This document shows, in pieces, positions 1 through 64,000 of a stretch of 64,000 nt of DNA (the first letter of the stretch is position 1; each line of letters begins with the position of its first letter). The position numbers were made by a program, and so were the translations under genes. The notes under the pieces were generated by a model. The model was not told the origin of the DNA. It saw only the letters and a program-made list of their open reading frames with translations, and searched no databases. The DNA comes from Flavobacteriaceae bacterium GSB9. GTDB lineage: Bacteria; Bacteroidota; Bacteroidia; Flavobacteriales; Flavobacteriaceae. The stretch spans positions 2,604,001 through 2,668,000 of the forward strand of contig CP062007.1 of assembly GCA_022749295.1 (NCBI GenBank), given 5' to 3'.

Positions 1-2
1 GG

Positions 3-29
3 TTTGTTCCGAACCAAAATATATTTTTG
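3..29 (+). promoter_or_regulatory. Promoter and likely operator of the efflux operon
   Basis: TATTTTTG at 22-29 matches the Bacteroidota -7 consensus TAnnTTTG and lies 20 bases before the first start codon. Just upstream, TTTGTTC C GAACCAAA (3-18) is an imperfect inverted repeat around GTTC/GAAC. Its position suggests that the regulator encoded next binds here and represses its own operon. The left side is cut by the window edge, so the -33 region cannot be judged fully. Confidence 0.5.
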
Positions 30-49
30 CACCGTAAAATTAATAGAAG

Positions 50-538
50 ATGAATCAAGCAGAAAAAAGAAAGTGCGAACTTGTTGAAAAACTGGGGATT
101 TTCTTGGAGAAAAAAGAACAAATGGCACCTGTTGCCGCTCGAATTTTTTCTTACATCATCCTAACAGGAAAACAAGGGACTACCTTTGAGGATTTGGTGT
201 CTAACCTTTGCGCCAGTAAAAGCACTATTTCAACGCACTTAAATCATTTACAGGATTTAAAAAAACTGAGCTATTTTACTAAAACAGGCGATAGAAAAAA
301 GTATTTCATCATCAATAGCGATACGATGCTTCAGGGTATTAGTGGCATGGTAGAAGAGTGGGAAAGTGAAAAAGAACTTCATTTAGAAATAAAATCATTC
401 AAAGAAGAAGCAAATAAAACCTTAGAAGAAGAAAATAAATTTGAACTCGATTTTCATGATAGTTTCATTGATTTCTTGGATGGGGCTATTACATCAATAA
501 ACAAATTGAAAGAAACTATAATAAATAATAAACACTAA
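50..538 (+). CDS. GbsR/MarR-type winged-helix transcriptional regulator
   Basis: Probable local repressor of the efflux operon that follows. The 162-residue protein has a winged helix-turn-helix at about residues 30-95, with a recognition helix around SKSTISTHLNHL and a wing ending RKKYFII. The C-terminal part (about 105-160) is a charged, Glu/Lys-rich helix likely used for dimerisation. This layout fits the GbsR/MarR-like family found ahead of RND operons in Flavobacteriia. The ATG is preceded by a -7 box 20 bases upstream, and the next gene starts 11 bases after the stop, so it is the first gene of the operon. The ligand is unknown. Confidence 0.85.
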   Translation: MNQAEKRKCELVEKLGIFLEKKEQMAPVAARIFSYIILTGKQGTTFEDLVSNLCASKSTISTHLNHLQDLKKLSYFTKTGDRKKYFIINSDTMLQGISGMVEEWESEKELHLEIKSFKEEANKTLEEENKFELDFHDSFIDFLDGAITSINKLKETIINNKH

Positions 539-549
539 CCAATTTTAAA

Positions 550-1674
550 ATGAAACTATCAAACTTATATAGTTCTGCGGTACTTGTTTTGCTTGCTGTA
601 ATATTTACAAGTTGTAAACAAGATAAACAGACACAACAACAGCAACAGGCATTGCCCTTAGCGGTATCGGCTGTTCCGCAGAAAACAGTATCGGCTTATA
701 CCACTTACCCAACTACTATTGAAGGCACGATAAACAGTGAAGTTCGTTCCAAAGTTTCGGGTTACATTCAAAAAGTACTGGTAGATGAAGGTGAGAAAGT
801 GCGAAAAGGCCAGCCTTTATTCAAACTCGAAACACAATCGCTAAGTCAAGATGCAGAAGCGGCAAAAGCACGTGTTAATGTGGCTCAGGTTGAGGTCAAT
901 AAACTTAAACCCTTGGTTGAAAAAAATATTATCAGCGAAGTACAGTTAGAGACAGCCAAAGCCAATTTAGCACAGGCTAAAAGTACATACAAAAGTGTGG
1001 TTGCAAATATTGGTTATGCTACTGTAACGAGTCCGGTAGATGGTTTTGTTGGTGCTATTCCATACCGCGAAGGCTCGTTGGTGAGTGCTACAAGTGTAAA
1101 ACCGTTAACTACTGTTGCAAGTATTGAGCGGGTGTTTGCTTATTTCTCGATGAACGAAACCGAATATTTAGATTTCCTTCAACAAACAGGAGGTAAAACA
1201 CTACAGGAAAAAATTGAAAACTTCCCAAAGGTAGCATTGACTTTGGCCAACGGACAGCCCTATGAACAAAAAGGAACTATTAAAACCGTTACCGGACAAA
1301 TTGATCCAAACACAGGAACGGTGAGTTTCAGAGCGGTTTTTGATAACCCCAATATGTTATTGACCAATGGGAATAGCGGAACGGTAAAAATTCCGAAAAC
1401 CTACGAAAATGCATTGGTGGTGCCGCAATCGGCCACTTATGAGCAGCAAGGCCAAACCTATGTTTATACCGTTGGCGAGGGAAACAAAGCAACATCAACC
1501 TTAATATCCGTAAAAGATAAAAATGATGTGCTTTATATCTTAGATTCTGGTGTAAAAGCTGGCGATTTAATAGTAGTAAAGGGTATTGGAAAGTTAAGAA
1601 ATGGAACACTAATTCAACCACAAAAAGTGGCCTTCGATAGTGTTGCTAAGCCTATAAAGTCGCTATTTCAATAA
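550..1674 (+). CDS. RND efflux periplasmic adaptor (membrane fusion protein), lipoprotein
   Basis: Links the inner-membrane pump to the outer-membrane channel of a tripartite multidrug efflux system. It begins with a lipoprotein signal peptide; Cys22 in FTSCKQD is the lipidation site. A Gln-rich linker follows (about 25-33), then a barrel-sandwich hybrid domain, an alpha-helical hairpin (about 95-150, Ala/Val/Lys-rich repeats with VEKNIISEVQLETAKANLAQAK), the second biotinyl-lipoyl half and the beta-barrel domain. At 374 residues it has the usual length for AcrA/MexA-like adaptors. It lies between the regulator and the RND pump in one operon (11- and 21-base gaps). Confidence 0.93.
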   Translation: MKLSNLYSSAVLVLLAVIFTSCKQDKQTQQQQQALPLAVSAVPQKTVSAYTTYPTTIEGTINSEVRSKVSGYIQKVLVDEGEKVRKGQPLFKLETQSLSQDAEAAKARVNVAQVEVNKLKPLVEKNIISEVQLETAKANLAQAKSTYKSVVANIGYATVTSPVDGFVGAIPYREGSLVSATSVKPLTTVASIERVFAYFSMNETEYLDFLQQTGGKTLQEKIENFPKVALTLANGQPYEQKGTIKTVTGQIDPNTGTVSFRAVFDNPNMLLTNGNSGTVKIPKTYENALVVPQSATYEQQGQTYVYTVGEGNKATSTLISVKDKNDVLYILDSGVKAGDLIVVKGIGKLRNGTLIQPQKVAFDSVAKPIKSLFQ

Positions 1675-1695
1675 TATTTTTAGAGCAATAAAACT

Positions 1696-4600
1696 ATGTT
1701 AAAAACATTTATAGAAAGACCGGTACTATCTACCGTTATTTCCATTATTATAGTCATTTTGGGTATTTTGGGGTATTCAGCGTTGCCTGTTGAGCAGTAC
1801 CCAGATATTGCGCCGCCAACCATTCAAGTAAATGCCGCTTATCCTGGGGCGAGTGCCGAAACCATTTTAGAAAGTGTTATCATTCCTATTGAGGAGCAGA
1901 TTAACGGTGTTGAGGGAATGACCTATATGACGTCTTCTGCAGCCAATAACGGCACGGCAAACATTACCGTATTTTTTAATCAAGAAATGGATCCGGATAT
2001 TGCTGCGGTGAACGTACAAAATCGCGTGGCTCGTGCCAATCCATTGTTGCCTCAAGAGGTAGTCCAAACAGGAGTTACTACGCAAAAGCAGCAAACGTCG
2101 GCGTTGATGTTCTTATCGGTGTATTCTGAAAGTGAAGATTATGATGCTACATTTGTTCAGAACTATTTAAAAATCAACGTGATTCCTGCTCTTCAAAGGG
2201 TTAATGGCGTGGGTAATGTTAATGTGTTTTCCAACCAAGATTATGCGATGCGTATTTGGTTAAAACCTGAAAAATTAGCGGCTTATAAATTGGTGCCTTC
2301 AGAGGTGACAGCAGCATTAAGAGAGCAAAGTTTAGAGGCCTCTGCGGGTTCTTTGGGACAAAACGACGGACAAGCTTTTTCGTATAACATAAAATATAGC
2401 GGACGTTTTAAAACCGAAAAACAATACGAGGATATCATTATAAAAGCCTTGGATAACGGAGAATATTTGCGTTTAAAAGATGTGGCTAAAATTGAATTGG
2501 ATGCCCAAGGTTACGATTCGTATGGGTTTACAGAAGGTCACCCCAGTGTAAATATGGGTATCTACCAAACGGCAGGTTCCAATGCACAGGAAATTATAAA
2601 GAATATTAAATCGGAATTAAACCGTTTATCGCAAGATTTTCCAGAGGGCATTGAATACGAAATCAATTACGATACCAACAATTTCCTTACGGCGTCAATG
2701 AACAAAGTGCGAAACACATTAGTAGAAGCCTTCTTGTTGGTGTTTTTAGTGGTTTTCATTTTCCTTCAAGATTTCCGATCCACTTTAATTCCGGCCATTG
2801 CGGTTCCGGTAGCCATTGTGGGTACCTTTTTCTTCTTGAATTTATTTGGGTATTCGGTTAACCTATTAACGCTTTTTGCCCTAGTATTGGCCATTGGTAT
2901 TGTAGTTGATGATGCTATTGTAGTGGTAGAAGCGGTGCATGCCAAAATCGACGAAGGTGCTAAAAGTGCTAAAACTGCTACTATGGATGCCATGCACGAA
3001 ATTTCGGGAGCTATTATCTCGATTACCTTGGTAATGGCAGCCGTTTTTATTCCTGTTACGTTTGTTCAAGGGCCAACGGGAGTATTTTACGAGCAATTTG
3101 GTGTAACACTAATTGTTGCCATTTTAATTTCGGCGGTTAACGCCTTAACTTTGAGTCCGGCACTTTGTGCATTGTTTTTAAAAGGTCATGATGAGCACGA
3201 ACACAGTAATAAAAATTTCTTGCAGAAATTTTACGATAAATTCAACGCTGGTTTTAATGCTACGACAGAGCGTTACGGAAAATCATTAGCCTTTCTGTAC
3301 AAAAACAAATGGATAACCGGTGTTTTATTGGTGCTTTCCGGTGTTGGTATTTGGTGGGCAGCTAGTACTACGCCAACAGGATTTGTGCCTAACGAGGATC
3401 GTGGAATCATTTTTATGAACGTGGAATTACCCGCTGGTGCTTCTATGGACAGAACCAATTTGGTAACCCAAGAATTATATGAAAAAGCAAGTCAAATTCC
3501 AGGGGTTAGAGGTGTAACCGTTATTAATGGTAGAAGTTTGATTAGTGGAGCGGGAACCAATTACGGATTAGGTTTTGTGAAGCTGGATGACTGGAGTGAA
3601 AGGGAAACCGATGATTTGTCATCAAATGCGATTGTCGGCAAACTTTTTGGTATTGCGGCTACAATCCCCGATGCCAATATTATTTTCTTCGCGCCGCCAA
3701 GTATTCCAGGGTTTGGACTTTCAGGAGGTTTTGAGGTGAATTTGATGGATAAATCTGGCGGAAGCTTTGAAGATTTAGATGCCACCACCCAACAGTTTAT
3801 TGGCAATTTGATGAAACATCCTGAAATTCAGTATGGGCAGTCGTCATTCAACACTAAATACCCACAGTACGAGTTAGACATTGATGTGCCGTTAGCCAAG
3901 AAATACGGGGTTTCGGTGAGCAGTATTTTTTCAACCTTACAGGGTTACATTGGTGGCGTTTATGCTGCAGATTTTGCGCGCTTCGGAAAACAGTATCGTG
4001 TTTACGTTCAAGCGCAACCAGAAGATAGAAGTGATGCCAATTCATTAAACCAATTATACATAAAAACAGGTAGCGGCGACATGGCACCAATCACACAGTT
4101 TGTAGATTTAAAACGTGTTTATGGTCCCCAATCGGTTACGCGCTTCAACTTGTATAATTCAGCAAAAATAAGTGGTGCATCCAACCCAGGGTTTAGTACG
4201 GGAGATGCTATTGCCATTGTTCAGGAAGAAATTAAAAACCTACCCAGCAACTACGATGTGGCCTATTCGGGGCTATCGCGAGAAGAGGTTAACGCCGGAA
4301 ACCAAACGGTTGTAATTTTCTTATTGGTAATTGTATTTGTGTATTTCTTGTTGGCAGCGCAATACGAGAGTTATTTGTTGCCCTTGGCCGTGATATTTTC
4401 ATTGCCGTTAGGCGTGTTTGGTGCATTCTTTTCTACCAAAATAATGGGCTTAGAGAATAATATATATTTCCAAATCGCTCTAATTATGTTGGTGGGACTA
4501 TTGGCTAAAAATGCCATTCTTATTGTGGAATTTGCCATTCAAAGACGACGACGTGGAGAAGGACTGGTTGATGCTGCTATCCACGGTGCCAAGGCACGTT

Positions 4601-4833
4601 TACGACCTATTTTAATGACCTCTTTCGCCTTTATTTTAGGGTTAATGCCCTTGGTTTTGGCTAAAGGTGTTGGTGCCGAAGGAAATAATTCCATTGGTAC
4701 GGGAGCTGCCGGAGGCATGTTGATTGGAACCCTTCTAGGGGTGTTCGTCATTCCTATACTGTTTATTCTTTTCCAATGGTTACAGGAAAAAGTAACGAGT
4801 AAACCCGTTGTTGTTGAAACTAAAGACGCTTAA
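1696..4833 (+). CDS. RND multidrug efflux pump, inner-membrane permease (HAE1 family)
   Basis: Proton-driven exporter of hydrophobic or amphiphilic compounds, working with the adaptor before it and the channel after it. The 1045 residues match AcrB/MexB-type pumps. The N-terminus (FIERPVLSTVISIIIVILG) is the typical TM1. The proton-relay aspartates of TM4 appear in GIVVDDAIVVVEAV near residue 405, and two large periplasmic loops separate TM1/TM2 and TM7/TM8 (TPTGFVPNEDRG opens the second). The C-terminal half repeats the TM pattern, with KNAILIVEFA. The stop is followed after two bases by the outer-membrane factor gene, indicating translational coupling. Substrates cannot be predicted from sequence. 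Confidence 0.95.
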   Translation: MLKTFIERPVLSTVISIIIVILGILGYSALPVEQYPDIAPPTIQVNAAYPGASAETILESVIIPIEEQINGVEGMTYMTSSAANNGTANITVFFNQEMDPDIAAVNVQNRVARANPLLPQEVVQTGVTTQKQQTSALMFLSVYSESEDYDATFVQNYLKINVIPALQRVNGVGNVNVFSNQDYAMRIWLKPEKLAAYKLVPSEVTAALREQSLEASAGSLGQNDGQAFSYNIKYSGRFKTEKQYEDIIIKALDNGEYLRLKDVAKIELDAQGYDSYGFTEGHPSVNMGIYQTAGSNAQEIIKNIKSELNRLSQDFPEGIEYEINYDTNNFLTASMNKVRNTLVEAFLLVFLVVFIFLQDFRSTLIPAIAVPVAIVGTFFFLNLFGYSVNLLTLFALVLAIGIVVDDAIVVVEAVHAKIDEGAKSAKTATMDAMHEISGAIISITLVMAAVFIPVTFVQGPTGVFYEQFGVTLIVAILISAVNALTLSPALCALFLKGHDEHEHSNKNFLQKFYDKFNAGFNATTERYGKSLAFLYKNKWITGVLLVLSGVGIWWAASTTPTGFVPNEDRGIIFMNVELPAGASMDRTNLVTQELYEKASQIPGVRGVTVINGRSLISGAGTNYGLGFVKLDDWSERETDDLSSNAIVGKLFGIAATIPDANIIFFAPPSIPGFGLSGGFEVNLMDKSGGSFEDLDATTQQFIGNLMKHPEIQYGQSSFNTKYPQYELDIDVPLAKKYGVSVSSIFSTLQGYIGGVYAADFARFGKQYRVYVQAQPEDRSDANSLNQLYIKTGSGDMAPITQFVDLKRVYGPQSVTRFNLYNSAKISGASNPGFSTGDAIAIVQEEIKNLPSNYDVAYSGLSREEVNAGNQTVVIFLLVIVFVYFLLAAQYESYLLPLAVIFSLPLGVFGAFFSTKIMGLENNIYFQIALIMLVGLLAKNAILIVEFAIQRRRRGEGLVDAAIHGAKARLRPILMTSFAFILGLMPLVLAKGVGAEGNNSIGTGAAGGMLIGTLLGVFVIPILFILFQWLQEKVTSKPVVVETKDA

Positions 4834-4835
4834 TT

Positions 4836-6236
4836 ATGAATTCAATTATAAATAAAACATTAATAGTTGTGGTAATGGCTACCACTTTGCAAAGCTGTTT
4901 TGTGGCCAAGGAATATACTCGTCCCGAATTAAAAGAAACAGCACATTTATATCGTACCGATAATTTGCCACAGGATAGTTTGTCATTGGCCGATGTGTCG
5001 TGGAAAGATCTGTTTACCGATAATTATTTGAAGCAATACATAGCGGAAGGCCTTCAAAATAATATCGATATCCGTGTGGCATTACAGCAAATGGCTGCGG
5101 CCGAATCGTATATGAAACAAGGAAAGGCAGGCTACTTGCCAAGTCTGGGCGCAAATGCCCAAATGACACATCAAGAGTTGTCTAAAAACAGTCAGTTTGG
5201 GGCGTTTTTCAGCGGAAGCTTACAACAATACGAGCTTACAGGAAACCTGTCTTGGGAAGCCGATATTTGGGGTAAAATACGAAGTAACAAACGCGCCGGC
5301 GAAGCCAGTTATTTACAGAGTGTAGCCGCACATCAAGCAGTGAAAACACAATTGGTTTCAGCTATTGCTTCAACTTATTATCAGTTGGTGGCTTTAGATG
5401 CGCAATTGGAAATCACTAAAAAAACCATTGCGACTAGAGATAGTAGTGTTTATACTATAAAAGAATTGAAAAATGCAGGTCAGGTTACGCAGGTGGCGGT
5501 CGATCAAAATATAGCGCAGTTTTACAATGCCAAAGCCTTAAAGGTGGAATTAGAAGCTGCTATTTTTAAAACCGAAAATACCATGAGTTTGCTATTGGGT
5601 AGGCCTGCTGTTGTAATAGAGCGAAGCACTTTGGGTGACCAAAATATGGGAGCCGACATAAAAACGGGTGTTCCTGCAACCTTATTACGTAACCGTCCTG
5701 ATATTATAGCTGCCGAATATGTATTAATCAGTGCCTTTGAAATGACCAACGTAGCACGAAGTCAATTTTATCCGTCGTTAACCTTAACGGCTACTGGCGG
5801 TTTTCAGAGTTTGGAATTTGATAAATTGTTTAATGCCAATTCATTGTTTGCAAATTTAGTAGGTGGTTTGGCACAGCCTATTTTTAACAAACGTGCTGTA
5901 AAAACGCAACACGAAGTAGCTATAGCACAACAAGAACAGGCGCTTTTAAATTTTAAGAAAACCTTGTTAACGGCTGGTAATGAGGTGAGCAATGCCTTGT
6001 TCGATTATAATGCCGAAACCGAAAAGTTTGAGTACCGTGAAAAAGAAGTTGAAGCCTTGCGAAATGCAGAGGCTAATTCAGAAGAGTTGCTTAAAAACGG
6101 ATATGCCAACTACTTAGATTTGTTAACGGCCAGACAAAGCGCATTAAGCGCCGAGTTGAATATGATTGACAATAAGCTAAATCAACTGTTAAGTGTCGTG
6201 AATTTATATGAAGCTCTTGGCGGTGGTTGGAAATAA
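4836..6236 (+). CDS. TolC/OprM-type outer-membrane efflux lipoprotein
   Basis: Outer-membrane exit channel of the RND system. The protein (466 residues) starts with a lipoprotein signal (Cys21 in LQSCFVAKEY). It then has two outer-membrane efflux protein repeats; long Ala/Gln-rich helices that build the periplasmic tunnel are clear at about 70-110, 160-230, 290-330 and 370-460. The conserved RPDI motif (NRPDIIAAEYVL) and PSLTLTATGGF segment are typical of NodT/OprM-like factors. It ends the operon: only 2 bases separate it from the pump gene. Confidence 0.93.
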   Translation: MNSIINKTLIVVVMATTLQSCFVAKEYTRPELKETAHLYRTDNLPQDSLSLADVSWKDLFTDNYLKQYIAEGLQNNIDIRVALQQMAAAESYMKQGKAGYLPSLGANAQMTHQELSKNSQFGAFFSGSLQQYELTGNLSWEADIWGKIRSNKRAGEASYLQSVAAHQAVKTQLVSAIASTYYQLVALDAQLEITKKTIATRDSSVYTIKELKNAGQVTQVAVDQNIAQFYNAKALKVELEAAIFKTENTMSLLLGRPAVVIERSTLGDQNMGADIKTGVPATLLRNRPDIIAAEYVLISAFEMTNVARSQFYPSLTLTATGGFQSLEFDKLFNANSLFANLVGGLAQPIFNKRAVKTQHEVAIAQQEQALLNFKKTLLTAGNEVSNALFDYNAETEKFEYREKEVEALRNAEANSEELLKNGYANYLDLLTARQSALSAELNMIDNKLNQLLSVVNLYEALGGGWK

Positions 6237-6271
6237 AATTCAAGTATAAAAAGCATAATTTAAGTTTAAAT

Positions 6272-7087
6272 ATGGAAGCTCTATTAGTAGCCACGAATTT
6301 TTCAAAAACATCTAATAATGCAGTAATGTACTCGGCCGCATTAGCACGGTTATTTAATGCGAAGTTAGTGCTTTTCAACGCTTTCAGGTTGCCCTTGCAT
6401 GCATCGAATACTTGGCTAACGGTTGAAGCCATGGAGAAGATGATTGAAAAAACCAACAACAGATTAAGGAAGCAGGCTTTAAAGCTGTCGGAAGAATTTG
6501 GTATAAGCGTGGAGTACGAATGCCGATATGTGGACTTAGAGTGAGAAATTGAAACGTTAATGCAGGTTCATAACTCAAGGTTTTTAGTTATAGGGATGTC
6601 GGCAAAGTCTATGGAGCAAAATCTGCTAGGAAACCCAACAACCACATTAATTAGCATGAAAAAGTTTCCGGTGTTGGCTGTTCCGTTAAACGCAAAATTT
6701 TCGGGTATAGATAAAATTCTTTTTGCTTGCGATTTGTTGCAAAGTGTATCGTTAAGGGCACTTGTTAAATTAAAACAATTGGCTTTAAGGCTAAAGTCTG
6801 AAGTTATCGTATTTTATGTTGAGAAAACTGTAGATGAACTCATCGAAAAAGGTAGTTTTTACAAGCCTATCGATGAAGGTCTCGAAAATGTAACCCATTT
6901 CTATAAAAAAGTAAATTCCGATGCGGTTATAAAGGCCATCGAGCAGGAAGTAGTGGCATCTAATTCAGATTTGCTGGTAATGATTCCCAAGAAATATGGT
7001 TTCTGGGAATCTATATTACATAAGAGCAAAACCAGGGTTATGGCATCGGGGTTGAATATTCCGTTGTTGTCCATTCCAATGCATTAA
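6272..7087 (+). pseudogene. Universal stress protein (two UspA domains) interrupted by one TGA codon
   Basis: A tandem UspA-domain protein of about 271 codons whose reading frame is interrupted once, by TGA at 6542-6544 (codon 91), and is otherwise intact. The first part starts MEALLVATNFSKTSNN, the typical first strand of a UspA domain. After the stop the same frame continues EIETLMQVHNSRFLVIGMS, the expected next part of domain one, then a second UspA domain up to 7087. No frameshift is needed to join the halves. The gene follows the efflux operon by 35 bases. The intact state of both halves points to a very recent mutation or a sequence error. The second half could still be translated from ATG 6560 but would lack the N-terminal nucleotide-binding strand. 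An intact relative lies at 11579-12403. Confidence 0.85.
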
Positions 7088-7159
7088 GAAAAGTATAGCA
7101 ATAAGTTGTAAACGGTATTGTAAATAAAAGTTTAGTGTTAGTAGTTTAGTTAGTTTTTT

Positions 7160-7750
7160 ATGATTGGCAAAGAACAAATAATTGCTTTCGCAGCCGAGAA
7201 ATTCACCCAATTTGGCAGCAAGCGGTTTACAGTAGATGAACTGGCTGCCTTATTGGGTGTTTCTAAAAAAACAATCTACAAGTATTTTTCCAGTAAAGAA
7301 GATTTGGTAACGGCAAGTATTCAGTATTTAATTGACGAGTACAACCAAACCTTAGAGCTCTTAGTTGAGCCCGAAAACGACGCGATAACCTGTATTATTT
7401 TAATGTACAAAGAGGCTTTTGAACGTCTTAAGTATTTTAAGCCTTCTTTTATTTTTGGACTCAAAAAATACTACCCTGCAGCGAATAAAGTATTTGACGA
7501 TTTTAGGAACAACTTTGTAAAAGTTAGGGTGTTCAACCTTTTAAAAACTGCTCAAGAAAATAGAGTTTTGGTAGATGATGTGAATTTAAAATTGTTCTGC
7601 GATTTGTTTTTCAATAGGTTTGAAGAAATTGCTTTTATGCACAACAATCTTTTTGAGGTCTATTCCAACAAAGTTTTACTTAACCATTTTATAGTTTATA
7701 GTTTGCGGGGCATAACCAAGACAGATTATAACAATCCTTATTTTAGATAG
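7160..7750 (+). CDS. TetR/AcrR-family transcriptional regulator
   Basis: DNA-binding repressor of 196 residues. The N-terminal HTH (about residues 10-55) is canonical: FTVDELAALLGVSKKTIYKYFSSKEDLV, with recognition helix KKTIYKYF. The all-helical C-terminal domain (60-190) is the variable ligand-binding and dimerisation part, rich in Phe and Tyr. No regulated gene can be named. The efflux operon upstream has its own regulator, but TetR proteins often control RND pumps as well, so this is a candidate second input. The next gene downstream is separated by a small promoter/terminator unit. Confidence 0.88.
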   Translation: MIGKEQIIAFAAEKFTQFGSKRFTVDELAALLGVSKKTIYKYFSSKEDLVTASIQYLIDEYNQTLELLVEPENDAITCIILMYKEAFERLKYFKPSFIFGLKKYYPAANKVFDDFRNNFVKVRVFNLLKTAQENRVLVDDVNLKLFCDLFFNRFEEIAFMHNNLFEVYSNKVLLNHFIVYSLRGITKTDYNNPYFR

Positions 7751-7755
7751 TTTTC

Positions 7756-7869
7756 TATTTTTGTGCCATGAAACGAGCATTAAGAAATTTAAACACCGCT
7801 TCACAAAAGGAAATGTTTAAATTTTTTAATGAGAGAACGAAGTGGTTACACACGTTCTCAATTTTTTAA
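7756..7869 (+). ncRNA. Short transcription unit with a tiny ORF: candidate small RNA or leaderless peptide
   Basis: A -7 box TATTTTTG lies at 7756-7763, and an ATG at 7768 opens a 33-codon ORF (MKRALRNLNTASQKEMFKFF...) that stops at 7869. The 3' end is a terminator-like hairpin: GAGAACG (7833-7839) pairs with CGTTCTC (7853-7859), with inner GTG/CAC pairs and a T6 run at 7862-7867. A transcript from about 7770 would be roughly 100 nt. It could be a small RNA, a leaderless micropeptide, or just the terminator of the tetR gene with a chance promoter. I do not recognise the peptide. Confidence 0.3.
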
Positions 7870-7906
7870 TTAATTTATTGTAGGGCAATTACAAAAATTT
7901 AAACGT

Positions 7907-8302
7907 GTGAAAAAAGATATCGAAATACCAAAAGTTAAAGATGTTCATGTTGCCGTTGTGCAAGAAAAACATTTAGAATATAAAACCTTAGATTGGAATG
8001 CCTATATTATCAATAATTCCGATAAAGATTTAGAAACGGTCCTTATCGTGTCTCAGGGTTATAACGATGCCAAAATGACGCCGCCTATGCGACATACCAT
8101 TGCAAAATTGCCCGCCCGCAGTTATGCCAAAATAGAATACATGCAAGAAAAGGTTTTAGAACTGAACAACACATTTAAGGTTACTTTTTTTGAAGGTAGC
8201 CAAATGTTCGATAAAACCTATTTGTTCAGGAAAAACACAATAAACCTTAAAGCCTTGCAGGTCTTACCTTTAATGCAGTTAAAGGGAGTGTTGGTTAAAT
8301 AG
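7907..8302 (+). CDS. Conserved hypothetical protein, full-length copy
   Basis: A 131-residue protein of unknown function starting at a GTG (MKKDIEIPKVKDVHVAVVQE). It has no signal peptide or membrane segment and looks like an all-beta cytoplasmic domain: alternating strands with conserved WNAYIINN, VLIVSQGY, MRHTIAKLPARSYAKIE and FRKNTINLKALQ. A shortened second copy sits at 11312-11569. The last 79 bases plus the downstream piece are part of a direct repeat of about 145 bp. I have an unverified recollection that relatives of this protein are found beside pheS in other Flavobacteriaceae; a pheS remnant lies directly downstream here. Confidence 0.75.
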   Translation: MKKDIEIPKVKDVHVAVVQEKHLEYKTLDWNAYIINNSDKDLETVLIVSQGYNDAKMTPPMRHTIAKLPARSYAKIEYMQEKVLELNNTFKVTFFEGSQMFDKTYLFRKNTINLKALQVLPLMQLKGVLVK

Positions 8303-8367
8303 TCAGCTTTTAAATCTTAAAAGTAATTACGGGCCTTTGGTATGGTTTACTAAATCTTCGCTAATCC
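8224..8367. repeat. Direct repeat copy A (3' end of small gene plus 3' end of usp)
   Basis: This block matches 11491-11637 over about 145 bp with roughly 85-90% identity by eye. It covers the last codons of the small conserved gene, the intergenic space, and the antisense 3' end of a universal stress protein gene. The first 38 bases are identical in the two copies. The copies are in the same orientation about 3.27 kb apart. Confidence 0.85.
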
Positions 8368-8368
8368 T
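8312..8368 (-). pseudogene. Remnant of a universal stress protein gene (last ~19 codons)
   Basis: Read on the minus strand this piece encodes the end of a UspA protein, close to ISEDLVNHTKGPVITFKI, against ISEDLVNHAKRPVITFKI in the intact copy at 11579-12403. The similarity stops at about 8368, where the sequence changes abruptly into the pheS remnant. It is a 3' scrap left by duplication or deletion and cannot be functional. Confidence 0.75.
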
Positions 8369-8373
8369 GCCTA

Positions 8374-8704
8374 GCGCGCAATATGCAGGATACGTTTTTT
8401 ATTCAAACCAATCCTGATATTTTATTGCGTACACACACCAGTTTGGTAAAGGTGTGTATTGGGGCTTAGAAACCAAAATTGATTACCGAATTAACAAAGG
8501 TACTGGTTGGCTAGAAATTATGGCTGCGGTTTGGTAGATCCTAATGTTTTAGAAAATTGTGGAATATACTCTAAAGAATATTCTGGATTTGCCTTCAGGA
8601 AGGGTATTGATAGAATAGCTATGTTATTGCATTAAATTGGCGATATCCGTTTGTTGAGTGAAAACGATTTGCGGTTCTTAGAGTAGTTTAAGAGTACCTT
8701 TTAG
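8374..8704 (+). pseudogene. pheS: Decayed 3' part of phenylalanyl-tRNA synthetase alpha subunit
   Basis: The stretch between the small gene and the lipoproteins contains an eroded pheS fragment. From 8374 it reads ARNMQDTFFIQTNPDILLRTHTS, the class II synthetase motif region of PheS. The middle of the catalytic domain is then missing (roughly 80 codons by comparison with a normal PheS). It resumes as [21 protein letters not shown], then, after a one- or two-base frameshift, [31 protein letters not shown], a TAA, IGDIRLLSENDLRFLE, a TAG and FKSTF followed by the final stop at 8702-8704. With a 5' truncation, internal deletion, frameshift and two stop codons it is dead; a working pheS must be elsewhere. 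Confidence 0.88.
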
Positions 8705-8718
8705 TATTTATAACCTTT

Positions 8719-9945
8719 TTAATTTTTAATACATCGAATACAGCGGTATAATTGATCTTGATTACTAATTACAATTGAAGCTTCGTGATAAGCAATTGAA
8801 AAATAACCTGTGATATCGTTAGATTTATCAACAAACCATAAACTCGATATCCAACCAAGACCTCCAAAATCATCAGATGCTGTTCCATATATTCCAGATG
8901 GCACTGCAGAAAAACCACTTTCATTATCTGCAAAATTGATAATACCTGATACATTAGGGTTTACTTTCCAATGCATGTTACCTCTTTCGCTTAACTTTAT
9001 TGCTGCTTTATGGCCTCCCCCTAAATAATTTACTAAAGTAGTCCATTCATCTTTATTAGGTAAATGCCAGCCTTGAGGGCATATTTCATTTACATCTTTC
9101 ACTGTAAAATAATTATAAAGTCTGCCATATGGCTTTAAGTTTTCATTTTTTAACTCATAGACAATAGATGCACCTATAGTTTGTTTCGAATTAACCGGTT
9201 TTGAAAGGGTTACAATAGGATTGCCATTATTGTATCTTGTTGTTCTTAAGTTTTCTGCCATCCAAGTTTGAGTGCCTATTTGTGTGGTTTTGTATGTGTT
9301 TCCATCTATATCAATTACCTGTGAGTAATTTAATTTTGGGTTAAACATAATTTGACTAAACGCACAGCCATATAAATTCACCTCTTCACCAATAGGGGTA
9401 TTTGGGCATAAATCGTAATTGTCAAACACACCATCTTGGTCACTATCTTTTTGATAAAGAGCACAACCATTAGTGTCGACCTCAAAACCAGTTGCTGTAA
9501 AAGGACATAAGTCTATGGCATCCCAAATGTTATCTCCATCACTATCTATTTGCATTGCAGAACAGCCATTTTTATTAACTGTTGCGTTGCTTTCTGTATT
9601 TGGACAAGTATCAATATCATTTGGAATACCATCGTTATCATCGTCTTTCTTTACAAAAACTGCCGTTATAGATTTGTCATTATCCATAACTGTGTTTATT
9701 ATTGAAATTGTTCCTGTAGCATCCCCAATCCAATTAGAGAATTTATAATGTTTTGACGCCTCAATAGTTATTTGTACGGTTTCACCACTATTATAATTGG
9801 AAGATTCAGGAAATATTGAACCTGCTTCAGGTGGAACAACTTTAGTGGTTAAATTAAATTTAACAGGGTCTGAATCATTCGAACATCCCATAATAAACAA
9901 ATATACTATCAAATAAAAATATAGTGGTTTTAGTTTGTGCTTCAT
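8719..9945 (-). CDS. Surface lipoprotein with thrombospondin type 3 repeats and FISUMP domain
   Basis: Predicted outer-membrane or surface-exposed lipoprotein, 408 residues. The signal peptide ends at a lipobox with Cys21 (IMGCSND). Next comes an InlB-type bacterial repeat (about 30-95: YNSGETVQITIEASKHYKFSNW), then three Ca-binding thrombospondin type 3 repeats (about 98-195, pattern DxDxDGxxDxxDxCP). The C-terminal domain (about 200-408) has YKTTQIGTQTWMAENLRTT and CPQGWHLPNKDEW, typical of the Fibrobacter succinogenes major paralogous domain. It is the second gene of a two-gene minus-strand operon, 5 bases behind its paralogue. The exact role is unknown; the FISUMP domain is common in cell-surface lipoproteins of Bacteroidota. 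Confidence 0.85.
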   Translation of the reverse strand: MKHKLKPLYFYLIVYLFIMGCSNDSDPVKFNLTTKVVPPEAGSIFPESSNYNSGETVQITIEASKHYKFSNWIGDATGTISIINTVMDNDKSITAVFVKKDDDNDGIPNDIDTCPNTESNATVNKNGCSAMQIDSDGDNIWDAIDLCPFTATGFEVDTNGCALYQKDSDQDGVFDNYDLCPNTPIGEEVNLYGCAFSQIMFNPKLNYSQVIDIDGNTYKTTQIGTQTWMAENLRTTRYNNGNPIVTLSKPVNSKQTIGASIVYELKNENLKPYGRLYNYFTVKDVNEICPQGWHLPNKDEWTTLVNYLGGGHKAAIKLSERGNMHWKVNPNVSGIINFADNESGFSAVPSGIYGTASDDFGGLGWISSLWFVDKSNDITGYFSIAYHEASIVISNQDQLYRCIRCIKN

Positions 9946-9950
9946 TTATT

Positions 9951-11171
9951 TTAATCTTTTAAACATCTTATACATAGACCATCTTGTTTGTTAGCAAAGG
10001 AACTGAAAGAGGCAGTATGGGAATCATATACCAACCTAAATACTGACATATCTGTATCAGATGTCCACCAGTAACCACCACGGCGCAAGCTATTGAATCC
10101 TTGCACACTCGTTCTATAACCACCGGGTAATGCCGTGAACCCAGAAGAATTAATTGATCCAATATAAATTTGCAAATAGTCTTCCCAGTTTTTATGTCCA
10201 CTTTCCTTCAAATATGTACCTGCATTGTTAACAAAACCTAAATCGTCAACATAGTTTATTAAAATGGTATATTCTGCTTTACTTGGGATATGCCACCCTT
10301 TAGGACAAATGCCTCTTGTGTCTTTTATGACATACCAGTTGTATAAATTACCGTATTTTATAACATTAGTTTCATCATTCATGTAATTACAATATGCAGG
10401 TTTAATAATATTAAACCAATCTACTTGATTCTCTATTTTATCAATTAGTTCTCCATTACTAAATTTAGTAGTTTTTAAGTTTTCAGCCATCCAAGTTTGA
10501 GTGCCTATTTGTATGGTTTTATATTGATTACCATCACTATCAAAAACATATCCGTAAGTTAGATTTAGATTGAAACGTATTTGAGTTGAAGAACAACCTT
10601 GATCATCAGCAATTTCATTAATTGGTGTATTTAAACATTTATCATTAATATCAAATACATTATCTCCATCACTATCTCTTTGATAAATAGAGCATCCATT
10701 AGCATCAACGTCTCTATTTGGATTAGTATTAGGACATATATCCTTGTTGTCATTAACACCATCCCCATCTGAATCTCTTTGTGAGATTGAACACCCATTT
10801 TCGTCTGCAAATTCATTCGTAGGTGTTAAAAGACAATCATCTAAATTATCTGGAACTCCGTCTTGATCCTTATCTACTATTCCAAAAACGGCAGTTATTG
10901 TTGTATTTCCATTAATTGTAAATTTTAGCGGGTTTCTATTTCCTGAGCCATGGTTTGTCCAGCGTAAAAACTCATAATTTGTTGAAGGTGTTGCTTCTAA
11001 TGTTATGAGGTCTCCTTCTTTATATGTATCTAAAACATCAGATAGACTCCCTCCGTTTGTAGGAATAATAGTTGTTGTTAAAGTATACTCTTCAATTGTT
11101 TTTTCATCTTCTGTACATGCTATAGAAAAGTAGAATAGGCACAATAGTAAGAGGTAAAGGTGTTTAAACAT
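9951..11171 (-). CDS. Paralogous surface lipoprotein with thrombospondin type 3 repeats and FISUMP domain
   Basis: First gene of the pair, 406 residues, with the same architecture as its neighbour: lipobox Cys19 (FSIACTED), an InlB-like repeat with the W-T-N-H turn (about 30-95), three thrombospondin type 3 repeats (DKDQDGVPDNLDDC and following, about 98-195) and a FISUMP domain (YKTIQIGTQTWMAENLKTT, CPKGWHIPSKAEY, ending LCIRCLKD). The two proteins align along their whole length but are clearly diverged, so the duplication is old. Both sit between the two copies of the direct repeat, which makes the pair look like inserted cargo. Function unknown; binding of a surface polymer or protein is a reasonable guess only. 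Confidence 0.85.
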   Translation of the reverse strand: MFKHLYLLLLCLFYFSIACTEDEKTIEEYTLTTTIIPTNGGSLSDVLDTYKEGDLITLEATPSTNYEFLRWTNHGSGNRNPLKFTINGNTTITAVFGIVDKDQDGVPDNLDDCLLTPTNEFADENGCSISQRDSDGDGVNDNKDICPNTNPNRDVDANGCSIYQRDSDGDNVFDINDKCLNTPINEIADDQGCSSTQIRFNLNLTYGYVFDSDGNQYKTIQIGTQTWMAENLKTTKFSNGELIDKIENQVDWFNIIKPAYCNYMNDETNVIKYGNLYNWYVIKDTRGICPKGWHIPSKAEYTILINYVDDLGFVNNAGTYLKESGHKNWEDYLQIYIGSINSSGFTALPGGYRTSVQGFNSLRRGGYWWTSDTDMSVFRLVYDSHTASFSSFANKQDGLCIRCLKD

Positions 11172-11311
11172 TAGATATGTAATTTTTATTATTAGAACGA
11201 ATCTAAAATTATTTTATACCAAATCAAATCTGTTTGGTTAAAATAACATGAAATAAAATACTTTTGTATTTCATCAATTTGTATTTAGAATAGTTTGCTA
11301 TTGTTGAGCCT

Positions 11312-11569
11312 ATGAAAAAGGACATAGAAATTACAAGAGTAGAAGGTGTTTACATCGCTGTTATAAACGAGTACAATGATGTTTACAAAACACAAGATTG
11401 GAATGCCTATATTACTAATGATTGGGGAGTTGATTTAGATGTTCTTTTAATCGTAACCAACGGGTACTCTGGCAATAAAATAACTTCTACGTTCAGGAAA
11501 AACACAATAAACCTTAAAGCCTTGCAGGCCTTGCCTTTAATGCAGTTAAAGGGAGTGTTGGTTAAATAA
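11312..11569 (+). CDS. Conserved hypothetical protein, internally deleted second copy
   Basis: Paralogue of the gene at 7907-8302, only 85 residues. Residues 1-60 (MKKDIEITRVEGVYIAVINE ... TNGYSGNKIT) align to residues 1-60 of the long copy with moderate divergence. The last 25 residues (FRKNTINLKALQ ... GVLVK) are nearly identical to the long copy, even at DNA level. About 46 residues in between are missing, without loss of frame. The uneven similarity suggests recombination or gene conversion at the 3' end. Whether the protein folds is doubtful; it may be a pseudogene that happens to stay open. Confidence 0.55.
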   Translation: MKKDIEITRVEGVYIAVINEYNDVYKTQDWNAYITNDWGVDLDVLLIVTNGYSGNKITSTFRKNTINLKALQALPLMQLKGVLVK

Positions 11570-11637
11570 TCAACTTTGTTAAATTTTAAAGGTAATCACT
11601 GGGCGTTTGGCGTGGTTTACTAAATCTTCGCTAATGC
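11491..11637. repeat. Direct repeat copy B (3' end of small gene plus 3' end of usp)
   Basis: Second copy of the block at 8224-8367. Here the usp part is continuous with a complete universal stress protein gene, so this copy is probably closer to the original arrangement on that side. Confidence 0.85.
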
Positions 11638-12403
11638 TACCGTTAAAAAAATGTGATATCCCCTGGCGCCCATGTGTGCTCATGCCTATTAAATCGGCCC
11701 CAATAGATTCAGAAAAATTCATGATGCCCTTTTCAACGCTTAAGTCGTTATAAATAGTTTTTGTGTGGTTTACCGAGTCGAGGATATTGGTGTATGGCTT
11801 GAAGCGTTTGTTGGCCTCTTCGGTAGTAATAAACATGTTAGGTGTGTTTACTAAAAGTAAGTGCATCTTTGCTCCAAAGGTTTTGGCAAAGGTGATGGCC
11901 TTTTTAAAAGTATCGATATTTTCATTTTCAAAATCTGATGCAAAAACAAATTGAGCGATATTAAAAATAGGATGCTCTTGTTTTACAACTAAAACAGGAG
12001 TGTCAGATGTTCTTACTACTTTTTCGGTGTTGCTCCCAATTAGCATTTCACGCAAGCCACTAGCGCCATTAGACCCCATAACGATTAAATCAATTTCATG
12101 TTTTTTGCACACATGAAAAATACCTTTAAAAATCTCTTGAAAATCTACAGTTTCATGTACAACAAGGTCGTTTAGGTAATCTTTTTGTTTAAGGGTTTCA
12201 AATTTTTTGTGGGCCAATTTCATAAAAAACATGGCCTCTGGCAAACTACTTTGTGCTCCCATCGGGTCTACTTCCTGTAAAGGGATTTCAAGCATGTGCA
12301 ATAAATAAATTTCACAATCGTGCTTTTTGGCAATTTGGGCTGCCACTTTTAGTGCATTTTCAGCTTGATTGGAAAAATCGGTAGGAACAAGTAATTTTTT
12401 CAT
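11579..12403 (-). CDS. Universal stress protein with two UspA domains
   Basis: Cytoplasmic stress-associated nucleotide-binding protein of 274 residues made of two UspA domains. Domain one (1-145) begins KKLLVPTDFSNQAENALKVA and ends with the phosphate-binding pattern VMGSNGASGLREMLIGSNTEKVVR followed by PVLVVK, the ATP-binding G-x2-G-x9-G(S/T) type motif. Domain two (about 150-274) ends GMSTHGRQGISHFFNGSISEDLVNHAKRPVITF, also with the motif. It is convergent with the small gene at 11312-11569; the stop codons are 9 bases apart. The broken gene at 6272-7087 is a more distant relative. No clear partner genes. Confidence 0.92.
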   Translation of the reverse strand: MKKLLVPTDFSNQAENALKVAAQIAKKHDCEIYLLHMLEIPLQEVDPMGAQSSLPEAMFFMKLAHKKFETLKQKDYLNDLVVHETVDFQEIFKGIFHVCKKHEIDLIVMGSNGASGLREMLIGSNTEKVVRTSDTPVLVVKQEHPIFNIAQFVFASDFENENIDTFKKAITFAKTFGAKMHLLLVNTPNMFITTEEANKRFKPYTNILDSVNHTKTIYNDLSVEKGIMNFSESIGADLIGMSTHGRQGISHFFNGSISEDLVNHAKRPVITFKI

Positions 12404-12489
12404 CAGTTCAAGGTTTATTTAGAAGTCTCTTAAAGGTTAAGGTGTACTTAAATTTATGAAATATTCCTTTAAAAATCAATAAAATATTA

Positions 12490-12550
12490 TATATTTGCAC
12501 CATTGTAAGACGAAATTAAAGATTGCGAGGGGACGAAAAGTCCCCTCTTT
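12490..12550 (+). promoter_or_regulatory. rimP promoter and terminator-like leader hairpin
   Basis: TATATTTG at 12490-12497 is a perfect -7 box, placing transcription start near 12504. Between that start and the rimP ATG (12563) lies a strong hairpin: GAGGGGAC (12527-12534) pairs perfectly with GTCCCCTC (12540-12547) around the loop GAAAA, followed by TTTTT. This has the form of an intrinsic terminator inside the leader of the rimP-nusA-infB operon, so it could be an attenuator. NusA itself affects pausing at such hairpins, which makes autoregulation possible. Confidence 0.6.
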
Positions 12551-12562
12551 TTATACTAAAAA

Positions 12563-13024
12563 ATGTTTAAGACCAAGGTTACAGAATTACTTGAAAGTGC
12601 GCTAGTTGAAAGGCCAGATCTGTTTTTAATAGATTTTACCATATCCTCAGCCAATCAAATTAAAGTGATAATTGATGGCGATAATGGGGTTTTGGTTGAC
12701 GACTGCATTTTTGTGAGCCGGGCCATTGAGCATAATTTAGATCGAGAGGAAGAAGACTTCGCATTGGAAGTTATGTCGGCAGGAGCTGCCTCGCCCTTGG
12801 TGCACAAACGCCAATACAAGAAAAATATAGAACGAACGCTTGAGGTAAAAACAAATTCAGAAAAGTTTGAGGGCGTGCTTACCGAGGCCAACGATGAAAC
12901 TATAAAACTAGAATGGAAGGTTAGAGAGCCCAAACCGGTAGGTAAAGGCAAAGTAACCGTAAAAAAGGAAGCCAGAATTCCTTATGAAAATATTGTAGAA
13001 GCTAAAGTTATGATTAAATTTTAA
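12563..13024 (+). CDS. rimP: Ribosome maturation factor RimP
   Basis: Assembly factor for the 30S subunit, 153 residues, the normal length. The N-terminal alpha/beta domain (1-80) has the conserved stretch [27 protein letters not shown] and [15 protein letters not shown], where other bacteria have DYxLEVSSPGLxRPL. The C-terminal domain (85-153) is an Sm-like barrel ([18 protein letters not shown]) ending in the usual I-P-Y-E-N-I-x-x-A motif. It is first in rimP-nusA-infB, a gene order conserved across bacteria; nusA follows after 12 bases. Confidence 0.95.
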
Positions 13025-13036
13025 TTTAAAAGAGAT

Positions 13037-14269
13037 ATGGAAAATGTCGCGTTAATTGAATCTTTTTCAGAATTCAAAGACGATAAGCTAATTGACAGGG
13101 TAACGTTAATGGCTATTTTGGAAGATGTATTTAGAAGTGCCCTTAAAAAGAAATTTGGAGATGACGATAATTTTGATATTATTGTTAATCCAGACAAGGG
13201 GGATTTAGAAATATGGAGAAATAGAATTGTGGTTGCCGATGGTGAGGTTGAAGAGCCCAACCAAGAAATTTCACTTTCTGAAGCGCGAAAGATTGAGCCC
13301 GACTTTGAAGTAGGCGAAGATGTATCTGAAGAAGTCAAGTTGGTAGATTTAGGAAGACGTGCCATTTTAGCATTGCGTCAAAACCTAATCTCAAAAATAC
13401 ACGAGCACGACAATACCATAATCTACAAACAATTTAAAGATTTAGTTGGCGAAATTTATACCGCCGAGGTGCACCACATTCGTCACAGAGCCGTAATTCT
13501 TTTGGATGACGAAGGCAACGAAATTGTTTTGCCAAAAGACAGACAAATACCTTCAGATTTCTTTAGAAAAGGAGACAATGTTCGTGGCGTAATTGATAGT
13601 GTAGAATTAAAAGGTGCCAAGCCAACCATTATCATGTCCAGAAGTTCGCCCGTTTTCTTAGAAAAACTGTTCGAACAAGAAATACCAGAGGTGTTCGATG
13701 GGTTAATTACCATAAAGAATGTAGTAAGAATACCGGGTGAAAAGGCTAAAGTAGCTGTAGATTCATACGACGACAGAATTGATCCTGTTGGGGCCTGTGT
13801 AGGTATGAAAGGTTCAAGAATCCATGGTATCGTGCGCGAGTTGGGTAACGAAAATATTGATGTAATTAATTATACCAATAACTTACAGTTGTACATCACT
13901 CGTGCGCTGAGTCCTGCAAGGGTTACTTCAATAAAAATCGACGAAGAAGCCAAGCGTGCAGAGGTTATTTTAAAACCAGAAGAGGTAAGCAAGGCCATTG
14001 GTCGTGGCGGGCACAACATCCGTTTAGCTGGTCAGTTAACCGGTTATGAGATTGACGTGTTTAGAGAAGGCGCCGAAGAAGATGTAGAATTAAGGGAATT
14101 CTCTGACGAAATTGAAGAATGGATCATCGAAGAGTTCAGTAAAGCTGGGTTAGATACAGCCAAAAGTGTATTGGAACAAGAAGTTAATGATTTGGTAAAA
14201 AGAACCGACTTAGAAGAAGAAACCATTAACGATGTTATCAGAATTCTTAGGGAAGAATTTGAAGAATAA
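13037..14269 (+). CDS. nusA: Transcription termination/antitermination factor NusA
   Basis: Binds RNA polymerase and nascent RNA to control pausing, termination and antitermination. The 410-residue protein has the N-terminal polymerase-binding domain (1-125, with FRSALKKKFG and the DLEIWRNR strand), an S1 domain (about 130-200, GEIYTAEVHHIRHRAVIL), KH1 (about 230-290, VDPVGACVGMKGSRIHGIVRELGNE-type motif) and KH2 (about 300-360, AIGRGGHNIRLAGQLTGYEIDV). It lacks the C-terminal acidic repeats of the E. coli protein, as is usual outside the gamma-proteobacteria. It lies between rimP and infB. Confidence 0.97.
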   Translation: MENVALIESFSEFKDDKLIDRVTLMAILEDVFRSALKKKFGDDDNFDIIVNPDKGDLEIWRNRIVVADGEVEEPNQEISLSEARKIEPDFEVGEDVSEEVKLVDLGRRAILALRQNLISKIHEHDNTIIYKQFKDLVGEIYTAEVHHIRHRAVILLDDEGNEIVLPKDRQIPSDFFRKGDNVRGVIDSVELKGAKPTIIMSRSSPVFLEKLFEQEIPEVFDGLITIKNVVRIPGEKAKVAVDSYDDRIDPVGACVGMKGSRIHGIVRELGNENIDVINYTNNLQLYITRALSPARVTSIKIDEEAKRAEVILKPEEVSKAIGRGGHNIRLAGQLTGYEIDVFREGAEEDVELREFSDEIEEWIIEEFSKAGLDTAKSVLEQEVNDLVKRTDLEEETINDVIRILREEFEE

Positions 14270-14321
14270 TAAAAATAGTGCAGATTTGCACAACTTCGTG
14301 CCTTTGTATGGGCATAATATA

Positions 14322-14329
14322 TATATTTG
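14322..14329 (+). promoter_or_regulatory. Possible internal promoter ahead of infB
   Basis: TATATTTG matches the -7 consensus and ends 19 bases before the infB start. The nusA-infB gap of 79 bases is longer than needed in this operon and also holds a small hairpin (GTGCA gatt TGCAC, 14278-14291). The upstream TTTG at 14303-14306 is closer than ideal, so the promoter is only suggested. Confidence 0.4.
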
Positions 14330-14348
14330 AGTATTTTAAAGGCAATTT

Positions 14349-17093
14349 ATGGCTGAAACAATTAGATTAAATAAAGTATTACGCGAACTGAACATTTCGC
14401 TAGATCGTGCTGTCGAATTTTTAGATTCGAAGGGCATCGAAATAGAGAAGCGTCCAACGACCAAAATTTCGGAGGAAACTTACAATGTCCTTTCCGATGA
14501 GTTTGAGACGGATGCCAACAAGAAAATAAGGTCGCAAAAAGTAAGTGAGGCTAAGCAAAAGGAAAAGGAAGATTTGCGTATTAAGCGCGAACAAGAATTT
14601 GAGGCCAAGCAGAAGGAAGAAGAAGCCAAAGAAAAAGCCAAACAAGAGGAAATTGTTAAGGCGTCAAAACCTCTTTCTGGACCTAAAACAGTTGGTAAAA
14701 TTGATTTAGATTCAAAAAAATCTGCCGAAAAGCCAAGTCCGAAAGAAGACAAGCCAGAAGAAAAGCCTGAGCCAAAAGCTGCTGCTAAAAAAGAAGAAGC
14801 GAAGAAAGAAGCTCCAAAACAGGAAGAAAAACCTAAAAAGGAAGAAAAGCCTAAAGAGGAGAAAAAAGAAGAAGCACCTAAGGCTGCTCCTAAAAAGGTT
14901 TTGGTTGATGGTGAATTGGTTCAACCCGATGAAAAGGTAAAAACCAAATATCAAAAATTGTCTGGGCCAAAAATAGCTGGTGATAAAATTGATTTATCAC
15001 AGTTTAATAAGCCTAAAAAGAAAAAGGAAGATAAAAAGCCGGACTCTAAATCTGGAGACGCTGGGAAATCTGGAAAAAGAAAGCGTCGCAGAATCAGTAA
15101 GGCAGGAGGTCCAAACGACAATAGAGGCGGAAGAGGAAACGATCGCTTTAAAGGAAAAGGTCGTAGAAATACTGTAAAAGAAGAGCCTAGCGAAGAAGAT
15201 GTAAAAAAACAAGTGCGTGAAACACTTGAAAAACTTCAAGGTAAATCAAGTAAAGGTAAAGGCGCTAAATACAGAAGAGATAAAAGAGATCAGCACAGAG
15301 AGCAAACTGAGCTTGATCAGCAAATGGAAGCTGCTGATAGCAAAACACTTAAAGTTACCGAATTTGTAACGGCGAGCGAAGTTGCAACTATGATGGATGT
15401 TAGTGTCACCGAAATTATATCGGCATGTATGTCGCTTGGTATGATGGTAACCATGAACCAAAGGTTAGATGCCGAAACCTTGTCTATTGTTGCAGAAGAA
15501 TTTGGATATAAGGTTGAATTTATAACGGCCGATATTGAAGAATCTATTGAAGAAGTTGAAGACAAACCAGAAGATCTAGAGCCAAGAGCGCCAATAGTTA
15601 CCGTAATGGGACATGTTGACCATGGTAAAACCTCACTTTTGGACTATATCCGTGAAGAAAATGTAATTGCAGGAGAGTCAGGTGGTATTACCCAGCATAT
15701 CGGTGCTTACGGTGTAACTTTAGAAAACGGACAAAAAATAGCTTTCCTGGATACACCTGGTCACGAAGCCTTTACCGCGATGCGTGCTCGTGGTGCTCAA
15801 GTAACGGATATTGCAATTATTGTAGCGGCTGCAGATGATGATATTATGCCTCAAACCAAAGAGGCCATTTCGCATGCTCAGGCAGCAGGGGTTCCAATTG
15901 TTTTTGCAATCAATAAAATTGATAAACCCGATGCTAACCCCGATAAAATTAAAGAGGGATTGGCAAACATGAACCTTTTGGTTGAGGATTGGGGGGGTAA
16001 AATCCAGTCTCACGATATCTCTGCAAAATTTGGTACGGGTGTTCAGGATCTTTTAGAAAAAGTATTGCTAGAAGCTGAGTTGTTAGAGCTTAAGGCAAAC
16101 CCTAAGAAACCTGCTGTAGGTACAGTGGTTGAGGCATATTTAGATAAAGGTAGAGGTTATGTGTCTACGATATTGGTTCAAGCTGGAACTTTAAAAGTTG
16201 GAGATTATGTCTTGGCCGGTCAGCATAGCGGAAAAGTAAAAGCTATGCACGATGAAAGAGGTCATGATGTTAACGCTGCCGGACCATCAACTCCAGTGTC
16301 TATTTTGGGTCTTGATGGTGCACCTCAGGCTGGTGACAAGTTTAACGTTTTCGAAGATGAACGTGAAGCCAAGCAAATAGCAGCCAAGCGAGCACAGTTG
16401 CAACGCGAGCAATCGGTAAGAACACAGCGCCATATTACGCTAGACGAAATTGGTCGTAGAATTGCACTAGGCGATTTCCAAGAGCTGAACATTATCCTTA
16501 AAGGTGATGTTGATGGATCGGTGGAAGCCCTCACAGATTCGTTCCAAAAATTATCGACTGAAGAAATTCAGGTAAATATTTTACATAAAGGCGTTGGTGC
16601 CATCACAGAAAGCGATGTGCTATTAGCGTCGGCTTCAGATGCCATTATTGTAGGGTTTAATGTGCGCCCTGTTGGAAATGCACGAGCTATAGCTGATAAA
16701 GAAGAAATCGATATCAGAACCTACTCGATTATTTATGATGCCATTAACGACCTTAAAGATGCTATGGAAGGTATGTTATCTCCAGAGCTTAAAGAGGAAA
16801 TTACTGGTACTGCAGAAGTAAGAGAGACCTTTAAGGTTTCTAAAGTGGGTACTATTGCCGGATGTATGGTTACCAATGGTAAGGTGCTAAGAAACTCTGG
16901 TGTACGATTGATTCGTGACGGTGTTGTGGTGCATACTGGAGAGTTGGCGTCGTTAAAACGTTTCAAAGACGATGTCAAGGAAGTTTCCAAAGGCTACGAC
17001 TGTGGTATGCAAATTAAAAATTACAACGATGTTAAAGAAGGCGATATAATTGAGGCCTTCCATGAAGTTGAAGTTAAAAAGAAGTTGAAGTAA
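14349..17093 (+). CDS. infB: Translation initiation factor IF-2
   Basis: GTPase that places initiator fMet-tRNA on the 30S subunit and promotes subunit joining. At 914 residues it has an IF2 N-terminal module (1-55, [20 protein letters not shown]) and then a long Lys/Glu/Pro-rich low-complexity linker (about 60-330). A second IF2_N module follows (about 335-395), then the G domain with G1 GHVDHGKT, G3 DTPGHE and G4 NKID (about 420-570), and domains II-IV to the end. It is the last gene of rimP-nusA-infB; a hairpin terminator follows at about 17127. Confidence 0.97.
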
Positions 17094-17126
17094 TGTAATA
17101 CCCTTTATTTAGGGCAAACAATAGAG

Positions 17127-17160
17127 AAAAGCACTTATTGAATGATAGGTGCTTTTTTTT
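17127..17160 (+). terminator. infB: Terminator after infB
   Basis: AAAGCAC (17128-17134) pairs with GTGCTTT (17149-17155), with an AT-rich loop and a run of T up to 17160. It lies 34 bases after the infB stop and just before the tail-collar gene. Confidence 0.8.
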
Positions 17161-17203
17161 ATGTGTATATTTATTGGAGCTATTAATTTTAAATCATTTT
17201 ATT

Positions 17204-17788
17204 ATGAAAAAAACACTTTCTGTATTAATCTTTTTATTTTTATTGAGTTTCATTAATACCTCAAATGCTCAAGAAGGCTTTATAGGTGAAATTAGGATGT
17301 TTGCTGGAAATTTTGCACCAAGAAATTGGGCTTTTTGTGATGGGCAATTGTTGCCAATCAGTCAAAATCAAGCATTGTTTTCAATTTTGGGGACTACCTA
17401 TGGAGGCGACGGTAGAACAACCTTTGCCTTGCCCGATTTGAGAGGAAGAGTCGCCATTCATCCTGGTGCTGGCACAGGGCTGAGTACATATGTGCAAGGA
17501 CAGAAAGGAGGGACTGAAACAAACACCATTTCGGTGTCCCAAATGCCTTCGCATAGTCACCAGGTAAACGCTGTTGCCGAAGACGGTACAGAGTCTACAC
17601 CAACAAGTAATTTGCCAGCTGGAACTAAAGTTTTGGACAAAGAGTATTCACAAGACACGCCAAATACAACAATGAATTCTGAAATGATAGAACCTGAAGG
17701 GGACGGGCAGCCCATAAACAATATTCAGCCGTATGGAACAGTAAACTACATTATCTGTTTGCAAGGTATTTTTCCATCTAGATCTTAA
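17204..17788 (+). CDS. Secreted phage-tail-collar-like protein (MdpB family)
   Basis: A 194-residue exported protein. I take ATG 17204 as start because it opens a clear signal peptide (MKKTLSVLIFLFLLSFINTSNAQ, cleavage about residue 23); the upstream in-frame ATG at 17138 lies in the infB terminator. The mature part is a tail-collar domain: EIRMFAGNFAPRNWAFCDGQLLPISQNQALF, then TTYGGDGRTTFALPDLRGRVAIHPG and QKGGTETNTISVSQMPSHSH. Such proteins occur in phage tail fibres but also as chromosomal microcystin-dependent-like proteins, often in tandem with secreted surface proteins. Here it is alone, next to a disrupted T9SS cargo gene, so there is no sign of a prophage. Function unknown. Confidence 0.85.
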   Translation: MKKTLSVLIFLFLLSFINTSNAQEGFIGEIRMFAGNFAPRNWAFCDGQLLPISQNQALFSILGTTYGGDGRTTFALPDLRGRVAIHPGAGTGLSTYVQGQKGGTETNTISVSQMPSHSHQVNAVAEDGTESTPTSNLPAGTKVLDKEYSQDTPNTTMNSEMIEPEGDGQPINNIQPYGTVNYIICLQGIFPSRS

Positions 17789-17806
17789 AGCCATGAAAAA
17801 ATTTAC

Positions 17807-17813
17807 TATTCTA
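17807..17813. repeat. Target-site duplication, left copy
   Basis: TATTCTA directly before the left inverted repeat, identical to 18781-18787 directly after the right one. A 7-bp duplication is within the usual range for IS982-family insertion. Confidence 0.9.
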
Positions 17814-17832
17814 ACCCGTTGTGCATTTAGAA

Positions 17833-17900
17833 AAAGTTGTGCAAACTGCTAAAAGGCAGTAAATTGTAGTAACCACACTATAATTTATATGCACAACTTT
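17833..17900 (+). promoter_or_regulatory. Inverted repeat that would cover the transposase start codon
   Basis: AAAGTTGTGCA (17833-17843) is the exact complement of TGCACAACTTT (17890-17900), which contains the last two bases of the transposase ATG (17889-17891). An RNA that enters from outside the element contains both arms and would bury the start codon. An RNA started between the arms would not. This is the arrangement known to limit read-through expression in several IS elements such as IS10 and IS50. Confidence 0.6.
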
Positions 17901-18767
17901 CAAACAAATTACGACAAAATACTCAAGGTTTTAAAAGAATTAGATTGTAAAATGGATTATTTACGTCAAATACGCAAACCTAAATTGAGAGATAAAGAAC
18001 TCATTGCTGTAGATTTAACATCAGAGTATATGGGTGTTGATAGTGAATGCCAACTTTTTCGAATTCTACCTGCTGGTTTATCCAGAAAAATAGAGCGCAG
18101 TGTCTACAACAGAAGAAAGCGTAAGTTGTTTCCATTTAGAGAATCACTTCGAAAAGCATTGGTAAAGAAGCTGAATACATCCGAGTATTGTTATATCGTT
18201 GACAGCATGCCTTTAGAGGTCTGTAAATTATCAAGAAGCTCTAGGAGCAAGATATGTAAAGAACAGGGATACAGTCTGCCCGAAAAAGGATACTGTGCGA
18301 GTCAATCAAGCCATTATTATGGGTATAAGCTGCATGCTGTCTGTTCTGCGCAGGGTGTTATAGAAAGCATGGACATTAGTCCTGCTTCTGTACACGATAT
18401 CAACTATTTAAAGGATATAAGGCACCAATTAAGTGATTGTGTATTGCTTGGCGACAGAGGTTATTTGTCAGCGGAACATCAATTAAATTTGTTTGAATCC
18501 CATAATATTAGGCTAGAAACCCCTATGAGAAAAAATCAACATAACTATAGGGAGCAGCCGTATATCTTCAAGAAATCCAGAAAACGTATTGAAACTTTGT
18601 TCTCCCAACTTTGTGACCAATTTATGATTCGAAGGAATTATGCTAAATCTTTTGAGGGGTTCAAAAACCGAATATTGTCTAAGATTACAGCTATGACGGT
18701 CATTCAATATATAAACATGTTTGAATTCAACAGAAATATCAATAACCTAAAAATCAATATTGCCTAA
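17889..18767 (+). CDS. IS982-family transposase
   Basis: DDE-type transposase of 292 residues that moves the surrounding element. The catalytic triad is readable: Asp105 in YIVDSMPLEVC, Asp189 in LLGDRGYLS and Glu235 in RKRIETLFSQL. The spacing and the YGYKLHAVCSAQG strand are typical of IS982. The N-terminal part (1-80) is the helical DNA-binding region. The gene fills almost the entire element, and its TAA overlaps the right inverted repeat. Confidence 0.95.
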   Translation: MHNFQTNYDKILKVLKELDCKMDYLRQIRKPKLRDKELIAVDLTSEYMGVDSECQLFRILPAGLSRKIERSVYNRRKRKLFPFRESLRKALVKKLNTSEYCYIVDSMPLEVCKLSRSSRSKICKEQGYSLPEKGYCASQSSHYYGYKLHAVCSAQGVIESMDISPASVHDINYLKDIRHQLSDCVLLGDRGYLSAEHQLNLFESHNIRLETPMRKNQHNYREQPYIFKKSRKRIETLFSQLCDQFMIRRNYAKSFEGFKNRILSKITAMTVIQYINMFEFNRNINNLKINIA

Positions 18768-18780
18768 ATGCACAACGGGT

Positions 18781-18787
18781 TATTCTA
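18781..18787. repeat. Target-site duplication, right copy
   Basis: TATTCTA following the right inverted repeat, matching 17807-17813. Confidence 0.9.
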
Positions 18788-19462
18788 ATCTTTTTATTTG
18801 GTGTCTCATTTGTGGCTTTTTCCCAAATTACTTTCAACGGTTGTCATCCGTTATTTGAAGACCAAGACTACGTTTTTAATCTTGCAGATGTTGATGATAC
18901 TGGCAGAAACATATATATTACCGCGCCATTAGATGGAGAACAAGCTTGTGGAGGTATAGGCACTTGCGAGTTTAAAATAGCATGGAGCCAAGCCAATAAT
19001 GTGTGGGAGTTTCTTGCTGATGATGGTAATGGTAATTTTACATCAACCTATGTTATTTATACTAATGTTTCAGATTCCAAACCCAATCCACCCAGTTTGA
19101 CCTTAGGAACTTGGGTAGAGAACAATGGTGTAACTTTAGGTGAATGTGGTGGTGACTTAAATGCCTCGAATGCAACCTTAATGGGCGATGTGCAGGATGA
19201 GTTGTTGTCTTTCTTAAATACATATCTAGAAAGCGATATATATTTATACCCTATACCTGCAAAACATTCGGTAAACATCCAGACGACATTAATTGTAAAA
19301 AATATAAGCGTCCTCGACATAAGTGGACATGAGATTGTTAGTCAAGATACCCGTTTTGAAAGGGTTGACGTGACATCATTGCCCTCGGGAATTTATTTTT
19401 TTCTCATCGAAACTGGGCAGGGGAGATTGCTGAAAAAGGTAATAGTTAAATAAAATAAAGAT

Positions 19463-19491
19463 AAAAAAGCGACTATATAGTCGCTTTTTTT
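19463..19491. terminator. Bidirectional terminator between convergent genes
   Basis: AAAAAAGCGACTA (19463-19475) and TAGTCGCTTTTTT (19478-19490) form a perfect stem with a tiny loop, with A and T runs on both sides. It can stop transcription both from the split T9SS gene and from the SPOR gene on the minus strand. Confidence 0.9.
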
Positions 19492-19512
19492 GTTTTTGAA
19501 AATTCCTAAAGT

Positions 19513-19908
19513 TTATTTTTTTGGTTTAAAAATAAAAGCCGCTGGAAATTCTTTTTTTATGCGTTGTAAAGCGCGGTCTGCTTCTAGTCTTGTTCTAAAA
19601 TTACCAGCCCAAACCTTAAAGTTTGGTGTTTCGTATTGCATTGAAGAACTCCAGTCGCTAAAAGTGTTGCTGAATTCATTCTGTGCGTTTTGTGCTCCAG
19701 AACGGTTGCCAGAGTAAACCTGTATTTTATAGCGATCAGAATCGTTGTCACTTTTGTTCATTTCCTTTTTCAGGTTTAACAAAACATCAATCTTTTTATC
19801 GTGGTTTACTTCAACCTTTCCTTCTTGGGAAAAACTATAAACACTAACTAAAAGGCATACCAAAAGGGGTGCAAAACGTAATTTTATGTTCAATACTTTC
19901 ATTATCAA
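19513..19908 (-). CDS. SPOR-domain protein
   Basis: A 131-residue exported protein with a signal peptide (about 1-28, ending VYSFSQ) and a C-terminal SPOR domain (about 60-131: YKIQVYSGNRSGAQNAQNEF ... ALQRIKKEFPAAFIFKPKK). SPOR domains bind denuded septal peptidoglycan glycan strands, so a periplasmic cell-wall role is likely. A minus-strand -7 box TACATTTG (complement of 19919-19926) lies only about 10 bases before the ATG, so the mRNA would have almost no leader. It is monocistronic, between two oppositely oriented units. Confidence 0.87.
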   Translation of the reverse strand: MIMKVLNIKLRFAPLLVCLLVSVYSFSQEGKVEVNHDKKIDVLLNLKKEMNKSDNDSDRYKIQVYSGNRSGAQNAQNEFSNTFSDWSSSMQYETPNFKVWAGNFRTRLEADRALQRIKKEFPAAFIFKPKK

Positions 19909-20024
19909 ATAATTTTCGCAAATGTATAAGTAATAAACTTAAAAGTGTTGGTTTTTATTATTTAGAATTGCTCTAAATTAACAATTAACACTTCTGTAAC
20001 ATTTCTAAAATGGACTTTTAATAT

Positions 20025-20032
20025 TACTTTTG
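20025..20032 (+). promoter_or_regulatory. -7 box of the alternative complex III operon
   Basis: TACTTTTG fits TAnnTTTG, 39 bases before the first possible start of actA. No clear -33 TTG is seen at the ideal distance. Confidence 0.5.
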
Positions 20033-20071
20033 CGACAGATTTTTTTAACTGTATTTTTACTATTTTAGTAA

Positions 20072-21415
20072 ATGAAAAAATCATACCAAAGTTTAGAAGT
20101 TAATATAACCAACAATATGAGAAAGGTGATTCACCGCAAATTGAGCGAAAACTTACTTCGATTAGGCTTAATTTTTTTATTAGCGTTCACAACCTCTCTG
20201 TCGGCTCAAGATGGAGATCCAGCAAAAGGAAAATCTTTATTTAATGCCAACTGTGCGGCATGTCATAAATTGGATAAAAAAATGACAGGTCCGGCACTGC
20301 GCCATGTTGAAGCGCGCTTATCTGACGAGCAGGGTCTGGATAGGGAATGGATTCATGCTTGGATTAGAAACAGTTCGGCTGTTATTAAATCTGGCGATGC
20401 TTACGCCAACAAGATTTACAATGAATTTGGAGGGGCGGCCATGACGGCGTTTCCGCAATTGTCAGATGAAGACATAAATAACATATTGGCCTACACGGCT
20501 GAGGAAAAAGCTGTGCCAGCAGAAACGGCAGCAGCTGCTTCGGGTGCGCAAGCTGGTGGTGCTTCCTCAAGTGGAGGGATTTCAAATGAAATTATTTTAG
20601 GTGCTTTAGCTATTTTATTCATTCTTTTAGCCGCTGGGCTTTATTTGGTTAATAAAACGCTTCGTCGTTTTGCTGATGCTCAAAATATAGAGTTGCCAGA
20701 AGCAACTACTAGAACGCCATTATGGAAAGCTTTTGTGCAAAATCAGTTTTTAATGATTGTGGTGGCTATATTCTTTTTGCTTTCAAGTGCTTATTTTGCA
20801 TATGGGTATTTAATGCAGGTAGGTGTTGATCAAGGATATCAGCCTGTGCAGCCTATTCATTTTTCGCACAAAATACATGCAGGTGATAACGGTATCGATT
20901 GTAAATATTGTCACTCTTCAGCAAGGGTAAGTAAAACTTCAGGTATTCCTTCGTTAAATGTGTGTATGAATTGTCACAAGTCTATTTATGAATACAACGG
21001 AGAAACGTCACCTGAATACTCAAAAGAGTTTTATGACGGCGAAATCCAAAAATTATATGCTGCTGCAGGATGGAGTGATGCCGATCAAAAATATACTGGA
21101 GAATCCCAGCCAGTTAAATGGGTTAGAATTCATAACTTACCAGATTTTGCATACTTTAACCATTCACAGCACGTAACTGTTGCTGGTGTTGAATGTCAAA
21201 CGTGTCACGGTCCTGTTGAGGAAATGGAAGTGCTCTATCAGCATGCACCACTTACAATGGGATGGTGTATCAATTGCCATAGAGAAACCAATGTGGCCGT
21301 AAAAGACAATGCTTACTACAAAAAAATACACGAAGAGCTTTCTAAAAAGTACGGTGTAGACGAATTGACTGCTGCTCAAATGGGTGGTCTTGAATGTGGT
21401 AAATGTCACTATTAA
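20072..21415 (+). CDS. actA: Alternative complex III subunit A, multiheme cytochrome c with an extra monoheme domain
   Basis: Electron-transfer subunit of the quinol:electron-acceptor oxidoreductase (alternative complex III). It has 447 residues from ATG 20072; ATG 20117 (MRKVIHRKL) is an equally possible start and fits better with the signal peptide ending SLSAQ. A monoheme class I domain (CAACH, about residue 61) comes first. Two membrane segments follow (about 170-190 and 225-250), then five heme motifs: CKYCH, CMNCH, CQTCH, CINCH and CGKCH. ActA of other bacteria is a pentaheme protein, so the N-terminal monoheme module is a Bacteroidota-type fusion. It starts the act-cox operon. Confidence 0.92.
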   Translation: MKKSYQSLEVNITNNMRKVIHRKLSENLLRLGLIFLLAFTTSLSAQDGDPAKGKSLFNANCAACHKLDKKMTGPALRHVEARLSDEQGLDREWIHAWIRNSSAVIKSGDAYANKIYNEFGGAAMTAFPQLSDEDINNILAYTAEEKAVPAETAAAASGAQAGGASSSGGISNEIILGALAILFILLAAGLYLVNKTLRRFADAQNIELPEATTRTPLWKAFVQNQFLMIVVAIFFLLSSAYFAYGYLMQVGVDQGYQPVQPIHFSHKIHAGDNGIDCKYCHSSARVSKTSGIPSLNVCMNCHKSIYEYNGETSPEYSKEFYDGEIQKLYAAAGWSDADQKYTGESQPVKWVRIHNLPDFAYFNHSQHVTVAGVECQTCHGPVEEMEVLYQHAPLTMGWCINCHRETNVAVKDNAYYKKIHEELSKKYGVDELTAAQMGGLECGKCHY

Positions 21416-21446
21416 TAATTAATAAGAAGTAATTCAATTATATCAT

Positions 21447-24400
21447 ATGTCATCAAACAAGAAATACTGGAAAAGTGTTGAAGAGCTAAATGAAAATAGC
21501 TCTATTGTTGAGACGCTAAAACAAAACGAGTTTGTTAATGAGATTCCAACTGATGAATTTTTAGGTGATAAGGATGCGTTAGAATCTTCATCAACTACTC
21601 GTCGCGATTTCTTAAAATATGTAGGGTTTACTACAGCTGCTGCCTCTTTGGCGGCTTGTGAGGGGCCGGTTAAAAAATCGATACCTTACGTGGTGCAACC
21701 TACCGAGATTATCCCTGGTGTTGCAAACTATTATGCGACTACTATTGCTGATGGTTTCGATTTTGCCAGTGTTTTAGTGAAAACACGCGAAGGTCGTCCT
21801 ATAAAAATTCAAAATAATGAGATGGCTGCTACAAATGGTAGTGCCAATGCTAGAGTTAACGCATCGGTGCTTGGTTTGTATGATAGCTTGAGGGTACAGG
21901 GGCCGAAAAAGGATGGTGAGTCTATTTCTTGGAGCAATTTTGATGCAGAAACAAAGCAAAAGCTAACAAGTATAGCTGCTGCTAATAAAGATATCGTATT
22001 ATTGACCCAGACTTTTGCCAGTCCTTCAACAAGTAAGTTGATATCAGAATTTAAGGGAAAATATGGTAATGTTCGTCATGTCGTTTATGATGCTGTTTCA
22101 GAATCTGTGGCAATTGATGCTTACCAAGCAAAATATGGAGAACGCGGATTAGCGAATTACGATTTTGCTAAAGCTATGACTATTGTGTCTGTTGGTGCCG
22201 ATTTCCTTGGAGATTGGCAAGGTGGCGGATTCGATTCTGGTTATGCTAAAAATAGAGTTCCCGATCATGGTAAAATGTCGCGCCACGTACAATTTGAGGC
22301 AAATATGTCGTTAACAGGTGCTAATGCCGACAAGCGTGTGCCATTAACTCCATCGCAACAAAAAATAGCATTAGCTAAGCTGCATAGTTATATTGTAGGA
22401 GGTTCAGTGTCAGGTAGTCTACCTGAAAAAGCTGAAGAAGCCGTAAAGCAGGCTGCTTCGCAACTCAAAAAGGCTGGAAGTAATGCTGTAGTTGTAACAG
22501 GAATTCAAGATGTTAATGCGCAAACTGTTGTTTTTGAAATTAATGAAGCCTTAGGTAGTAAAGCCTTTGACCCAAATACACCTGTAAAAACAAGACAAGG
22601 TAATGATAAAGCAGTAGCTCAGCTGGTTTCGGATATGAAATCTGGAAAAGTAGGGGCTATCATCACAAGTGGTGTTAATCCTGTATATTCTTTGCCAAAT
22701 GCGGCTGATTTTGTTGAAGGATTGAAAAAAACTGAATTATCAGTAGCTTTTTCAATGAAAGTGGACGAAACGTCGTCTTTAGCACAATACATTGGTGCAG
22801 CACCTCACTATTTAGAGTCTTGGGGTGATGTTGAATTTAAAAAGGGGCATTATGCTTTAACGCAGCCAACAATTCGCCCGTTATTTGATACAAGACAGTT
22901 TCAAGAAGCATTGTTGAAATGGACAGATAACGATATGTCTTACCACGATTATATAAAAGATGCATGGGGTTCTTCTATTTTAGGAGGAGGTTCTTTCAAT
23001 AAAGCGCTTCATGATGGAGTGTATGTTGGTTCGATAGAGTCAGCGGTTGAAGAAACTGCTGAAGTTGTAGAAGAAGAGGAAACAACGACTTCAACTTTTG
23101 GTAATGCTGCTAGAGCACTAGCTGCTTCTGCTAAATCTGAAGGGTTAGAGTTAACATTATATACTAAAACTGGAATGGGCGATGGCCAGCAGGCTAATAA
23201 CCCATGGTTGCAGGAATTCCCGGACCCTATTACAAGAGCGTCTTGGGATAATTACTTAACCGTTTCAAAAGCTGATGCCGATGCGTTGGGCTTGGTTAAC
23301 AACCATGTGGCTAATGGAGCTTTAAATGGTAGCTATGCCAACGTAACAGTTAATGGCGTAACCGTTACTGCACCAGTAATTATTCAACCTGGTCAGGCTA
23401 AAGGTTCTGTAGGACTTTCTTTTGGATACGGAAGAACATTGGGCTTGAAAGAGGAAATGCAAACAGGTGTAAATGCCTATCCACTGTACCAAAATTTCAA
23501 CAATGTACAAAACGTTACTGTTGAGGCGGCTTCTGGAGAACATGAATTTGCATGTGTTCAGTTGCACAATACCTTAATGGGACGTGGCGATATTGTTAAG
23601 GAAACTACTTTAGAAGTATTCAATACTAAAGATAAAAAATATTGGAATGCTGTTCCTGCGGTATCATTAAACCATGAGGAAACACCAGTAACTTCACCTG
23701 AAGTTGATTTGTGGGATGAGTTCGACCGTTCAATTGGTCATCATTTCAACTTGTCAATCGACTTAAACGCTTGTACAGGTTGTGGGGCTTGCGTTATTGC
23801 TTGTCATGCAGAAAACAACGTGCCAGTAGTTGGTAAGTCTGAAGTACGTCGTAGCCGTGATATGCACTGGTTACGTATTGATAGATATTATTCATCTGAA
23901 GAGTCTTTTGCTGGTGATGATGAGAAAAAGGATAACATTTCTGGATTAGGGAGCTCGTTAAGTGAATTTGGTGAAATGGAACATGCTTCAGAAAATCCAC
24001 AAGTAGCATTCCAGCCAGTAATGTGTCAGCACTGTAATCACGCGCCATGTGAAACGGTTTGTCCGGTAGCGGCAACGTCTCACGGTCGTCAAGGTCAAAA
24101 CCACATGGCATATAACCGTTGTGTAGGTACAAGGTATTGTGCTAACAACTGCCCATATAAAGTGCGTCGTTTCAACTGGTTCCTTTACAACGGAAACGAT
24201 GAGTTCGATTACCACATGAACGACGATTTAGGTCGTATGGTATTGAATCCAGATGTTGTTGTACGTTCTCGTGGTGTTATGGAGAAATGTTCTATGTGTA
24301 TCCAAATGACACAAAAAACCATTCTTGATGCGAAACGAGATGGACGTGAAATCAAAGATGGTGAATTCCAAACAGCATGTTCTGCGGCTTGTAGTAGTGG

Positions 24401-24548
24401 AGCGATGACTTTTGGAGACATAAACGACAAGGAAAGTAAAGTTGCAAAACTTAAAGAAGATAACCGTATGTATCACTTGTTAGAGCATGTTGGAACAAAA
24501 CCAAACGTGCAATATCAAACAAAAGTGAGAAATACAACTGAAGCATAA
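21447..24548 (+). CDS. actB: Alternative complex III subunit B, molybdopterin-oxidoreductase-like iron-sulfur protein
   Basis: The largest peripheral subunit (1033 residues), a fusion of a molybdopterin-oxidoreductase-like part and a four-cluster ferredoxin part. A twin-arginine-like signal lies about 50 residues inside (TTRRDFLKYVGFTTAAASLAAC), the family's 'TAT-variant' arrangement. The region to about 740 resembles the catalytic subunit, but ActB proteins of known structure do not carry the molybdenum cofactor. The C-terminal part (about 765-1000) has the cysteine sets CTGCGACVIAC, CQHCNHAPCETVCP, CVGTRYCANNCPY and CSMCIQ. It passes electrons from quinol toward the cytochromes. Confidence 0.95.
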   Translation: MSSNKKYWKSVEELNENSSIVETLKQNEFVNEIPTDEFLGDKDALESSSTTRRDFLKYVGFTTAAASLAACEGPVKKSIPYVVQPTEIIPGVANYYATTIADGFDFASVLVKTREGRPIKIQNNEMAATNGSANARVNASVLGLYDSLRVQGPKKDGESISWSNFDAETKQKLTSIAAANKDIVLLTQTFASPSTSKLISEFKGKYGNVRHVVYDAVSESVAIDAYQAKYGERGLANYDFAKAMTIVSVGADFLGDWQGGGFDSGYAKNRVPDHGKMSRHVQFEANMSLTGANADKRVPLTPSQQKIALAKLHSYIVGGSVSGSLPEKAEEAVKQAASQLKKAGSNAVVVTGIQDVNAQTVVFEINEALGSKAFDPNTPVKTRQGNDKAVAQLVSDMKSGKVGAIITSGVNPVYSLPNAADFVEGLKKTELSVAFSMKVDETSSLAQYIGAAPHYLESWGDVEFKKGHYALTQPTIRPLFDTRQFQEALLKWTDNDMSYHDYIKDAWGSSILGGGSFNKALHDGVYVGSIESAVEETAEVVEEEETTTSTFGNAARALAASAKSEGLELTLYTKTGMGDGQQANNPWLQEFPDPITRASWDNYLTVSKADADALGLVNNHVANGALNGSYANVTVNGVTVTAPVIIQPGQAKGSVGLSFGYGRTLGLKEEMQTGVNAYPLYQNFNNVQNVTVEAASGEHEFACVQLHNTLMGRGDIVKETTLEVFNTKDKKYWNAVPAVSLNHEETPVTSPEVDLWDEFDRSIGHHFNLSIDLNACTGCGACVIACHAENNVPVVGKSEVRRSRDMHWLRIDRYYSSEESFAGDDEKKDNISGLGSSLSEFGEMEHASENPQVAFQPVMCQHCNHAPCETVCPVAATSHGRQGQNHMAYNRCVGTRYCANNCPYKVRRFNWFLYNGNDEFDYHMNDDLGRMVLNPDVVVRSRGVMEKCSMCIQMTQKTILDAKRDGREIKDGEFQTACSAACSSGAMTFGDINDKESKVAKLKEDNRMYHLLEHVGTKPNVQYQTKVRNTTEA

Positions 24549-24576
24549 ATCTAATTAAAGAATCAATTATATAATT

Positions 24577-26313
24577 ATGGCGTCTCATTACGAAGCACCT
24601 ATTAGAAGACCTTTAGTTACAGGCGAAAAATCATACCACGACGTTACTGTGGATGTAGCAAAGCCTGTAGAGGGAAAAGCAAATAAACAATGGTGGATAG
24701 TTTTTGGTATTTCACTAGCCGCTTTTCTTTGGGGTATTGGATGCATACTATATACAATATCTACGGGTATTGGTACTTGGGGTTTAAATAAAACCGTAGG
24801 TTGGGCCTGGGATATTACTAACTTCGTTTGGTGGGTAGGTATTGGTCACGCGGGAACACTTATTTCTGCAGTATTATTATTATTCCGTCAAAAATGGAGA
24901 ATGGCAATTAACCGTTCTGCAGAGGCGATGACTATCTTCTCGGTAGTTCAAGCGGGGTTGTTCCCTATTATTCACATGGGTCGTCCATGGTTAGGATATT
25001 GGGTATTGCCTATTCCAAACCAATTTGGTTCGTTGTGGGTTAACTTTAACTCGCCGTTATTATGGGACGTATTTGCGATTTCTACATATTTATCGGTATC
25101 ATTGGTATTCTGGTGGACCGGTTTATTGCCAGATTTTGCTATGTTACGCGACAGAGCTATTAAACCATTCCAAAAGAAAATATATTCGTTATTGAGTTTT
25201 GGATGGTCTGGACGTGCCAAAGATTGGCAACGTTTCGAGGAAGTATCATTGGTACTTGCAGGCTTAGCAACACCACTTGTTCTTTCGGTACATACCATTG
25301 TATCATTCGACTTTGCTACATCGGTGATTCCAGGATGGCACACCACAATTTTCCCGCCTTACTTCGTTGCGGGTGCGGTATTCTCTGGATTTGCCATGGT
25401 AAACACGCTTCTTATTATCATGAGAAAAGTGTGTAACCTTGAAGACTATATTACGGTACAGCACATCGAATTGATGAACATTGTAATCATGATTACGGGT
25501 TCTATCGTAGGTGTAGCTTATATTACTGAGTTATTTATTGCTTGGTATTCTGGAGTGGAATATGAGCAGTATGCATTCTTGAACAGAGCAACTGGTCCTT
25601 ACTGGTGGGCATACTGGGCAATGATGACTTGTAACGTTTTCTCTCCACAGTTTATGTGGTTCAAGAAGCTTAGAACAAGCATTATGTTCTCGTTCTTTAT
25701 TTCAATTGTAGTTAATATAGGAATGTGGTTTGAACGTTTTGTAATTATCGTAACGTCATTGCATAGAGATTATTTGCCATCATCATGGACAATGTTCTCA
25801 CCAACCTTTGTTGATATTGGAATTTTTATTGGAACCATAGGCTTCTTCTTTGTGTTATTCCTACTTTATTCAAGAACATTCCCTGTAATTGCGCAGGCTG
25901 AGGTTAAGACGATTTTGAAATCCTCTGGTGAGCGATACAAAAACTTAAGAGAATCAGGGCAAAGTTTGGTAGGAACAGGTGCTGATGAACGAACATCTTC
26001 TCCTGCAGCTAAAGTAACTGCTAATACGGTTGATGAAGTTTCAGAGGAAGAAAAATCAGAAAAGGTAAGTAGTTTACTTGGAAGCATAGGTTCTTACGAT
26101 CCAGCAACGCAAACCCCTGACGATTTAAAGAAAATAAGTGGTGTAGGACCTAAAATGGAGGAAGTGCTTAACAGCATAGGTATTTATACCTTCCTTCAAG
26201 TTAGTAAAATGACCAAAAAAGAATACGACTTGTTAGATAGCATTACAGGTTCTTTCCCAGGAAGGGCTGAACGTGATGATTGGGCAGGTCAAGCTAAAAA
26301 ATTAATAAACTAA
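24577..26313 (+). CDS. actC: Alternative complex III subunit C (NrfD-like quinol-binding) with a helix-hairpin-helix tail
   Basis: Membrane subunit of the NrfD/PsrC family with about ten transmembrane helices (residues 40-435), where quinol is oxidised; IGHAGTLISAVLLL and WWTGLLPDFA are typical. The 578 residues are about 100 more than the membrane core needs. The extra tail (about 465-578) is soluble, with a Ser/Glu-rich linker followed by DDLKKISGVGPKMEEVLNSIGIYTF. The linker leads into a helix-hairpin-helix-like fold known from DNA-binding and ribosome-associated proteins. The frame is continuous, so this is a real fusion and not an error. Gene order actB-actC-actD is standard. Confidence 0.93.
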   Translation: MASHYEAPIRRPLVTGEKSYHDVTVDVAKPVEGKANKQWWIVFGISLAAFLWGIGCILYTISTGIGTWGLNKTVGWAWDITNFVWWVGIGHAGTLISAVLLLFRQKWRMAINRSAEAMTIFSVVQAGLFPIIHMGRPWLGYWVLPIPNQFGSLWVNFNSPLLWDVFAISTYLSVSLVFWWTGLLPDFAMLRDRAIKPFQKKIYSLLSFGWSGRAKDWQRFEEVSLVLAGLATPLVLSVHTIVSFDFATSVIPGWHTTIFPPYFVAGAVFSGFAMVNTLLIIMRKVCNLEDYITVQHIELMNIVIMITGSIVGVAYITELFIAWYSGVEYEQYAFLNRATGPYWWAYWAMMTCNVFSPQFMWFKKLRTSIMFSFFISIVVNIGMWFERFVIIVTSLHRDYLPSSWTMFSPTFVDIGIFIGTIGFFFVLFLLYSRTFPVIAQAEVKTILKSSGERYKNLRESGQSLVGTGADERTSSPAAKVTANTVDEVSEEEKSEKVSSLLGSIGSYDPATQTPDDLKKISGVGPKMEEVLNSIGIYTFLQVSKMTKKEYDLLDSITGSFPGRAERDDWAGQAKKLIN

Positions 26314-26322
26314 TTATAGTCA

Positions 26323-26853
26323 ATGGAAGCTTCAAAAGTTATTCACGCTATTTATACCGATGATGATGTTTTAATGTCGGCTGTTAAAAAAGTTAAGTCA
26401 GCAAAGCATCACATTGAAGAAATATATACACCGTTTCCGGTTCACGGGCTAGATAAAGCTATGGGCTTAGCACCAACACGTATTGCCATCACGTCATTTT
26501 TATATGGTTTGGTAGGTCTTACCGTTGCTATCACCATGATGAACTTTATCATGATTGAAGATTGGCCACAAAACATAGGCGGAAAGCCAAGTTTTAGCTA
26601 TTTAGAAAACATGCCAGCCTTTGTGCCTATCATGTTCGAGCTTACGGTCTTTTTTGCTGCTCACTTAATGGTTATTACATTTTACCTAAGAAGTAGAATG
26701 TGGCCATTCAAAAAAGCGGAGAACCCTGATCCAAGAACTACTGATGACCATTTTTTAATGGAAATCGCAGTTAGCGGTAACGAAGAAGAGCTAGCAGGTT
26801 TGCTTAAAGAAACCGGTGCAGTTGAAGTTAATTTAGTTGATAAAGCCCATTAA
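26323..26853 (+). CDS. actD: Alternative complex III subunit D (DUF3341)
   Basis: Small membrane subunit of 176 residues. The N-terminal cytoplasmic DUF3341 domain (1-60: VIHAIYTDDDVLMSAVKKVK ... VHGLDKAMGL) is followed by two transmembrane helices (about 60-85 and 108-130) and a C-terminal soluble tail. It starts 9 bases after actC. In the complex it holds the membrane module beside ActC; no cofactor is bound. Confidence 0.93.
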   Translation: MEASKVIHAIYTDDDVLMSAVKKVKSAKHHIEEIYTPFPVHGLDKAMGLAPTRIAITSFLYGLVGLTVAITMMNFIMIEDWPQNIGGKPSFSYLENMPAFVPIMFELTVFFAAHLMVITFYLRSRMWPFKKAENPDPRTTDDHFLMEIAVSGNEEELAGLLKETGAVEVNLVDKAH

Positions 26854-26860
26854 TAATAGT

Positions 26861-27412
26861 ATGAAAAGCTTAATTAAAATAGTAACTATAGCAGTCGTTT
26901 TAGTGGCTGTATCATGTAATAAAAGCACAGCACCAAACTATCAGTTTATGCCTAATATGTATGAATCTGCTGGTTATGAAACATACGGAGAAGCAGCATT
27001 TCCTAATGGGGTGGAAGCACAGTTGCCAGCCGAGGGGTCTATACCAAGAGGGTTTGTGCCTTTTGATATTGAAAACACAACCGAAGGTTATACTTTGGCT
27101 AAGACCACTTTAACCAGTCCATTAGATTCAACAAGTGTTGATTTAGAGCGCGGTAAAGAATTGTACGATATTTATTGTGGTATCTGCCATGGAAACAAAG
27201 GTGATGGCCAAGGTAATTTGGTAAAGCGCGAAAAGATATTAGGTATTCCAAGTTATGACGATGCCGGTAGAGCAATCACTGAAGGAAGTATTTACCACAC
27301 TATTTATTACGGAAAAAACGCGATGGGATCTTATGCTAACCAACTAAACGAAGAAGAACGTTGGCAAGTAGTATCGTATGTGTTAAAGTTAAAAGCTGAT
27401 TTAGAAAAGTAA
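26861..27412 (+). CDS. actE: Alternative complex III subunit E, monoheme cytochrome c lipoprotein
   Basis: Monoheme cytochrome c of 183 residues from ATG 26861, which opens a lipoprotein signal (VAVSCNKS). The in-frame GTG/ATG-type extension to 26837 overlaps actD and is unlikely. The heme motif CGICH lies near residue 106 (YDIYCGICHGNKGDGQG) and the distal Met ligand is likely in the GKNAMGSYANQLN segment. It sits on the periplasmic side and is the likely exit point of electrons toward CoxB. Confidence 0.93.
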   Translation: MKSLIKIVTIAVVLVAVSCNKSTAPNYQFMPNMYESAGYETYGEAAFPNGVEAQLPAEGSIPRGFVPFDIENTTEGYTLAKTTLTSPLDSTSVDLERGKELYDIYCGICHGNKGDGQGNLVKREKILGIPSYDDAGRAITEGSIYHTIYYGKNAMGSYANQLNEEERWQVVSYVLKLKADLEK

Positions 27413-27434
27413 GACTGATAAGATTATAATAGAT

Positions 27435-28787
27435 ATGTACACATTTTCAAATAAATTAAAGACATTTTCTATCATTCTAATGGTATTGGGGCTATTAGGA
27501 GTAGGCTATGGTTTTATGACCTCTCACAAAACTTTTGAGGAGGTTGAGCAGATACTCGCAGAAGAAACACATCATGGTGGTGGACATGGAGAGGAAGCAG
27601 CACATGCAGCACCATCTCATGACGCCCATGCTGCAGAAGCTCACGGTGAAGAAGCTCATGCAGAAGTAGATGCCCACGCTAAACATGTTGAGCATGTTCA
27701 GCACCAAATAGCTAACCGTCCATGGTCTGCATTATATGTTGCGGCTTTTTTCTTTATGATGATTGCACTAGGTGTTTTGGCCTTTTATGCCATTCAAATT
27801 GCATCTCAAGCAGGTTGGTCGCCCGTACTATTTAGAGTTATGGAAGGTATTACCGCATATTTGTTGCCAGGAGCAGTAATTGTATTGCTAATAGCATTAG
27901 CATCAGGAACTATTGGGCATTACAACCTTTTCGTTTGGATGGACCCCGAAGTTGTAGAACACGATAAATTAATACAAGGTAAGTCCAGCTGGTTGAACAT
28001 TACTGGTTTTGCTATCCGTGGTGCTATTTTTATCGCTGGTTGGGTATTATACCGTCAGTTTGCTCGTAAATTCTCGGTGGCCCAAGACGAAGCTAACGAT
28101 AAGAAAAACTTTAAAAAGCTATTTAGAATTTCCGCAGGTTTTCTAGTATTCTTCATTTACACGGAATCAATGATGTCTTGGGATTGGATAATGAGTGCTG
28201 ATCCGCATTGGTTTTCTACGTTATTTGGGTGGTACGTGTTCGCTAGTATGTTTGTAAGTGGCATTACAGTAATAGCATTAATGGCTATTTACCTAAAATC
28301 AAGAGGCTATTTAGAGTTCGTAAATGAAAACCACATTCACGACGTCGCTAAGTTTATGTTTGCTATGAGTATATTCTGGACATACTTGTGGTTCTCACAA
28401 TTTATGCTTATTTGGTATTCAAATATTCCGGAAGAGGTTACTTACTTTATAAGCCGCTTTAACGATTACAAATTACCGTTCTTAGGTATGGTGGTCTTAA
28501 ACTTTGTGTTCCCAATTTTAATGTTGATGAATGCAGATTACAAAAGAATACCTTGGTTTGTTGTTATGACAGGTTTAGTTATACTATTTGGGCACTACAT
28601 TGATGTATTCAACATGATTATGCCTGCAACAGTTGGAGACAGATGGTTTATTGGTATTCCAGAAATTAGTTCGGTGTTGCTTTTTGCTGGACTGTTCATA
28701 TTTGTGGTATTTACAGCTTTAACCAAAGCACCATTACTAGTAAAAGGCTATCCTTTTAGAAAAGAAAGTGAAGAATTTCATTATTAA
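27435..28787 (+). CDS. actF: Alternative complex III subunit F (NrfD-like second membrane subunit)
   Basis: Second large membrane subunit, homologous to ActC, 450 residues with about ten transmembrane helices. Between TM1 (10-30) and TM2 (about 100) there is a His/Ala/Glu-rich loop (about 45-90, repeats of HAAEAHGEEAHAE), which might bind metal or simply be a flexible linker. The conserved FFIYTESMMSWDWIMSADPHWFSTLFGWY belt confirms the family. coxB follows 30 bases downstream. Confidence 0.93.
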   Translation: MYTFSNKLKTFSIILMVLGLLGVGYGFMTSHKTFEEVEQILAEETHHGGGHGEEAAHAAPSHDAHAAEAHGEEAHAEVDAHAKHVEHVQHQIANRPWSALYVAAFFFMMIALGVLAFYAIQIASQAGWSPVLFRVMEGITAYLLPGAVIVLLIALASGTIGHYNLFVWMDPEVVEHDKLIQGKSSWLNITGFAIRGAIFIAGWVLYRQFARKFSVAQDEANDKKNFKKLFRISAGFLVFFIYTESMMSWDWIMSADPHWFSTLFGWYVFASMFVSGITVIALMAIYLKSRGYLEFVNENHIHDVAKFMFAMSIFWTYLWFSQFMLIWYSNIPEEVTYFISRFNDYKLPFLGMVVLNFVFPILMLMNADYKRIPWFVVMTGLVILFGHYIDVFNMIMPATVGDRWFIGIPEISSVLLFAGLFIFVVFTALTKAPLLVKGYPFRKESEEFHY

Positions 28788-28817
28788 TTAAGAAATAAAT
28801 AAAGACGAACGATACCA

Positions 28818-29891
28818 ATGACTGCTTTATTAACAATTATAGTTTTAGTATTTATTTTAGTTGCCATTTGGCAAATGGTAAAGATTTTCGATTTGGCGCA
28901 AGCCAGAAATGAGAACCTTACCTCTGGTGTTGCTACCGACAAAGACAATAGAATTAATGGATATTTAATGATGGGCTTTTTGGCTTTCATCTATATCATC
29001 ACCATTGTTTGTTTTGTTAAATGGGGCGATTTACCATTATTATCCAATTCAGCTTCAGAGCACGGCCCAACCATAGACAATTTAATGATTGTTTCGTTGG
29101 TTATTATTTTCTTTGTTCAAACCATTACACAGTTTTTACTGCATTACTTTGCTTTTAAATACAAAGGCGAAAAAGGTAAAAAGGCCTTGTTCTTTGCCGA
29201 TAACAATAAACTTGAAGCCATTTGGACGATTATACCTGTAATAGTTTTAGCCGGTTTAATTATTTACGGTTTAAGCACATGGGTTAATATTATGGGAGTT
29301 GATGAAACAGACGATCCTATGGTGGTAGAATTGTATGCGCAACAGTTTAACTGGAAAGCTAGGTATGGTGGTGAAGACAATACTTTAGGTAAAGCAAACG
29401 TGCGTTTAATTGATATTGACCGTGCCAATATTTTAGGTTTGGATGAAGCCGATCCTAACGCTCAAGATGATGTTATTACGACCGAATTGCATTTACCAGT
29501 TGGAAAACCTGTATTATTTAAAATGCGTTCGCAAGATGTTTTGCACTCAGCCTATATGCCTCACTTTAGAGCTCAGATGAACTGTGTGCCAGGTATGATT
29601 ACACAATTTGGATTTACACCAACGGTAACCACAGCCGATATGCGCCAAACACCAGAAATAGTAGAAAAAGTTCAAAACATTAATAATATTAGAGTTGAAA
29701 AAAGTAAAGAATTGATAGCCAAAGGCGAAGATGCCTTAGAGCGCTATGACTTTGATTACCTTTTACTATGTAACAAAATCTGTGGAAAATCACACTATAA
29801 CATGCAAATGAAGATAATAGTGGAAACGCAAGAAGAATTTGATGCTTGGATGAAAGAACAAAAGGAATTTAAGAACTCTCTAGTTAATTAA
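28818..29891 (+). CDS. coxB: Cytochrome c oxidase subunit II
   Basis: Carries the CuA centre that accepts electrons for the heme-copper oxidase. The protein (357 residues) has an unusual extra N-terminal helix before the two canonical transmembrane helices (about 50-75 and 95-115; then KLEAIWTIIPVIVLAGL). CuA ligands are present: Cys318, Cys322, His326 and Met329 in CNKICGKSHYNM, plus the earlier His in QDVLHSAYMPHFR. Directly preceded by the act genes and followed by coxA. Confidence 0.96.
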   Translation: MTALLTIIVLVFILVAIWQMVKIFDLAQARNENLTSGVATDKDNRINGYLMMGFLAFIYIITIVCFVKWGDLPLLSNSASEHGPTIDNLMIVSLVIIFFVQTITQFLLHYFAFKYKGEKGKKALFFADNNKLEAIWTIIPVIVLAGLIIYGLSTWVNIMGVDETDDPMVVELYAQQFNWKARYGGEDNTLGKANVRLIDIDRANILGLDEADPNAQDDVITTELHLPVGKPVLFKMRSQDVLHSAYMPHFRAQMNCVPGMITQFGFTPTVTTADMRQTPEIVEKVQNINNIRVEKSKELIAKGEDALERYDFDYLLLCNKICGKSHYNMQMKIIVETQEEFDAWMKEQKEFKNSLVN

Positions 29892-29917
29892 TAAAAAAAG
29901 AAAAACGAAATAAGATT

Positions 29918-31708
29918 ATGTCAGCACACGCAGATACTCACGCTCACGACGACCACGGACATCATCATAAAGAAACGTTTGTAACTAAATATATATTTAG
30001 CCAAGACCATAAGATGATAGCCAAACAGTACCTTATTACAGGTACGATAATGGGCGTTATAGGTGTTTTAATGTCTATGATGTTCCGTATGCAAATTGCA
30101 TGGCCAGAAGAGCCAAACGTATTGTTTGAAGCTCTACTGGGAAAATGGGCGCCAGATGGTGTTATGGATGCCGATATATATTTGGCATTGGTTACCATTC
30201 ATGGTACCATAATGGTGTTCTTTGTGCTTACAGCTGGCTTAAGTGGTACATTTAGTAATTTACTCATTCCACTGCAAATTGGTGCCCGCGATATGGCATC
30301 AGGCTTTTTGAACATGGTATCGTACTGGTTATTCTTTTTATCGAGTGTAATCATGGTTATTTCATTGTTTGTTGAAGCAGGACCAGCAGCGGCAGGTTGG
30401 ACCATTTATCCCCCGTTAAGTGCATTGCCAATGGCTCAAGGTGGTTCGGGTATGGGTATGACCTTGTGGTTAGTAGCCATGGCTATCTTTATAGCCTCTT
30501 CATTACTAGGTTCGTTAAACTACATTGTTACCGTGCTTAATTTGCGTACCAAAGGAATGTCTATGACAAGACTCCCTCTAACAATCTGGGCATTTTTCAT
30601 TACAGCGGTTATCGGTGTAATCTCATTCCCAGTACTATTATCTGCCGCACTATTATTAATCATGGATAGAAGTTTTGGAACATCATTCTTCTTATCGGAT
30701 ATATTTATTCAAGGTGAAGTATTACATTATCAAGGCGGTTCGCCTGTACTTTTTGAACACTTGTTCTGGTTCTTAGGGCATCCTGAAGTATACATTGTAA
30801 TCTTACCAGCCATGGGACTGGTTTCTGAAATTATGGCTTCTAATTCACGTAAACCTATTTTTGGTTATCGTGCGATGATTGCCTCAATTTTAGCTATTGC
30901 TTTCCTTTCAACTATTGTATGGGGACACCACATGTTTGTTTCGGGAATGAACCCATTCTTAGGATCTGTGTTTACCTTCACAACGTTATTAATTGCAATT
31001 CCATCGGCGGTAAAAGCCTTTAACTGGATTACTACCATTTGGAAAGGAAACTTGCAAATGAATCCTGCCATGTTATTCTCCATTGGTTTTGTGTCAACAT
31101 TTATTACCGGAGGGTTAACAGGTATTATATTAGGTGATTCTGCGTTAGATATTAACGTTCACGATACGTATTTTGTTGTGGCGCACTTCCACTTAGTAAT
31201 GGGTATATCGGCATTGTATGGTATGTTTGCCGGTATTTATCACTGGTATCCTAAAATGTTTGGACGTATGTTAAACAAAAACTTGGGTTACATCCACTTC
31301 TGGATTACTGCCGTATGTGCTTATGGTGTGTTCTTCCCTATGCATTTTATTGGAATGGCGGGTCTACCACGTCGTTATTACACGAACAGTAACTTCCCTT
31401 TATTTGATGATTTAGCGAACGTAAATGTGGTAATAACCGTATTTGCGTTAGTAGGAGGTGTTGTGCAAATTGTTTATTTGTACAATTTCTTTGCAAGCAT
31501 TTTCTATGGTAAAAAAGCACCACAAAACCCTTGGAAATCTACAACTTTAGAATGGACAACGCCTGTTGAACATATGCACGGGAACTGGCCAGGTGAAATA
31601 CCACACGTACACCGTTGGGCTTACGATTACAGCAAACCAGGTCATGACGTCGACTTTGTGCCTCAAAATATCCCGTTAAAAGACGGCGAAGAGGAGTTGC
31701 ATCATTAG
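29918..31708 (+). CDS. coxA: Cytochrome c oxidase subunit I
   Basis: Catalytic subunit of an aa3-type heme-copper oxidase that reduces oxygen and pumps protons. The 596 residues contain twelve helices, after a His/Asp-rich N-terminal tail (ADTHAHDDHGHHH) not needed for catalysis. CuB and heme ligands are visible: HPEVY (with the cross-linked His-Tyr pair), WGHHMF and HDTYFVVAHFHLVMG. HPEVY marks it as an A-type enzyme. It is the last gene of act-cox; subunit III and IV genes are at 58.4-60.4 kb. Confidence 0.97.
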   Translation: MSAHADTHAHDDHGHHHKETFVTKYIFSQDHKMIAKQYLITGTIMGVIGVLMSMMFRMQIAWPEEPNVLFEALLGKWAPDGVMDADIYLALVTIHGTIMVFFVLTAGLSGTFSNLLIPLQIGARDMASGFLNMVSYWLFFLSSVIMVISLFVEAGPAAAGWTIYPPLSALPMAQGGSGMGMTLWLVAMAIFIASSLLGSLNYIVTVLNLRTKGMSMTRLPLTIWAFFITAVIGVISFPVLLSAALLLIMDRSFGTSFFLSDIFIQGEVLHYQGGSPVLFEHLFWFLGHPEVYIVILPAMGLVSEIMASNSRKPIFGYRAMIASILAIAFLSTIVWGHHMFVSGMNPFLGSVFTFTTLLIAIPSAVKAFNWITTIWKGNLQMNPAMLFSIGFVSTFITGGLTGIILGDSALDINVHDTYFVVAHFHLVMGISALYGMFAGIYHWYPKMFGRMLNKNLGYIHFWITAVCAYGVFFPMHFIGMAGLPRRYYTNSNFPLFDDLANVNVVITVFALVGGVVQIVYLYNFFASIFYGKKAPQNPWKSTTLEWTTPVEHMHGNWPGEIPHVHRWAYDYSKPGHDVDFVPQNIPLKDGEEELHH

Positions 31709-31733
31709 TTTACAGAATGTTCTAAAAATAAAT

Positions 31734-31766
31734 TTAAAGCCTTTCCATTTTGGATAGGCTTTTTTG
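31734..31766 (+). terminator. coxA: Terminator after coxA
   Basis: AAAGCCT (31736-31742) pairs with AGGCTTT (31756-31762), and inner TCCA/TGGA pairs extend the stem; a T run follows. It lies about 30 bases after the coxA stop. Confidence 0.85.
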
Positions 31767-31870
31767 TTACAGATCAAGAAGATTAATTGCTCTTATTCTG
31801 CTACAAAAATTAAGTGATAAACTTTAGATTCATTGAGATGTTATCTCACCATTGTAAAGAGCTTTTTGAT

Positions 31871-31878
31871 TATATTTG
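31871..31878 (+). promoter_or_regulatory. ruvB: -7 box of ruvB; likely leaderless mRNA
   Basis: TATATTTG is a perfect -7 box only 6 bases before the ruvB ATG (31885), so transcription should start at or beside the start codon. This also rules out the in-frame TTG at 31876, which lies inside the box. Confidence 0.65.
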
Positions 31879-31884
31879 TTTAGT

Positions 31885-32907
31885 ATGAACGAAAACCTTG
31901 ATCCAACAAACAATAATTTTTCTCCAGAGGAAATCGATGTAGAGAAAAAATTAAGACCCTTGTCTTTTGAAGATTTTACAGGTCAAAATCAGGTATTGGA
32001 AAACCTACAGATTTTTGTTCAGGCTGCAAATTTACGTACCGAAGCACTCGATCACACATTGTTTCACGGTCCTCCTGGCCTTGGGAAAACAACTTTAGCA
32101 CATATTTTAGCCAATGAGCTCGATGTAGGTATAAAAGTTACCTCAGGGCCTGTATTAGATAAACCTGGCGATTTGGCGGGCTTGTTAACTAACTTAGAAG
32201 AGCGTGATGTGCTTTTTATTGATGAAATACATCGATTAAGCCCTATTGTTGAAGAGTATCTCTACTCGGCTATGGAGGATTACAAAATTGATATTATGAT
32301 CGAAACGGGACCCAATGCCCGTACGGTTCAAATAAATCTTAATCCGTTTACTTTGGTTGGTGCTACAACGCGATCGGGGCTATTAACTTCGCCCATGCGC
32401 GCGCGTTTCGGAATTCAAAGTAGGCTTCAGTATTACAACACAGAGTTGCTCACTACTATTATTCAAAGAAGTGCAGGGATTTTAAACGTTCCTATTACCA
32501 TGGAAGCTGCAGTTGAAATAGCCGGCAGAAGTCGAGGTACACCTCGAATTGCCAATGCATTATTGCGCCGTGTTCGTGATTTTGCCCAGATAAAGGGTAA
32601 TGGAAGTATTGATATAAAAATATCAAAATTCGCACTGGAAGCCCTAAATGTTGATGCCCATGGCCTGGATGAAATGGACAATAAAATCCTGACAACCATT
32701 ATTGAAAAATTTAAAGGTGGCCCTGTTGGTATTACGACTATTGCCACAGCCGTTAGTGAGAGTCCAGAAACTATTGAAGAGGTTTATGAGCCTTTTTTAA
32801 TCCAGCAAGGTTTCATTATGCGAACCCCACGTGGCCGTGAAGTGACTGAGCAAGCTTACAAACATCTTGGAAAAATAAAAGGGCCTACGCAAGGTGGATT
32901 GTTTTAA
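31885..32907 (+). CDS. ruvB: Holliday junction branch migration ATPase RuvB
   Basis: AAA+ motor that drives branch migration with RuvA. It has 340 residues from ATG 31885. Walker A is GPPGLGKTT (about residue 63), Walker B LFIDEIHR (about 115), sensor 1 in LVGATTRSG, and the C-terminal winged helix (about 260-340) ends with [17 protein letters not shown]. The length and sequence are standard. ruvA is found in this window too, 12 kb away at 44666, not next to ruvB. Confidence 0.97.
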
Positions 32908-32914
32908 CACTTTG

Positions 32915-32940
32915 TGTCATTCTGAACTTGTTTCAGAATC
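32915..32940. repeat. Short intergenic palindromic repeat of a type dispersed in Flavobacteriia
   Basis: ATTCTGAA (32919-32926) pairs with TTCAGAAT (32932-32939) around CTTGT, inside the phrase GTCATTCTGAACTTGTTTCAG. From general knowledge this phrase recurs in intergenic regions of many Flavobacteriaceae genomes, but here only one copy is visible. It fills most of the ruvB-queG gap. Confidence 0.6.
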
Positions 32941-32949
32941 GCATCATAC

Positions 32950-33876
32950 ATGAATCAAAAATCTAAACATACCCAACTCATCAAATCCGAAGCTAAACGT
33001 CTCGGTTTTTTGTCCTGTGGTGTCAGCAAAGCCCAATTTTTAGAAGACGAAGCCCCACGTTTGGAAAAATGGCTAAACAATAACATGAACGGCAAAATGC
33101 AGTACATGGAAAACCATTTTGATAAACGATTAGACCCTACAAAACTGGTAGAAGGCTCTAAAAGTGTGGTGTCGCTATTATTGAATTACTTTCCATCTGA
33201 AAGGCAAAATTCTGAAAGTTATAAACTCTCAAAATATGCTTATGGTACCGATTACCATTTTGTTATTAAAGATAAATTGAAATCACTCTTGCAGTTTATT
33301 CAAGATGAAATTGGTGAAGTCAGTGGTCGTGCTTTTGTTGATTCTGCACCGGTTTTAGATAAAGCTTGGGCGGCCAAAAGTGGTTTGGGCTGGATAGGTA
33401 AACACAGTAACTTGTTAACTCAGCAAGTCGGTTCGTTTTATTTTATTGCCGAACTCATTATTGATTTGGAATTGGAATATGACAACCCAACAACAGACCA
33501 TTGCGGAACTTGTACAGCCTGTATTGATGCTTGTCCAACGGAAGCTATCTTAGAGCCATATGTTGTTGACGGGAGTAAGTGTATTTCCTATCTTACCATT
33601 GAGTTAAAAGATAATATCCCTACAGAATTTAAAGGAAAAATGGACGATTGGATGTTTGGCTGCGATATATGTCAAGATGTGTGCCCTTGGAACCGCTTTT
33701 CAAAACCTCATAGCGAACCATTATTCAACCCGCATTCCGAGTTATTGGGCATGAGTAAAAAGGACTGGGAAGAAATAACCGAAGATACTTTTAGTAAAGT
33801 TTTTAAAAAATCGGCTGTAAAGCGAACCAAATATGCAGGATTAAAGCGAAATATTGAATTTTTAAGGGATTATTAG
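32950..33876 (+). CDS. queG: Epoxyqueuosine reductase QueG
   Basis: Last step of queuosine tRNA modification: reduces epoxyqueuosine to queuosine with a cobalamin and two [4Fe-4S] clusters. The 308-residue protein has the cobalamin-binding N-terminal domain (10-170) with the conserved KYAYGTDYH and [26 protein letters not shown]. The ferredoxin-like cluster motifs [15 protein letters not shown] (about 185-200) and [11 protein letters not shown] (about 240-250) follow. It lacks the C-terminal HEAT repeats of some homologues. It runs convergently into lacI (4-base overlap of the 3' ends). Confidence 0.95.
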
Positions 33877-34913
33877 ATGGTTTCTTTTTTAGTAGAATTT
33901 CTTTTTATCAAAGCTGTTTCTAATTTTATAACCTCATGTTCGATAGTTTTATTTTTTTTAACGGCTTTAATCTCTTTGTATAATTGTTTAAATGCAATCT
34001 TACCCATTTGGTATCCCGGTTGGTCTATAGTGGTCAGGGAAGGAGAAATAACCGAAGACATAAACCAATTGCTAAACCCAACAATACTTATTTCGTCGGG
34101 TATTTTGATACCTTGTTTATTAAATTCAGTTATCGCACCAATGGCTACTAAATCGGTGTTGATAAAAATCCCATCAACATCATCGTGTTCTTTCAATAGC
34201 CTTTTTGCATTGTTTTGTCCCTCTTCAAAACTCATGTCGCCACACTCGCATAAATATACTAAAGAGGGGTCGAAAACCATATTGTTGTCTTCTAAAGCTT
34301 TTTTATAACCCAAAAACCTATCGATTGAATTTTGTGGCAGAAGTGAACCCCTAAAATGTGCAATTCGTTTGCAGCCAGTATTTATTAGATGCTGGGTAGC
34401 CATATAAGCAGCCTTTCTATCATCTATAATAACTTTAGAGCATTTTACAACTTTGGCTATTTTATCAAACATAACCAAAGGCTTTTCCTGGGCTATAATA
34501 TCATTTAAATGACTAAAATTAGAAGTTTCATTGGCTAAGGAAATTAAAATGCCATCTACCCGTTGGCTCATCAATAAATCAATTTGTTGCTTTTCTAATT
34601 CGTACGATTCGTTTGACTGTAAAATAATAACCAGATATCCCTTTTTTTTAGCTTGAGAAACAATGCCTTTTATAACGTTCGAAAAAAAGTGATGAACTAC
34701 CTCGGGAATAATCAAACCAATTATCATTGATTTTTTGGTCCTTAAATTAACCGCAAAAATATTGGGTTTGTAGTTGAGTTCTTTAGCAGTTTTCCTTACA
34801 AGTTTTTTTGTTTTTTTGCTAATGTCTGGATAGTCTTTAAGAGCTTTCGATACAGCAGTTACTGAAATACCCAATTTTTCCGCAATTTGTTTTAGGGTTA
34901 CCGCTTCTTTCAT
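33873..34913 (-). CDS. LacI-family transcriptional regulator of the sugar locus
   Basis: Sugar-responsive regulator, 346 residues. The N-terminal LacI HTH (1-50) reads [31 protein letters not shown], with hinge helix region around [11 protein letters not shown]. The periplasmic-binding-protein-like effector domain (60-340) follows. It is divergent from the TonB receptor and catabolic genes; the 232-base gap holds two LacI-type operators, so it most likely controls both itself and the sugar genes. The effector is inferred to be sucrose, fructose or a phosphorylated product, from the neighbours only. Confidence 0.93.
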
Positions 34914-35023
34914 CTAATAGAATTTTGTTATAGCTTATTTTTCAGTTGTCCGTTTTTTTGGAGTGTTGGGAATGGTATCCCGATCATTAGTTATGGTAAA
35001 TATAAAAGTTAATTTTTATAATT

Positions 35024-35059
35024 ACTAAAACGATTTAGTTTAAACTAAATCGTTTTAGT
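35024..35059. promoter_or_regulatory. 36-bp perfect palindrome: two LacI-type operators
   Basis: The 36 bases are perfectly self-complementary around 35041/35042. Each half is itself a near-palindrome centred on CG: ACTAAAACGATTTAGT (35024-35039, CG at 35031-35032) and ACTAAATCGTTTTAGT (35044-35059, CG at 35051-35052). Central CG is the hallmark of LacI-family operators, and the 20-bp centre-to-centre spacing (about two turns) places two dimers on one face of the DNA. The site lies between lacI and the TonB receptor and next to the receptor's promoter. Confidence 0.85.
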
Positions 35060-35067
35060 TTGGTTAA

Positions 35068-35101
35068 TTGATAAAAAACATACATTTCAAGTGTAGATTT
35101 G
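35068..35101 (+). promoter_or_regulatory. Promoter of the sugar locus
   Basis: TAGATTTG (35094-35101) is a -7 box, with TTG at 35068-35070 as a possible -33 element 23 bases upstream. It starts right after the double operator and gives a leader of about 35 bases before the receptor ATG. Confidence 0.6.
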
Positions 35102-35145
35102 TTAAAAATAGACCAATTAAATTTTGAATAACTAAAAAAGACAAA

Positions 35146-37770
35146 ATGAACACATTAAAGAACAAAGGGATTTTATTGATTGTAATGCTCCTTTCGGTAG
35201 GAAGTGTAATGGCACAATCAATATCAGGAAACGTAAAAGACGAAGCTGGGGTGCCGTTGCCTGGTGTTAACGTTATTTTAGAAGGAACCTCCAAGGGTTC
35301 GGTGACAGATTTTGATGGAAATTATTCTATCAATAATGTTGAAAATGGAACATATACATTGGTCGCTTCATTTTTGGGTTATGCTAAGTTTTCACAAAGT
35401 GTAACTGTTAGTGGAGCAGATGTTTTGGTTAACCTTACTATGAAGGAAGATACCCAATCGCTAGACCAAGTTGTGATAACGGGTGTAGTAAATCCAAAAT
35501 CAAAAATCGAATCGAGTGTATCGGTTTCAACAATGGACGTAAAACTGATTGAGCAGGCTGCTCCGCGTAGTTCGGGTGAGCTTTTTAGAAACATTCCGGG
35601 TATTCGTGCCGAATCATCGGGTGGTGAAGGTAATGCCAACTTTAATGTACGTGGTGTGCCTATTTCTTCGGGCGGTTCTAGATATTTTCAAATTCAAGAG
35701 GATGGTTTGCCTTTAAATTTATTTGGAGATACCTCTTTTGGTAATGCCGATAACTTTTTAAGAATCGATTCTAATATTGGTAGAGTTGAAGCTATTAGAG
35801 GTGGTTCGGCCTCAACACAAACTTCAAATGGACCTGCTGGTATCATCAACATGATTAGCAAAACAGGTTCAACTGAGGGCGGTTCTGTGGGTACAACGTT
35901 TGGATTGGATTACCAAACTAGCCGATTGGATTTTGAATATGGTACGCCTTTAGAAAACGGCTTTTCCTATCACATGGGCGGATTTATCAGAACAGGTAAA
36001 GGCCCTCGTGAAATTGGCTACCAAGGTAACAAAGGTGGGCAATTTAAAGCTAACCTTACCAAAAGATTTGATAATGGCTATGTGCGTGTTTATACAAAAT
36101 TACTCAACGACAGGTCTGTAATGTATTTGCCTATGCCTATGTTGCTAAAAGGTAACAATGACGACCCTACTTTCGATAACTTACCAGGTTTCGACATTAC
36201 TTCAGATGCGGTACATTCAGCCTATTTACAACAAAGTGCGGGAACATCGCCCTTCAGTGGAGAAAACCATGTAAACGATGTTAGAAATGGAAACAATCCC
36301 ATATCAAAAGCTTTGGGAGCGGAGTTCTCTTTTAGCTTGCCAAAAGATTGGAAAGTTACTGGTAAAGCAAGATATTCAAACAATAGCGGAGAGTGGGTGT
36401 CTCCGTTTACTGCGGCTGTTGGATCTGTTTCTGAAATTGAAACTACAGCCAGAGATGCTGTAAATGCTACTGGTTCTTTAGTATATTCAGATGGCGATAG
36501 AGAAGATTTCAATCCTTCAAACGGTTTGGCACAAATTATACACATGTTCGATGTAACGGTTGATGATTTAAGTAATTTCTTTGGAGATGTTAAAGTGTCG
36601 AAGAAAATAAGTGACAATGTTGGGTTTACTGCTGGTTTGTTTACGGCAACCCAAAATACTAAAATTGGATGGCAATGGAGTTCGTTTATTTCTGAGGTAA
36701 AAGGTGACGGACAAGCAAGATTGGCAGATTTCGATGGATTCTCAAGAAATGGCCAGTATTCTTACGGAACTCCGGTTTGGGGTAATTGCTGCCAACGTAA
36801 ATACAACACGGTTCACAATGTAAATTCACCATATGTTGGTATTGATGCCGATATTACTGAAAAATTAAACTTTGATGGTAGTGTCCGTTTTGAAAATGTT
36901 CGTGTAAACGGAAACATTCAGGCTGGGCCAACAAGCCAAGGTAATTATGATTACGATGGAAATGGTACTATTGAAGGTATTGAAGAAAGCGTACCAGTAA
37001 TTATTGGTAATGCCGGACAAATTATTGACGATAAATACAACTTTGTATCGTATTCTGCTGGTCTTAATTACAAATTAAATGAAGGTTCGGCTGTGTTTGC
37101 AAGATATAGTTCTGGTGCTTCAGGTAGAGCGGCCGATAGAAATAACTACGGAACAGATGGTAAAGCCGATGTGCAATACGATGAGGTATCTCAACTTGAA
37201 GTTGGTTTCAAGAAAAGATTGAACAACGGGGTACTTAACCTTACTGGATTTATGAGTAATACAGATGAAGGTTTAAGTAATGAGTTGAATCGTTCGGTAG
37301 GAAACCCATTTAAAGCACTTGGTTTAGAGGCCGAAACGGCATTAGCTTTTGGAGAAAACTTAACATTTAATGGTTCTTTTACTTGGACCAAAGCTGAAAT
37401 TGACGGTGGAGAAAACAAAGGAAATACGCCAAGAAGACAGGCCGATTTGGTTTACAACTTATCGCCATCTTATAACTTCGGTGAAAATAAGCAGCACGGT
37501 TTCGCATTAAGCGTTTTGGGCACCACGAAATCTTATGCTCAAGATGATAATGATTTAGTTATGCCGGCATATGCCTACTTTAACTTAATAGGTAGAGCGG
37601 GGCTAACCAAAGGGTTGTCATTAGTACTAAGTGTTAATAACCTATTCGATACCGTTGGGATTACAGAAGTTGAAGGTAATGGTGATGGTGCTTTTGGCAA
37701 CAACCGATTGGTTAGAGCAAGGTCTATTAGTGGTCGCTCATCAACTGTTTCATTACAGTATAAATTTTAA
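35146..37770 (+). CDS. TonB-dependent outer-membrane receptor, probable sugar (sucrose) importer
   Basis: Active outer-membrane transporter of 874 residues. A signal peptide (1-24, ending SVMAQ) leads into a carboxypeptidase-regulatory-like domain (25-110: SISGNVKDEAGVPLPGVNVIL). A TonB-box-like DQVVITG and the plug (about 120-235: ELFRNIPGIRAESSGGEGNANFNVRG) follow, then a 22-strand barrel ending SLQYKF. The CarboxypepD-like domain is shared with SusC, but no SusD lipoprotein gene accompanies it, so it likely imports a small sugar alone. It heads an operon with a transporter, fructokinase and phosphorylase. Confidence 0.9.
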   Translation: MNTLKNKGILLIVMLLSVGSVMAQSISGNVKDEAGVPLPGVNVILEGTSKGSVTDFDGNYSINNVENGTYTLVASFLGYAKFSQSVTVSGADVLVNLTMKEDTQSLDQVVITGVVNPKSKIESSVSVSTMDVKLIEQAAPRSSGELFRNIPGIRAESSGGEGNANFNVRGVPISSGGSRYFQIQEDGLPLNLFGDTSFGNADNFLRIDSNIGRVEAIRGGSASTQTSNGPAGIINMISKTGSTEGGSVGTTFGLDYQTSRLDFEYGTPLENGFSYHMGGFIRTGKGPREIGYQGNKGGQFKANLTKRFDNGYVRVYTKLLNDRSVMYLPMPMLLKGNNDDPTFDNLPGFDITSDAVHSAYLQQSAGTSPFSGENHVNDVRNGNNPISKALGAEFSFSLPKDWKVTGKARYSNNSGEWVSPFTAAVGSVSEIETTARDAVNATGSLVYSDGDREDFNPSNGLAQIIHMFDVTVDDLSNFFGDVKVSKKISDNVGFTAGLFTATQNTKIGWQWSSFISEVKGDGQARLADFDGFSRNGQYSYGTPVWGNCCQRKYNTVHNVNSPYVGIDADITEKLNFDGSVRFENVRVNGNIQAGPTSQGNYDYDGNGTIEGIEESVPVIIGNAGQIIDDKYNFVSYSAGLNYKLNEGSAVFARYSSGASGRAADRNNYGTDGKADVQYDEVSQLEVGFKKRLNNGVLNLTGFMSNTDEGLSNELNRSVGNPFKALGLEAETALAFGENLTFNGSFTWTKAEIDGGENKGNTPRRQADLVYNLSPSYNFGENKQHGFALSVLGTTKSYAQDDNDLVMPAYAYFNLIGRAGLTKGLSLVLSVNNLFDTVGITEVEGNGDGAFGNNRLVRARSISGRSSTVSLQYKF

Positions 37771-37859
37771 CAGGGTATTTAGTTTGATTTTTTTGTTGAT
37801 TAAGGAACTGGTGGTATTTTGGTAAGTTCCACCGGTTTCTTTTAATCCCAGTTTATATT

Positions 37860-38231
37860 ATGAAGTCAATAATTGTTTCAATATTGTTTTTTTCTCTAGC
37901 AATAAATTTATGCTTTGGGCAAGATCATAAGGTAGGTTTAAAAAATCAACCTACTAAAGAAGAGTTGAAAAAACTAATTGTTTATGGTAGCGATACCTGT
38001 CATTATTGTCTGGACACCAAAACCTATCTTAAAAATAACAATCTTGAATTTGTTTATTTTGATGTTGATTTGGATATAAGTAAACAAAACGAAATGATAT
38101 CTAAACTAAAAAAAGCAGGCATTCCGCTTGATGCAATATCACTGCCCATTGTAGATTTAGGAGGAAAGTTAGTTATGAATAATATTGCCGATTTTGAGGG
38201 CTTTTTAAAACAACTGAACATAAAAGACTAA
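37860..38231 (+). CDS. Exported glutaredoxin-like protein
   Basis: A 123-residue protein with a signal peptide (1-20, ending LCFGQ) and a glutaredoxin-type thioredoxin fold. The redox motif CHYC (GSDTCHYCLDTKTYL, about residue 45) and the cis-Pro segment ISLPIVDLGGKLV are present. It should face the periplasm or surface. It lies between the TonB receptor and the MFS transporter, only 4 bases before the latter, so it is co-expressed with the sugar genes. Why a redox protein belongs to this operon is not clear; it might help disulfide handling of the receptor. Confidence 0.8.
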   Translation: MKSIIVSILFFSLAINLCFGQDHKVGLKNQPTKEELKKLIVYGSDTCHYCLDTKTYLKNNNLEFVYFDVDLDISKQNEMISKLKKAGIPLDAISLPIVDLGGKLVMNNIADFEGFLKQLNIKD

Positions 38232-38235
38232 AACC

Positions 38236-39588
38236 ATGAAAATAAATAAACCAAAACTGACTTTCTGGCAAATCTTTAACATGAATGTAGGTTTTTTAGG
38301 CATTCAGTATAGTTTTGGTTTGCAGCAAACGGCTGTTAATCCCATTTTTTCATTTCTTGGCGCAGAGCACGATCAATTGCCTTTGCTTAATTTGGCCGGC
38401 CCAGTTACTGGATTGATTATTCAGCCTATCATTGGGGCTATTTCAGATAAAACCTGGTCTCCAAGATGGGGAAGACGAAAGCCTTTCTTTTTAATAGGCG
38501 CCTTAATTGGTAGTTTGTGTTTGTTTGCTTTTCCATTTAGTCCAGCATTATGGTTTGCCGTGGGACTCTTGTGGATACTCGATGTGGGAAACAACATGGC
38601 CATGGAGCCCTACCGAGCGTTTGTAGGCGATAAGTTGCCTAATGAACAGCTTAGTTTTGGTTATCAAATGCAGAGTTTGTTTGTAGGAGCAGGAATTGTT
38701 TTGGCCAATGCTTCAATATTTATTTTTCAGGATTGGTTTGGTGGTGTGGAAGAAGTTACAGAAAATGTAAAATCCATCCCGAAATGGCTGTATTATTCCT
38801 TTTTTATAGGGGCTGTTTTGTCTATTTCAACAATTCTTTGGTCGGTATTAAAAACGCCGGAAATTCCGCCTAATGATGAAGAATTAGAAGAAATTAAAAA
38901 GCACAAAACTTTACCGATTACCGAAAGAATAAAAACACCGTTTTTGGAAATTGTAAGTGCCATAAAAGACATGCCTAAGTTTATGTGGAAGCTCTCAGCG
39001 GTTTATTTGTTTCAGTGGTATGCCTTGTTTGTGTATTGGCAGTTTATTGCTCCAATGTTTAAGGAAAGTATGGGCTTCGATAGTTCTCAAGCATTAGCAC
39101 AAGCGGCAAAGATGAATACTACATACAATATTTCTACCATAGTTTTTGCTTTGGCTTTGGTGCCATTAGCTTTAAAATTTGGTGGCAAAAAAGTGTACGT
39201 TTTTAGTTTGTTTATAACTGGGTTTGCCATGCTTTGCATCCCTTACATAAACGATCCTTTATTGGTGATTTTACCCATGATACTATTCGGGATTGGTTGG
39301 GCAGCAATGATGGGTATCCCTTACTCTATGGTTTCTAAAATTGTACCACAAGAAAGACGGGGTGTTTATATGGGCATTTTAAATATGATGATAGTAATTC
39401 CTATGGGAATACAAACATTAACTTTTGGTCCGATAGTTAAAAATTTATTGAGTAATAGTGCTATTAATGCTATCCTTTTCGGAGGGGTGTTTTTCTTAAT
39501 AGCTGGTGTTTTGGCACTCAGACTGAAGGAGCCTAAAATGAATAAAGAGGAAGATAATGAGGGTGTTTTTAACGTTAGTGCACATTAA
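38236..39588 (+). CDS. MFS sugar transporter (GPH/SLC45-like), probable sucrose permease
   Basis: Inner-membrane symporter with twelve predicted helices over 450 residues. The loop 2-3 signature SPRWGRRKPFFLIGALIG is characteristic of the glycoside-pentoside-hexuronide / SLC45 disaccharide transporters, and VVIGMAMEPYRAFVGD-like sequence follows in helix 4. Plant and bacterial members carry sucrose or maltose with protons. Neighbouring fructokinase and sucrose phosphorylase point to sucrose. It is in one operon with the genes on both sides (4 and 14 bases). Confidence 0.88.
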   Translation: MKINKPKLTFWQIFNMNVGFLGIQYSFGLQQTAVNPIFSFLGAEHDQLPLLNLAGPVTGLIIQPIIGAISDKTWSPRWGRRKPFFLIGALIGSLCLFAFPFSPALWFAVGLLWILDVGNNMAMEPYRAFVGDKLPNEQLSFGYQMQSLFVGAGIVLANASIFIFQDWFGGVEEVTENVKSIPKWLYYSFFIGAVLSISTILWSVLKTPEIPPNDEELEEIKKHKTLPITERIKTPFLEIVSAIKDMPKFMWKLSAVYLFQWYALFVYWQFIAPMFKESMGFDSSQALAQAAKMNTTYNISTIVFALALVPLALKFGGKKVYVFSLFITGFAMLCIPYINDPLLVILPMILFGIGWAAMMGIPYSMVSKIVPQERRGVYMGILNMMIVIPMGIQTLTFGPIVKNLLSNSAINAILFGGVFFLIAGVLALRLKEPKMNKEEDNEGVFNVSAH

Positions 39589-39602
39589 TACAAGAATTAA
39601 AA

Positions 39603-40541
39603 ATGATTCAAAATAATAAAGAGATAGATATTTTATGTGTGGGTGAGGTCTTGGTCGATTTTATCGGCCATCAATCAGGAGTTTTAATTAACGAAACGCG
39701 CGATTATCATAGGTATTTGGGGGGCTCGCCAACAAACGTAGCAATGAACTCTGCTAGATTGGGTTTAAAATCGGCATTGGTGGCCACGGTAGGTAAAGAT
39801 GGTTTTAGCGAGTATGTGTTTAAAAGGCTGGAAGAAGTTGGTGTAAACACCAATTATATCAATAAGATAGAAAACAATGCCACCAGCGTTATTTTCGTGT
39901 CGAGGTCTGAAGGCACTCCAGATTTTATTCCTTATAGGGAAGCCGATTATCAGATTGATGAAAATCAAATAACAACAGAAACTTTAAAGAAAACTAAGGT
40001 TTTCCATACTACTTGTTTTGCATTGAGCCGAAAGCCAGCACGAGAAACAATTCTAAAAAAAGCAGAGGAAGCCTTCAATTTAGGTTGTACCCTTAGTATT
40101 GATCTTAATTATGCTAGAAAGCTTTGGGGTAGTCAAGATGAAGCTTTAAAGGTGATAAAGGCCTATTGTAAGTTTAACCCTTTAGTGAAAATAAGTGAAG
40201 ATGATATGCTTCGGTTTTTTAAAAGAGAGCTTCCTCACGAAGAAATATTCCATTTTTTTCATAATCAAGGCGTCGATGCCGTTTGTTTAACCTTAGGGAG
40301 CAAAGGCGTAAAATTATCGCAAAAAGGAAAAAAAGTGATAGAAAAACCAGCTGTAAAAATAGAGAAGGTTATGGATGCTACTGGTGCGGGCGATGCTTTT
40401 TGGTCTGGTTTTTTGTTTGCTTATATTAATAAAAAGTCTGTTGAGGAATGTCTAGAAGTGGCTTTGAAACTGGCAGCACTCAAACTTCAAAATGTAGGAC
40501 GGTTGCCAGACAACATCAATATTTTATCAAAACTATTATGA
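39603..40541 (+). CDS. PfkB-family fructokinase
   Basis: Cytoplasmic sugar kinase, 312 residues, ribokinase fold. N-terminal substrate motif: YLGGSPTNVAMNSARLGLKSALVATVGKDGFSEY. The C-terminal ATP/catalytic motif is DATGAGDAFWSGF, with the catalytic Asp near residue 264. Fructose is the most likely substrate because the next gene releases fructose from sucrose; the product fructose-6-phosphate enters glycolysis. The stop codon overlaps the start of the phosphorylase gene (ATGA), so the two are translationally coupled. Confidence 0.9.
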   Translation: MIQNNKEIDILCVGEVLVDFIGHQSGVLINETRDYHRYLGGSPTNVAMNSARLGLKSALVATVGKDGFSEYVFKRLEEVGVNTNYINKIENNATSVIFVSRSEGTPDFIPYREADYQIDENQITTETLKKTKVFHTTCFALSRKPARETILKKAEEAFNLGCTLSIDLNYARKLWGSQDEALKVIKAYCKFNPLVKISEDDMLRFFKRELPHEEIFHFFHNQGVDAVCLTLGSKGVKLSQKGKKVIEKPAVKIEKVMDATGAGDAFWSGFLFAYINKKSVEECLEVALKLAALKLQNVGRLPDNINILSKLL

Positions 40542-42121
40542 AAGAGGAACAAACTATAATGTCAAGTGGGGTAATGCTTAATGCTTACCCCGACAGTATC
40601 GGTGAAAACCTAAGCGATTTAGTTGCTATGCTAAAAAAGCCTGAGTTTAAGGATGTATTTTCGCTTTTTTACATTTTGCCTACTTTTTTCAACAGTGATT
40701 TAGATCGAGGTTTTTCAATTATAGATTACAATTTGAATAAAACATTGGTTTCAGAAGACAATTTACGGGCTTTGGAGAAACTTAATATTAAATTGAAATT
40801 CGACATTGTTCTCAATCATTTGTCGGTAGCTTCGCCTCAGTTTAAAGATTTGTTGAAGAACGGTGAACAATCAAAATACAAAGATTTCTTCATCAATTGG
40901 AATACCTTTTGGGAAGGTAATGGTGAAAAAAATGAAGATGGAGTGGTGGTGCCCAAAAAAGAATTTTTGGATAAATTATTTATGCGAAAAGCAGGATTGC
41001 CCATTTTAAAAGTCCCTTTCCCTGATGGTACAGAAAAGCCATATTGGAATACGTTTTACCAAAAAGTAACGGTAGATAAAACCACTAAAGAAAAAACGTT
41101 TTTGGGGCAAATGGATGTTAATGCCAAATCCGATTTGGTTTGGCAGTTTTACGAAGAAACTCTGACTAAATTAAAACAGTATGGTTGCGAAATTTTGCGA
41201 TTGGATGCTTTTGCCTATCTGCATAAAGAAGTTGGAGAAACCAATTTTTTCAATAAACCGGGCACTTGGCAGTATTTAGAACGCATAAAACAAATTGCCG
41301 ATAAACACAATTTGGTTCTTCTGCCAGAAATACATGCCGAATATGGAGTAAAGCTACACGAAGAAGTTGCTGCTGAGGGTTACCCCATTTATGATTTCTT
41401 TCTTCCAGGTTTAATGATTCATACTTTAGAGACAGGCAATAACAAAGCCTTGTTTAAGTGGATAAATGAGATAGACACCAAAGGCTACAAAACAGTAAAT
41501 ATGTTGGGGTGCCATGATGGTATCCCAGTATTAGACTTAAAAGGGAAAACGGTAGGTGGCAATTACCACAAGGGTTTGTTGAATGATGATGAAATAGAAG
41601 CCATTATGAATAAGGTAATGGAACGTGGCGGCCGGGTTAAAAATCTTTATGGGCCCTCAGGAAAAAAAATATCGTACTACCAAGTCAATGCTACCTTTTT
41701 CAGTGCCTTGGGTGAAGACATTAAGAAAATGTTGCTCGCTAGAGCAATTCAGATGTTTATGCCAGGTATTCCCCAAGTATGGTATCTAGATGTTTTTGCT
41801 GGAAAAAATGATTATGAAGCAGCCGATAATGCTGGTAGCGGTGGTCATAAAGAAATTAATAGAACCACCTTAACTTTTCAAGATGTTGAAAGAAGTTTAA
41901 AAAAGGATGTTGTGCGCCACCAATTGGAAATTATTAGGTTAAGAAATACCTCTAAAGCATTTATGGGTAATATGAGTTTTAAAGATACTTCGGAAAACGA
42001 AATCGATATCACTTGGGAAAACAAAGGTGATCGAGCTCAATTAAAAGCAAATCTAAAATCATTCAGTTTTCAAATTAACTATACAGATTCAGGTGTGGAA
42101 AACCAGATTTTACACCATTAG
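40538..42121 (+). CDS. GH13 sucrose phosphorylase
   Basis: Cleaves sucrose with phosphate to glucose-1-phosphate and fructose, saving one ATP. I choose ATG 40538, which gives 528 residues and an ATGA overlap with the kinase stop, rather than a long in-frame extension inside the kinase gene. Catalytic residues are readable: nucleophile Asp223 (RLDAFAY), acid/base Glu264 (LPEIHAEYG) and the transition-state Asp327 (GCHDGIPV). N-terminal LNAYPDSIGENLSDL is typical of the GH13_18 subfamily. Close relatives act on sucrose-6F-phosphate or glucosylglycerate; the adjacent fructokinase favours sucrose. Confidence 0.87.
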   Translation: MKEEQTIMSSGVMLNAYPDSIGENLSDLVAMLKKPEFKDVFSLFYILPTFFNSDLDRGFSIIDYNLNKTLVSEDNLRALEKLNIKLKFDIVLNHLSVASPQFKDLLKNGEQSKYKDFFINWNTFWEGNGEKNEDGVVVPKKEFLDKLFMRKAGLPILKVPFPDGTEKPYWNTFYQKVTVDKTTKEKTFLGQMDVNAKSDLVWQFYEETLTKLKQYGCEILRLDAFAYLHKEVGETNFFNKPGTWQYLERIKQIADKHNLVLLPEIHAEYGVKLHEEVAAEGYPIYDFFLPGLMIHTLETGNNKALFKWINEIDTKGYKTVNMLGCHDGIPVLDLKGKTVGGNYHKGLLNDDEIEAIMNKVMERGGRVKNLYGPSGKKISYYQVNATFFSALGEDIKKMLLARAIQMFMPGIPQVWYLDVFAGKNDYEAADNAGSGGHKEINRTTLTFQDVERSLKKDVVRHQLEIIRLRNTSKAFMGNMSFKDTSENEIDITWENKGDRAQLKANLKSFSFQINYTDSGVENQILHH

Positions 42122-42279
42122 GTTTTTTGGTTCATGAAAAGTGCTTCGGGCAATTAAAAAAATGGAGTGCCATGCACATAAAGGTTAACTGGTTCACTTA
42201 TTCTGGTCGATATAGCGAATGGGTTAAAAATATGTGCTCAAAAAACTAAAAGTTTAAGCTCTTCATTCAACAGGTTTAT

Positions 42280-42287
42280 TATCTTTG
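42280..42287 (+). promoter_or_regulatory. maeB: -7 box of maeB
   Basis: TATCTTTG lies 26 bases before the maeB start codon and fits TAnnTTTG. The rest of the 192-base gap after the phosphorylase gene has no clear hairpin; it holds a short vestige-like ORF (42172-42249). Confidence 0.6.
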
Positions 42288-42313
42288 TTGGTTTAGTTAA
42301 TTAACCTTAAATT

Positions 42314-44614
42314 ATGAGCGAAGAAAGCAAACGTAGGGAAGCCCTTATATACCACGCCAAGCCCGTTCCGGGGAAAATCAAAGTAGTTCCAACAAAAAAA
42401 TATGCTACCCAAAGAGATTTGTCGTTAGCCTATTCACCAGGTGTTGCACAACCTTGTTTAGAAATTGAAAAGGATAAAAATAATGCCTATAAATATACGG
42501 CCAAAGGTAATTTGGTTGCTGTAATATCAAATGGAACAGCAGTTTTAGGTTTGGGGAATATAGGTCCGGAAGCCTCAAAGCCCGTTATGGAAGGTAAAGG
42601 GTTACTTTTTAAAATCTTTGCCGATATTGATGTTTTTGATATAGAGGTTGATACCGAAAATGTAGATGAATTTATAGAGACGGTAAAAAACATTGCGCCA
42701 ACCTTTGGAGGCATAAACTTAGAAGATATTAAAGCGCCAGGTGCTTTTGAAATCGAGCGTCGACTTAAAGAAGAACTCGATATTCCGGTGATGCACGACG
42801 ATCAACATGGTACGGCCATCATTTCTGCGGCCGCATTGCTTAATGCATTGGAATTAACGAATAAAAAAATTGAAAAGGTTAAAATCGTAATCAGTGGTGC
42901 TGGAGCGGCAGCGATCTCCTGTTCACGGTTATACCAAGCCTTTGGTGCCAAGCGTGAAAATATGGTAATGCTCGACAGTAAAGGCGTTATTCGTGATGAT
43001 CGTGAAAGCCTTTCAGATGAAAAGGCCGAATTTGCTACCCATAGAAAAATAGATACCCTTGAGGAGGCTATGGTCGATTCCGATGTTTTTATAGGATTGT
43101 CAATGGCCGATGTATTGTCTCCAGAGATGCTAAAATCTATGGCGAACGACCCTATCGTTTTCGCTATGGCAAACCCAAATCCGGAGATAAAATACGATTT
43201 GGCTACGGCAACACGTAAAGATGTTATTATGGCAACGGGCCGTAGTGACCATCCTAATCAAGTAAACAATGTATTAGGGTTTCCGTTTATCTTCAGGGGC
43301 GCATTAGATGTGCGTGCTACAAAAATTAATGAAGAAATGAAAATGGCTGCGGTCGAGGCTTTAGCAAATTTAGCTAAAGAACCCGTGCCAGAGCAGGTAA
43401 ACATTGCTTATGGTGAAACCCGCTTGGCTTTTGGTAAAGATTATATTATTCCTAAACCTTTCGACCCACGTTTAATTGCCGAAGTACCGCCAGCCGTTGC
43501 AAAAGCTGCTATGGATAGTGGCGTGGCCAAATCGCCAATTACAGATTGGGAAGATTATAAAGAAACTTTAAGAGAGCGCTTAGGTTCAGACAATAAATTA
43601 GTGAGGCTATTGTTGAATCGTGCAAAGCTAAACCCTAAACGTGTGGTTTTTGCTGAGGCCGATCAACTCTCTGTAATCAAAGCGGCTCAAATAGTTTATG
43701 AAGAAGGTGCAGCTATTCCAATTCTATTGGGTAGAATAGAGACCATTAAAAGCTTAATGAAGGAAATTGAATTTGAAGCAGACGATGTTGAAATTATCGA
43801 CCCAAAAACTGATGAAGAAAACGACCGAAAAAATAAATATGCCAAAGTATATTGGGAACAACGCAAGAGGCGTGGTGTAACCTACTATTCGGCGCAAAGG
43901 TTGATGCGTGAACGTAATTATTTTGCAGCCATGATGGTTAATGAGGGTGATGCCGATGCACTAATTTCAGGCTATTCCAGAAATTATCCTAGTGTTGTAA
44001 AACCTATGCTCGAGTTAATCGGGATGGCCGATGGCGTTAACCGTGTGGCAACAACCAACGTAATGATGACCAAACGAGGTCCGCTGTTTTTAAGCGACAC
44101 TTCTATCAATATCGATCCAGATGCTAAGGTGTTGACCAAGATTGCCCAAATGACCTCACAGGTGGTTAAAATGTTTGGAATGACGCCAGTAATGGCCATG
44201 ATTTCATATTCAAACTTTGGGTCTTCAATTAACGAAAAGGCTTCAAAAGTACGTGATGCTGTGGCCAACCTTCACCGTTATTATCCTGATATGATTGTTG
44301 ATGGAGAGTTGCAAACCGATTTTGCTCTGAATGACGAGATGCTAAAAGAGCGTTTCCCATTTTCTAAATTAGTTGGTAAAAAAGTAAACACACTTATTTT
44401 TCCAAATCTTGATTCGGCAAATATCACCTACAAGCTGTTAAAAACACTAAATGAAGCCGAATCGATTGGTCCAATCATGATGGGCATGCGAAAACCCGTG
44501 CATATTCTCCAGTTGGGAGCCAGTGTTGATGAAATTGTAAACATGACGGCCATTGCGGTTATTGATGCCCAACACAAAGAGCAACTGGAAAAGGAAAAGG
44601 CAAATGCGGAGTAA
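42314..44614 (+). CDS. maeB: NADP-dependent malic enzyme with phosphotransacetylase-like domain
   Basis: Converts malate to pyruvate and CO2, producing NADPH. The 766 residues are the long MaeB form. The malic enzyme domain covers 1-430: ATQRDLSLAYSPGVAQPCLEI, catalytic region with MHDDQHGTAIISAAALLNALE and NAD(P)-binding ISGAGAAAISCSRLY. The phosphate-acetyltransferase-like domain (about 430-766, PKRVVFAEADQLSVIKAAQI) is regulatory in characterised MaeB proteins, sensing acetyl-CoA. It has its own promoter and precedes ruvA. Confidence 0.95.
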   Translation: MSEESKRREALIYHAKPVPGKIKVVPTKKYATQRDLSLAYSPGVAQPCLEIEKDKNNAYKYTAKGNLVAVISNGTAVLGLGNIGPEASKPVMEGKGLLFKIFADIDVFDIEVDTENVDEFIETVKNIAPTFGGINLEDIKAPGAFEIERRLKEELDIPVMHDDQHGTAIISAAALLNALELTNKKIEKVKIVISGAGAAAISCSRLYQAFGAKRENMVMLDSKGVIRDDRESLSDEKAEFATHRKIDTLEEAMVDSDVFIGLSMADVLSPEMLKSMANDPIVFAMANPNPEIKYDLATATRKDVIMATGRSDHPNQVNNVLGFPFIFRGALDVRATKINEEMKMAAVEALANLAKEPVPEQVNIAYGETRLAFGKDYIIPKPFDPRLIAEVPPAVAKAAMDSGVAKSPITDWEDYKETLRERLGSDNKLVRLLLNRAKLNPKRVVFAEADQLSVIKAAQIVYEEGAAIPILLGRIETIKSLMKEIEFEADDVEIIDPKTDEENDRKNKYAKVYWEQRKRRGVTYYSAQRLMRERNYFAAMMVNEGDADALISGYSRNYPSVVKPMLELIGMADGVNRVATTNVMMTKRGPLFLSDTSINIDPDAKVLTKIAQMTSQVVKMFGMTPVMAMISYSNFGSSINEKASKVRDAVANLHRYYPDMIVDGELQTDFALNDEMLKERFPFSKLVGKKVNTLIFPNLDSANITYKLLKTLNEAESIGPIMMGMRKPVHILQLGASVDEIVNMTAIAVIDAQHKEQLEKEKANAE

Positions 44615-44665
44615 TTCGATTGAAAATAAATTTATTACATTTGGTCGGTTAACGAAATGCTGTAG

Positions 44666-45247
44666 ATGATAACACATATTCAAGGGAAACTTACTGAAAA
44701 AAATCCAACGCATGTGGTTATTGATTGTAATGGAGTGGGATATATGCTTCATGTGTCGTTGCACACGTTTTCACAAATTCCAGATGCCGAAAATCTAAAA
44801 CTTTTTACACACCTTCAAGTTAAGGAAGACTCGCATACGCTTTATGGGTTTTCATCACTTGCCGAACGCGAAATCTTCAGGTTATTAATATCTGTTAGTG
44901 GCATTGGCGCCAGTACAGCACGTACCATGCTATCGTCTTTAACACCAAAACAGGTTAGGGAAGGTATAGCAAACGAAGATGTGGTACTTATACAGTCCAT
45001 TAAGGGTATTGGGGCAAAAACGGCACAGCGTGTTATTATTGACTTAAAGGATAAAATTTTAAAGATTTACGATATAGATGAAGTTTCCGTTTCAAAAGAC
45101 AATACCAACAAAGATGAAGCGTTATCTGCTTTAGAAGTGCTTGGTTTTGCTAAAAAACAAGCCGAACGTGCAGTGGATAAAATTGTGGCTGCCCAGCCCG
45201 ATGCCAACGTTGAAACTATTATAAAACAAGCTTTAAAAAATTTGTAA
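44666..45247 (+). CDS. ruvA: Holliday junction DNA helicase subunit RuvA
   Basis: Tetrameric protein that grips Holliday junctions and loads RuvB. It has 193 residues, standard length: N-terminal OB fold (1-63, MITHIQGKLTEKNPTHVVIDCNGVGYMLHV), two helix-hairpin-helix motifs (about 70-140, VSGIGASTARTML and IKGIGAKTAQRVIIDL) and the flexible C-terminal RuvB-binding domain (about 150-193, EALSALEVLGFAKKQAERAV). sprA starts 6 bases downstream; this maeB-ruvA-sprA neighbourhood is common in Flavobacteriaceae. Confidence 0.96.
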   Translation: MITHIQGKLTEKNPTHVVIDCNGVGYMLHVSLHTFSQIPDAENLKLFTHLQVKEDSHTLYGFSSLAEREIFRLLISVSGIGASTARTMLSSLTPKQVREGIANEDVVLIQSIKGIGAKTAQRVIIDLKDKILKIYDIDEVSVSKDNTNKDEALSALEVLGFAKKQAERAVDKIVAAQPDANVETIIKQALKNL

Positions 45248-45252
45248 TCATT

Positions 45253-48200
45253 TTGAACAGAACTAACCTGAAACCTTATAAACACTATACTTTATTTGCT
45301 TGTGTTTTATGTTTTTCCATCTGGTCTTGGGGGCAAGAGCCAGTGCAAGATTCTGTGCAAACGGGATATAATGTTGGAACATTAAAAGTACCAGACCCCA
45401 ACAGTATAGAGTCTAAATACACATACGATCCTGTAACCGACAGGTATATCTATACCGAAAAAGTAGGCGAATTCAATATCAATTACCCTATAATTTTAAC
45501 CCCCGATGAGTATTATGCCTTAGTGGCGCGAGAAAGTTTAAAAGGCTATTACAAAGAAAAAATTGATGCTTTTGATGGAAAAAAAGAAGGTTCAGAAGAA
45601 GAACGCAAAAATTTACTGCCCGAGTTTTATGTGAAATCTGATTTTTTTGAAACTATTTTTGGAAGCAATGTAATTGAAGTAGTGCCTCAAGGTTCGGTGG
45701 AGATGGACTTAGGTATTCTGTTTTCTAAACAGGATAATCCGTCGTTTTCCCCACGAAACAGAAACAACTTTACTTTCGATTTCGACCAACGTATTAGTTT
45801 AAGCTTAATGGGTAAAGTGGGTACGCGCCTTCAGGTAACTGCCAATTACGATACGCAATCCACCTTCGATTTTCAAAATTTAATCAAGTTGGAATATACG
45901 CCAACGGAAGATGATATCATCCAAAAAATAGAAGTTGGTAACGTAAGCATGCCACTAAACAGTTCGCTAATTACCGGAGCGCAAAGTTTATTTGGTGTAA
46001 AAGCGCAACTTCAATTTGGTAAAACGACCGTTACGGGTGTGTTTTCTGAACAAAAATCGCAAGGAAATACAGTAGTGGCTCAGGGCGGCGGAACCCTTGA
46101 AGAATTTGAGTTGTTCGCAAGAGATTATGATGAAAACCGGCACTTCTTCTTAGCGCAGTATTTTAGAGATACTTACGACGCTTCATTGGCGAACTACCCG
46201 TTTATAAACAACAGAGGGTTGCAAATTACCCGAATTGAAGTTTGGGTAACCAACCGAAGTAACCGCACAGAAAATGTAAGGAATATTGTAGCGCTTCAAG
46301 ATTTAGGAGAGATAGGTTACAATCAGGCAGACCCAGAAAACGACGATATATTGCTCGACCCAATTCCAAGCGGTTTTATAAACAGCGCAGGGCCGTTTCC
46401 AGATAATGGTAATAACGACCTTAATCCTAAGGCCATTGGTTCGGGGTCTATTTTAACAGAACAAATACGAGATATCTCAACGGCAGGGCAAGGTTTTGGA
46501 AGCCTCAACTCACAGGTTAATGAAGGGTCTGATTATGCAAAACTTGAGAATGCCAGAAAACTAAACCAAGGTCAAGAGTATACTGTAAACACAGAGTTAG
46601 GTTATATTTCATTAAACCAACGCTTAAATAACGACGAGGTGCTGGCAGTAGCTTTCCAATATACCGTTGGCGGTAAGGTGTATCAAGTAGGAGAATTTGC
46701 CAATGATGGTGTTGATGCTACCGATGTCGAAACCAACGAGCAAGGACAGGTTACCTCTGTGGTAAATACCAGTTTGGTCTTAAAAATGCTGAAAAGTAGC
46801 ATTACAAATGTAGGCCAACCTATTTGGGATTTGATGATGAAAAACATCTACGACACAGGGGCCTATAATTTAAGTCAGGAAGACTTTACACTTAATATTT
46901 TTTATAATGAAGCGTCGCCATTGAACTTTGTGAGCCCTATTCCTGAAGCAGGAGAAACACCAGAACAAGCTGATTTTGAATTAGATATCAATGGGAATCT
47001 CGTTGACGAGAATACAAAAGAAGACGATAAAATTCAAAACTCGCCACTTTTAAGAGTGTTCAATTTGGATAAATTGAATTTTAATAACGACCCACAAACC
47101 CGTGGCGATGGTTTCTTCGATTTTGTTCCGGGCATTACCGTGATTCCGCAAAACGGAAAAATTGTGTTTACCAGTGCTGAACCCTTTGGGAAATATCTTC
47201 ACAATATTTTAGGTGACGGAAATTATGATGATGAAAGCTCCTACAACTTAGACCAACAGAAATACGTTTTTAGAACACTGTATAACAGTACCAAAACGGC
47301 TGCTTTAGAAGAAGCGGAAAAGAATAAATTTAAAATAAAAGGACGTTACAAATCAACGGGTGGTGATGGTATTCCTATTGGGTCGTTTAATGTGCCGCGA
47401 GGTTCGGTACGTGTTACGGCTGGTGGACGTGTGTTGGTTGAAGGTGTAGATTATACGGTAAATTATCAATTAGGCCGCGTACAGATTTTAGACGAAGCCC
47501 TAAAAGCATCAAACACACCAATTAAGGTTTCAACAGAGAATAATGCGGTTTTCGGTCAGCAAACACGCCGTTTTACTGGTTTTAATGTAGAGCATAAGTT
47601 CAACGAAAACTTTGTATTGGGCGGAACCTTGTTAAACCTTAACGAACGCCCCATTACGCAAAAGGCAAATTACGGTTCAGAGTCCATTAATAATACCATT
47701 TTTGGCTTTAACGGAAACTACGCTACCAAAGTGCCTTTTTTAACACGTTTGGCTAATAAATTACCAAATATAGATACCGATGTAGAATCGAACGTATCAC
47801 TTCGTGGCGAATTTGCCTATTTAGCTCCCGGAGCGCCAAAAGGTACCGATTTAAATGGCGAGGCCACCTCATATATTGATGATTTTGAAGGCTCGCAAAA
47901 CGGTATCGATTTAACCTCGCAGCAATCGTGGTTTTTATCGAGTAGGCCTATCGACCTTAATGGCGACGGGAATCCCGACCCAGAGGATACCGAAATTATT
48001 GATAATGGATTTAACCGAGCCATGTTAAACTGGTATGTTATCGATCCTATTTTTTACACCAGCAGGCGTCCGGATGGCGTCACAGATGATGACCTTTCAG
48101 ATTTGTATACCAGTCGCGTATTCATTAACGAATTGTTTCCCGATAGAGATATTGTTCAAGGACAGAATTCGGTACTTTATACCTTAGATTTAGCCTATTA

Positions 48201-51200
48201 TCCTGACGAAAGGGGGCCTTATAATTTTGATCCAGATGCGGCTGACGGTACAATTGACAATCCGCGTGACGCTTGGGCGGGAATCACGCGCCAAATCACA
48301 TCAACCGATTTTGAGCAACAAAATGTAGAGTATATCGATTTTTGGCTACAAGATCCGTTTCAAGGCAATCCTAACAACCCGGGTGGTAAATTGGTGTTTA
48401 ACCTTGGTAATATTTCAGAAGATATTATTCGAGATGGTAAAAAACTATACGAAAACGGTTTGCCAGAAGATGGCAACGTAGACTTACTGCAAAAAACTAC
48501 ATGGGGAACGGTTACACCTCAAAACCAAAGTTTGGTTTATGCTTTCGATACCACAGGGCAAGAGCGTACCAACCAAGATGTAGGTTATGATGGTTATAGC
48601 GACAGTCAGGAGGCGCCACTATCGGAAGATCCGGTTTTAGAGTCGATTTATAGTAATTTTAGGAACTTAGAAGACCCGTCAAACGATAATTATACTTATT
48701 TTTTAAATACCGATGGCGATATTTTTGAACGGTATAAACGATTTAACGGTGTAGATGGTAACACGCCAGATACCTTTTCAAATACAAATCGTGGTGCCAA
48801 TACACAACCAGATGTAGAGGATATTAATCGTGATAACACCATGAACACGATTGATAGCTATTATGAGTATGAGTTAGACTTAGCTCCAGAAAATTTGCCA
48901 AAAACACAAGAGGAATTCAAAAATCTTCCGGATTCAAACCCGTTAAAACAATTTTTAAGGGATTTCAAGGACCCTTCGCGTAATTTTCCAAATGGTGATT
49001 CTGAAGAGAATGTGCGTTGGTACCAGTTTAGAATTCCTGTGCAAGGTGCCCATGCCAAAGCAGTTGGAGGAATTACCGATTTAAGGTCGGTACGTTTCGC
49101 CAGGATTTATATGAAAGAATTTGAAGAGCCAACCGTGTTCCGTTTTGGTACACTCGATTTAGTACGTAGCGATTGGCGTCGTTTTACCCAAGCTTTAGAT
49201 AAAGACGATCCTGAGCCCAGCGATCCACTAACCGATTTTTCAGTAGGCGTTATCGGTACTATCGAAAACGAGGGGAGTTATGAATCACCTCCAGGGATTA
49301 GACCAGAAGAGTTGTTTAACAACAATACGGTGGTACGCCAAAATGAACAATCATTGGTGGAAAAAGTATGTAACTTGGAAGTTGATGATGCCAGAGCGGC
49401 ATTTAAAAACATTGACTTAGATATGCGTCAGTACAAACGCATTAGAATGTTCATGCATGCCGACGATGGTAACGACTCTGGTACTGGCAATTTAAATGAT
49501 GGCGATTTGGTTGGTTTCATAAGAATGGGTAACGATTTAACCGAAAACTACTATCAAATAGAAGTACCTCTAGTATTAACGAGTTCAACTAATAATGAAG
49601 TTTGGCCTACCGAAAACGAAATCAATCTACCGATTGACATTCTAGGAAAAGTAAAAGCCGAAGGTATTTCGAGAGCGACTTTGGCCAATGTAGATCCCAC
49701 GTTTTATGATGTTGTAAATGGCGAGCTGGTTTTAGCTGAGAATCCATTTGATGGACATGTTATTGGTCAGCACCGCGTGGGAATAAAAGGAAACCCTAGT
49801 TTCGGTGATATTAGAACCTTGATGGTTGGTATTAAAAATGTATCGGGTGATAATAATACCTGTGCCGAAGTATGGTTTAACGAGCTACGCCTTTCCGATT
49901 TGGATAACGAAGGCGGTTGGGCCGCTGTGGTAAGCATGGATGGTAACATTGCCGATTTTGCCAACGTAAGCGCCACTGCAAGACAAAGTACTTCTGGTTT
50001 TGGAGGTTTAGAGCAAGGCCCTAGCCAACGTAGTTTGGAGGATGTAAAGCAGTACGATGTGGTTACCAATATTAACGTAGGGCAATTGCTACCTAAAAAA
50101 TGGGGCGTTCAGCTTCCGTTTAATTACGGGCAAAGTGAAGAACTCATTACCCCAAAATACGACCAGTTTTATAAAGATTTAACTTTGGATTCGCGTTTGG
50201 ATGCCGCCAACGACGAAGCGGAGCGTGAACGTATTAAAAACCAATCGGAAGATTATACCAAACGCCAAAGCATCAATTTTATTGGAGTTAGAAAAAACAG
50301 AACAACCGATAAAAAACCGCGTTTTTACGATGTGGAAAACGTTACGCTTAATTACTCATACAACAAAGTGCAGCACCGTGATTTCGAGATTGAAAACTCG
50401 GTAAACAAAACCTTGCGGGTTGGTGCCAATTATGCCCATAACTTCAATCCGGTTAAAGTTGAGCCGTTTAAAAATAACGATTCGCTTTTCAGAAATAAAT
50501 ATTGGAAAATTATTAAGGATTTCAACGTTAATTTAATGCCGTCCAGTTTTACGGTAAATACCGATATCAACAGGCAATTCAATAGACAAAAATTTAGAGA
50601 GGTTGATTTAACGGGCGATAATATTGGTATTGAAGAGCTTTTTAGAAGAAATTACACTTTCGATTTTCAATATACCCTTAATTACAACTTAACCGATGCG
50701 TTGCAGTTTAACTTTACGGCTGCGAATAATAATATTGTTCGGAATTATTTCAAGGATAACGATTTAATCCGAGGTGAACAGGATGAACGCCTAGATGTTT
50801 GGGACGGCCTCTTGGATGTGGGAGACCCCAACAGGCAAACACAAAATTTAGGTGTTACCTACCAGTTGCCTATCAATAAAATACCAACCTTTAGCTTTAT
50901 TGATGCTACGTACCAATATACTGGAAGTTTCCAATGGCAAAAAGGTTCCGATTTATTTGGCAATGTAGAGTTAGATGGCCAAACTTATGATTTGGGTAAT
51001 GCCATCCAAAATTCAAATGTACATAACATCAATGCCTCTTTGGACATGACCCGTTTTTACAAATACATAGGGTTGGTAAAAAAACCGGTTAGAACGGTAA
51101 GGCGAAGATCAGGAACGCCAGGCGGTCCTTCGGGGGCAAACGATGATGATAAGAAGCCTAATAGGCCGAAAAACAAATCGATGACCAAAATATTAAATGC

Positions 51201-52584
51201 GGGTGTCGATATTTTAACCACTATTAAAAGAATACAGGCCACTTACTCAGAAAATAATGGTATGTTCTTGCCAGGTTATACGAGAACACCGGGCTTTATT
51301 GGTACCCTAAAACCCACGGTTGGCTTTACTTTTGGTAGTCAAAGCGATGTGCGTTATTTGGCTGCGCGTCGCGGTTGGTTAACGGCATTTCCAGAGTTTA
51401 ACCAACAATTTACAGCTACAAATACTAAGCAATTGGATTTGTCGGCGAGTCTTCAGCCTGTTAATGACTTGCAGATAGACCTTATTGGAAACCGCGCTTA
51501 TTATGAAAATTACGCCGAAAACTTTAATGTACAGAATGGCGTCTATAACTCGTTAACTCCAAATACGTTTGGGAATTTTAATATTTCAACCGTGCTCATT
51601 AAAACAGCATTTAGCAAAAGTGACGAAAAACAGTCTGCTGCTTTCGATGAGTTTAGGTCGAACAGATTAAAGGTTGCTGAGCGCTTAGCAGAAGAATTTT
51701 ATGGTACATCAAGCTATGAAAGAAATGCCGAAGATGGTTTCCCGTTAGGTTTCGGTAAAAACAGCCAAAAAGTACTATTGCCAGCATTTTTGGCGGCTTA
51801 TTCAGGGCAAGACGCCAATAAAGTGAAAACGTCAGCATTTAGAGATGTACCCATACCAAACTGGGATTTAAAATATACTGGCTTTATGAAGTTTGACTGG
51901 TTTAAAAAGAATTTTAAACGATTCTCTTTAACGCACGGTTACCGCTCTACCTACACAATTAATCAGTTTTCTACTAACCTGAATTTAAACAAGGATCCAG
52001 CTGATAACGAACAGCCTGTTCCGGCAACGCCATATTCTGGACAGCCGCAAGAAGCTTTAGATCAATCGGGTAATTTTAAAAATGCTCGTTTGTTCAGCAA
52101 CATCAACTTAACCGAGATGTTTAGTCCGCTGGTACGCTTGGATTTCGAAATGAAAAATTCGGTTAAAATTCTAGCTGAAATAAAAAAAGACAGACTTCTA
52201 TCTTTAAGTTTTGACAACAATTTAATGACAGAGGCTTTAGGTAACGAATACGTAGTAGGTTTGGGCTACCGAATTAAAGATTTACGTATCCGTTCTAAGC
52301 TCGCAGGTCCACGGCGCCGTATTGTGAGCGATTTAAATATGAAAGCCGATATTTCGGTACGAGACAATAAAACCATAATTAGGTATCTCGATTTGGAAAA
52401 CAACCAAATTACTTCGGGCCAAACCATTTGGGGGCTAAAATATTCAGCCGATTATGCTTTCAGTAAAAACCTAACTGGCATCTTTTATTTTGATTACACG
52501 TTTTCAGACTATGCTATTTCAACGGCATTTCCGCAAACAACCATTCGCTCAGGGTTAACACTAAGGTATAATTTCGGTAATTAA
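45253..52584 (+). CDS. sprA: T9SS outer-membrane translocon SprA
   Basis: Giant 36-strand outer-membrane barrel that forms the protein-conducting channel of the type IX secretion system, needed for gliding and for secretion of proteins with C-terminal sorting domains. Length 2443 residues, like known SprA proteins. A TTG at 45253 is the only start that yields a signal peptide (about 1-30, FSIWSWGQ); no ATG fits. A TonB-independent periplasmic start, repeated SprA domains and the C-terminal strand ending TLRYNFGN are all consistent. It makes the window's split T9SS cargo gene meaningful. gcvH follows. Confidence 0.95.
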   Translation: MNRTNLKPYKHYTLFACVLCFSIWSWGQEPVQDSVQTGYNVGTLKVPDPNSIESKYTYDPVTDRYIYTEKVGEFNINYPIILTPDEYYALVARESLKGYYKEKIDAFDGKKEGSEEERKNLLPEFYVKSDFFETIFGSNVIEVVPQGSVEMDLGILFSKQDNPSFSPRNRNNFTFDFDQRISLSLMGKVGTRLQVTANYDTQSTFDFQNLIKLEYTPTEDDIIQKIEVGNVSMPLNSSLITGAQSLFGVKAQLQFGKTTVTGVFSEQKSQGNTVVAQGGGTLEEFELFARDYDENRHFFLAQYFRDTYDASLANYPFINNRGLQITRIEVWVTNRSNRTENVRNIVALQDLGEIGYNQADPENDDILLDPIPSGFINSAGPFPDNGNNDLNPKAIGSGSILTEQIRDISTAGQGFGSLNSQVNEGSDYAKLENARKLNQGQEYTVNTELGYISLNQRLNNDEVLAVAFQYTVGGKVYQVGEFANDGVDATDVETNEQGQVTSVVNTSLVLKMLKSSITNVGQPIWDLMMKNIYDTGAYNLSQEDFTLNIFYNEASPLNFVSPIPEAGETPEQADFELDINGNLVDENTKEDDKIQNSPLLRVFNLDKLNFNNDPQTRGDGFFDFVPGITVIPQNGKIVFTSAEPFGKYLHNILGDGNYDDESSYNLDQQKYVFRTLYNSTKTAALEEAEKNKFKIKGRYKSTGGDGIPIGSFNVPRGSVRVTAGGRVLVEGVDYTVNYQLGRVQILDEALKASNTPIKVSTENNAVFGQQTRRFTGFNVEHKFNENFVLGGTLLNLNERPITQKANYGSESINNTIFGFNGNYATKVPFLTRLANKLPNIDTDVESNVSLRGEFAYLAPGAPKGTDLNGEATSYIDDFEGSQNGIDLTSQQSWFLSSRPIDLNGDGNPDPEDTEIIDNGFNRAMLNWYVIDPIFYTSRRPDGVTDDDLSDLYTSRVFINELFPDRDIVQGQNSVLYTLDLAYYPDERGPYNFDPDAADGTIDNPRDAWAGITRQITSTDFEQQNVEYIDFWLQDPFQGNPNNPGGKLVFNLGNISEDIIRDGKKLYENGLPEDGNVDLLQKTTWGTVTPQNQSLVYAFDTTGQERTNQDVGYDGYSDSQEAPLSEDPVLESIYSNFRNLEDPSNDNYTYFLNTDGDIFERYKRFNGVDGNTPDTFSNTNRGANTQPDVEDINRDNTMNTIDSYYEYELDLAPENLPKTQEEFKNLPDSNPLKQFLRDFKDPSRNFPNGDSEENVRWYQFRIPVQGAHAKAVGGITDLRSVRFARIYMKEFEEPTVFRFGTLDLVRSDWRRFTQALDKDDPEPSDPLTDFSVGVIGTIENEGSYESPPGIRPEELFNNNTVVRQNEQSLVEKVCNLEVDDARAAFKNIDLDMRQYKRIRMFMHADDGNDSGTGNLNDGDLVGFIRMGNDLTENYYQIEVPLVLTSSTNNEVWPTENEINLPIDILGKVKAEGISRATLANVDPTFYDVVNGELVLAENPFDGHVIGQHRVGIKGNPSFGDIRTLMVGIKNVSGDNNTCAEVWFNELRLSDLDNEGGWAAVVSMDGNIADFANVSATARQSTSGFGGLEQGPSQRSLEDVKQYDVVTNINVGQLLPKKWGVQLPFNYGQSEELITPKYDQFYKDLTLDSRLDAANDEAERERIKNQSEDYTKRQSINFIGVRKNRTTDKKPRFYDVENVTLNYSYNKVQHRDFEIENSVNKTLRVGANYAHNFNPVKVEPFKNNDSLFRNKYWKIIKDFNVNLMPSSFTVNTDINRQFNRQKFREVDLTGDNIGIEELFRRNYTFDFQYTLNYNLTDALQFNFTAANNNIVRNYFKDNDLIRGEQDERLDVWDGLLDVGDPNRQTQNLGVTYQLPINKIPTFSFIDATYQYTGSFQWQKGSDLFGNVELDGQTYDLGNAIQNSNVHNINASLDMTRFYKYIGLVKKPVRTVRRRSGTPGGPSGANDDDKKPNRPKNKSMTKILNAGVDILTTIKRIQATYSENNGMFLPGYTRTPGFIGTLKPTVGFTFGSQSDVRYLAARRGWLTAFPEFNQQFTATNTKQLDLSASLQPVNDLQIDLIGNRAYYENYAENFNVQNGVYNSLTPNTFGNFNISTVLIKTAFSKSDEKQSAAFDEFRSNRLKVAERLAEEFYGTSSYERNAEDGFPLGFGKNSQKVLLPAFLAAYSGQDANKVKTSAFRDVPIPNWDLKYTGFMKFDWFKKNFKRFSLTHGYRSTYTINQFSTNLNLNKDPADNEQPVPATPYSGQPQEALDQSGNFKNARLFSNINLTEMFSPLVRLDFEMKNSVKILAEIKKDRLLSLSFDNNLMTEALGNEYVVGLGYRIKDLRIRSKLAGPRRRIVSDLNMKADISVRDNKTIIRYLDLENNQITSGQTIWGLKYSADYAFSKNLTGIFYFDYTFSDYAISTAFPQTTIRSGLTLRYNFGN

Positions 52585-52654
52585 CAGGCTTTATATTTGA
52601 ATTTTAGAAGCTAATAGATACATTTGCTGAAATAAAATTTAATATAAAAATAAT

Positions 52655-53035
52655 ATGAACATTCCTTCCGAATTAAAATATACAAAAGACCACGAGTGGG
52701 TGTCAGTTGAAGGTGATATAGCCACTATTGGAATTACCGATTTTGCACAAAGTGAATTGGGTGATATTGTTTATGTAGAGGTTGAAACTTTAGACGAAAC
52801 CCTTGATGCCGAAGAAATTTTTGGAACCGTTGAAGCCGTAAAAACGGTGTCAGATTTATTTTTACCATTGTCTGGAGAAGTTGTTGAATTTAATGAGCTT
52901 TTAGAAGACGAACCGGAAAAAGTGAATTCAGACCCCTATGGCGATGGCTGGATGATAAAGGTGAAAATATCCGATGCTGAAGAAATAAACGGTTTGATGT
53001 CTGCCGATGATTACAAAGCGTTAATAGGTGCCTAA
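52655..53035 (+). CDS. gcvH: Glycine cleavage system H protein
   Basis: Lipoyl carrier that shuttles the aminomethyl group between the P, T and L proteins of glycine cleavage. 126 residues, standard. The lipoylation site is Lys63 in [12 protein letters not shown], within a flattened beta barrel; the N-terminal YTKDHEWV and C-terminal [13 protein letters not shown] are conserved. Linked to sprA upstream and overlapping the vanZ-like gene downstream by eight bases. Confidence 0.97.
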
Positions 53036-53405
53036 AAGCTTAATGCTTCCAGCAACATTATTGTACACTTTGGCCTTAACTTTGGCTTGTTTGGTACGTT
53101 TAAACAATTTGCCAGACGTTGGTTTTTCGTTTGGCGACAAAGTATTTCACTTTTTGGCCTATGCCCTCTTAATGTTGTTGTGGTTTGGGACATTTTACTA
53201 CAATATAGGTTTTGTACGTTTAAAGTCAATAATTTACGCATTGGTGTTTTCTGTGGTTTTTGGTATAGTTATTGAAGTATTACAAGATACATTCACTGAT
53301 TACAGAGCATTGGATGTTTACGACGTTGTTGCCAATAGCCTAGGAGCTTTGTTAACCGCTGTAGCACTGTGGTTAAAGAAAACTTTACACGTTAAAAACC
53401 AATAA
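53028..53405 (+). CDS. VanZ-like integral membrane protein
   Basis: Small membrane protein of 125 residues with four predicted helices and the VanZ motif pattern ([18 protein letters not shown] and [28 protein letters not shown]). The GTG at 53028 overlaps the gcvH stop; ATG 53043 is a possible alternative. VanZ-like proteins are widespread with no firm role. gcvH-vanZ is a common pair in Flavobacteriia. Confidence 0.88.
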
Positions 53406-53463
53406 AGCCTTGCTTTTTTGGCAAATAATTAATTAAATTAGCAATCTTGATAAACGATATATT

Positions 53464-54183
53464 ATGGAACCTAAAAAAAATCCTAAAGCAAATGTGGGGC
53501 GTAATAGCTCACTGTATTTCGCCATTGGCTTGGCGTTAATGCTATTCATTACTAATTATGCCATAAACTATAAGACTTACGATAAAGAAGACATAGACGT
53601 TGGAATGGTAGTTATGGAGGAAGAAATAGAAGAAGAAATTCCTTTAACTCAGCAAATACAAACACCGCCACCGCCACCGCCACCACCAGCAGCACCCGAA
53701 GTAATCGAGATTGTTGAAGATGAGGTAGAGGTTGAAGAAACTGTAATTGAATCTACAGAGGTAGATCAAGAAACTGAAATTGTAGAAGTAGAAGAGGTTG
53801 AGGTTGTTGAAGTAGAAGAAGATATCGATGTGCCATTTTCAGTTATTGAAAACGTACCGGTTTTCCCAGGTTGCGAAAAGGGAAGCAATAATGAGAAAAG
53901 AGCATGTATGTCGAAAAAAATATCGCAATTTGTAAACAAAAAATTTAACACCGATTTAGCCAGCGATTTAGGTTTATCAGGAAGACAGCGTATTAACGTT
54001 ATCTTTAAAATCGACAAAACAGGTACGGTTACAGGTATTCGTGCTAGAGCACCGCACCCTGGACTTGAAAGAGAAGCTAAACGTGTTATTGGCTTGTTGC
54101 CAAAAATGAAACCAGGAAAACAACGTGGTAAACCAGTAAATGTTCCTTACTCTTTACCAATTATTTTCCAAGTCCAAGATTAA
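53464..54183 (+). CDS. TonB-family energy transducer
   Basis: Transfers energy from an ExbB/ExbD-type motor to outer-membrane receptors. 239 residues: short cytoplasmic N-terminus, one transmembrane helix (about 18-36, LYFAIGLALMLFITNYAI), then a periplasmic linker with a Pro run (PPPPPPPAAP, about 72-82). A Val/Glu-rich stretch (to about 122) precedes the C-terminal TonB domain (about 130-239, NVPVFPGCEKG ... INVIFKIDKTGTV). The CEKG...C pair with two cysteines is typical of the Bacteroidota type. A paralogue follows. Confidence 0.9.
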   Translation: MEPKKNPKANVGRNSSLYFAIGLALMLFITNYAINYKTYDKEDIDVGMVVMEEEIEEEIPLTQQIQTPPPPPPPPAAPEVIEIVEDEVEVEETVIESTEVDQETEIVEVEEVEVVEVEEDIDVPFSVIENVPVFPGCEKGSNNEKRACMSKKISQFVNKKFNTDLASDLGLSGRQRINVIFKIDKTGTVTGIRARAPHPGLEREAKRVIGLLPKMKPGKQRGKPVNVPYSLPIIFQVQD

Positions 54184-54207
54184 TTTTTAAGATTAAAAAA
54201 GTAAGTT

Positions 54208-54237
54208 AAAAACCCTGAGTAAACCTCAGGGTTTTTT
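54208..54237 (+). terminator. Terminator after the first TonB gene
   Basis: AAAACCCTGAG and CTCAGGGTTTTTT form the stem around the loop TAAAC, 25 bases after the stop codon. It ends with a T6 run. Confidence 0.92.
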
Positions 54238-54244
54238 AATGTCA

Positions 54245-54281
54245 AAATCCCGTTACAAAAACTGTAACGGGATTTCTTTTT
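54245..54281 (+). terminator. Second hairpin directly after the terminator
   Basis: AAATCCCGTTACA (54245-54257) pairs perfectly with TGTAACGGGATTT (54263-54275) around AAAAC, followed by a T-rich run. Two strong hairpins in tandem fully isolate the paralogous TonB genes from each other. Confidence 0.88.
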
Positions 54282-54334
54282 GGTATGCTTATTGTGACTT
54301 TATCATAATATTAACATTTTAAACTACAATTATT

Positions 54335-55135
54335 ATGAGAAATCAAAAAGATGCTCACGACACCATTCGGCAAAATGGGGAAGTCGTGAAAAAATCACAA
54401 AAACATGACACAAATTTACAAAAAAACTCCACCTTTTATTTTCAAATAGGGTTAATTGTATGCTTACTAACCGCTTATGGTCTATTGGAAATGCGGTTTG
54501 AAAACGAATCGGCCGAAATTGTAAGTGCTCTGCCAATTGAAGACGATTTTCCAGAAGTAGCTATTGAAAACTTCAAAGTTTATGAACCTTCAAAACCAGA
54601 ACCCAAACAGGACACAAAAAAAGAAGTAAAATTGATTGATGAAATCAAAGAAATTGAAGATGATTTTGATGAGGGAAAAATCATTGATGTGGTTACCGTA
54701 GAACAAAGCACAACAACGGATAATCCCATAGACCCAAATAAAGTAAATGTGGTTGATAAACCTGAGGAAACAAACGTTCCTATTGCTTTTATCCAAAATG
54801 TACCTATTTACCCGGGTTGTGAAGACTCTAAAAACAATAACGAGCGCAGAAAATGCATGTCTGATAAAATAACCAAACTCATTCAAAGAAAATTTGAGGG
54901 CGGTGATATAGCTTCCGACTATGGGTTAACAGGTAAACAAAAAATCTTTGTTCGGTTTACCATTGACAAAACAGGGCATGTTAATGATATTCAAACAAAA
55001 GCTCCAAACCCAGACCTTAGCGAGGAAGCTGAACGCGTTATTAACCTAATCCCGAAAATGATTCCTGGAAAACAAAATGACCAAAATGTGGGTGTCGTTT
55101 ACGATTTACCTATTATTTTCCAAGTTCATGATTAA
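54335..55135 (+). CDS. TonB-family energy transducer, second copy
   Basis: Paralogue of the previous TonB gene, 266 residues. One transmembrane helix (about 38-55, FYFQIGLIVCLLTAYGLL) is followed by an acidic linker (SKPEPKQDTKKEVKLIDEIKEIEDDF) without the long proline run. The C-terminal domain (about 150-266, NVPIYPGCEDSKNNNERRKCM ... QIFVRFTIDKTGHV-like) keeps the two cysteines. Own promoter region and own terminator suggest separate regulation. It may serve a different subset of receptors. Confidence 0.9.
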   Translation: MRNQKDAHDTIRQNGEVVKKSQKHDTNLQKNSTFYFQIGLIVCLLTAYGLLEMRFENESAEIVSALPIEDDFPEVAIENFKVYEPSKPEPKQDTKKEVKLIDEIKEIEDDFDEGKIIDVVTVEQSTTTDNPIDPNKVNVVDKPEETNVPIAFIQNVPIYPGCEDSKNNNERRKCMSDKITKLIQRKFEGGDIASDYGLTGKQKIFVRFTIDKTGHVNDIQTKAPNPDLSEEAERVINLIPKMIPGKQNDQNVGVVYDLPIIFQVHD

Positions 55136-55154
55136 ATATTAAAGAACAATTGAT

Positions 55155-55188
55155 AAAAACCTGATGTGAACATTCGCATCGGGTTTTT
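55155..55188 (+). terminator. Terminator after the second TonB gene
   Basis: AACCTGATG (55158-55166) pairs with CATCGGGTT (55177-55185), one G-T pair, followed by a T run. It stands 20 bases after the stop. Confidence 0.85.
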
Positions 55189-55249
55189 TTATGAGTCATT
55201 CTTAAAAATATAGTATCTTTCGGTCCAAAATCAACGCTTAATAACAAAC

Positions 55250-57343
55250 ATGAAGCGACTCTTTTTACCATTCCTACTTATTTTGCTTCAATATGGCCAC
55301 TCCCAAAATGGTGACTTTAATGAGAAACCTCCTGTTTTTTCGCAATGCGATGGAATAGCGTTAGAGGCTTTAAAAGATTGTTTTTATAAGCAAGTTTTTA
55401 ATCATGTTTATCATAATTTTAAAGTGCCCGAACAGGTTTTAAAAGATAAATATAAAGGAGAAGTTGTAGTGCTTTTTGAAGTTGATAGTCTTGGTCAATT
55501 TCAGGTTATTTACACCAAATCGATGTATCAGTCGCTTAAAAATGAGATAAAACGGGTGTTTTCGACCTTTCCGAAGATAAAACCGGCGAGCTATAATGGC
55601 AAGAATACCTTTGTTCAATATTCTATGCCAATTAAAATCCCCTTAAGAAATCAGTATGCCGAATCAAAAAGCATCAAAATTGTAAATCGTTTAGAGAATA
55701 GTGTTGGGCGTTCTAAAACGGAATTTGACAGTATCAATGCAAGTCTGTTGCCATTTGAAAATCCAAAGTATGGAAGTCAGTTAAATATTCCGTTCACCCA
55801 CAGCGATTATGCGCGTTTCGATAGGGCAATGAACGTGGTAGGAACCAATAGTCATACAGCATCAAAACCTTTTGTTTTTGAGGAGGTTTCTAAATATTAC
55901 GATTTTAAAGAAGCGGAAAAAAAGCTTAAAAAAGAAACCACAACTTGGGCTGGTAAAAAACTATGGAACGAACACTTGGTGCAGCTTCAAGGTAAAGATT
56001 ATTGGTTTACCATAGACCCGATTTTCGACTTTCAATTGGGCAACGATGCCGAAATAGGAACGACATACAATAATACAAGGGGGCTTTTGGTTCAAGGTGG
56101 ATTAGGAAAAAAGCTAAATTTTTATACTTCAGTTTTTGAAAGCCAAGGCCGCTTTGCGGGCTACGTTAATCGCTATTCTGAAAGCTTAAAAGCTTTTGGT
56201 CCAGATCCAGCCATTATTCCGGGACGTGGTATTGCGAAACGTTTTAAAACCGATAGTTATGATTATCCGGTGGCTGAAGCCTATTTATCGTATACGCCTA
56301 CCGGTTTTATGAATATTCAGTTTGGGCACGGTAAAAATTTTATTGGTGATGGGTATCGGTCGTTATTATTGAGCGATGTGGCGAGTCCGCATCCCTTTTT
56401 TAAATTGAATACTAAGTTTTGGAAATTGAAATATACCAATACGTGGATGTGGCTAAAAGATGTGCGAGATGAAGCGGTGGCCGACAAAGCCTTTTTAACC
56501 AAATATATGGCTAGCCACTATTTAAGTTGGAATGTGTCGAAACGTTTGAATGTCGGGTTGTTCGAATCGGTATTGTGGACCAACTCCAACAACCGAGGTT
56601 TTGATGTCAATTATTTAAACCCCATTATTTTTTACCGTGCCATAGAATTTGAAACAGGGCAAGGTGCCGGAAATGCGCTTTTGGGCGCTTCTGCAAAATA
56701 TAAATTTAGTGACGACGTGAATGCCTACGGACAATTCATTTTAGATGAATTTTCGTTGGGCGACGTAAAAGGTGGTGAAAAAAGTTGGAAAAATAAATAT
56801 GGTTATCAGTTAGGCGTTAAGTATTATAATGCTTTTAAGGTCAATAATTTATTGTTGCAACTCGAATACAATCGTATTCGCCCGTTTACCTATTCGCATA
56901 ACACTATTGTGTTGAACTACGGTCACAATAACCAAAGCATGGCGCATTTGTGGGGCGCTAATTTCAGCGAACTGATTTTAATTGGCCGCTACCGTTACCA
57001 ACGTTGGTATGGCGATGCCAAATTTATTTTCGGTATGCGCGGACTCGATTTTAACAACGGTACCGATAATTTTAGTTACGGTGGCGATATTTACCGCGAT
57101 TATAACGACCGCCCTTTCGATACAGGCGTAGAAGTAGGTCAAGGTATAAAAACAAATAGTTTTTACGCCAATCTGCAAGCTGGCTATTTGGTAAACCCCG
57201 CCTCGAACCTAAAGATTTTTACTGATATCACGGTTCGGAATTTTAACCCAGAAGCTACTATTGTAACTACGTTTGAAAGCAATACTGTATGGTTTAATTT
57301 TGGATTACGCACCGATTTGTTTAATTGGTATTTTGATTTTTGA
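55250..57343 (+). CDS. RemB-like gliding-associated protein: TonB C-terminal-like domain joined to a beta barrel
   Basis: A 697-residue exported protein. The signal peptide (1-18) is followed by a TonB C-terminal-like domain (about 25-135: PPVFSQCDGIALEALKDCF, VVVLFEVDSLGQFQVI, PMKIPLR-like end) that resembles the C-terminal domains of the two genes upstream. The rest (about 200-697) is rich in aromatic beta strands and ends in FDF, as outer-membrane barrels do. This layout and position match what is annotated as gliding motility protein RemB in Flavobacteriaceae, but I recognise it by overall look, not a diagnostic motif. Confidence 0.7.
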   Translation: MKRLFLPFLLILLQYGHSQNGDFNEKPPVFSQCDGIALEALKDCFYKQVFNHVYHNFKVPEQVLKDKYKGEVVVLFEVDSLGQFQVIYTKSMYQSLKNEIKRVFSTFPKIKPASYNGKNTFVQYSMPIKIPLRNQYAESKSIKIVNRLENSVGRSKTEFDSINASLLPFENPKYGSQLNIPFTHSDYARFDRAMNVVGTNSHTASKPFVFEEVSKYYDFKEAEKKLKKETTTWAGKKLWNEHLVQLQGKDYWFTIDPIFDFQLGNDAEIGTTYNNTRGLLVQGGLGKKLNFYTSVFESQGRFAGYVNRYSESLKAFGPDPAIIPGRGIAKRFKTDSYDYPVAEAYLSYTPTGFMNIQFGHGKNFIGDGYRSLLLSDVASPHPFFKLNTKFWKLKYTNTWMWLKDVRDEAVADKAFLTKYMASHYLSWNVSKRLNVGLFESVLWTNSNNRGFDVNYLNPIIFYRAIEFETGQGAGNALLGASAKYKFSDDVNAYGQFILDEFSLGDVKGGEKSWKNKYGYQLGVKYYNAFKVNNLLLQLEYNRIRPFTYSHNTIVLNYGHNNQSMAHLWGANFSELILIGRYRYQRWYGDAKFIFGMRGLDFNNGTDNFSYGGDIYRDYNDRPFDTGVEVGQGIKTNSFYANLQAGYLVNPASNLKIFTDITVRNFNPEATIVTTFESNTVWFNFGLRTDLFNWYFDF

Positions 57344-57444
57344 TTATTATCATGCTTGACCAGTTTAAGTATCTCAGTAACTAAGTTTATATTGGGCCAA
57401 AATATTTTAAATCATAACGGCTTTCAATTTCAACTCCAAAACCA

Positions 57445-57475
57445 TTGCCCAAAATGCTTTTAAAGAGTATCTTTG
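57445..57475 (+). promoter_or_regulatory. Promoter of the second oxidase cluster
   Basis: TTG at 57445-57447 and TATCTTTG at 57468-57475 match the -33/-7 pair of Bacteroidota with a 20-base spacer. It lies 35 bases before the ctaB start. Confidence 0.75.
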
Positions 57476-57510
57476 CACTCGCAATTTAAAGCGGTTAAGA
57501 ATTTAGGCCA

Positions 57511-58404
57511 TTGAGTAACTCAAAATCTTCATTAGCAACACCTTCTGTAATTTCAGATTTTAAGGAAATCACAAAAATGCGTTTGGCATTAAGCGTAGTG
57601 TTTTCATCACTTGCAGGCTATTTGTTGGGCGTAGAAACAGTTGATATAAAAACATTGGTTTTACTAGCCTTTGGAGGCTATTTTATGGTAGGTGCATCAA
57701 ACGCGTTCAACCAAATAATTGAAAAAGATTTGGATGCCTTGATGAACCGGACCAAAAACCGCCCAATCCCGTCGGGGCGCATGTCGGTAACCACCGCATT
57801 TATAATTGCTAGTGTTTTTACGGTGGCAGGTGTGGTTATTTTGTATACTATCAACAAACAAACGGCCATGTTTGGGGCTATTTCCATTTTTTTATATACT
57901 TGTGTTTACACCCCTTTAAAAACCAAAACACCTTTGGCGGTGTTTGTTGGGGCCATTCCAGGAGCCATTCCGTTTATGTTAGGCTGGGTGGCTGCCACTG
58001 ATGATTTTGGTATCGAGCCGGGTACATTGTTCGCACTGCAATTCTTTTGGCAGTTTCCACACTTTTGGGCGATTGGCTGGTTTTTGTACGACGATTATAA
58101 AAAAGGCGGATTTTACATGCTGCCCACTGGTAAGCAGGATAAAGGTACGGCTGTACAGACTATCATGTATACGATTTGGACTATTTTAGTGTCCATCATT
58201 CCAGTGTTTGGCTTTACAGGGCGATTGGAGTTATCTATAGTAGCTGCTGTGTTGGTACTGGTCACAGGTTTTTGGATGCTGTATTATGCCATACGACTGT
58301 TTAGAATTATGACCGAAAAAGCCGCCAAACAACTTATGTTGGTCAGTGTGTCGTACATCACTTTGGTACAGATTATTTATGTTATAGATAAATTTATTAG
58401 ATAA
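57511..58404 (+). CDS. ctaB: Protoheme IX farnesyltransferase (heme O synthase)
   Basis: UbiA-family membrane enzyme that attaches a farnesyl group to heme B, the first step to heme A for the aa3 oxidase. The 297-residue protein has nine predicted helices and the substrate motif NAFNQIIEKDLDALMNRTKNRP (DxxxD type). A TTG at 57511 is the start: it yields the usual N-terminal tail (FKEITKMRLALSV follows), and the promoter lies just upstream. The later in-frame ATG 57577 would cut into the first conserved helix. Confidence 0.93.
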   Translation: MSNSKSSLATPSVISDFKEITKMRLALSVVFSSLAGYLLGVETVDIKTLVLLAFGGYFMVGASNAFNQIIEKDLDALMNRTKNRPIPSGRMSVTTAFIIASVFTVAGVVILYTINKQTAMFGAISIFLYTCVYTPLKTKTPLAVFVGAIPGAIPFMLGWVAATDDFGIEPGTLFALQFFWQFPHFWAIGWFLYDDYKKGGFYMLPTGKQDKGTAVQTIMYTIWTILVSIIPVFGFTGRLELSIVAAVLVLVTGFWMLYYAIRLFRIMTEKAAKQLMLVSVSYITLVQIIYVIDKFIR

Positions 58405-58407
58405 ACT

Positions 58408-58989
58408 ATGGATTTAACACAAGGCACTCAAGAAGAAAAACATGCTAGAGCAAAGAAAATGATGCTTTGGTTTGGTATTATTTCGTTAATAATGTCGTTT
58501 ATGGGCTGGACCAGTGCTTTTATTGTTAGCAGTTCCAGACCAGATTGGTTAAAGGATTTTCAATTGCCCAATGCCTTTTTAATAAGTACAGTGGTTATTG
58601 TTTTAAGTAGTGTGACGTTTATTTTGGCCAAAAAAGCAATGAAGGCCAACAACCAAAAAGCAACATCGCTGTGGTTGATTGTTACTTTAACATTAGGCGT
58701 GGTTTTTATTTTCAACCAGTTTTCGGGCTTTCAGGAAATAATCGATTTGGGTTATAATTTTACTGGGCCAACCAGTAATGTAACCATGTCTTATATATAT
58801 TTAATAGCCGTTGTACATATTTTACACGTTATTGCTGGGCTAATATGCTTATTGGTGGTAATTTATAATCATTATAAACAAAAATATAACCCAACAAAAA
58901 TGCTAGGGTTTGAACTCGCAGCCACCTTTTGGCATTTTATAGATGTACTGTGGGTGTACCTCTTTTTGTTTTTATATTTTATTAGATAA
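58408..58989 (+). CDS. Cytochrome c oxidase subunit III, short form
   Basis: A 193-residue membrane protein with five predicted helices and the subunit III pattern (HARAKKMMLWFGIISLIMSF, HVIAGLICLLVVIYNHY, ELAATFWHFIDVLWVYLFLFLYF). It starts 3 bases after ctaB. A longer subunit III follows at 59036; both are kept in many Flavobacteriaceae, and their division of labour is not clear from the sequence. Confidence 0.9.
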   Translation: MDLTQGTQEEKHARAKKMMLWFGIISLIMSFMGWTSAFIVSSSRPDWLKDFQLPNAFLISTVVIVLSSVTFILAKKAMKANNQKATSLWLIVTLTLGVVFIFNQFSGFQEIIDLGYNFTGPTSNVTMSYIYLIAVVHILHVIAGLICLLVVIYNHYKQKYNPTKMLGFELAATFWHFIDVLWVYLFLFLYFIR

Positions 58990-58999
58990 ATAAATTGAT

Positions 59000-59007
59000 T
59001 ATTTTTG
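59000..59007 (+). promoter_or_regulatory. -7 box ahead of the long subunit III gene
   Basis: TATTTTTG lies 28 bases before the start codon in the 46-base gap between the two subunit III genes, so the second may be transcribed on its own. Confidence 0.55.
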
Positions 59008-59035
59008 TGCAACTTTTAAACAACAACCAATATAT

Positions 59036-60007
59036 ATGAGTACAGCAGTAGCAGAAGGCAAAACTTGGGGCGGTGGTAACCAGCCACTAAAAGCAAGTTA
59101 CGGTAAAATGATGATGTGGTTTTTCATCGTTTCCGATGCCTTAACATTTTCTGGCTTTTTAGCGGCCTACGGATTTTCAAGATTCAAATTTATTGACGAA
59201 TGGCCCATAGCCGATGAGGTGTTTACCCACGTACCGTTTTTGCACGGTCAAGAATTACCCATGATTTATGTGGCATTTATGACGTTCATTCTTATCATGT
59301 CTTCTGTAACCATGGTACTTGCAGTAGATGCGGGACACCATTTAAACAAAGGAAAAGTTACACTTTACATGTTTTTGACCATTATTGGTGGTTTAATTTT
59401 CGTCGGATCACAAGCTTGGGAATGGGCTACATTCATTAAAGGTGATTATGGTGCTGTACAAACAAAAGGTGGTAATATATTGCAATTTGTTGATACTGAT
59501 GGTCATCGTGTGGCCCTGAGAGATTTTGTAGTTGCCGATGCCCATGCAGAAAGAGTGCAACAAGAAAGTAGAAATGGGTTGTGGTTTGTAAGTGAAGGAA
59601 CATTGCCAACTTATACTGTTGAAGAGGTTCTGCATGGCTTAGAAAGTCATGAAAATGTTTTGGTTAGAACGCAAGACCTTACAGAAGAAGGTGAAAAAAC
59701 AGTACTTTCAAGAACCGAATCGTTAAAACAAATTAAGGAAAACGGTAGAGCCGTAGTTGAAGGAGCTAACCTTCACGTAAACGAATATGGTTCGCCGTTA
59801 TTTGCAGATTTCTTTTTCTTTATCACAGGATTCCATGGTTTTCACGTATTTTCTGGTGTAGTCATTAATATCATTATCTTTTTTAATGTGGTATTGGGTA
59901 CTTACGAAAGACGCAAGAGCTACGAAATGGTAGAAAAAGTAGGATTGTATTGGCACTTTGTAGATTTAGTGTGGGTATTTGTATTTACATTCTTCTACCT
60001 TGTATAA
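59036..60007 (+). CDS. Cytochrome c oxidase subunit III, long form with insertion
   Basis: 323 residues. The membrane core matches subunit III (MMMWFFIVSDALTFSGFLAAYGFSRF at 20-45; YWHFVDLVWVFVFTFFYLV at the end). Between helices 4 and 5 an extra soluble block of about 115 residues is inserted (about 140-250: QTKGGNILQFVDTDGHRVAL ... ANLHVNEYGSPLFAD). Such insertions occur in Bacteroidota; their role is not known. It would complete the CoxAB enzyme coded 27 kb upstream. Confidence 0.92.
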   Translation: MSTAVAEGKTWGGGNQPLKASYGKMMMWFFIVSDALTFSGFLAAYGFSRFKFIDEWPIADEVFTHVPFLHGQELPMIYVAFMTFILIMSSVTMVLAVDAGHHLNKGKVTLYMFLTIIGGLIFVGSQAWEWATFIKGDYGAVQTKGGNILQFVDTDGHRVALRDFVVADAHAERVQQESRNGLWFVSEGTLPTYTVEEVLHGLESHENVLVRTQDLTEEGEKTVLSRTESLKQIKENGRAVVEGANLHVNEYGSPLFADFFFFITGFHGFHVFSGVVINIIIFFNVVLGTYERRKSYEMVEKVGLYWHFVDLVWVFVFTFFYLV

Positions 60008-60061
60008 TAAATAATTTTTTTATTTCCTTGAAGAAGGAAATCTTTTAAATCATAGTAAAAA

Positions 60062-60442
60062 ATGGCACACGATCATAAATTAGAAATATTTAGAGGCGCT
60101 TTAAAGTTTAAATCCAATACCCAAAAAATTTGGGGTGTTTTAATCCTTTTATCCATTGTAACTGCCGTAGAGGTTGTTTTGGGTATTTACAAACCAGAGG
60201 TGCTTATGGGTAAGGTTTTGGGTATGAAAGGCCTTAACTGGATATTTATCATTCTTACTTTAGTAAAGGCGTATTACATTACTTGGGACTTTATGCACAT
60301 GCGAGACGAAACCAAAGGATTAAGACGTGCAGTGGTTTGGACTGGTATTTTCTTGATTCTTTACTTAATTTTTATTCTCTTGCAAGAAGGCGGTTATGTA
60401 TACAACGTGTACGACGAAGGGTTTATAAAAAGAGATTTTTAA
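60062..60442 (+). CDS. Cytochrome c oxidase subunit IV (prokaryotic type)
   Basis: A 126-residue membrane protein with three predicted helices (about 22-42, 55-75, 90-112). The pattern ITAVEVVLGIYKPEVL, LVKAYYITWDFMHMRDETKGLR matches the small bacterial subunit IV family. It closes the subunit genes of the cluster. Confidence 0.88.
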   Translation: MAHDHKLEIFRGALKFKSNTQKIWGVLILLSIVTAVEVVLGIYKPEVLMGKVLGMKGLNWIFIILTLVKAYYITWDFMHMRDETKGLRRAVVWTGIFLILYLIFILLQEGGYVYNVYDEGFIKRDF

Positions 60443-60496
60443 TCCTTTCAATTATAAATGGATTCTACTAGAATTTAAGTGTTAAATAAAAGTATT

Positions 60497-60522
60497 AAGG
60501 CGGTTTTTAAACCGCCTTTTTC
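60497..60522 (+). terminator. Terminator after subunit IV
   Basis: AAGGCGGTTT (60497-60506) and AAACCGCCTT (60509-60518) form a perfect 10-bp stem with two-base loop, then T run. The next promoter begins at once. Confidence 0.92.
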
Positions 60523-60530
60523 TATTTTTG
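60523..60530 (+). promoter_or_regulatory. -7 box of the SCO/DUF420 unit
   Basis: TATTTTTG directly follows the terminator and lies 36 bases before ATG 60567. The TTG at 60528, which could be read as a start codon, is part of this box. Confidence 0.65.
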
Positions 60531-60566
60531 CAGCGCGGTTTTAAGCTTCAAAAACCATTTGTTTTT

Positions 60567-61289
60567 ATGGATTACAAAAAAGTGAGTCGGTACGTTGTTT
60601 TGGGAATTCTGTTTTTTCTTCCTGTAACGTTTCTTCTGTTTCTTTATCCGGCCACCCATAACTATACACCGCTAGATATCGTTAACGAATCGGTTAGTGA
60701 TTTAGTAGAATTTACTTCAAATTCTGAAGAGAAAATCCTTTTAAGAGACCATATTACTGTGCTTGGTTTTGTAGGAGCAAACCCTATGAAAAGCGCAACA
60801 GGGGCATCAAATTTAAAGGAATTGGTTTACGATAAATTTAAGGGCTTCAAACGGTTTCAAATCGTTATTGTTGCACCCAAAGGAACCGAGGAGATAGCTG
60901 AGCAATTAAAAACTGAAATCAGTTCGTATGAAGATCTAAGGTTTTGGCATTTTGTTTTTGGTACACCCCAACAGATAATGTTGCTGTTCAATAGTTTGAA
61001 AATTGAAGAAAACCTTTTGGAAGATTTATCGACCGACCACGTGTTTATTGTGGATAAAGATTTGAACCAGCGCGGAAGATTAGACGATAGGGCAGACAAC
61101 GAACTGAAAAAGAACAAACCTGTTTACGGCTTAAATAGTTACGACTGTATTGAAGTAGCGGAAATAAAAAACAAAATGAGTGAAGACATGCGTATTTTGT
61201 TTACCGAATACAGGCAAAAGCGTAAAGGAGAGTTCAACTCTGAAACGCGTAGAGCAAACGATTTAAATAATAGCAATGAAAAAAACTAA
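60567..61289 (+). CDS. Membrane-anchored SCO/thioredoxin-like protein without copper ligands
   Basis: 240 residues from ATG 60567, with an N-terminal anchor helix (about 5-28, VVLGILFFLPVTFLLFLYP) and a periplasmic thioredoxin-like domain. The strands ITVLGFVGANPMK, FQIVIVAPKG, LRFWHFVFGTPQQIMLLFN and DHVFIVDKDLNQRGRLDDR follow the SCO pattern. However, the copper-binding CxxxC is absent (the position reads NPMKSAT) and the second-half His is replaced. It overlaps the start of a normal SCO gene by 14 bases. Inferred role: structural or regulatory partner of oxidase assembly. Confidence 0.75.
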   Translation: MDYKKVSRYVVLGILFFLPVTFLLFLYPATHNYTPLDIVNESVSDLVEFTSNSEEKILLRDHITVLGFVGANPMKSATGASNLKELVYDKFKGFKRFQIVIVAPKGTEEIAEQLKTEISSYEDLRFWHFVFGTPQQIMLLFNSLKIEENLLEDLSTDHVFIVDKDLNQRGRLDDRADNELKKNKPVYGLNSYDCIEVAEIKNKMSEDMRILFTEYRQKRKGEFNSETRRANDLNNSNEKN

Positions 61290-62019
61290 TTATTCATACA
61301 TTGGAATAGCCTTTATTATTTTGGTTTTTGGAATTATTTTCATTCCTAAAATTGTTGATAGAATTTCTGAAGGTGATATCAATAGAAAAGAAAGCCGAAG
61401 CGATTATGTTGATGACAATCAATCAACGTCTTCCGATTTGGCGTTTATTGAAATTAACGGCGTTCCTAAAAAAGTGCCTTCATTTTCTTTTACCAATCAA
61501 AATGGGGAAACAATAACCAACCAATATTATAAAGGTAAGGTATACGTTATTGAATTTTTCTTTACCACATGCCCAACTATTTGTCCTCGAATGAACAGAA
61601 ACCTCGTTCAAATTCAAAATACATTTAAAGATTTTTCAGATTTTGGGGTAGCATCGTTTAGCATTAACCCAGCGCATGATACACCAGAAGTCCTTAAAGC
61701 ATATGCCGAGCAATATGGTATTACTAATCCTAATTGGCATTTAATGACCGGAGATAAAGATGCCATTTACAAATTGGCTAACGAAGGATTTAATTTATAC
61801 ACAGCCGAAGAGGAAAGTGTAGCAGGCGGTTTTGAGCATTCTGGAAATTTTGCACTTATTGATAAAAATGGGTTTATACGGTCGAGAAAAGATGATTTTG
61901 GTAACCCTATAATTTATTACCGCGGTATCGCTTCTGAAGAAGAAAAGGTAGATGACGATGGTGCGCCAGAAGAAATAAGCTTGCTTAAAGAAGATATAAA
62001 AAAATTGCTAAATGAATAA
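61276..62019 (+). CDS. SCO family copper chaperone
   Basis: Membrane-anchored thioredoxin-like protein (247 residues) that delivers copper to the CuA site of cytochrome oxidase. The anchor helix (5-25) is followed by the SCO domain. Copper ligands Cys99 and Cys103 (CPTIC) and His188 (FEHSGNFALID) are all present. It partly overlaps its ligand-less relative upstream and DUF420 downstream (8 bases), so the three are coupled. CoxB with its CuA is coded at 28.8 kb. Confidence 0.92.
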   Translation: MKKTNYSYIGIAFIILVFGIIFIPKIVDRISEGDINRKESRSDYVDDNQSTSSDLAFIEINGVPKKVPSFSFTNQNGETITNQYYKGKVYVIEFFFTTCPTICPRMNRNLVQIQNTFKDFSDFGVASFSINPAHDTPEVLKAYAEQYGITNPNWHLMTGDKDAIYKLANEGFNLYTAEEESVAGGFEHSGNFALIDKNGFIRSRKDDFGNPIIYYRGIASEEEKVDDDGAPEEISLLKEDIKKLLNE

Positions 62020-62548
62020 TTCAAAAGAAATTTTAGACGAGAAGAAATATAACAAATTAATTTTGGTGTTATCTATTTTAATACCAGTAGTGGTTGCTGT
62101 TTTATTTGGTGTTAGAATACCTAATGTCGAACCTTTAAGTTTTTTGCCGCCTATTTATGCTACCATAAACGGTTTAACGGCTGTTATTTTGATTATTGCC
62201 TTTATTGCTATTAAGAATAAAAAATTGGTGCTACATGAAAATTTAATGACAACCGCTATTTGGTGTTCGGTTGCCTTTTTAGTGATGTATGTCGCTTACC
62301 ACATGACGAGTGACTCAACCAAATTTGGAGGCGAAGGCTTGGTGAAGTATGTTTACTATTTCATCTTGATTACGCATATATTGCTATCTATAATTATTAT
62401 TCCGTTTGTACTGATTACTTATGTGCGAGCCATTACCAATAACATAGAAAAGCATAAAAAAATAGCTAAAATAACATTTCCGTTATGGCTATATGTTGCT
62501 ATTTCTGGCGTTATTGTTTATATTATGATTTCACCTTATTACGCATAA
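62012..62548 (+). CDS. DUF420 membrane protein, oxidase-assembly associated
   Basis: 178 residues with five predicted helices. The DUF420 pattern is visible: LSFLPPIYATINGLTAVILIIAFIAIKNKKLVLHENLM and the conserved His residues in YHMTSDSTKF and LITHILLSIIIIPFVLITY. Homologues (CtaM/YozB type) sit beside SCO and oxidase genes, and some are needed for oxidase maturation. The overlap with SCO suggests the same here. Confidence 0.88.
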   Translation: MNNSKEILDEKKYNKLILVLSILIPVVVAVLFGVRIPNVEPLSFLPPIYATINGLTAVILIIAFIAIKNKKLVLHENLMTTAIWCSVAFLVMYVAYHMTSDSTKFGGEGLVKYVYYFILITHILLSIIIIPFVLITYVRAITNNIEKHKKIAKITFPLWLYVAISGVIVYIMISPYYA

Positions 62549-62550
62549 CA

Positions 62551-62769
62551 ATGAAACGAAAGGCTGTTTTTCTAATATGTGCTTTTGCTTTTTTTATAGA
62601 GACTAACGCCCAATGTGCTATGTGTCGTGCTGTTTTGGAAAGCGAAGAAGGACAAACCGCTGCCGAAGGCATTAACGACGGTATTGTTTATCTTATGGCC
62701 ATACCTTATATTTTGGTGGCAGGTATAGGCTATGTTATTTACCGTAAGTACAATACGTTAAAAAAGTAA
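62551..62769 (+). CDS. Small exported membrane protein with a CxxC pair
   Basis: A 72-residue protein starting at ATG 62551 (an upstream in-frame start would overlap DUF420 deeply). It has a signal-like helix (1-20, ending ETNAQ), then QCAMCRAVLESEEGQTAAEGIND and one C-terminal helix (about 46-66). The CAMC pair directly after the cleavage site could bind a metal or act in redox. It lies 2 bases after DUF420 and ends the oxidase-assembly unit. I do not recognise a named family. Confidence 0.75.
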   Translation: MKRKAVFLICAFAFFIETNAQCAMCRAVLESEEGQTAAEGINDGIVYLMAIPYILVAGIGYVIYRKYNTLKK

Positions 62770-62857
62770 TAAAAAGTTTTATTTGCGTTTTTTGTAACAT
62801 TTCTTTGTGTAGTTAGTCTTACTTTTAGGTTTTAAGGCCTACTAAATCAACAAGATT

Positions 62858-63559
62858 ATGTTAAAAATCCACCAACTCCACAAATCCTACCCTATAGGAG
62901 ATTCCAGTTTACATGTTTTAAAAGGTATAGACCTTGAAGTAGAAGAAGGTGAAATGGTCGCCATAATGGGCTCTTCGGGCTCAGGAAAATCTACCCTTTT
63001 AAATATCATAGGCATGCTGGATGAAGCCGATTCGGGTGAGTATATTTTGGATGGGTTGCCAATTAAAAACCTAACCGAAAAGAAGGCTGCCGTTTACAGA
63101 AATAAGTTTTTAGGTTTTATTTTTCAATCCTTCAATCTTATCAATTATAAGAATGCTTTAGAAAATGTAGCGCTTCCGCTGTATTATCAGGGAATGAAGC
63201 GTAAAGAACGTCAAGAAAAAGCCATGTTTCATTTAGAAAAAGTAGGTTTGGCGGAGTGGGCAAAACATTTGCCTAAAGAATTATCGGGCGGACAAAACCA
63301 ACGTGTGGCTATAGCTAGGGCATTGGCGGCAAACCCAAAACTGCTGCTTGCCGATGAGCCAACCGGTGCATTAGATACCAAAACTTCTTATGAAATCATG
63401 GATTTTATACAGCAATTAAACGATGAGGGAAAAACCATTTTAATGGTTACCCACGAGGAAGATATTGCCAATATGTGCAAACGAATCGTTAGACTCCGCG
63501 ATGGTGTAATCATGGAGGACAAAAAAGTCAATCAAGTAAGGGCACGCCAACATGTTTGA
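62858..63559 (+). CDS. MacB-type ABC transporter ATP-binding protein
   Basis: ATPase of 233 residues. Walker A GSSGSGKST (about 40), Q-loop FIFQSFNLI, signature LSGGQNQRVAIARAL (about 147) and Walker B LLLADEPTGALD (about 168) are complete, with the H-loop in MVTHEED. LolD/MacB-like features such as PTGALD place it in the family that exports peptides, lipoproteins or toxins using a MacB-type permease. The permease gene overlaps its stop by eight bases. Confidence 0.93.
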   Translation: MLKIHQLHKSYPIGDSSLHVLKGIDLEVEEGEMVAIMGSSGSGKSTLLNIIGMLDEADSGEYILDGLPIKNLTEKKAAVYRNKFLGFIFQSFNLINYKNALENVALPLYYQGMKRKERQEKAMFHLEKVGLAEWAKHLPKELSGGQNQRVAIARALAANPKLLLADEPTGALDTKTSYEIMDFIQQLNDEGKTILMVTHEEDIANMCKRIVRLRDGVIMEDKKVNQVRARQHV

Positions 63560-64000
63560 TTTAGACCTTTGGCGAGAAATACTCCAAAGTATCAATAAGA
63601 ACAGAACCAGAAGTTTATTGTCTGGTTTCACGGTGTCGTTTGCTATTCTTTTATTTGCCATTCTTTTTGGTATTGCTAATGGCTTGCAAAACTATTTTGC
63701 CGAAGCTTTTGGAACCGATGCCAATAATTCCATTATTATTTTTCCAGGAAGAACAACTAAGGCGCACGACGGACTTCAAGCAGGAAGACAAATTCAATTT
63801 AAAAACGACGATTATAATTTCATTTTAGATGAATTTGGCGACAAAGTGCAATACATAACAAGTAAAGTAAACCGAAGTGTTATGGCCACCTTTAAGGGCG
63901 AAAAGAATACGTATGAAATGCGGGCCGTACATCCAGAATATATGTTTATTGAAAATAATGTAGTCAGCGAGGGCAGGTATATCAACTTAAACGATTTACA
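63552..64000 (+). CDS. MacB-type ABC transporter permease, 5' part (cut by the window end)
   Basis: ATG 63552 overlaps the end of the ATPase gene. The visible 149 codons begin MFDLDLWREILQSINKNRTRSLLSG, then a first transmembrane helix (FTVSFAILLFAILFGIANGL) and the start of the large periplasmic MacB domain (FGTDANNSIIIFPGRTTKA). This is the normal start of a MacB_PCD/FtsX permease. The frame is open to the window end, so the remainder lies outside. Confidence 0.88.
   Translation, partial: MFDLDLWREILQSINKNRTRSLLSGFTVSFAILLFAILFGIANGLQNYFAEAFGTDANNSIIIFPGRTTKAHDGLQAGRQIQFKNDDYNFILDEFGDKVQYITSKVNRSVMATFKGEKNTYEMRAVHPEYMFIENNVVSEGRYINLNDL

Follow-up and report, generated by a model that had tools for sequence, protein, structure and literature searches.

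A decayed pheS fragment joined to a uspA stump is probably the scar of a head-to-tail tandem duplication of about 9 kb in a Flavobacteriaceae genome

The window analysed here is a stretch of 64,000 nucleotides from the genome of Flavobacteriaceae bacterium GSB9 (G000:C1:2604001-2668000). On the plus strand of this window, positions 8372-8704 hold the remains of a pheS gene, which consist of two stretches when aligned to the intact pheS of the same genome (locus L005). Part A (8372..8452) corresponds to pheS codons 146-172 and part B (8453..8704) to codons 256-340, and the 250 bp of pheS between them are absent. One base has been lost near position 8521, resulting in a frameshift in part B, and two early stops, TAA at 8633-8635 and TAG at 8684-8686, are found at pheS codons 317 and 334, in addition to the TAG at 8702-8704 that lies at the position of the native pheS stop. 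Of the 333 aligned bases, 287 are identical to the intact gene (86%); a DNA search returned the pair with 85% identity (E 2.5e-75) and the profile PF01409 was matched with an E-value of 1.5e-15. These values lie far outside what chance would give, and the fragment is real and dead, as the initial annotation had stated for positions 8374-8704. Its description as the 3´ third of the gene with a large internal deletion, a frameshift and two stops was correct for all three kinds of lesion but too narrow in extent, since codons 146-172 are preserved as well.

The bases directly left of the remnant (8310-8371) do not belong to pheS but are the truncated 3´ end of a uspA gene. This stump lies on the minus strand, and its homologue is the terminal part of the intact uspA gene (11579..12403), which is located on the same strand (Pfam Usp, E 4.8e-42) and represents the right-hand parent of the join. 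The join itself was placed at 8349..8371 (no strand assigned), where 18 of 23 positions are shared by uspA and the intact pheS, 11 of them consecutive. When all 801,394 same-strand pairings of 23-bp windows between uspA and pheS are considered, these 23 bp left of the join are the sole pair with at least 18 matches, the left edge of the 23-bp stretch having been chosen after the run of 11 was seen; 13 windows contain an 11-base run, which is exactly the number that one such run produces. The remnant bases right after the run are uspA-like, which places the crossover at the right edge of the 23-bp stretch.

The pheS of this genome matches uspA at the join better (18/23) than any other of the 110 pheS rows compared (next best 16, 16 and 15), which represent 109 distinct sequences with one genome entered twice; positions were compared without realignment, and two rows scoring 4/23 at the join are probably out of register. 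The run of 11 is present only in this pheS and in that of G010 and is absent in G001 and G002, the two genomes of the same genus that were compared. Since its own pheS fits the join best, the parent was probably the pheS of the present lineage, and the pattern at the join suggests that this lineage underwent the duplication after its split from G001 and G002. The stump is 85.7% identical to its own uspA (63 bp), 87.5% to that of G001 and 87.1% to that of G002, and over a shorter stretch of 41 bp the values are 87.8%, 85.4% and 85.7%, so that it does not appear clearly nearer to its own uspA than to the other two. Only these three uspA genes were matched by the stump among the best ten matches in the fetched loci.

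The functional pheS that had to be sought elsewhere was found close by: it encodes 339 amino acids, occupies positions 6898-7917 of L005 on the same strand as the remnant and ends 83 bases before the window. It is located 8.45 kb upstream of the remnant and is the sole intact pheS found. With an intact gene upstream and a partial copy joined to the uspA stump downstream, the duplication of pheS that the dead fragment had been taken to imply is borne out. The genes cvpA and hyp118 precede pheS in 25 of 29 fetched relatives (12/15 and 13/14), which were chosen and not drawn at random, and the same neighbours are present here. Protein identity of PheS to its counterparts in G001 and G002 is 98.8% and 98.5%. 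At fourfold sites, pheS differs from the two genomes at 64/112 and 71/112 positions, respectively; against G001, the neighbouring genes infB (192/333) and acrB (235/432) have diverged to a similar degree, and the values are lower for nusA (53/133) and rimP (20/48). The last sixth of the working pheS is the part of the gene least similar to G001 and G002 (80.6 and 78.8%). Taken together, the neighbourhood, the protein identity and the fourfold divergence make the working pheS look native and nothing indicates a foreign origin; a foreign working pheS was rejected on these grounds, and the initial suggestion that the remnant could be the displaced original gene is not supported.

Downstream of the intact pheS follow a pump operon, tetR, hypA1 and the uspA stump, then, starting at the join, the headless pheS, the lipoprotein genes lip1 and lip2, hypA2, the intact uspA, rimP, nusA and infB. 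G001 and G002 contain a single-copy arrangement, pheS-marR-acrA-acrB-tolC-tetR-hypA-uspA-rimP-nusA-infB, and no second pheS match was found in them. The uspA stump stands back to back with the headless pheS, with the intact pheS upstream and the intact uspA downstream, and this is the order and orientation of a head-to-tail duplication reaching from mid-pheS to the 3´ end of uspA. Three features that mark a tandem duplication scar are seen: two truncated genes are joined in the same orientation, the join has short homology, which is frequent in such scars without being a requirement, and the layout in G001 and G002 is single copy.

Between pheS and hypA, the first copy of what was probably the duplicated unit contains marR-acrA-acrB-tolC-(broken usp)-tetR on the plus strand (50..7750, assigned by Pfam and NCBIfam), in the order seen in G001 and G002, which have no usp between tolC and tetR. 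The broken usp is a universal stress protein gene at 6227-7087 that is broken up into two reading frames of 105 and 175 aa; usp pieces were also found as separate matches at the same place between tolC and tetR in G174, which belongs to a different genus. The first copy measures 9038 bp between mid-pheS and the uspA stump, compared with 8591 bp for the corresponding interval of G001 and 8041 bp for that of G002; the second copy is 3270 bp long, 2453 bp of which are taken up by the lipoprotein genes. The pump operon of G002 (marR-acrA-acrB-tolC, L037 3605-9825) appears to have been exchanged: its acrB is 75.9% identical to the acrB studied here and 76.7% to that of G001, which are 96.0% identical to each other, while G001 and G002 closely resemble one another in the genes that flank the pump.

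Upstream of hypA2, a probable tetR end with the hypA promoter was detected on the plus strand (11281..11306); the match is short, with 24 of 26 bases identical to G174 (E 4.6e-4), and the stretch is identical to G001 at 84% of 31 bases. Among 16 relatives compared, this upstream form of hypA with a tetR end was found in G001, G002 and G174, which all have the end of tetR immediately in front of hypA. The region in G189 is partly similar though no tetR hit was obtained there, and in G057 tetR is located further away and the region differs. The probable tetR tail before hypA2 suggests that the unit included tetR and with it the pump operon, and the duplication unit probably held this RND efflux operon. 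A search of the second copy for pieces of marR, acrA, acrB and tolC yielded none that were convincing, and the best candidate (E 0.14) was rejected. Nothing was found when the hypA-uspA spacer of G001 was considered as a former site of the remnant.

The cargo of the second copy consists of two lipoprotein genes on the minus strand, lip1 with FISUMP and TSP3 domains (8719..9945, Pfam PF09603, E 2e-36) and lip2 with a FISUMP domain (9951..11171, PF09603, E 1.3e-38), which are 39-40% identical to each other. For lip2, only short matches were obtained in G001 and G002 and only partial ones in 59 other relatives, the best of which, in G051, covers about 200 aa (43%). A Pfam scan of 10 proteins encoded in the window yielded no integrase, and no tRNA gene that might serve as attachment site is present in the window; the uspA/pheS join accounts better for the pheS repeat than an integrative element would. 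A transposase gene with a DDE_Tnp_1 domain is located at 17889-18767, downstream of infB.

The hypA genes have a more complex history. hypA1 (7907..8302, plus strand) encodes a conserved pheS-linked protein of 131 aa and is of another allele type than the hypA of the same-genus genomes: the protein is 85-89% identical to those of G062, G189, G174 and G108 and 68% identical to those of G001 and G002. hypA2 (11312..11569, plus strand) is 46 codons shorter, with the break at two FRK-coding stretches; its N-terminal part is of the same-genus type and its C-terminal part is nearly identical to hypA1. In the last 26 codons, the two genes share 76 of 78 bases (97%), and both C-termini read MQLKG as in G062, G189, G174 and G108, whereas G001 and G002 have MKVKG. 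This identity is too high for copies as old as the pheS pair (86%), and in view of it and of the MQLKG ending one has to assume that hypA1 was imported later and that the copies exchanged sequence. The old hypA promoter and start with ATGAAA (about 7730-7773) are followed by a stretch of 133 bp (7774..7906, no strand assigned) and then by hypA1; within the fetched loci, this stretch has no match outside its own genome better than E 0.06. In the family, hypA was found in 185 of 249 genomes, with two allele types across genera. No Pfam match was obtained for hypA1 and no NCBIfam match for either copy.

The age and ancestry of the remnant were assessed with the same pheS rows. At 111 third codon positions, the remnant differs from its own pheS at 27 sites, from G191 at 37, from G001 at 38 and from G002 at 44, while its own pheS differs from G001 at 41 and from G002 at 47; over the 109 other rows, the lowest third-position count is 35 to the remnant and 36 to its own pheS. 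At first and second positions, the remnant and its own pheS differ at 19 of 222 sites, and that pheS and G001 differ at 6. In bootstrap replicates, the own pheS was nearest to the remnant in a fraction of 0.81 and the remnant nearest to the own pheS in 0.86. The maximum likelihood tree of 30 pheS sequences and the remnant (a tree of the functional gene had been proposed in the initial annotation) groups the remnant with its own pheS (support 91) and these two with G001 and G002 (97), but the AU test leaves other placements of the remnant unrejected (p 0.26-0.48), with constraints that were loose and two of which gave equal likelihood. The case named there as refuting, a recent copy identical to the functional gene, does not apply literally to a copy that is 86% identical. 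At 20 sites, the remnant and its own pheS agree against both G001 and G002; the commoner state among 27 other pheS genes at these sites is that of G001 and G002 in 6 cases and that of the remnant and its own pheS in 13, with one tie. At 15 sites, the remnant agrees with G001 and G002 against its own pheS. The two classes of sites are interleaved (17 runs, 18.1 expected), and recombination tracts in the working pheS were rejected for this reason.

A comparison of relatives also showed how the boundary between pheS and hypA varies. In 62 of 80 loci, hypA starts at most 300 bp after pheS; in 7 it lies 423 bp to 7.1 kb away, and in 11 it was not found in the flank examined, which extended up to 10 kb and less in some. 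The pump operon is located between pheS and hypA in 9 of the 29 fetched relatives and after hypA in 3, and cargo at this boundary was seen in several relatives. With the last 100 PheS residues as query, a match was obtained in 390 of 397 family genomes and more than one match in two, the genome studied here (3, the intact gene included) and G099 (2), at a threshold of E 0.001, which very short or decayed remnants would escape. Three DNA matches to the remnant were recorded in five genomes (this one, G099, G101, G162 and G163), and a search of the latter four with the whole PheS protein gave a second match in G099 only. In G099, which belongs to another genus, the space between pheS and hypA holds a dead pheS 3´ end (L093 5296-5490) that covers codons 273 or 276 to 339 and contains two stops. 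It is about 75% identical to the pheS of G099 itself, and the pheS genes of several other genera are similarly close. The 14 kb examined there showed neither a uspA stump nor any other second direct repeat. The dead end in G099 resembles the one described here in its place at the pheS/hypA boundary and differs from it in that ours is joined to a uspA stump; it is probably an independent and older event. That cargo such as pump operons and lipoprotein pairs enters repeatedly at this boundary in the family, with some entries duplicating the pheS 3´ end so that the fragments here and in G099 would be products of one mechanism, seems highly improbable to us.

The explanation that we favour, and consider likely, is that the remnant is the scar of a head-to-tail tandem duplication of about 9 kb, which most probably took place in the present lineage. 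The starting order would have been that of G001 and G002. A DNA exchange between the uspA 3´ end of one copy and the middle of pheS of another, at the 23-bp partial identity, would have duplicated about 9 kb head to tail, leaving a left copy that kept the intact pheS and ended in the uspA stump and a right copy with a headless pheS at its start and the intact uspA at its end. The headless pheS would have been useless from the outset and decayed by the deletion, the frameshift and the stops. In the right copy, the pump genes would have been lost, with the two lipoprotein genes now in their place, and hypA would have lost its middle part. Gene order, orientation, the join, the decay and a native working pheS are shown by the data; that the pump belonged to the unit, the date of the duplication and any selection for additional pump copies are inferences.

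A shorter unit of an estimated 1.1 kb might instead have been copied while pheS and hypA were still adjacent, with the pump entering the first boundary later and the lipoprotein genes the second. The close spacing of pheS and hypA in most loci (62/80), the cargo at this boundary in several relatives and the absence of detected pump remains in the second copy all agree with such a history. However, G001 and G002 carry the pump at the same place, and it is probably older than the split, since acrB and pheS have diverged from G001 to a similar extent at fourfold sites (235/432 and 64/112), yet the remnant groups with its own pheS. The probable tetR tail before hypA2 also speaks against it, and we regard a short unit as unlikely. 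Somewhat less likely still is an import of DNA from another genus carrying the other type of hypA, integrated by recombination on one side and by short homology on the other and duplicating the ends of pheS and uspA in the process. The resemblance of hypA1 to G062, G189, G174 and G108 (85-89%) rather than to the same-genus genomes (68%), the residues of the other allele type at its C-terminus and the 133-bp stretch before it without an outside match better than E 0.06 would fit, but the pheS remnant is nearest to its own pheS, the uspA stump matches only uspA genes of this genus among its best ten matches and an import can have been a separate event around hypA.

The displacement reading, in which a foreign pheS or pheS 3´ end replaced the native gene and pushed the remnant aside, would account for the 15 sites that join the remnant with G001 and G002 against the working gene and for the low similarity of the last sixth of that gene, and a displacement of this kind in G099 would agree with the dead pheS end found beside hypA in that genome. 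It conflicts with the native character of the working pheS in neighbourhood, protein identity and fourfold divergence, with the 20 interleaved sites of the opposite class and with the uspA stump left of the remnant, which would not be expected, and we consider it very improbable.

Tandem duplication of a unit of about 9 kb has parallels in other bacteria. In a laboratory mutant of Streptococcus pneumoniae, M184, a semistable 9.2-kb duplication containing the patAB efflux genes has been described in which no obvious repeat was reported at the join (PMC4432121). The present duplication is similar in its size of about 9 kb and, if the pump was part of the unit, in its efflux genes, but it is old and decayed and has partial identity at the join. 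Amplifications of the efflux gene sdrM in Staphylococcus aureus comprise 7-13 kb, with joins that have microhomology or no homology, and reach 3-10 copies under drug (PMC11721125). They resemble our case in unit size and in the kind of join, whereas they are live amplifications under drug and ours is the fossil of one extra copy. Duplications of this kind have been described in strains of laboratory and clinical origin (PMC11721125). In our literature search, no paper was found that combined pheS, pseudogene and partial duplication, and none that combined at least four of the terms tandem duplication, remnant, truncated copy, aminoacyl-tRNA synthetase and bacterial genome.

The tandem duplication that we favour would make this locus a natural example of an approximately 9-kb duplication, probably spanning an efflux operon, whose join is still readable. 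What appeared to be the replacement of an essential gene is indicated to be only a duplication scar. The dead pheS fragment is most likely a scar of a known kind, reflecting the ordinary wear of the genome and not a sign of gene replacement.
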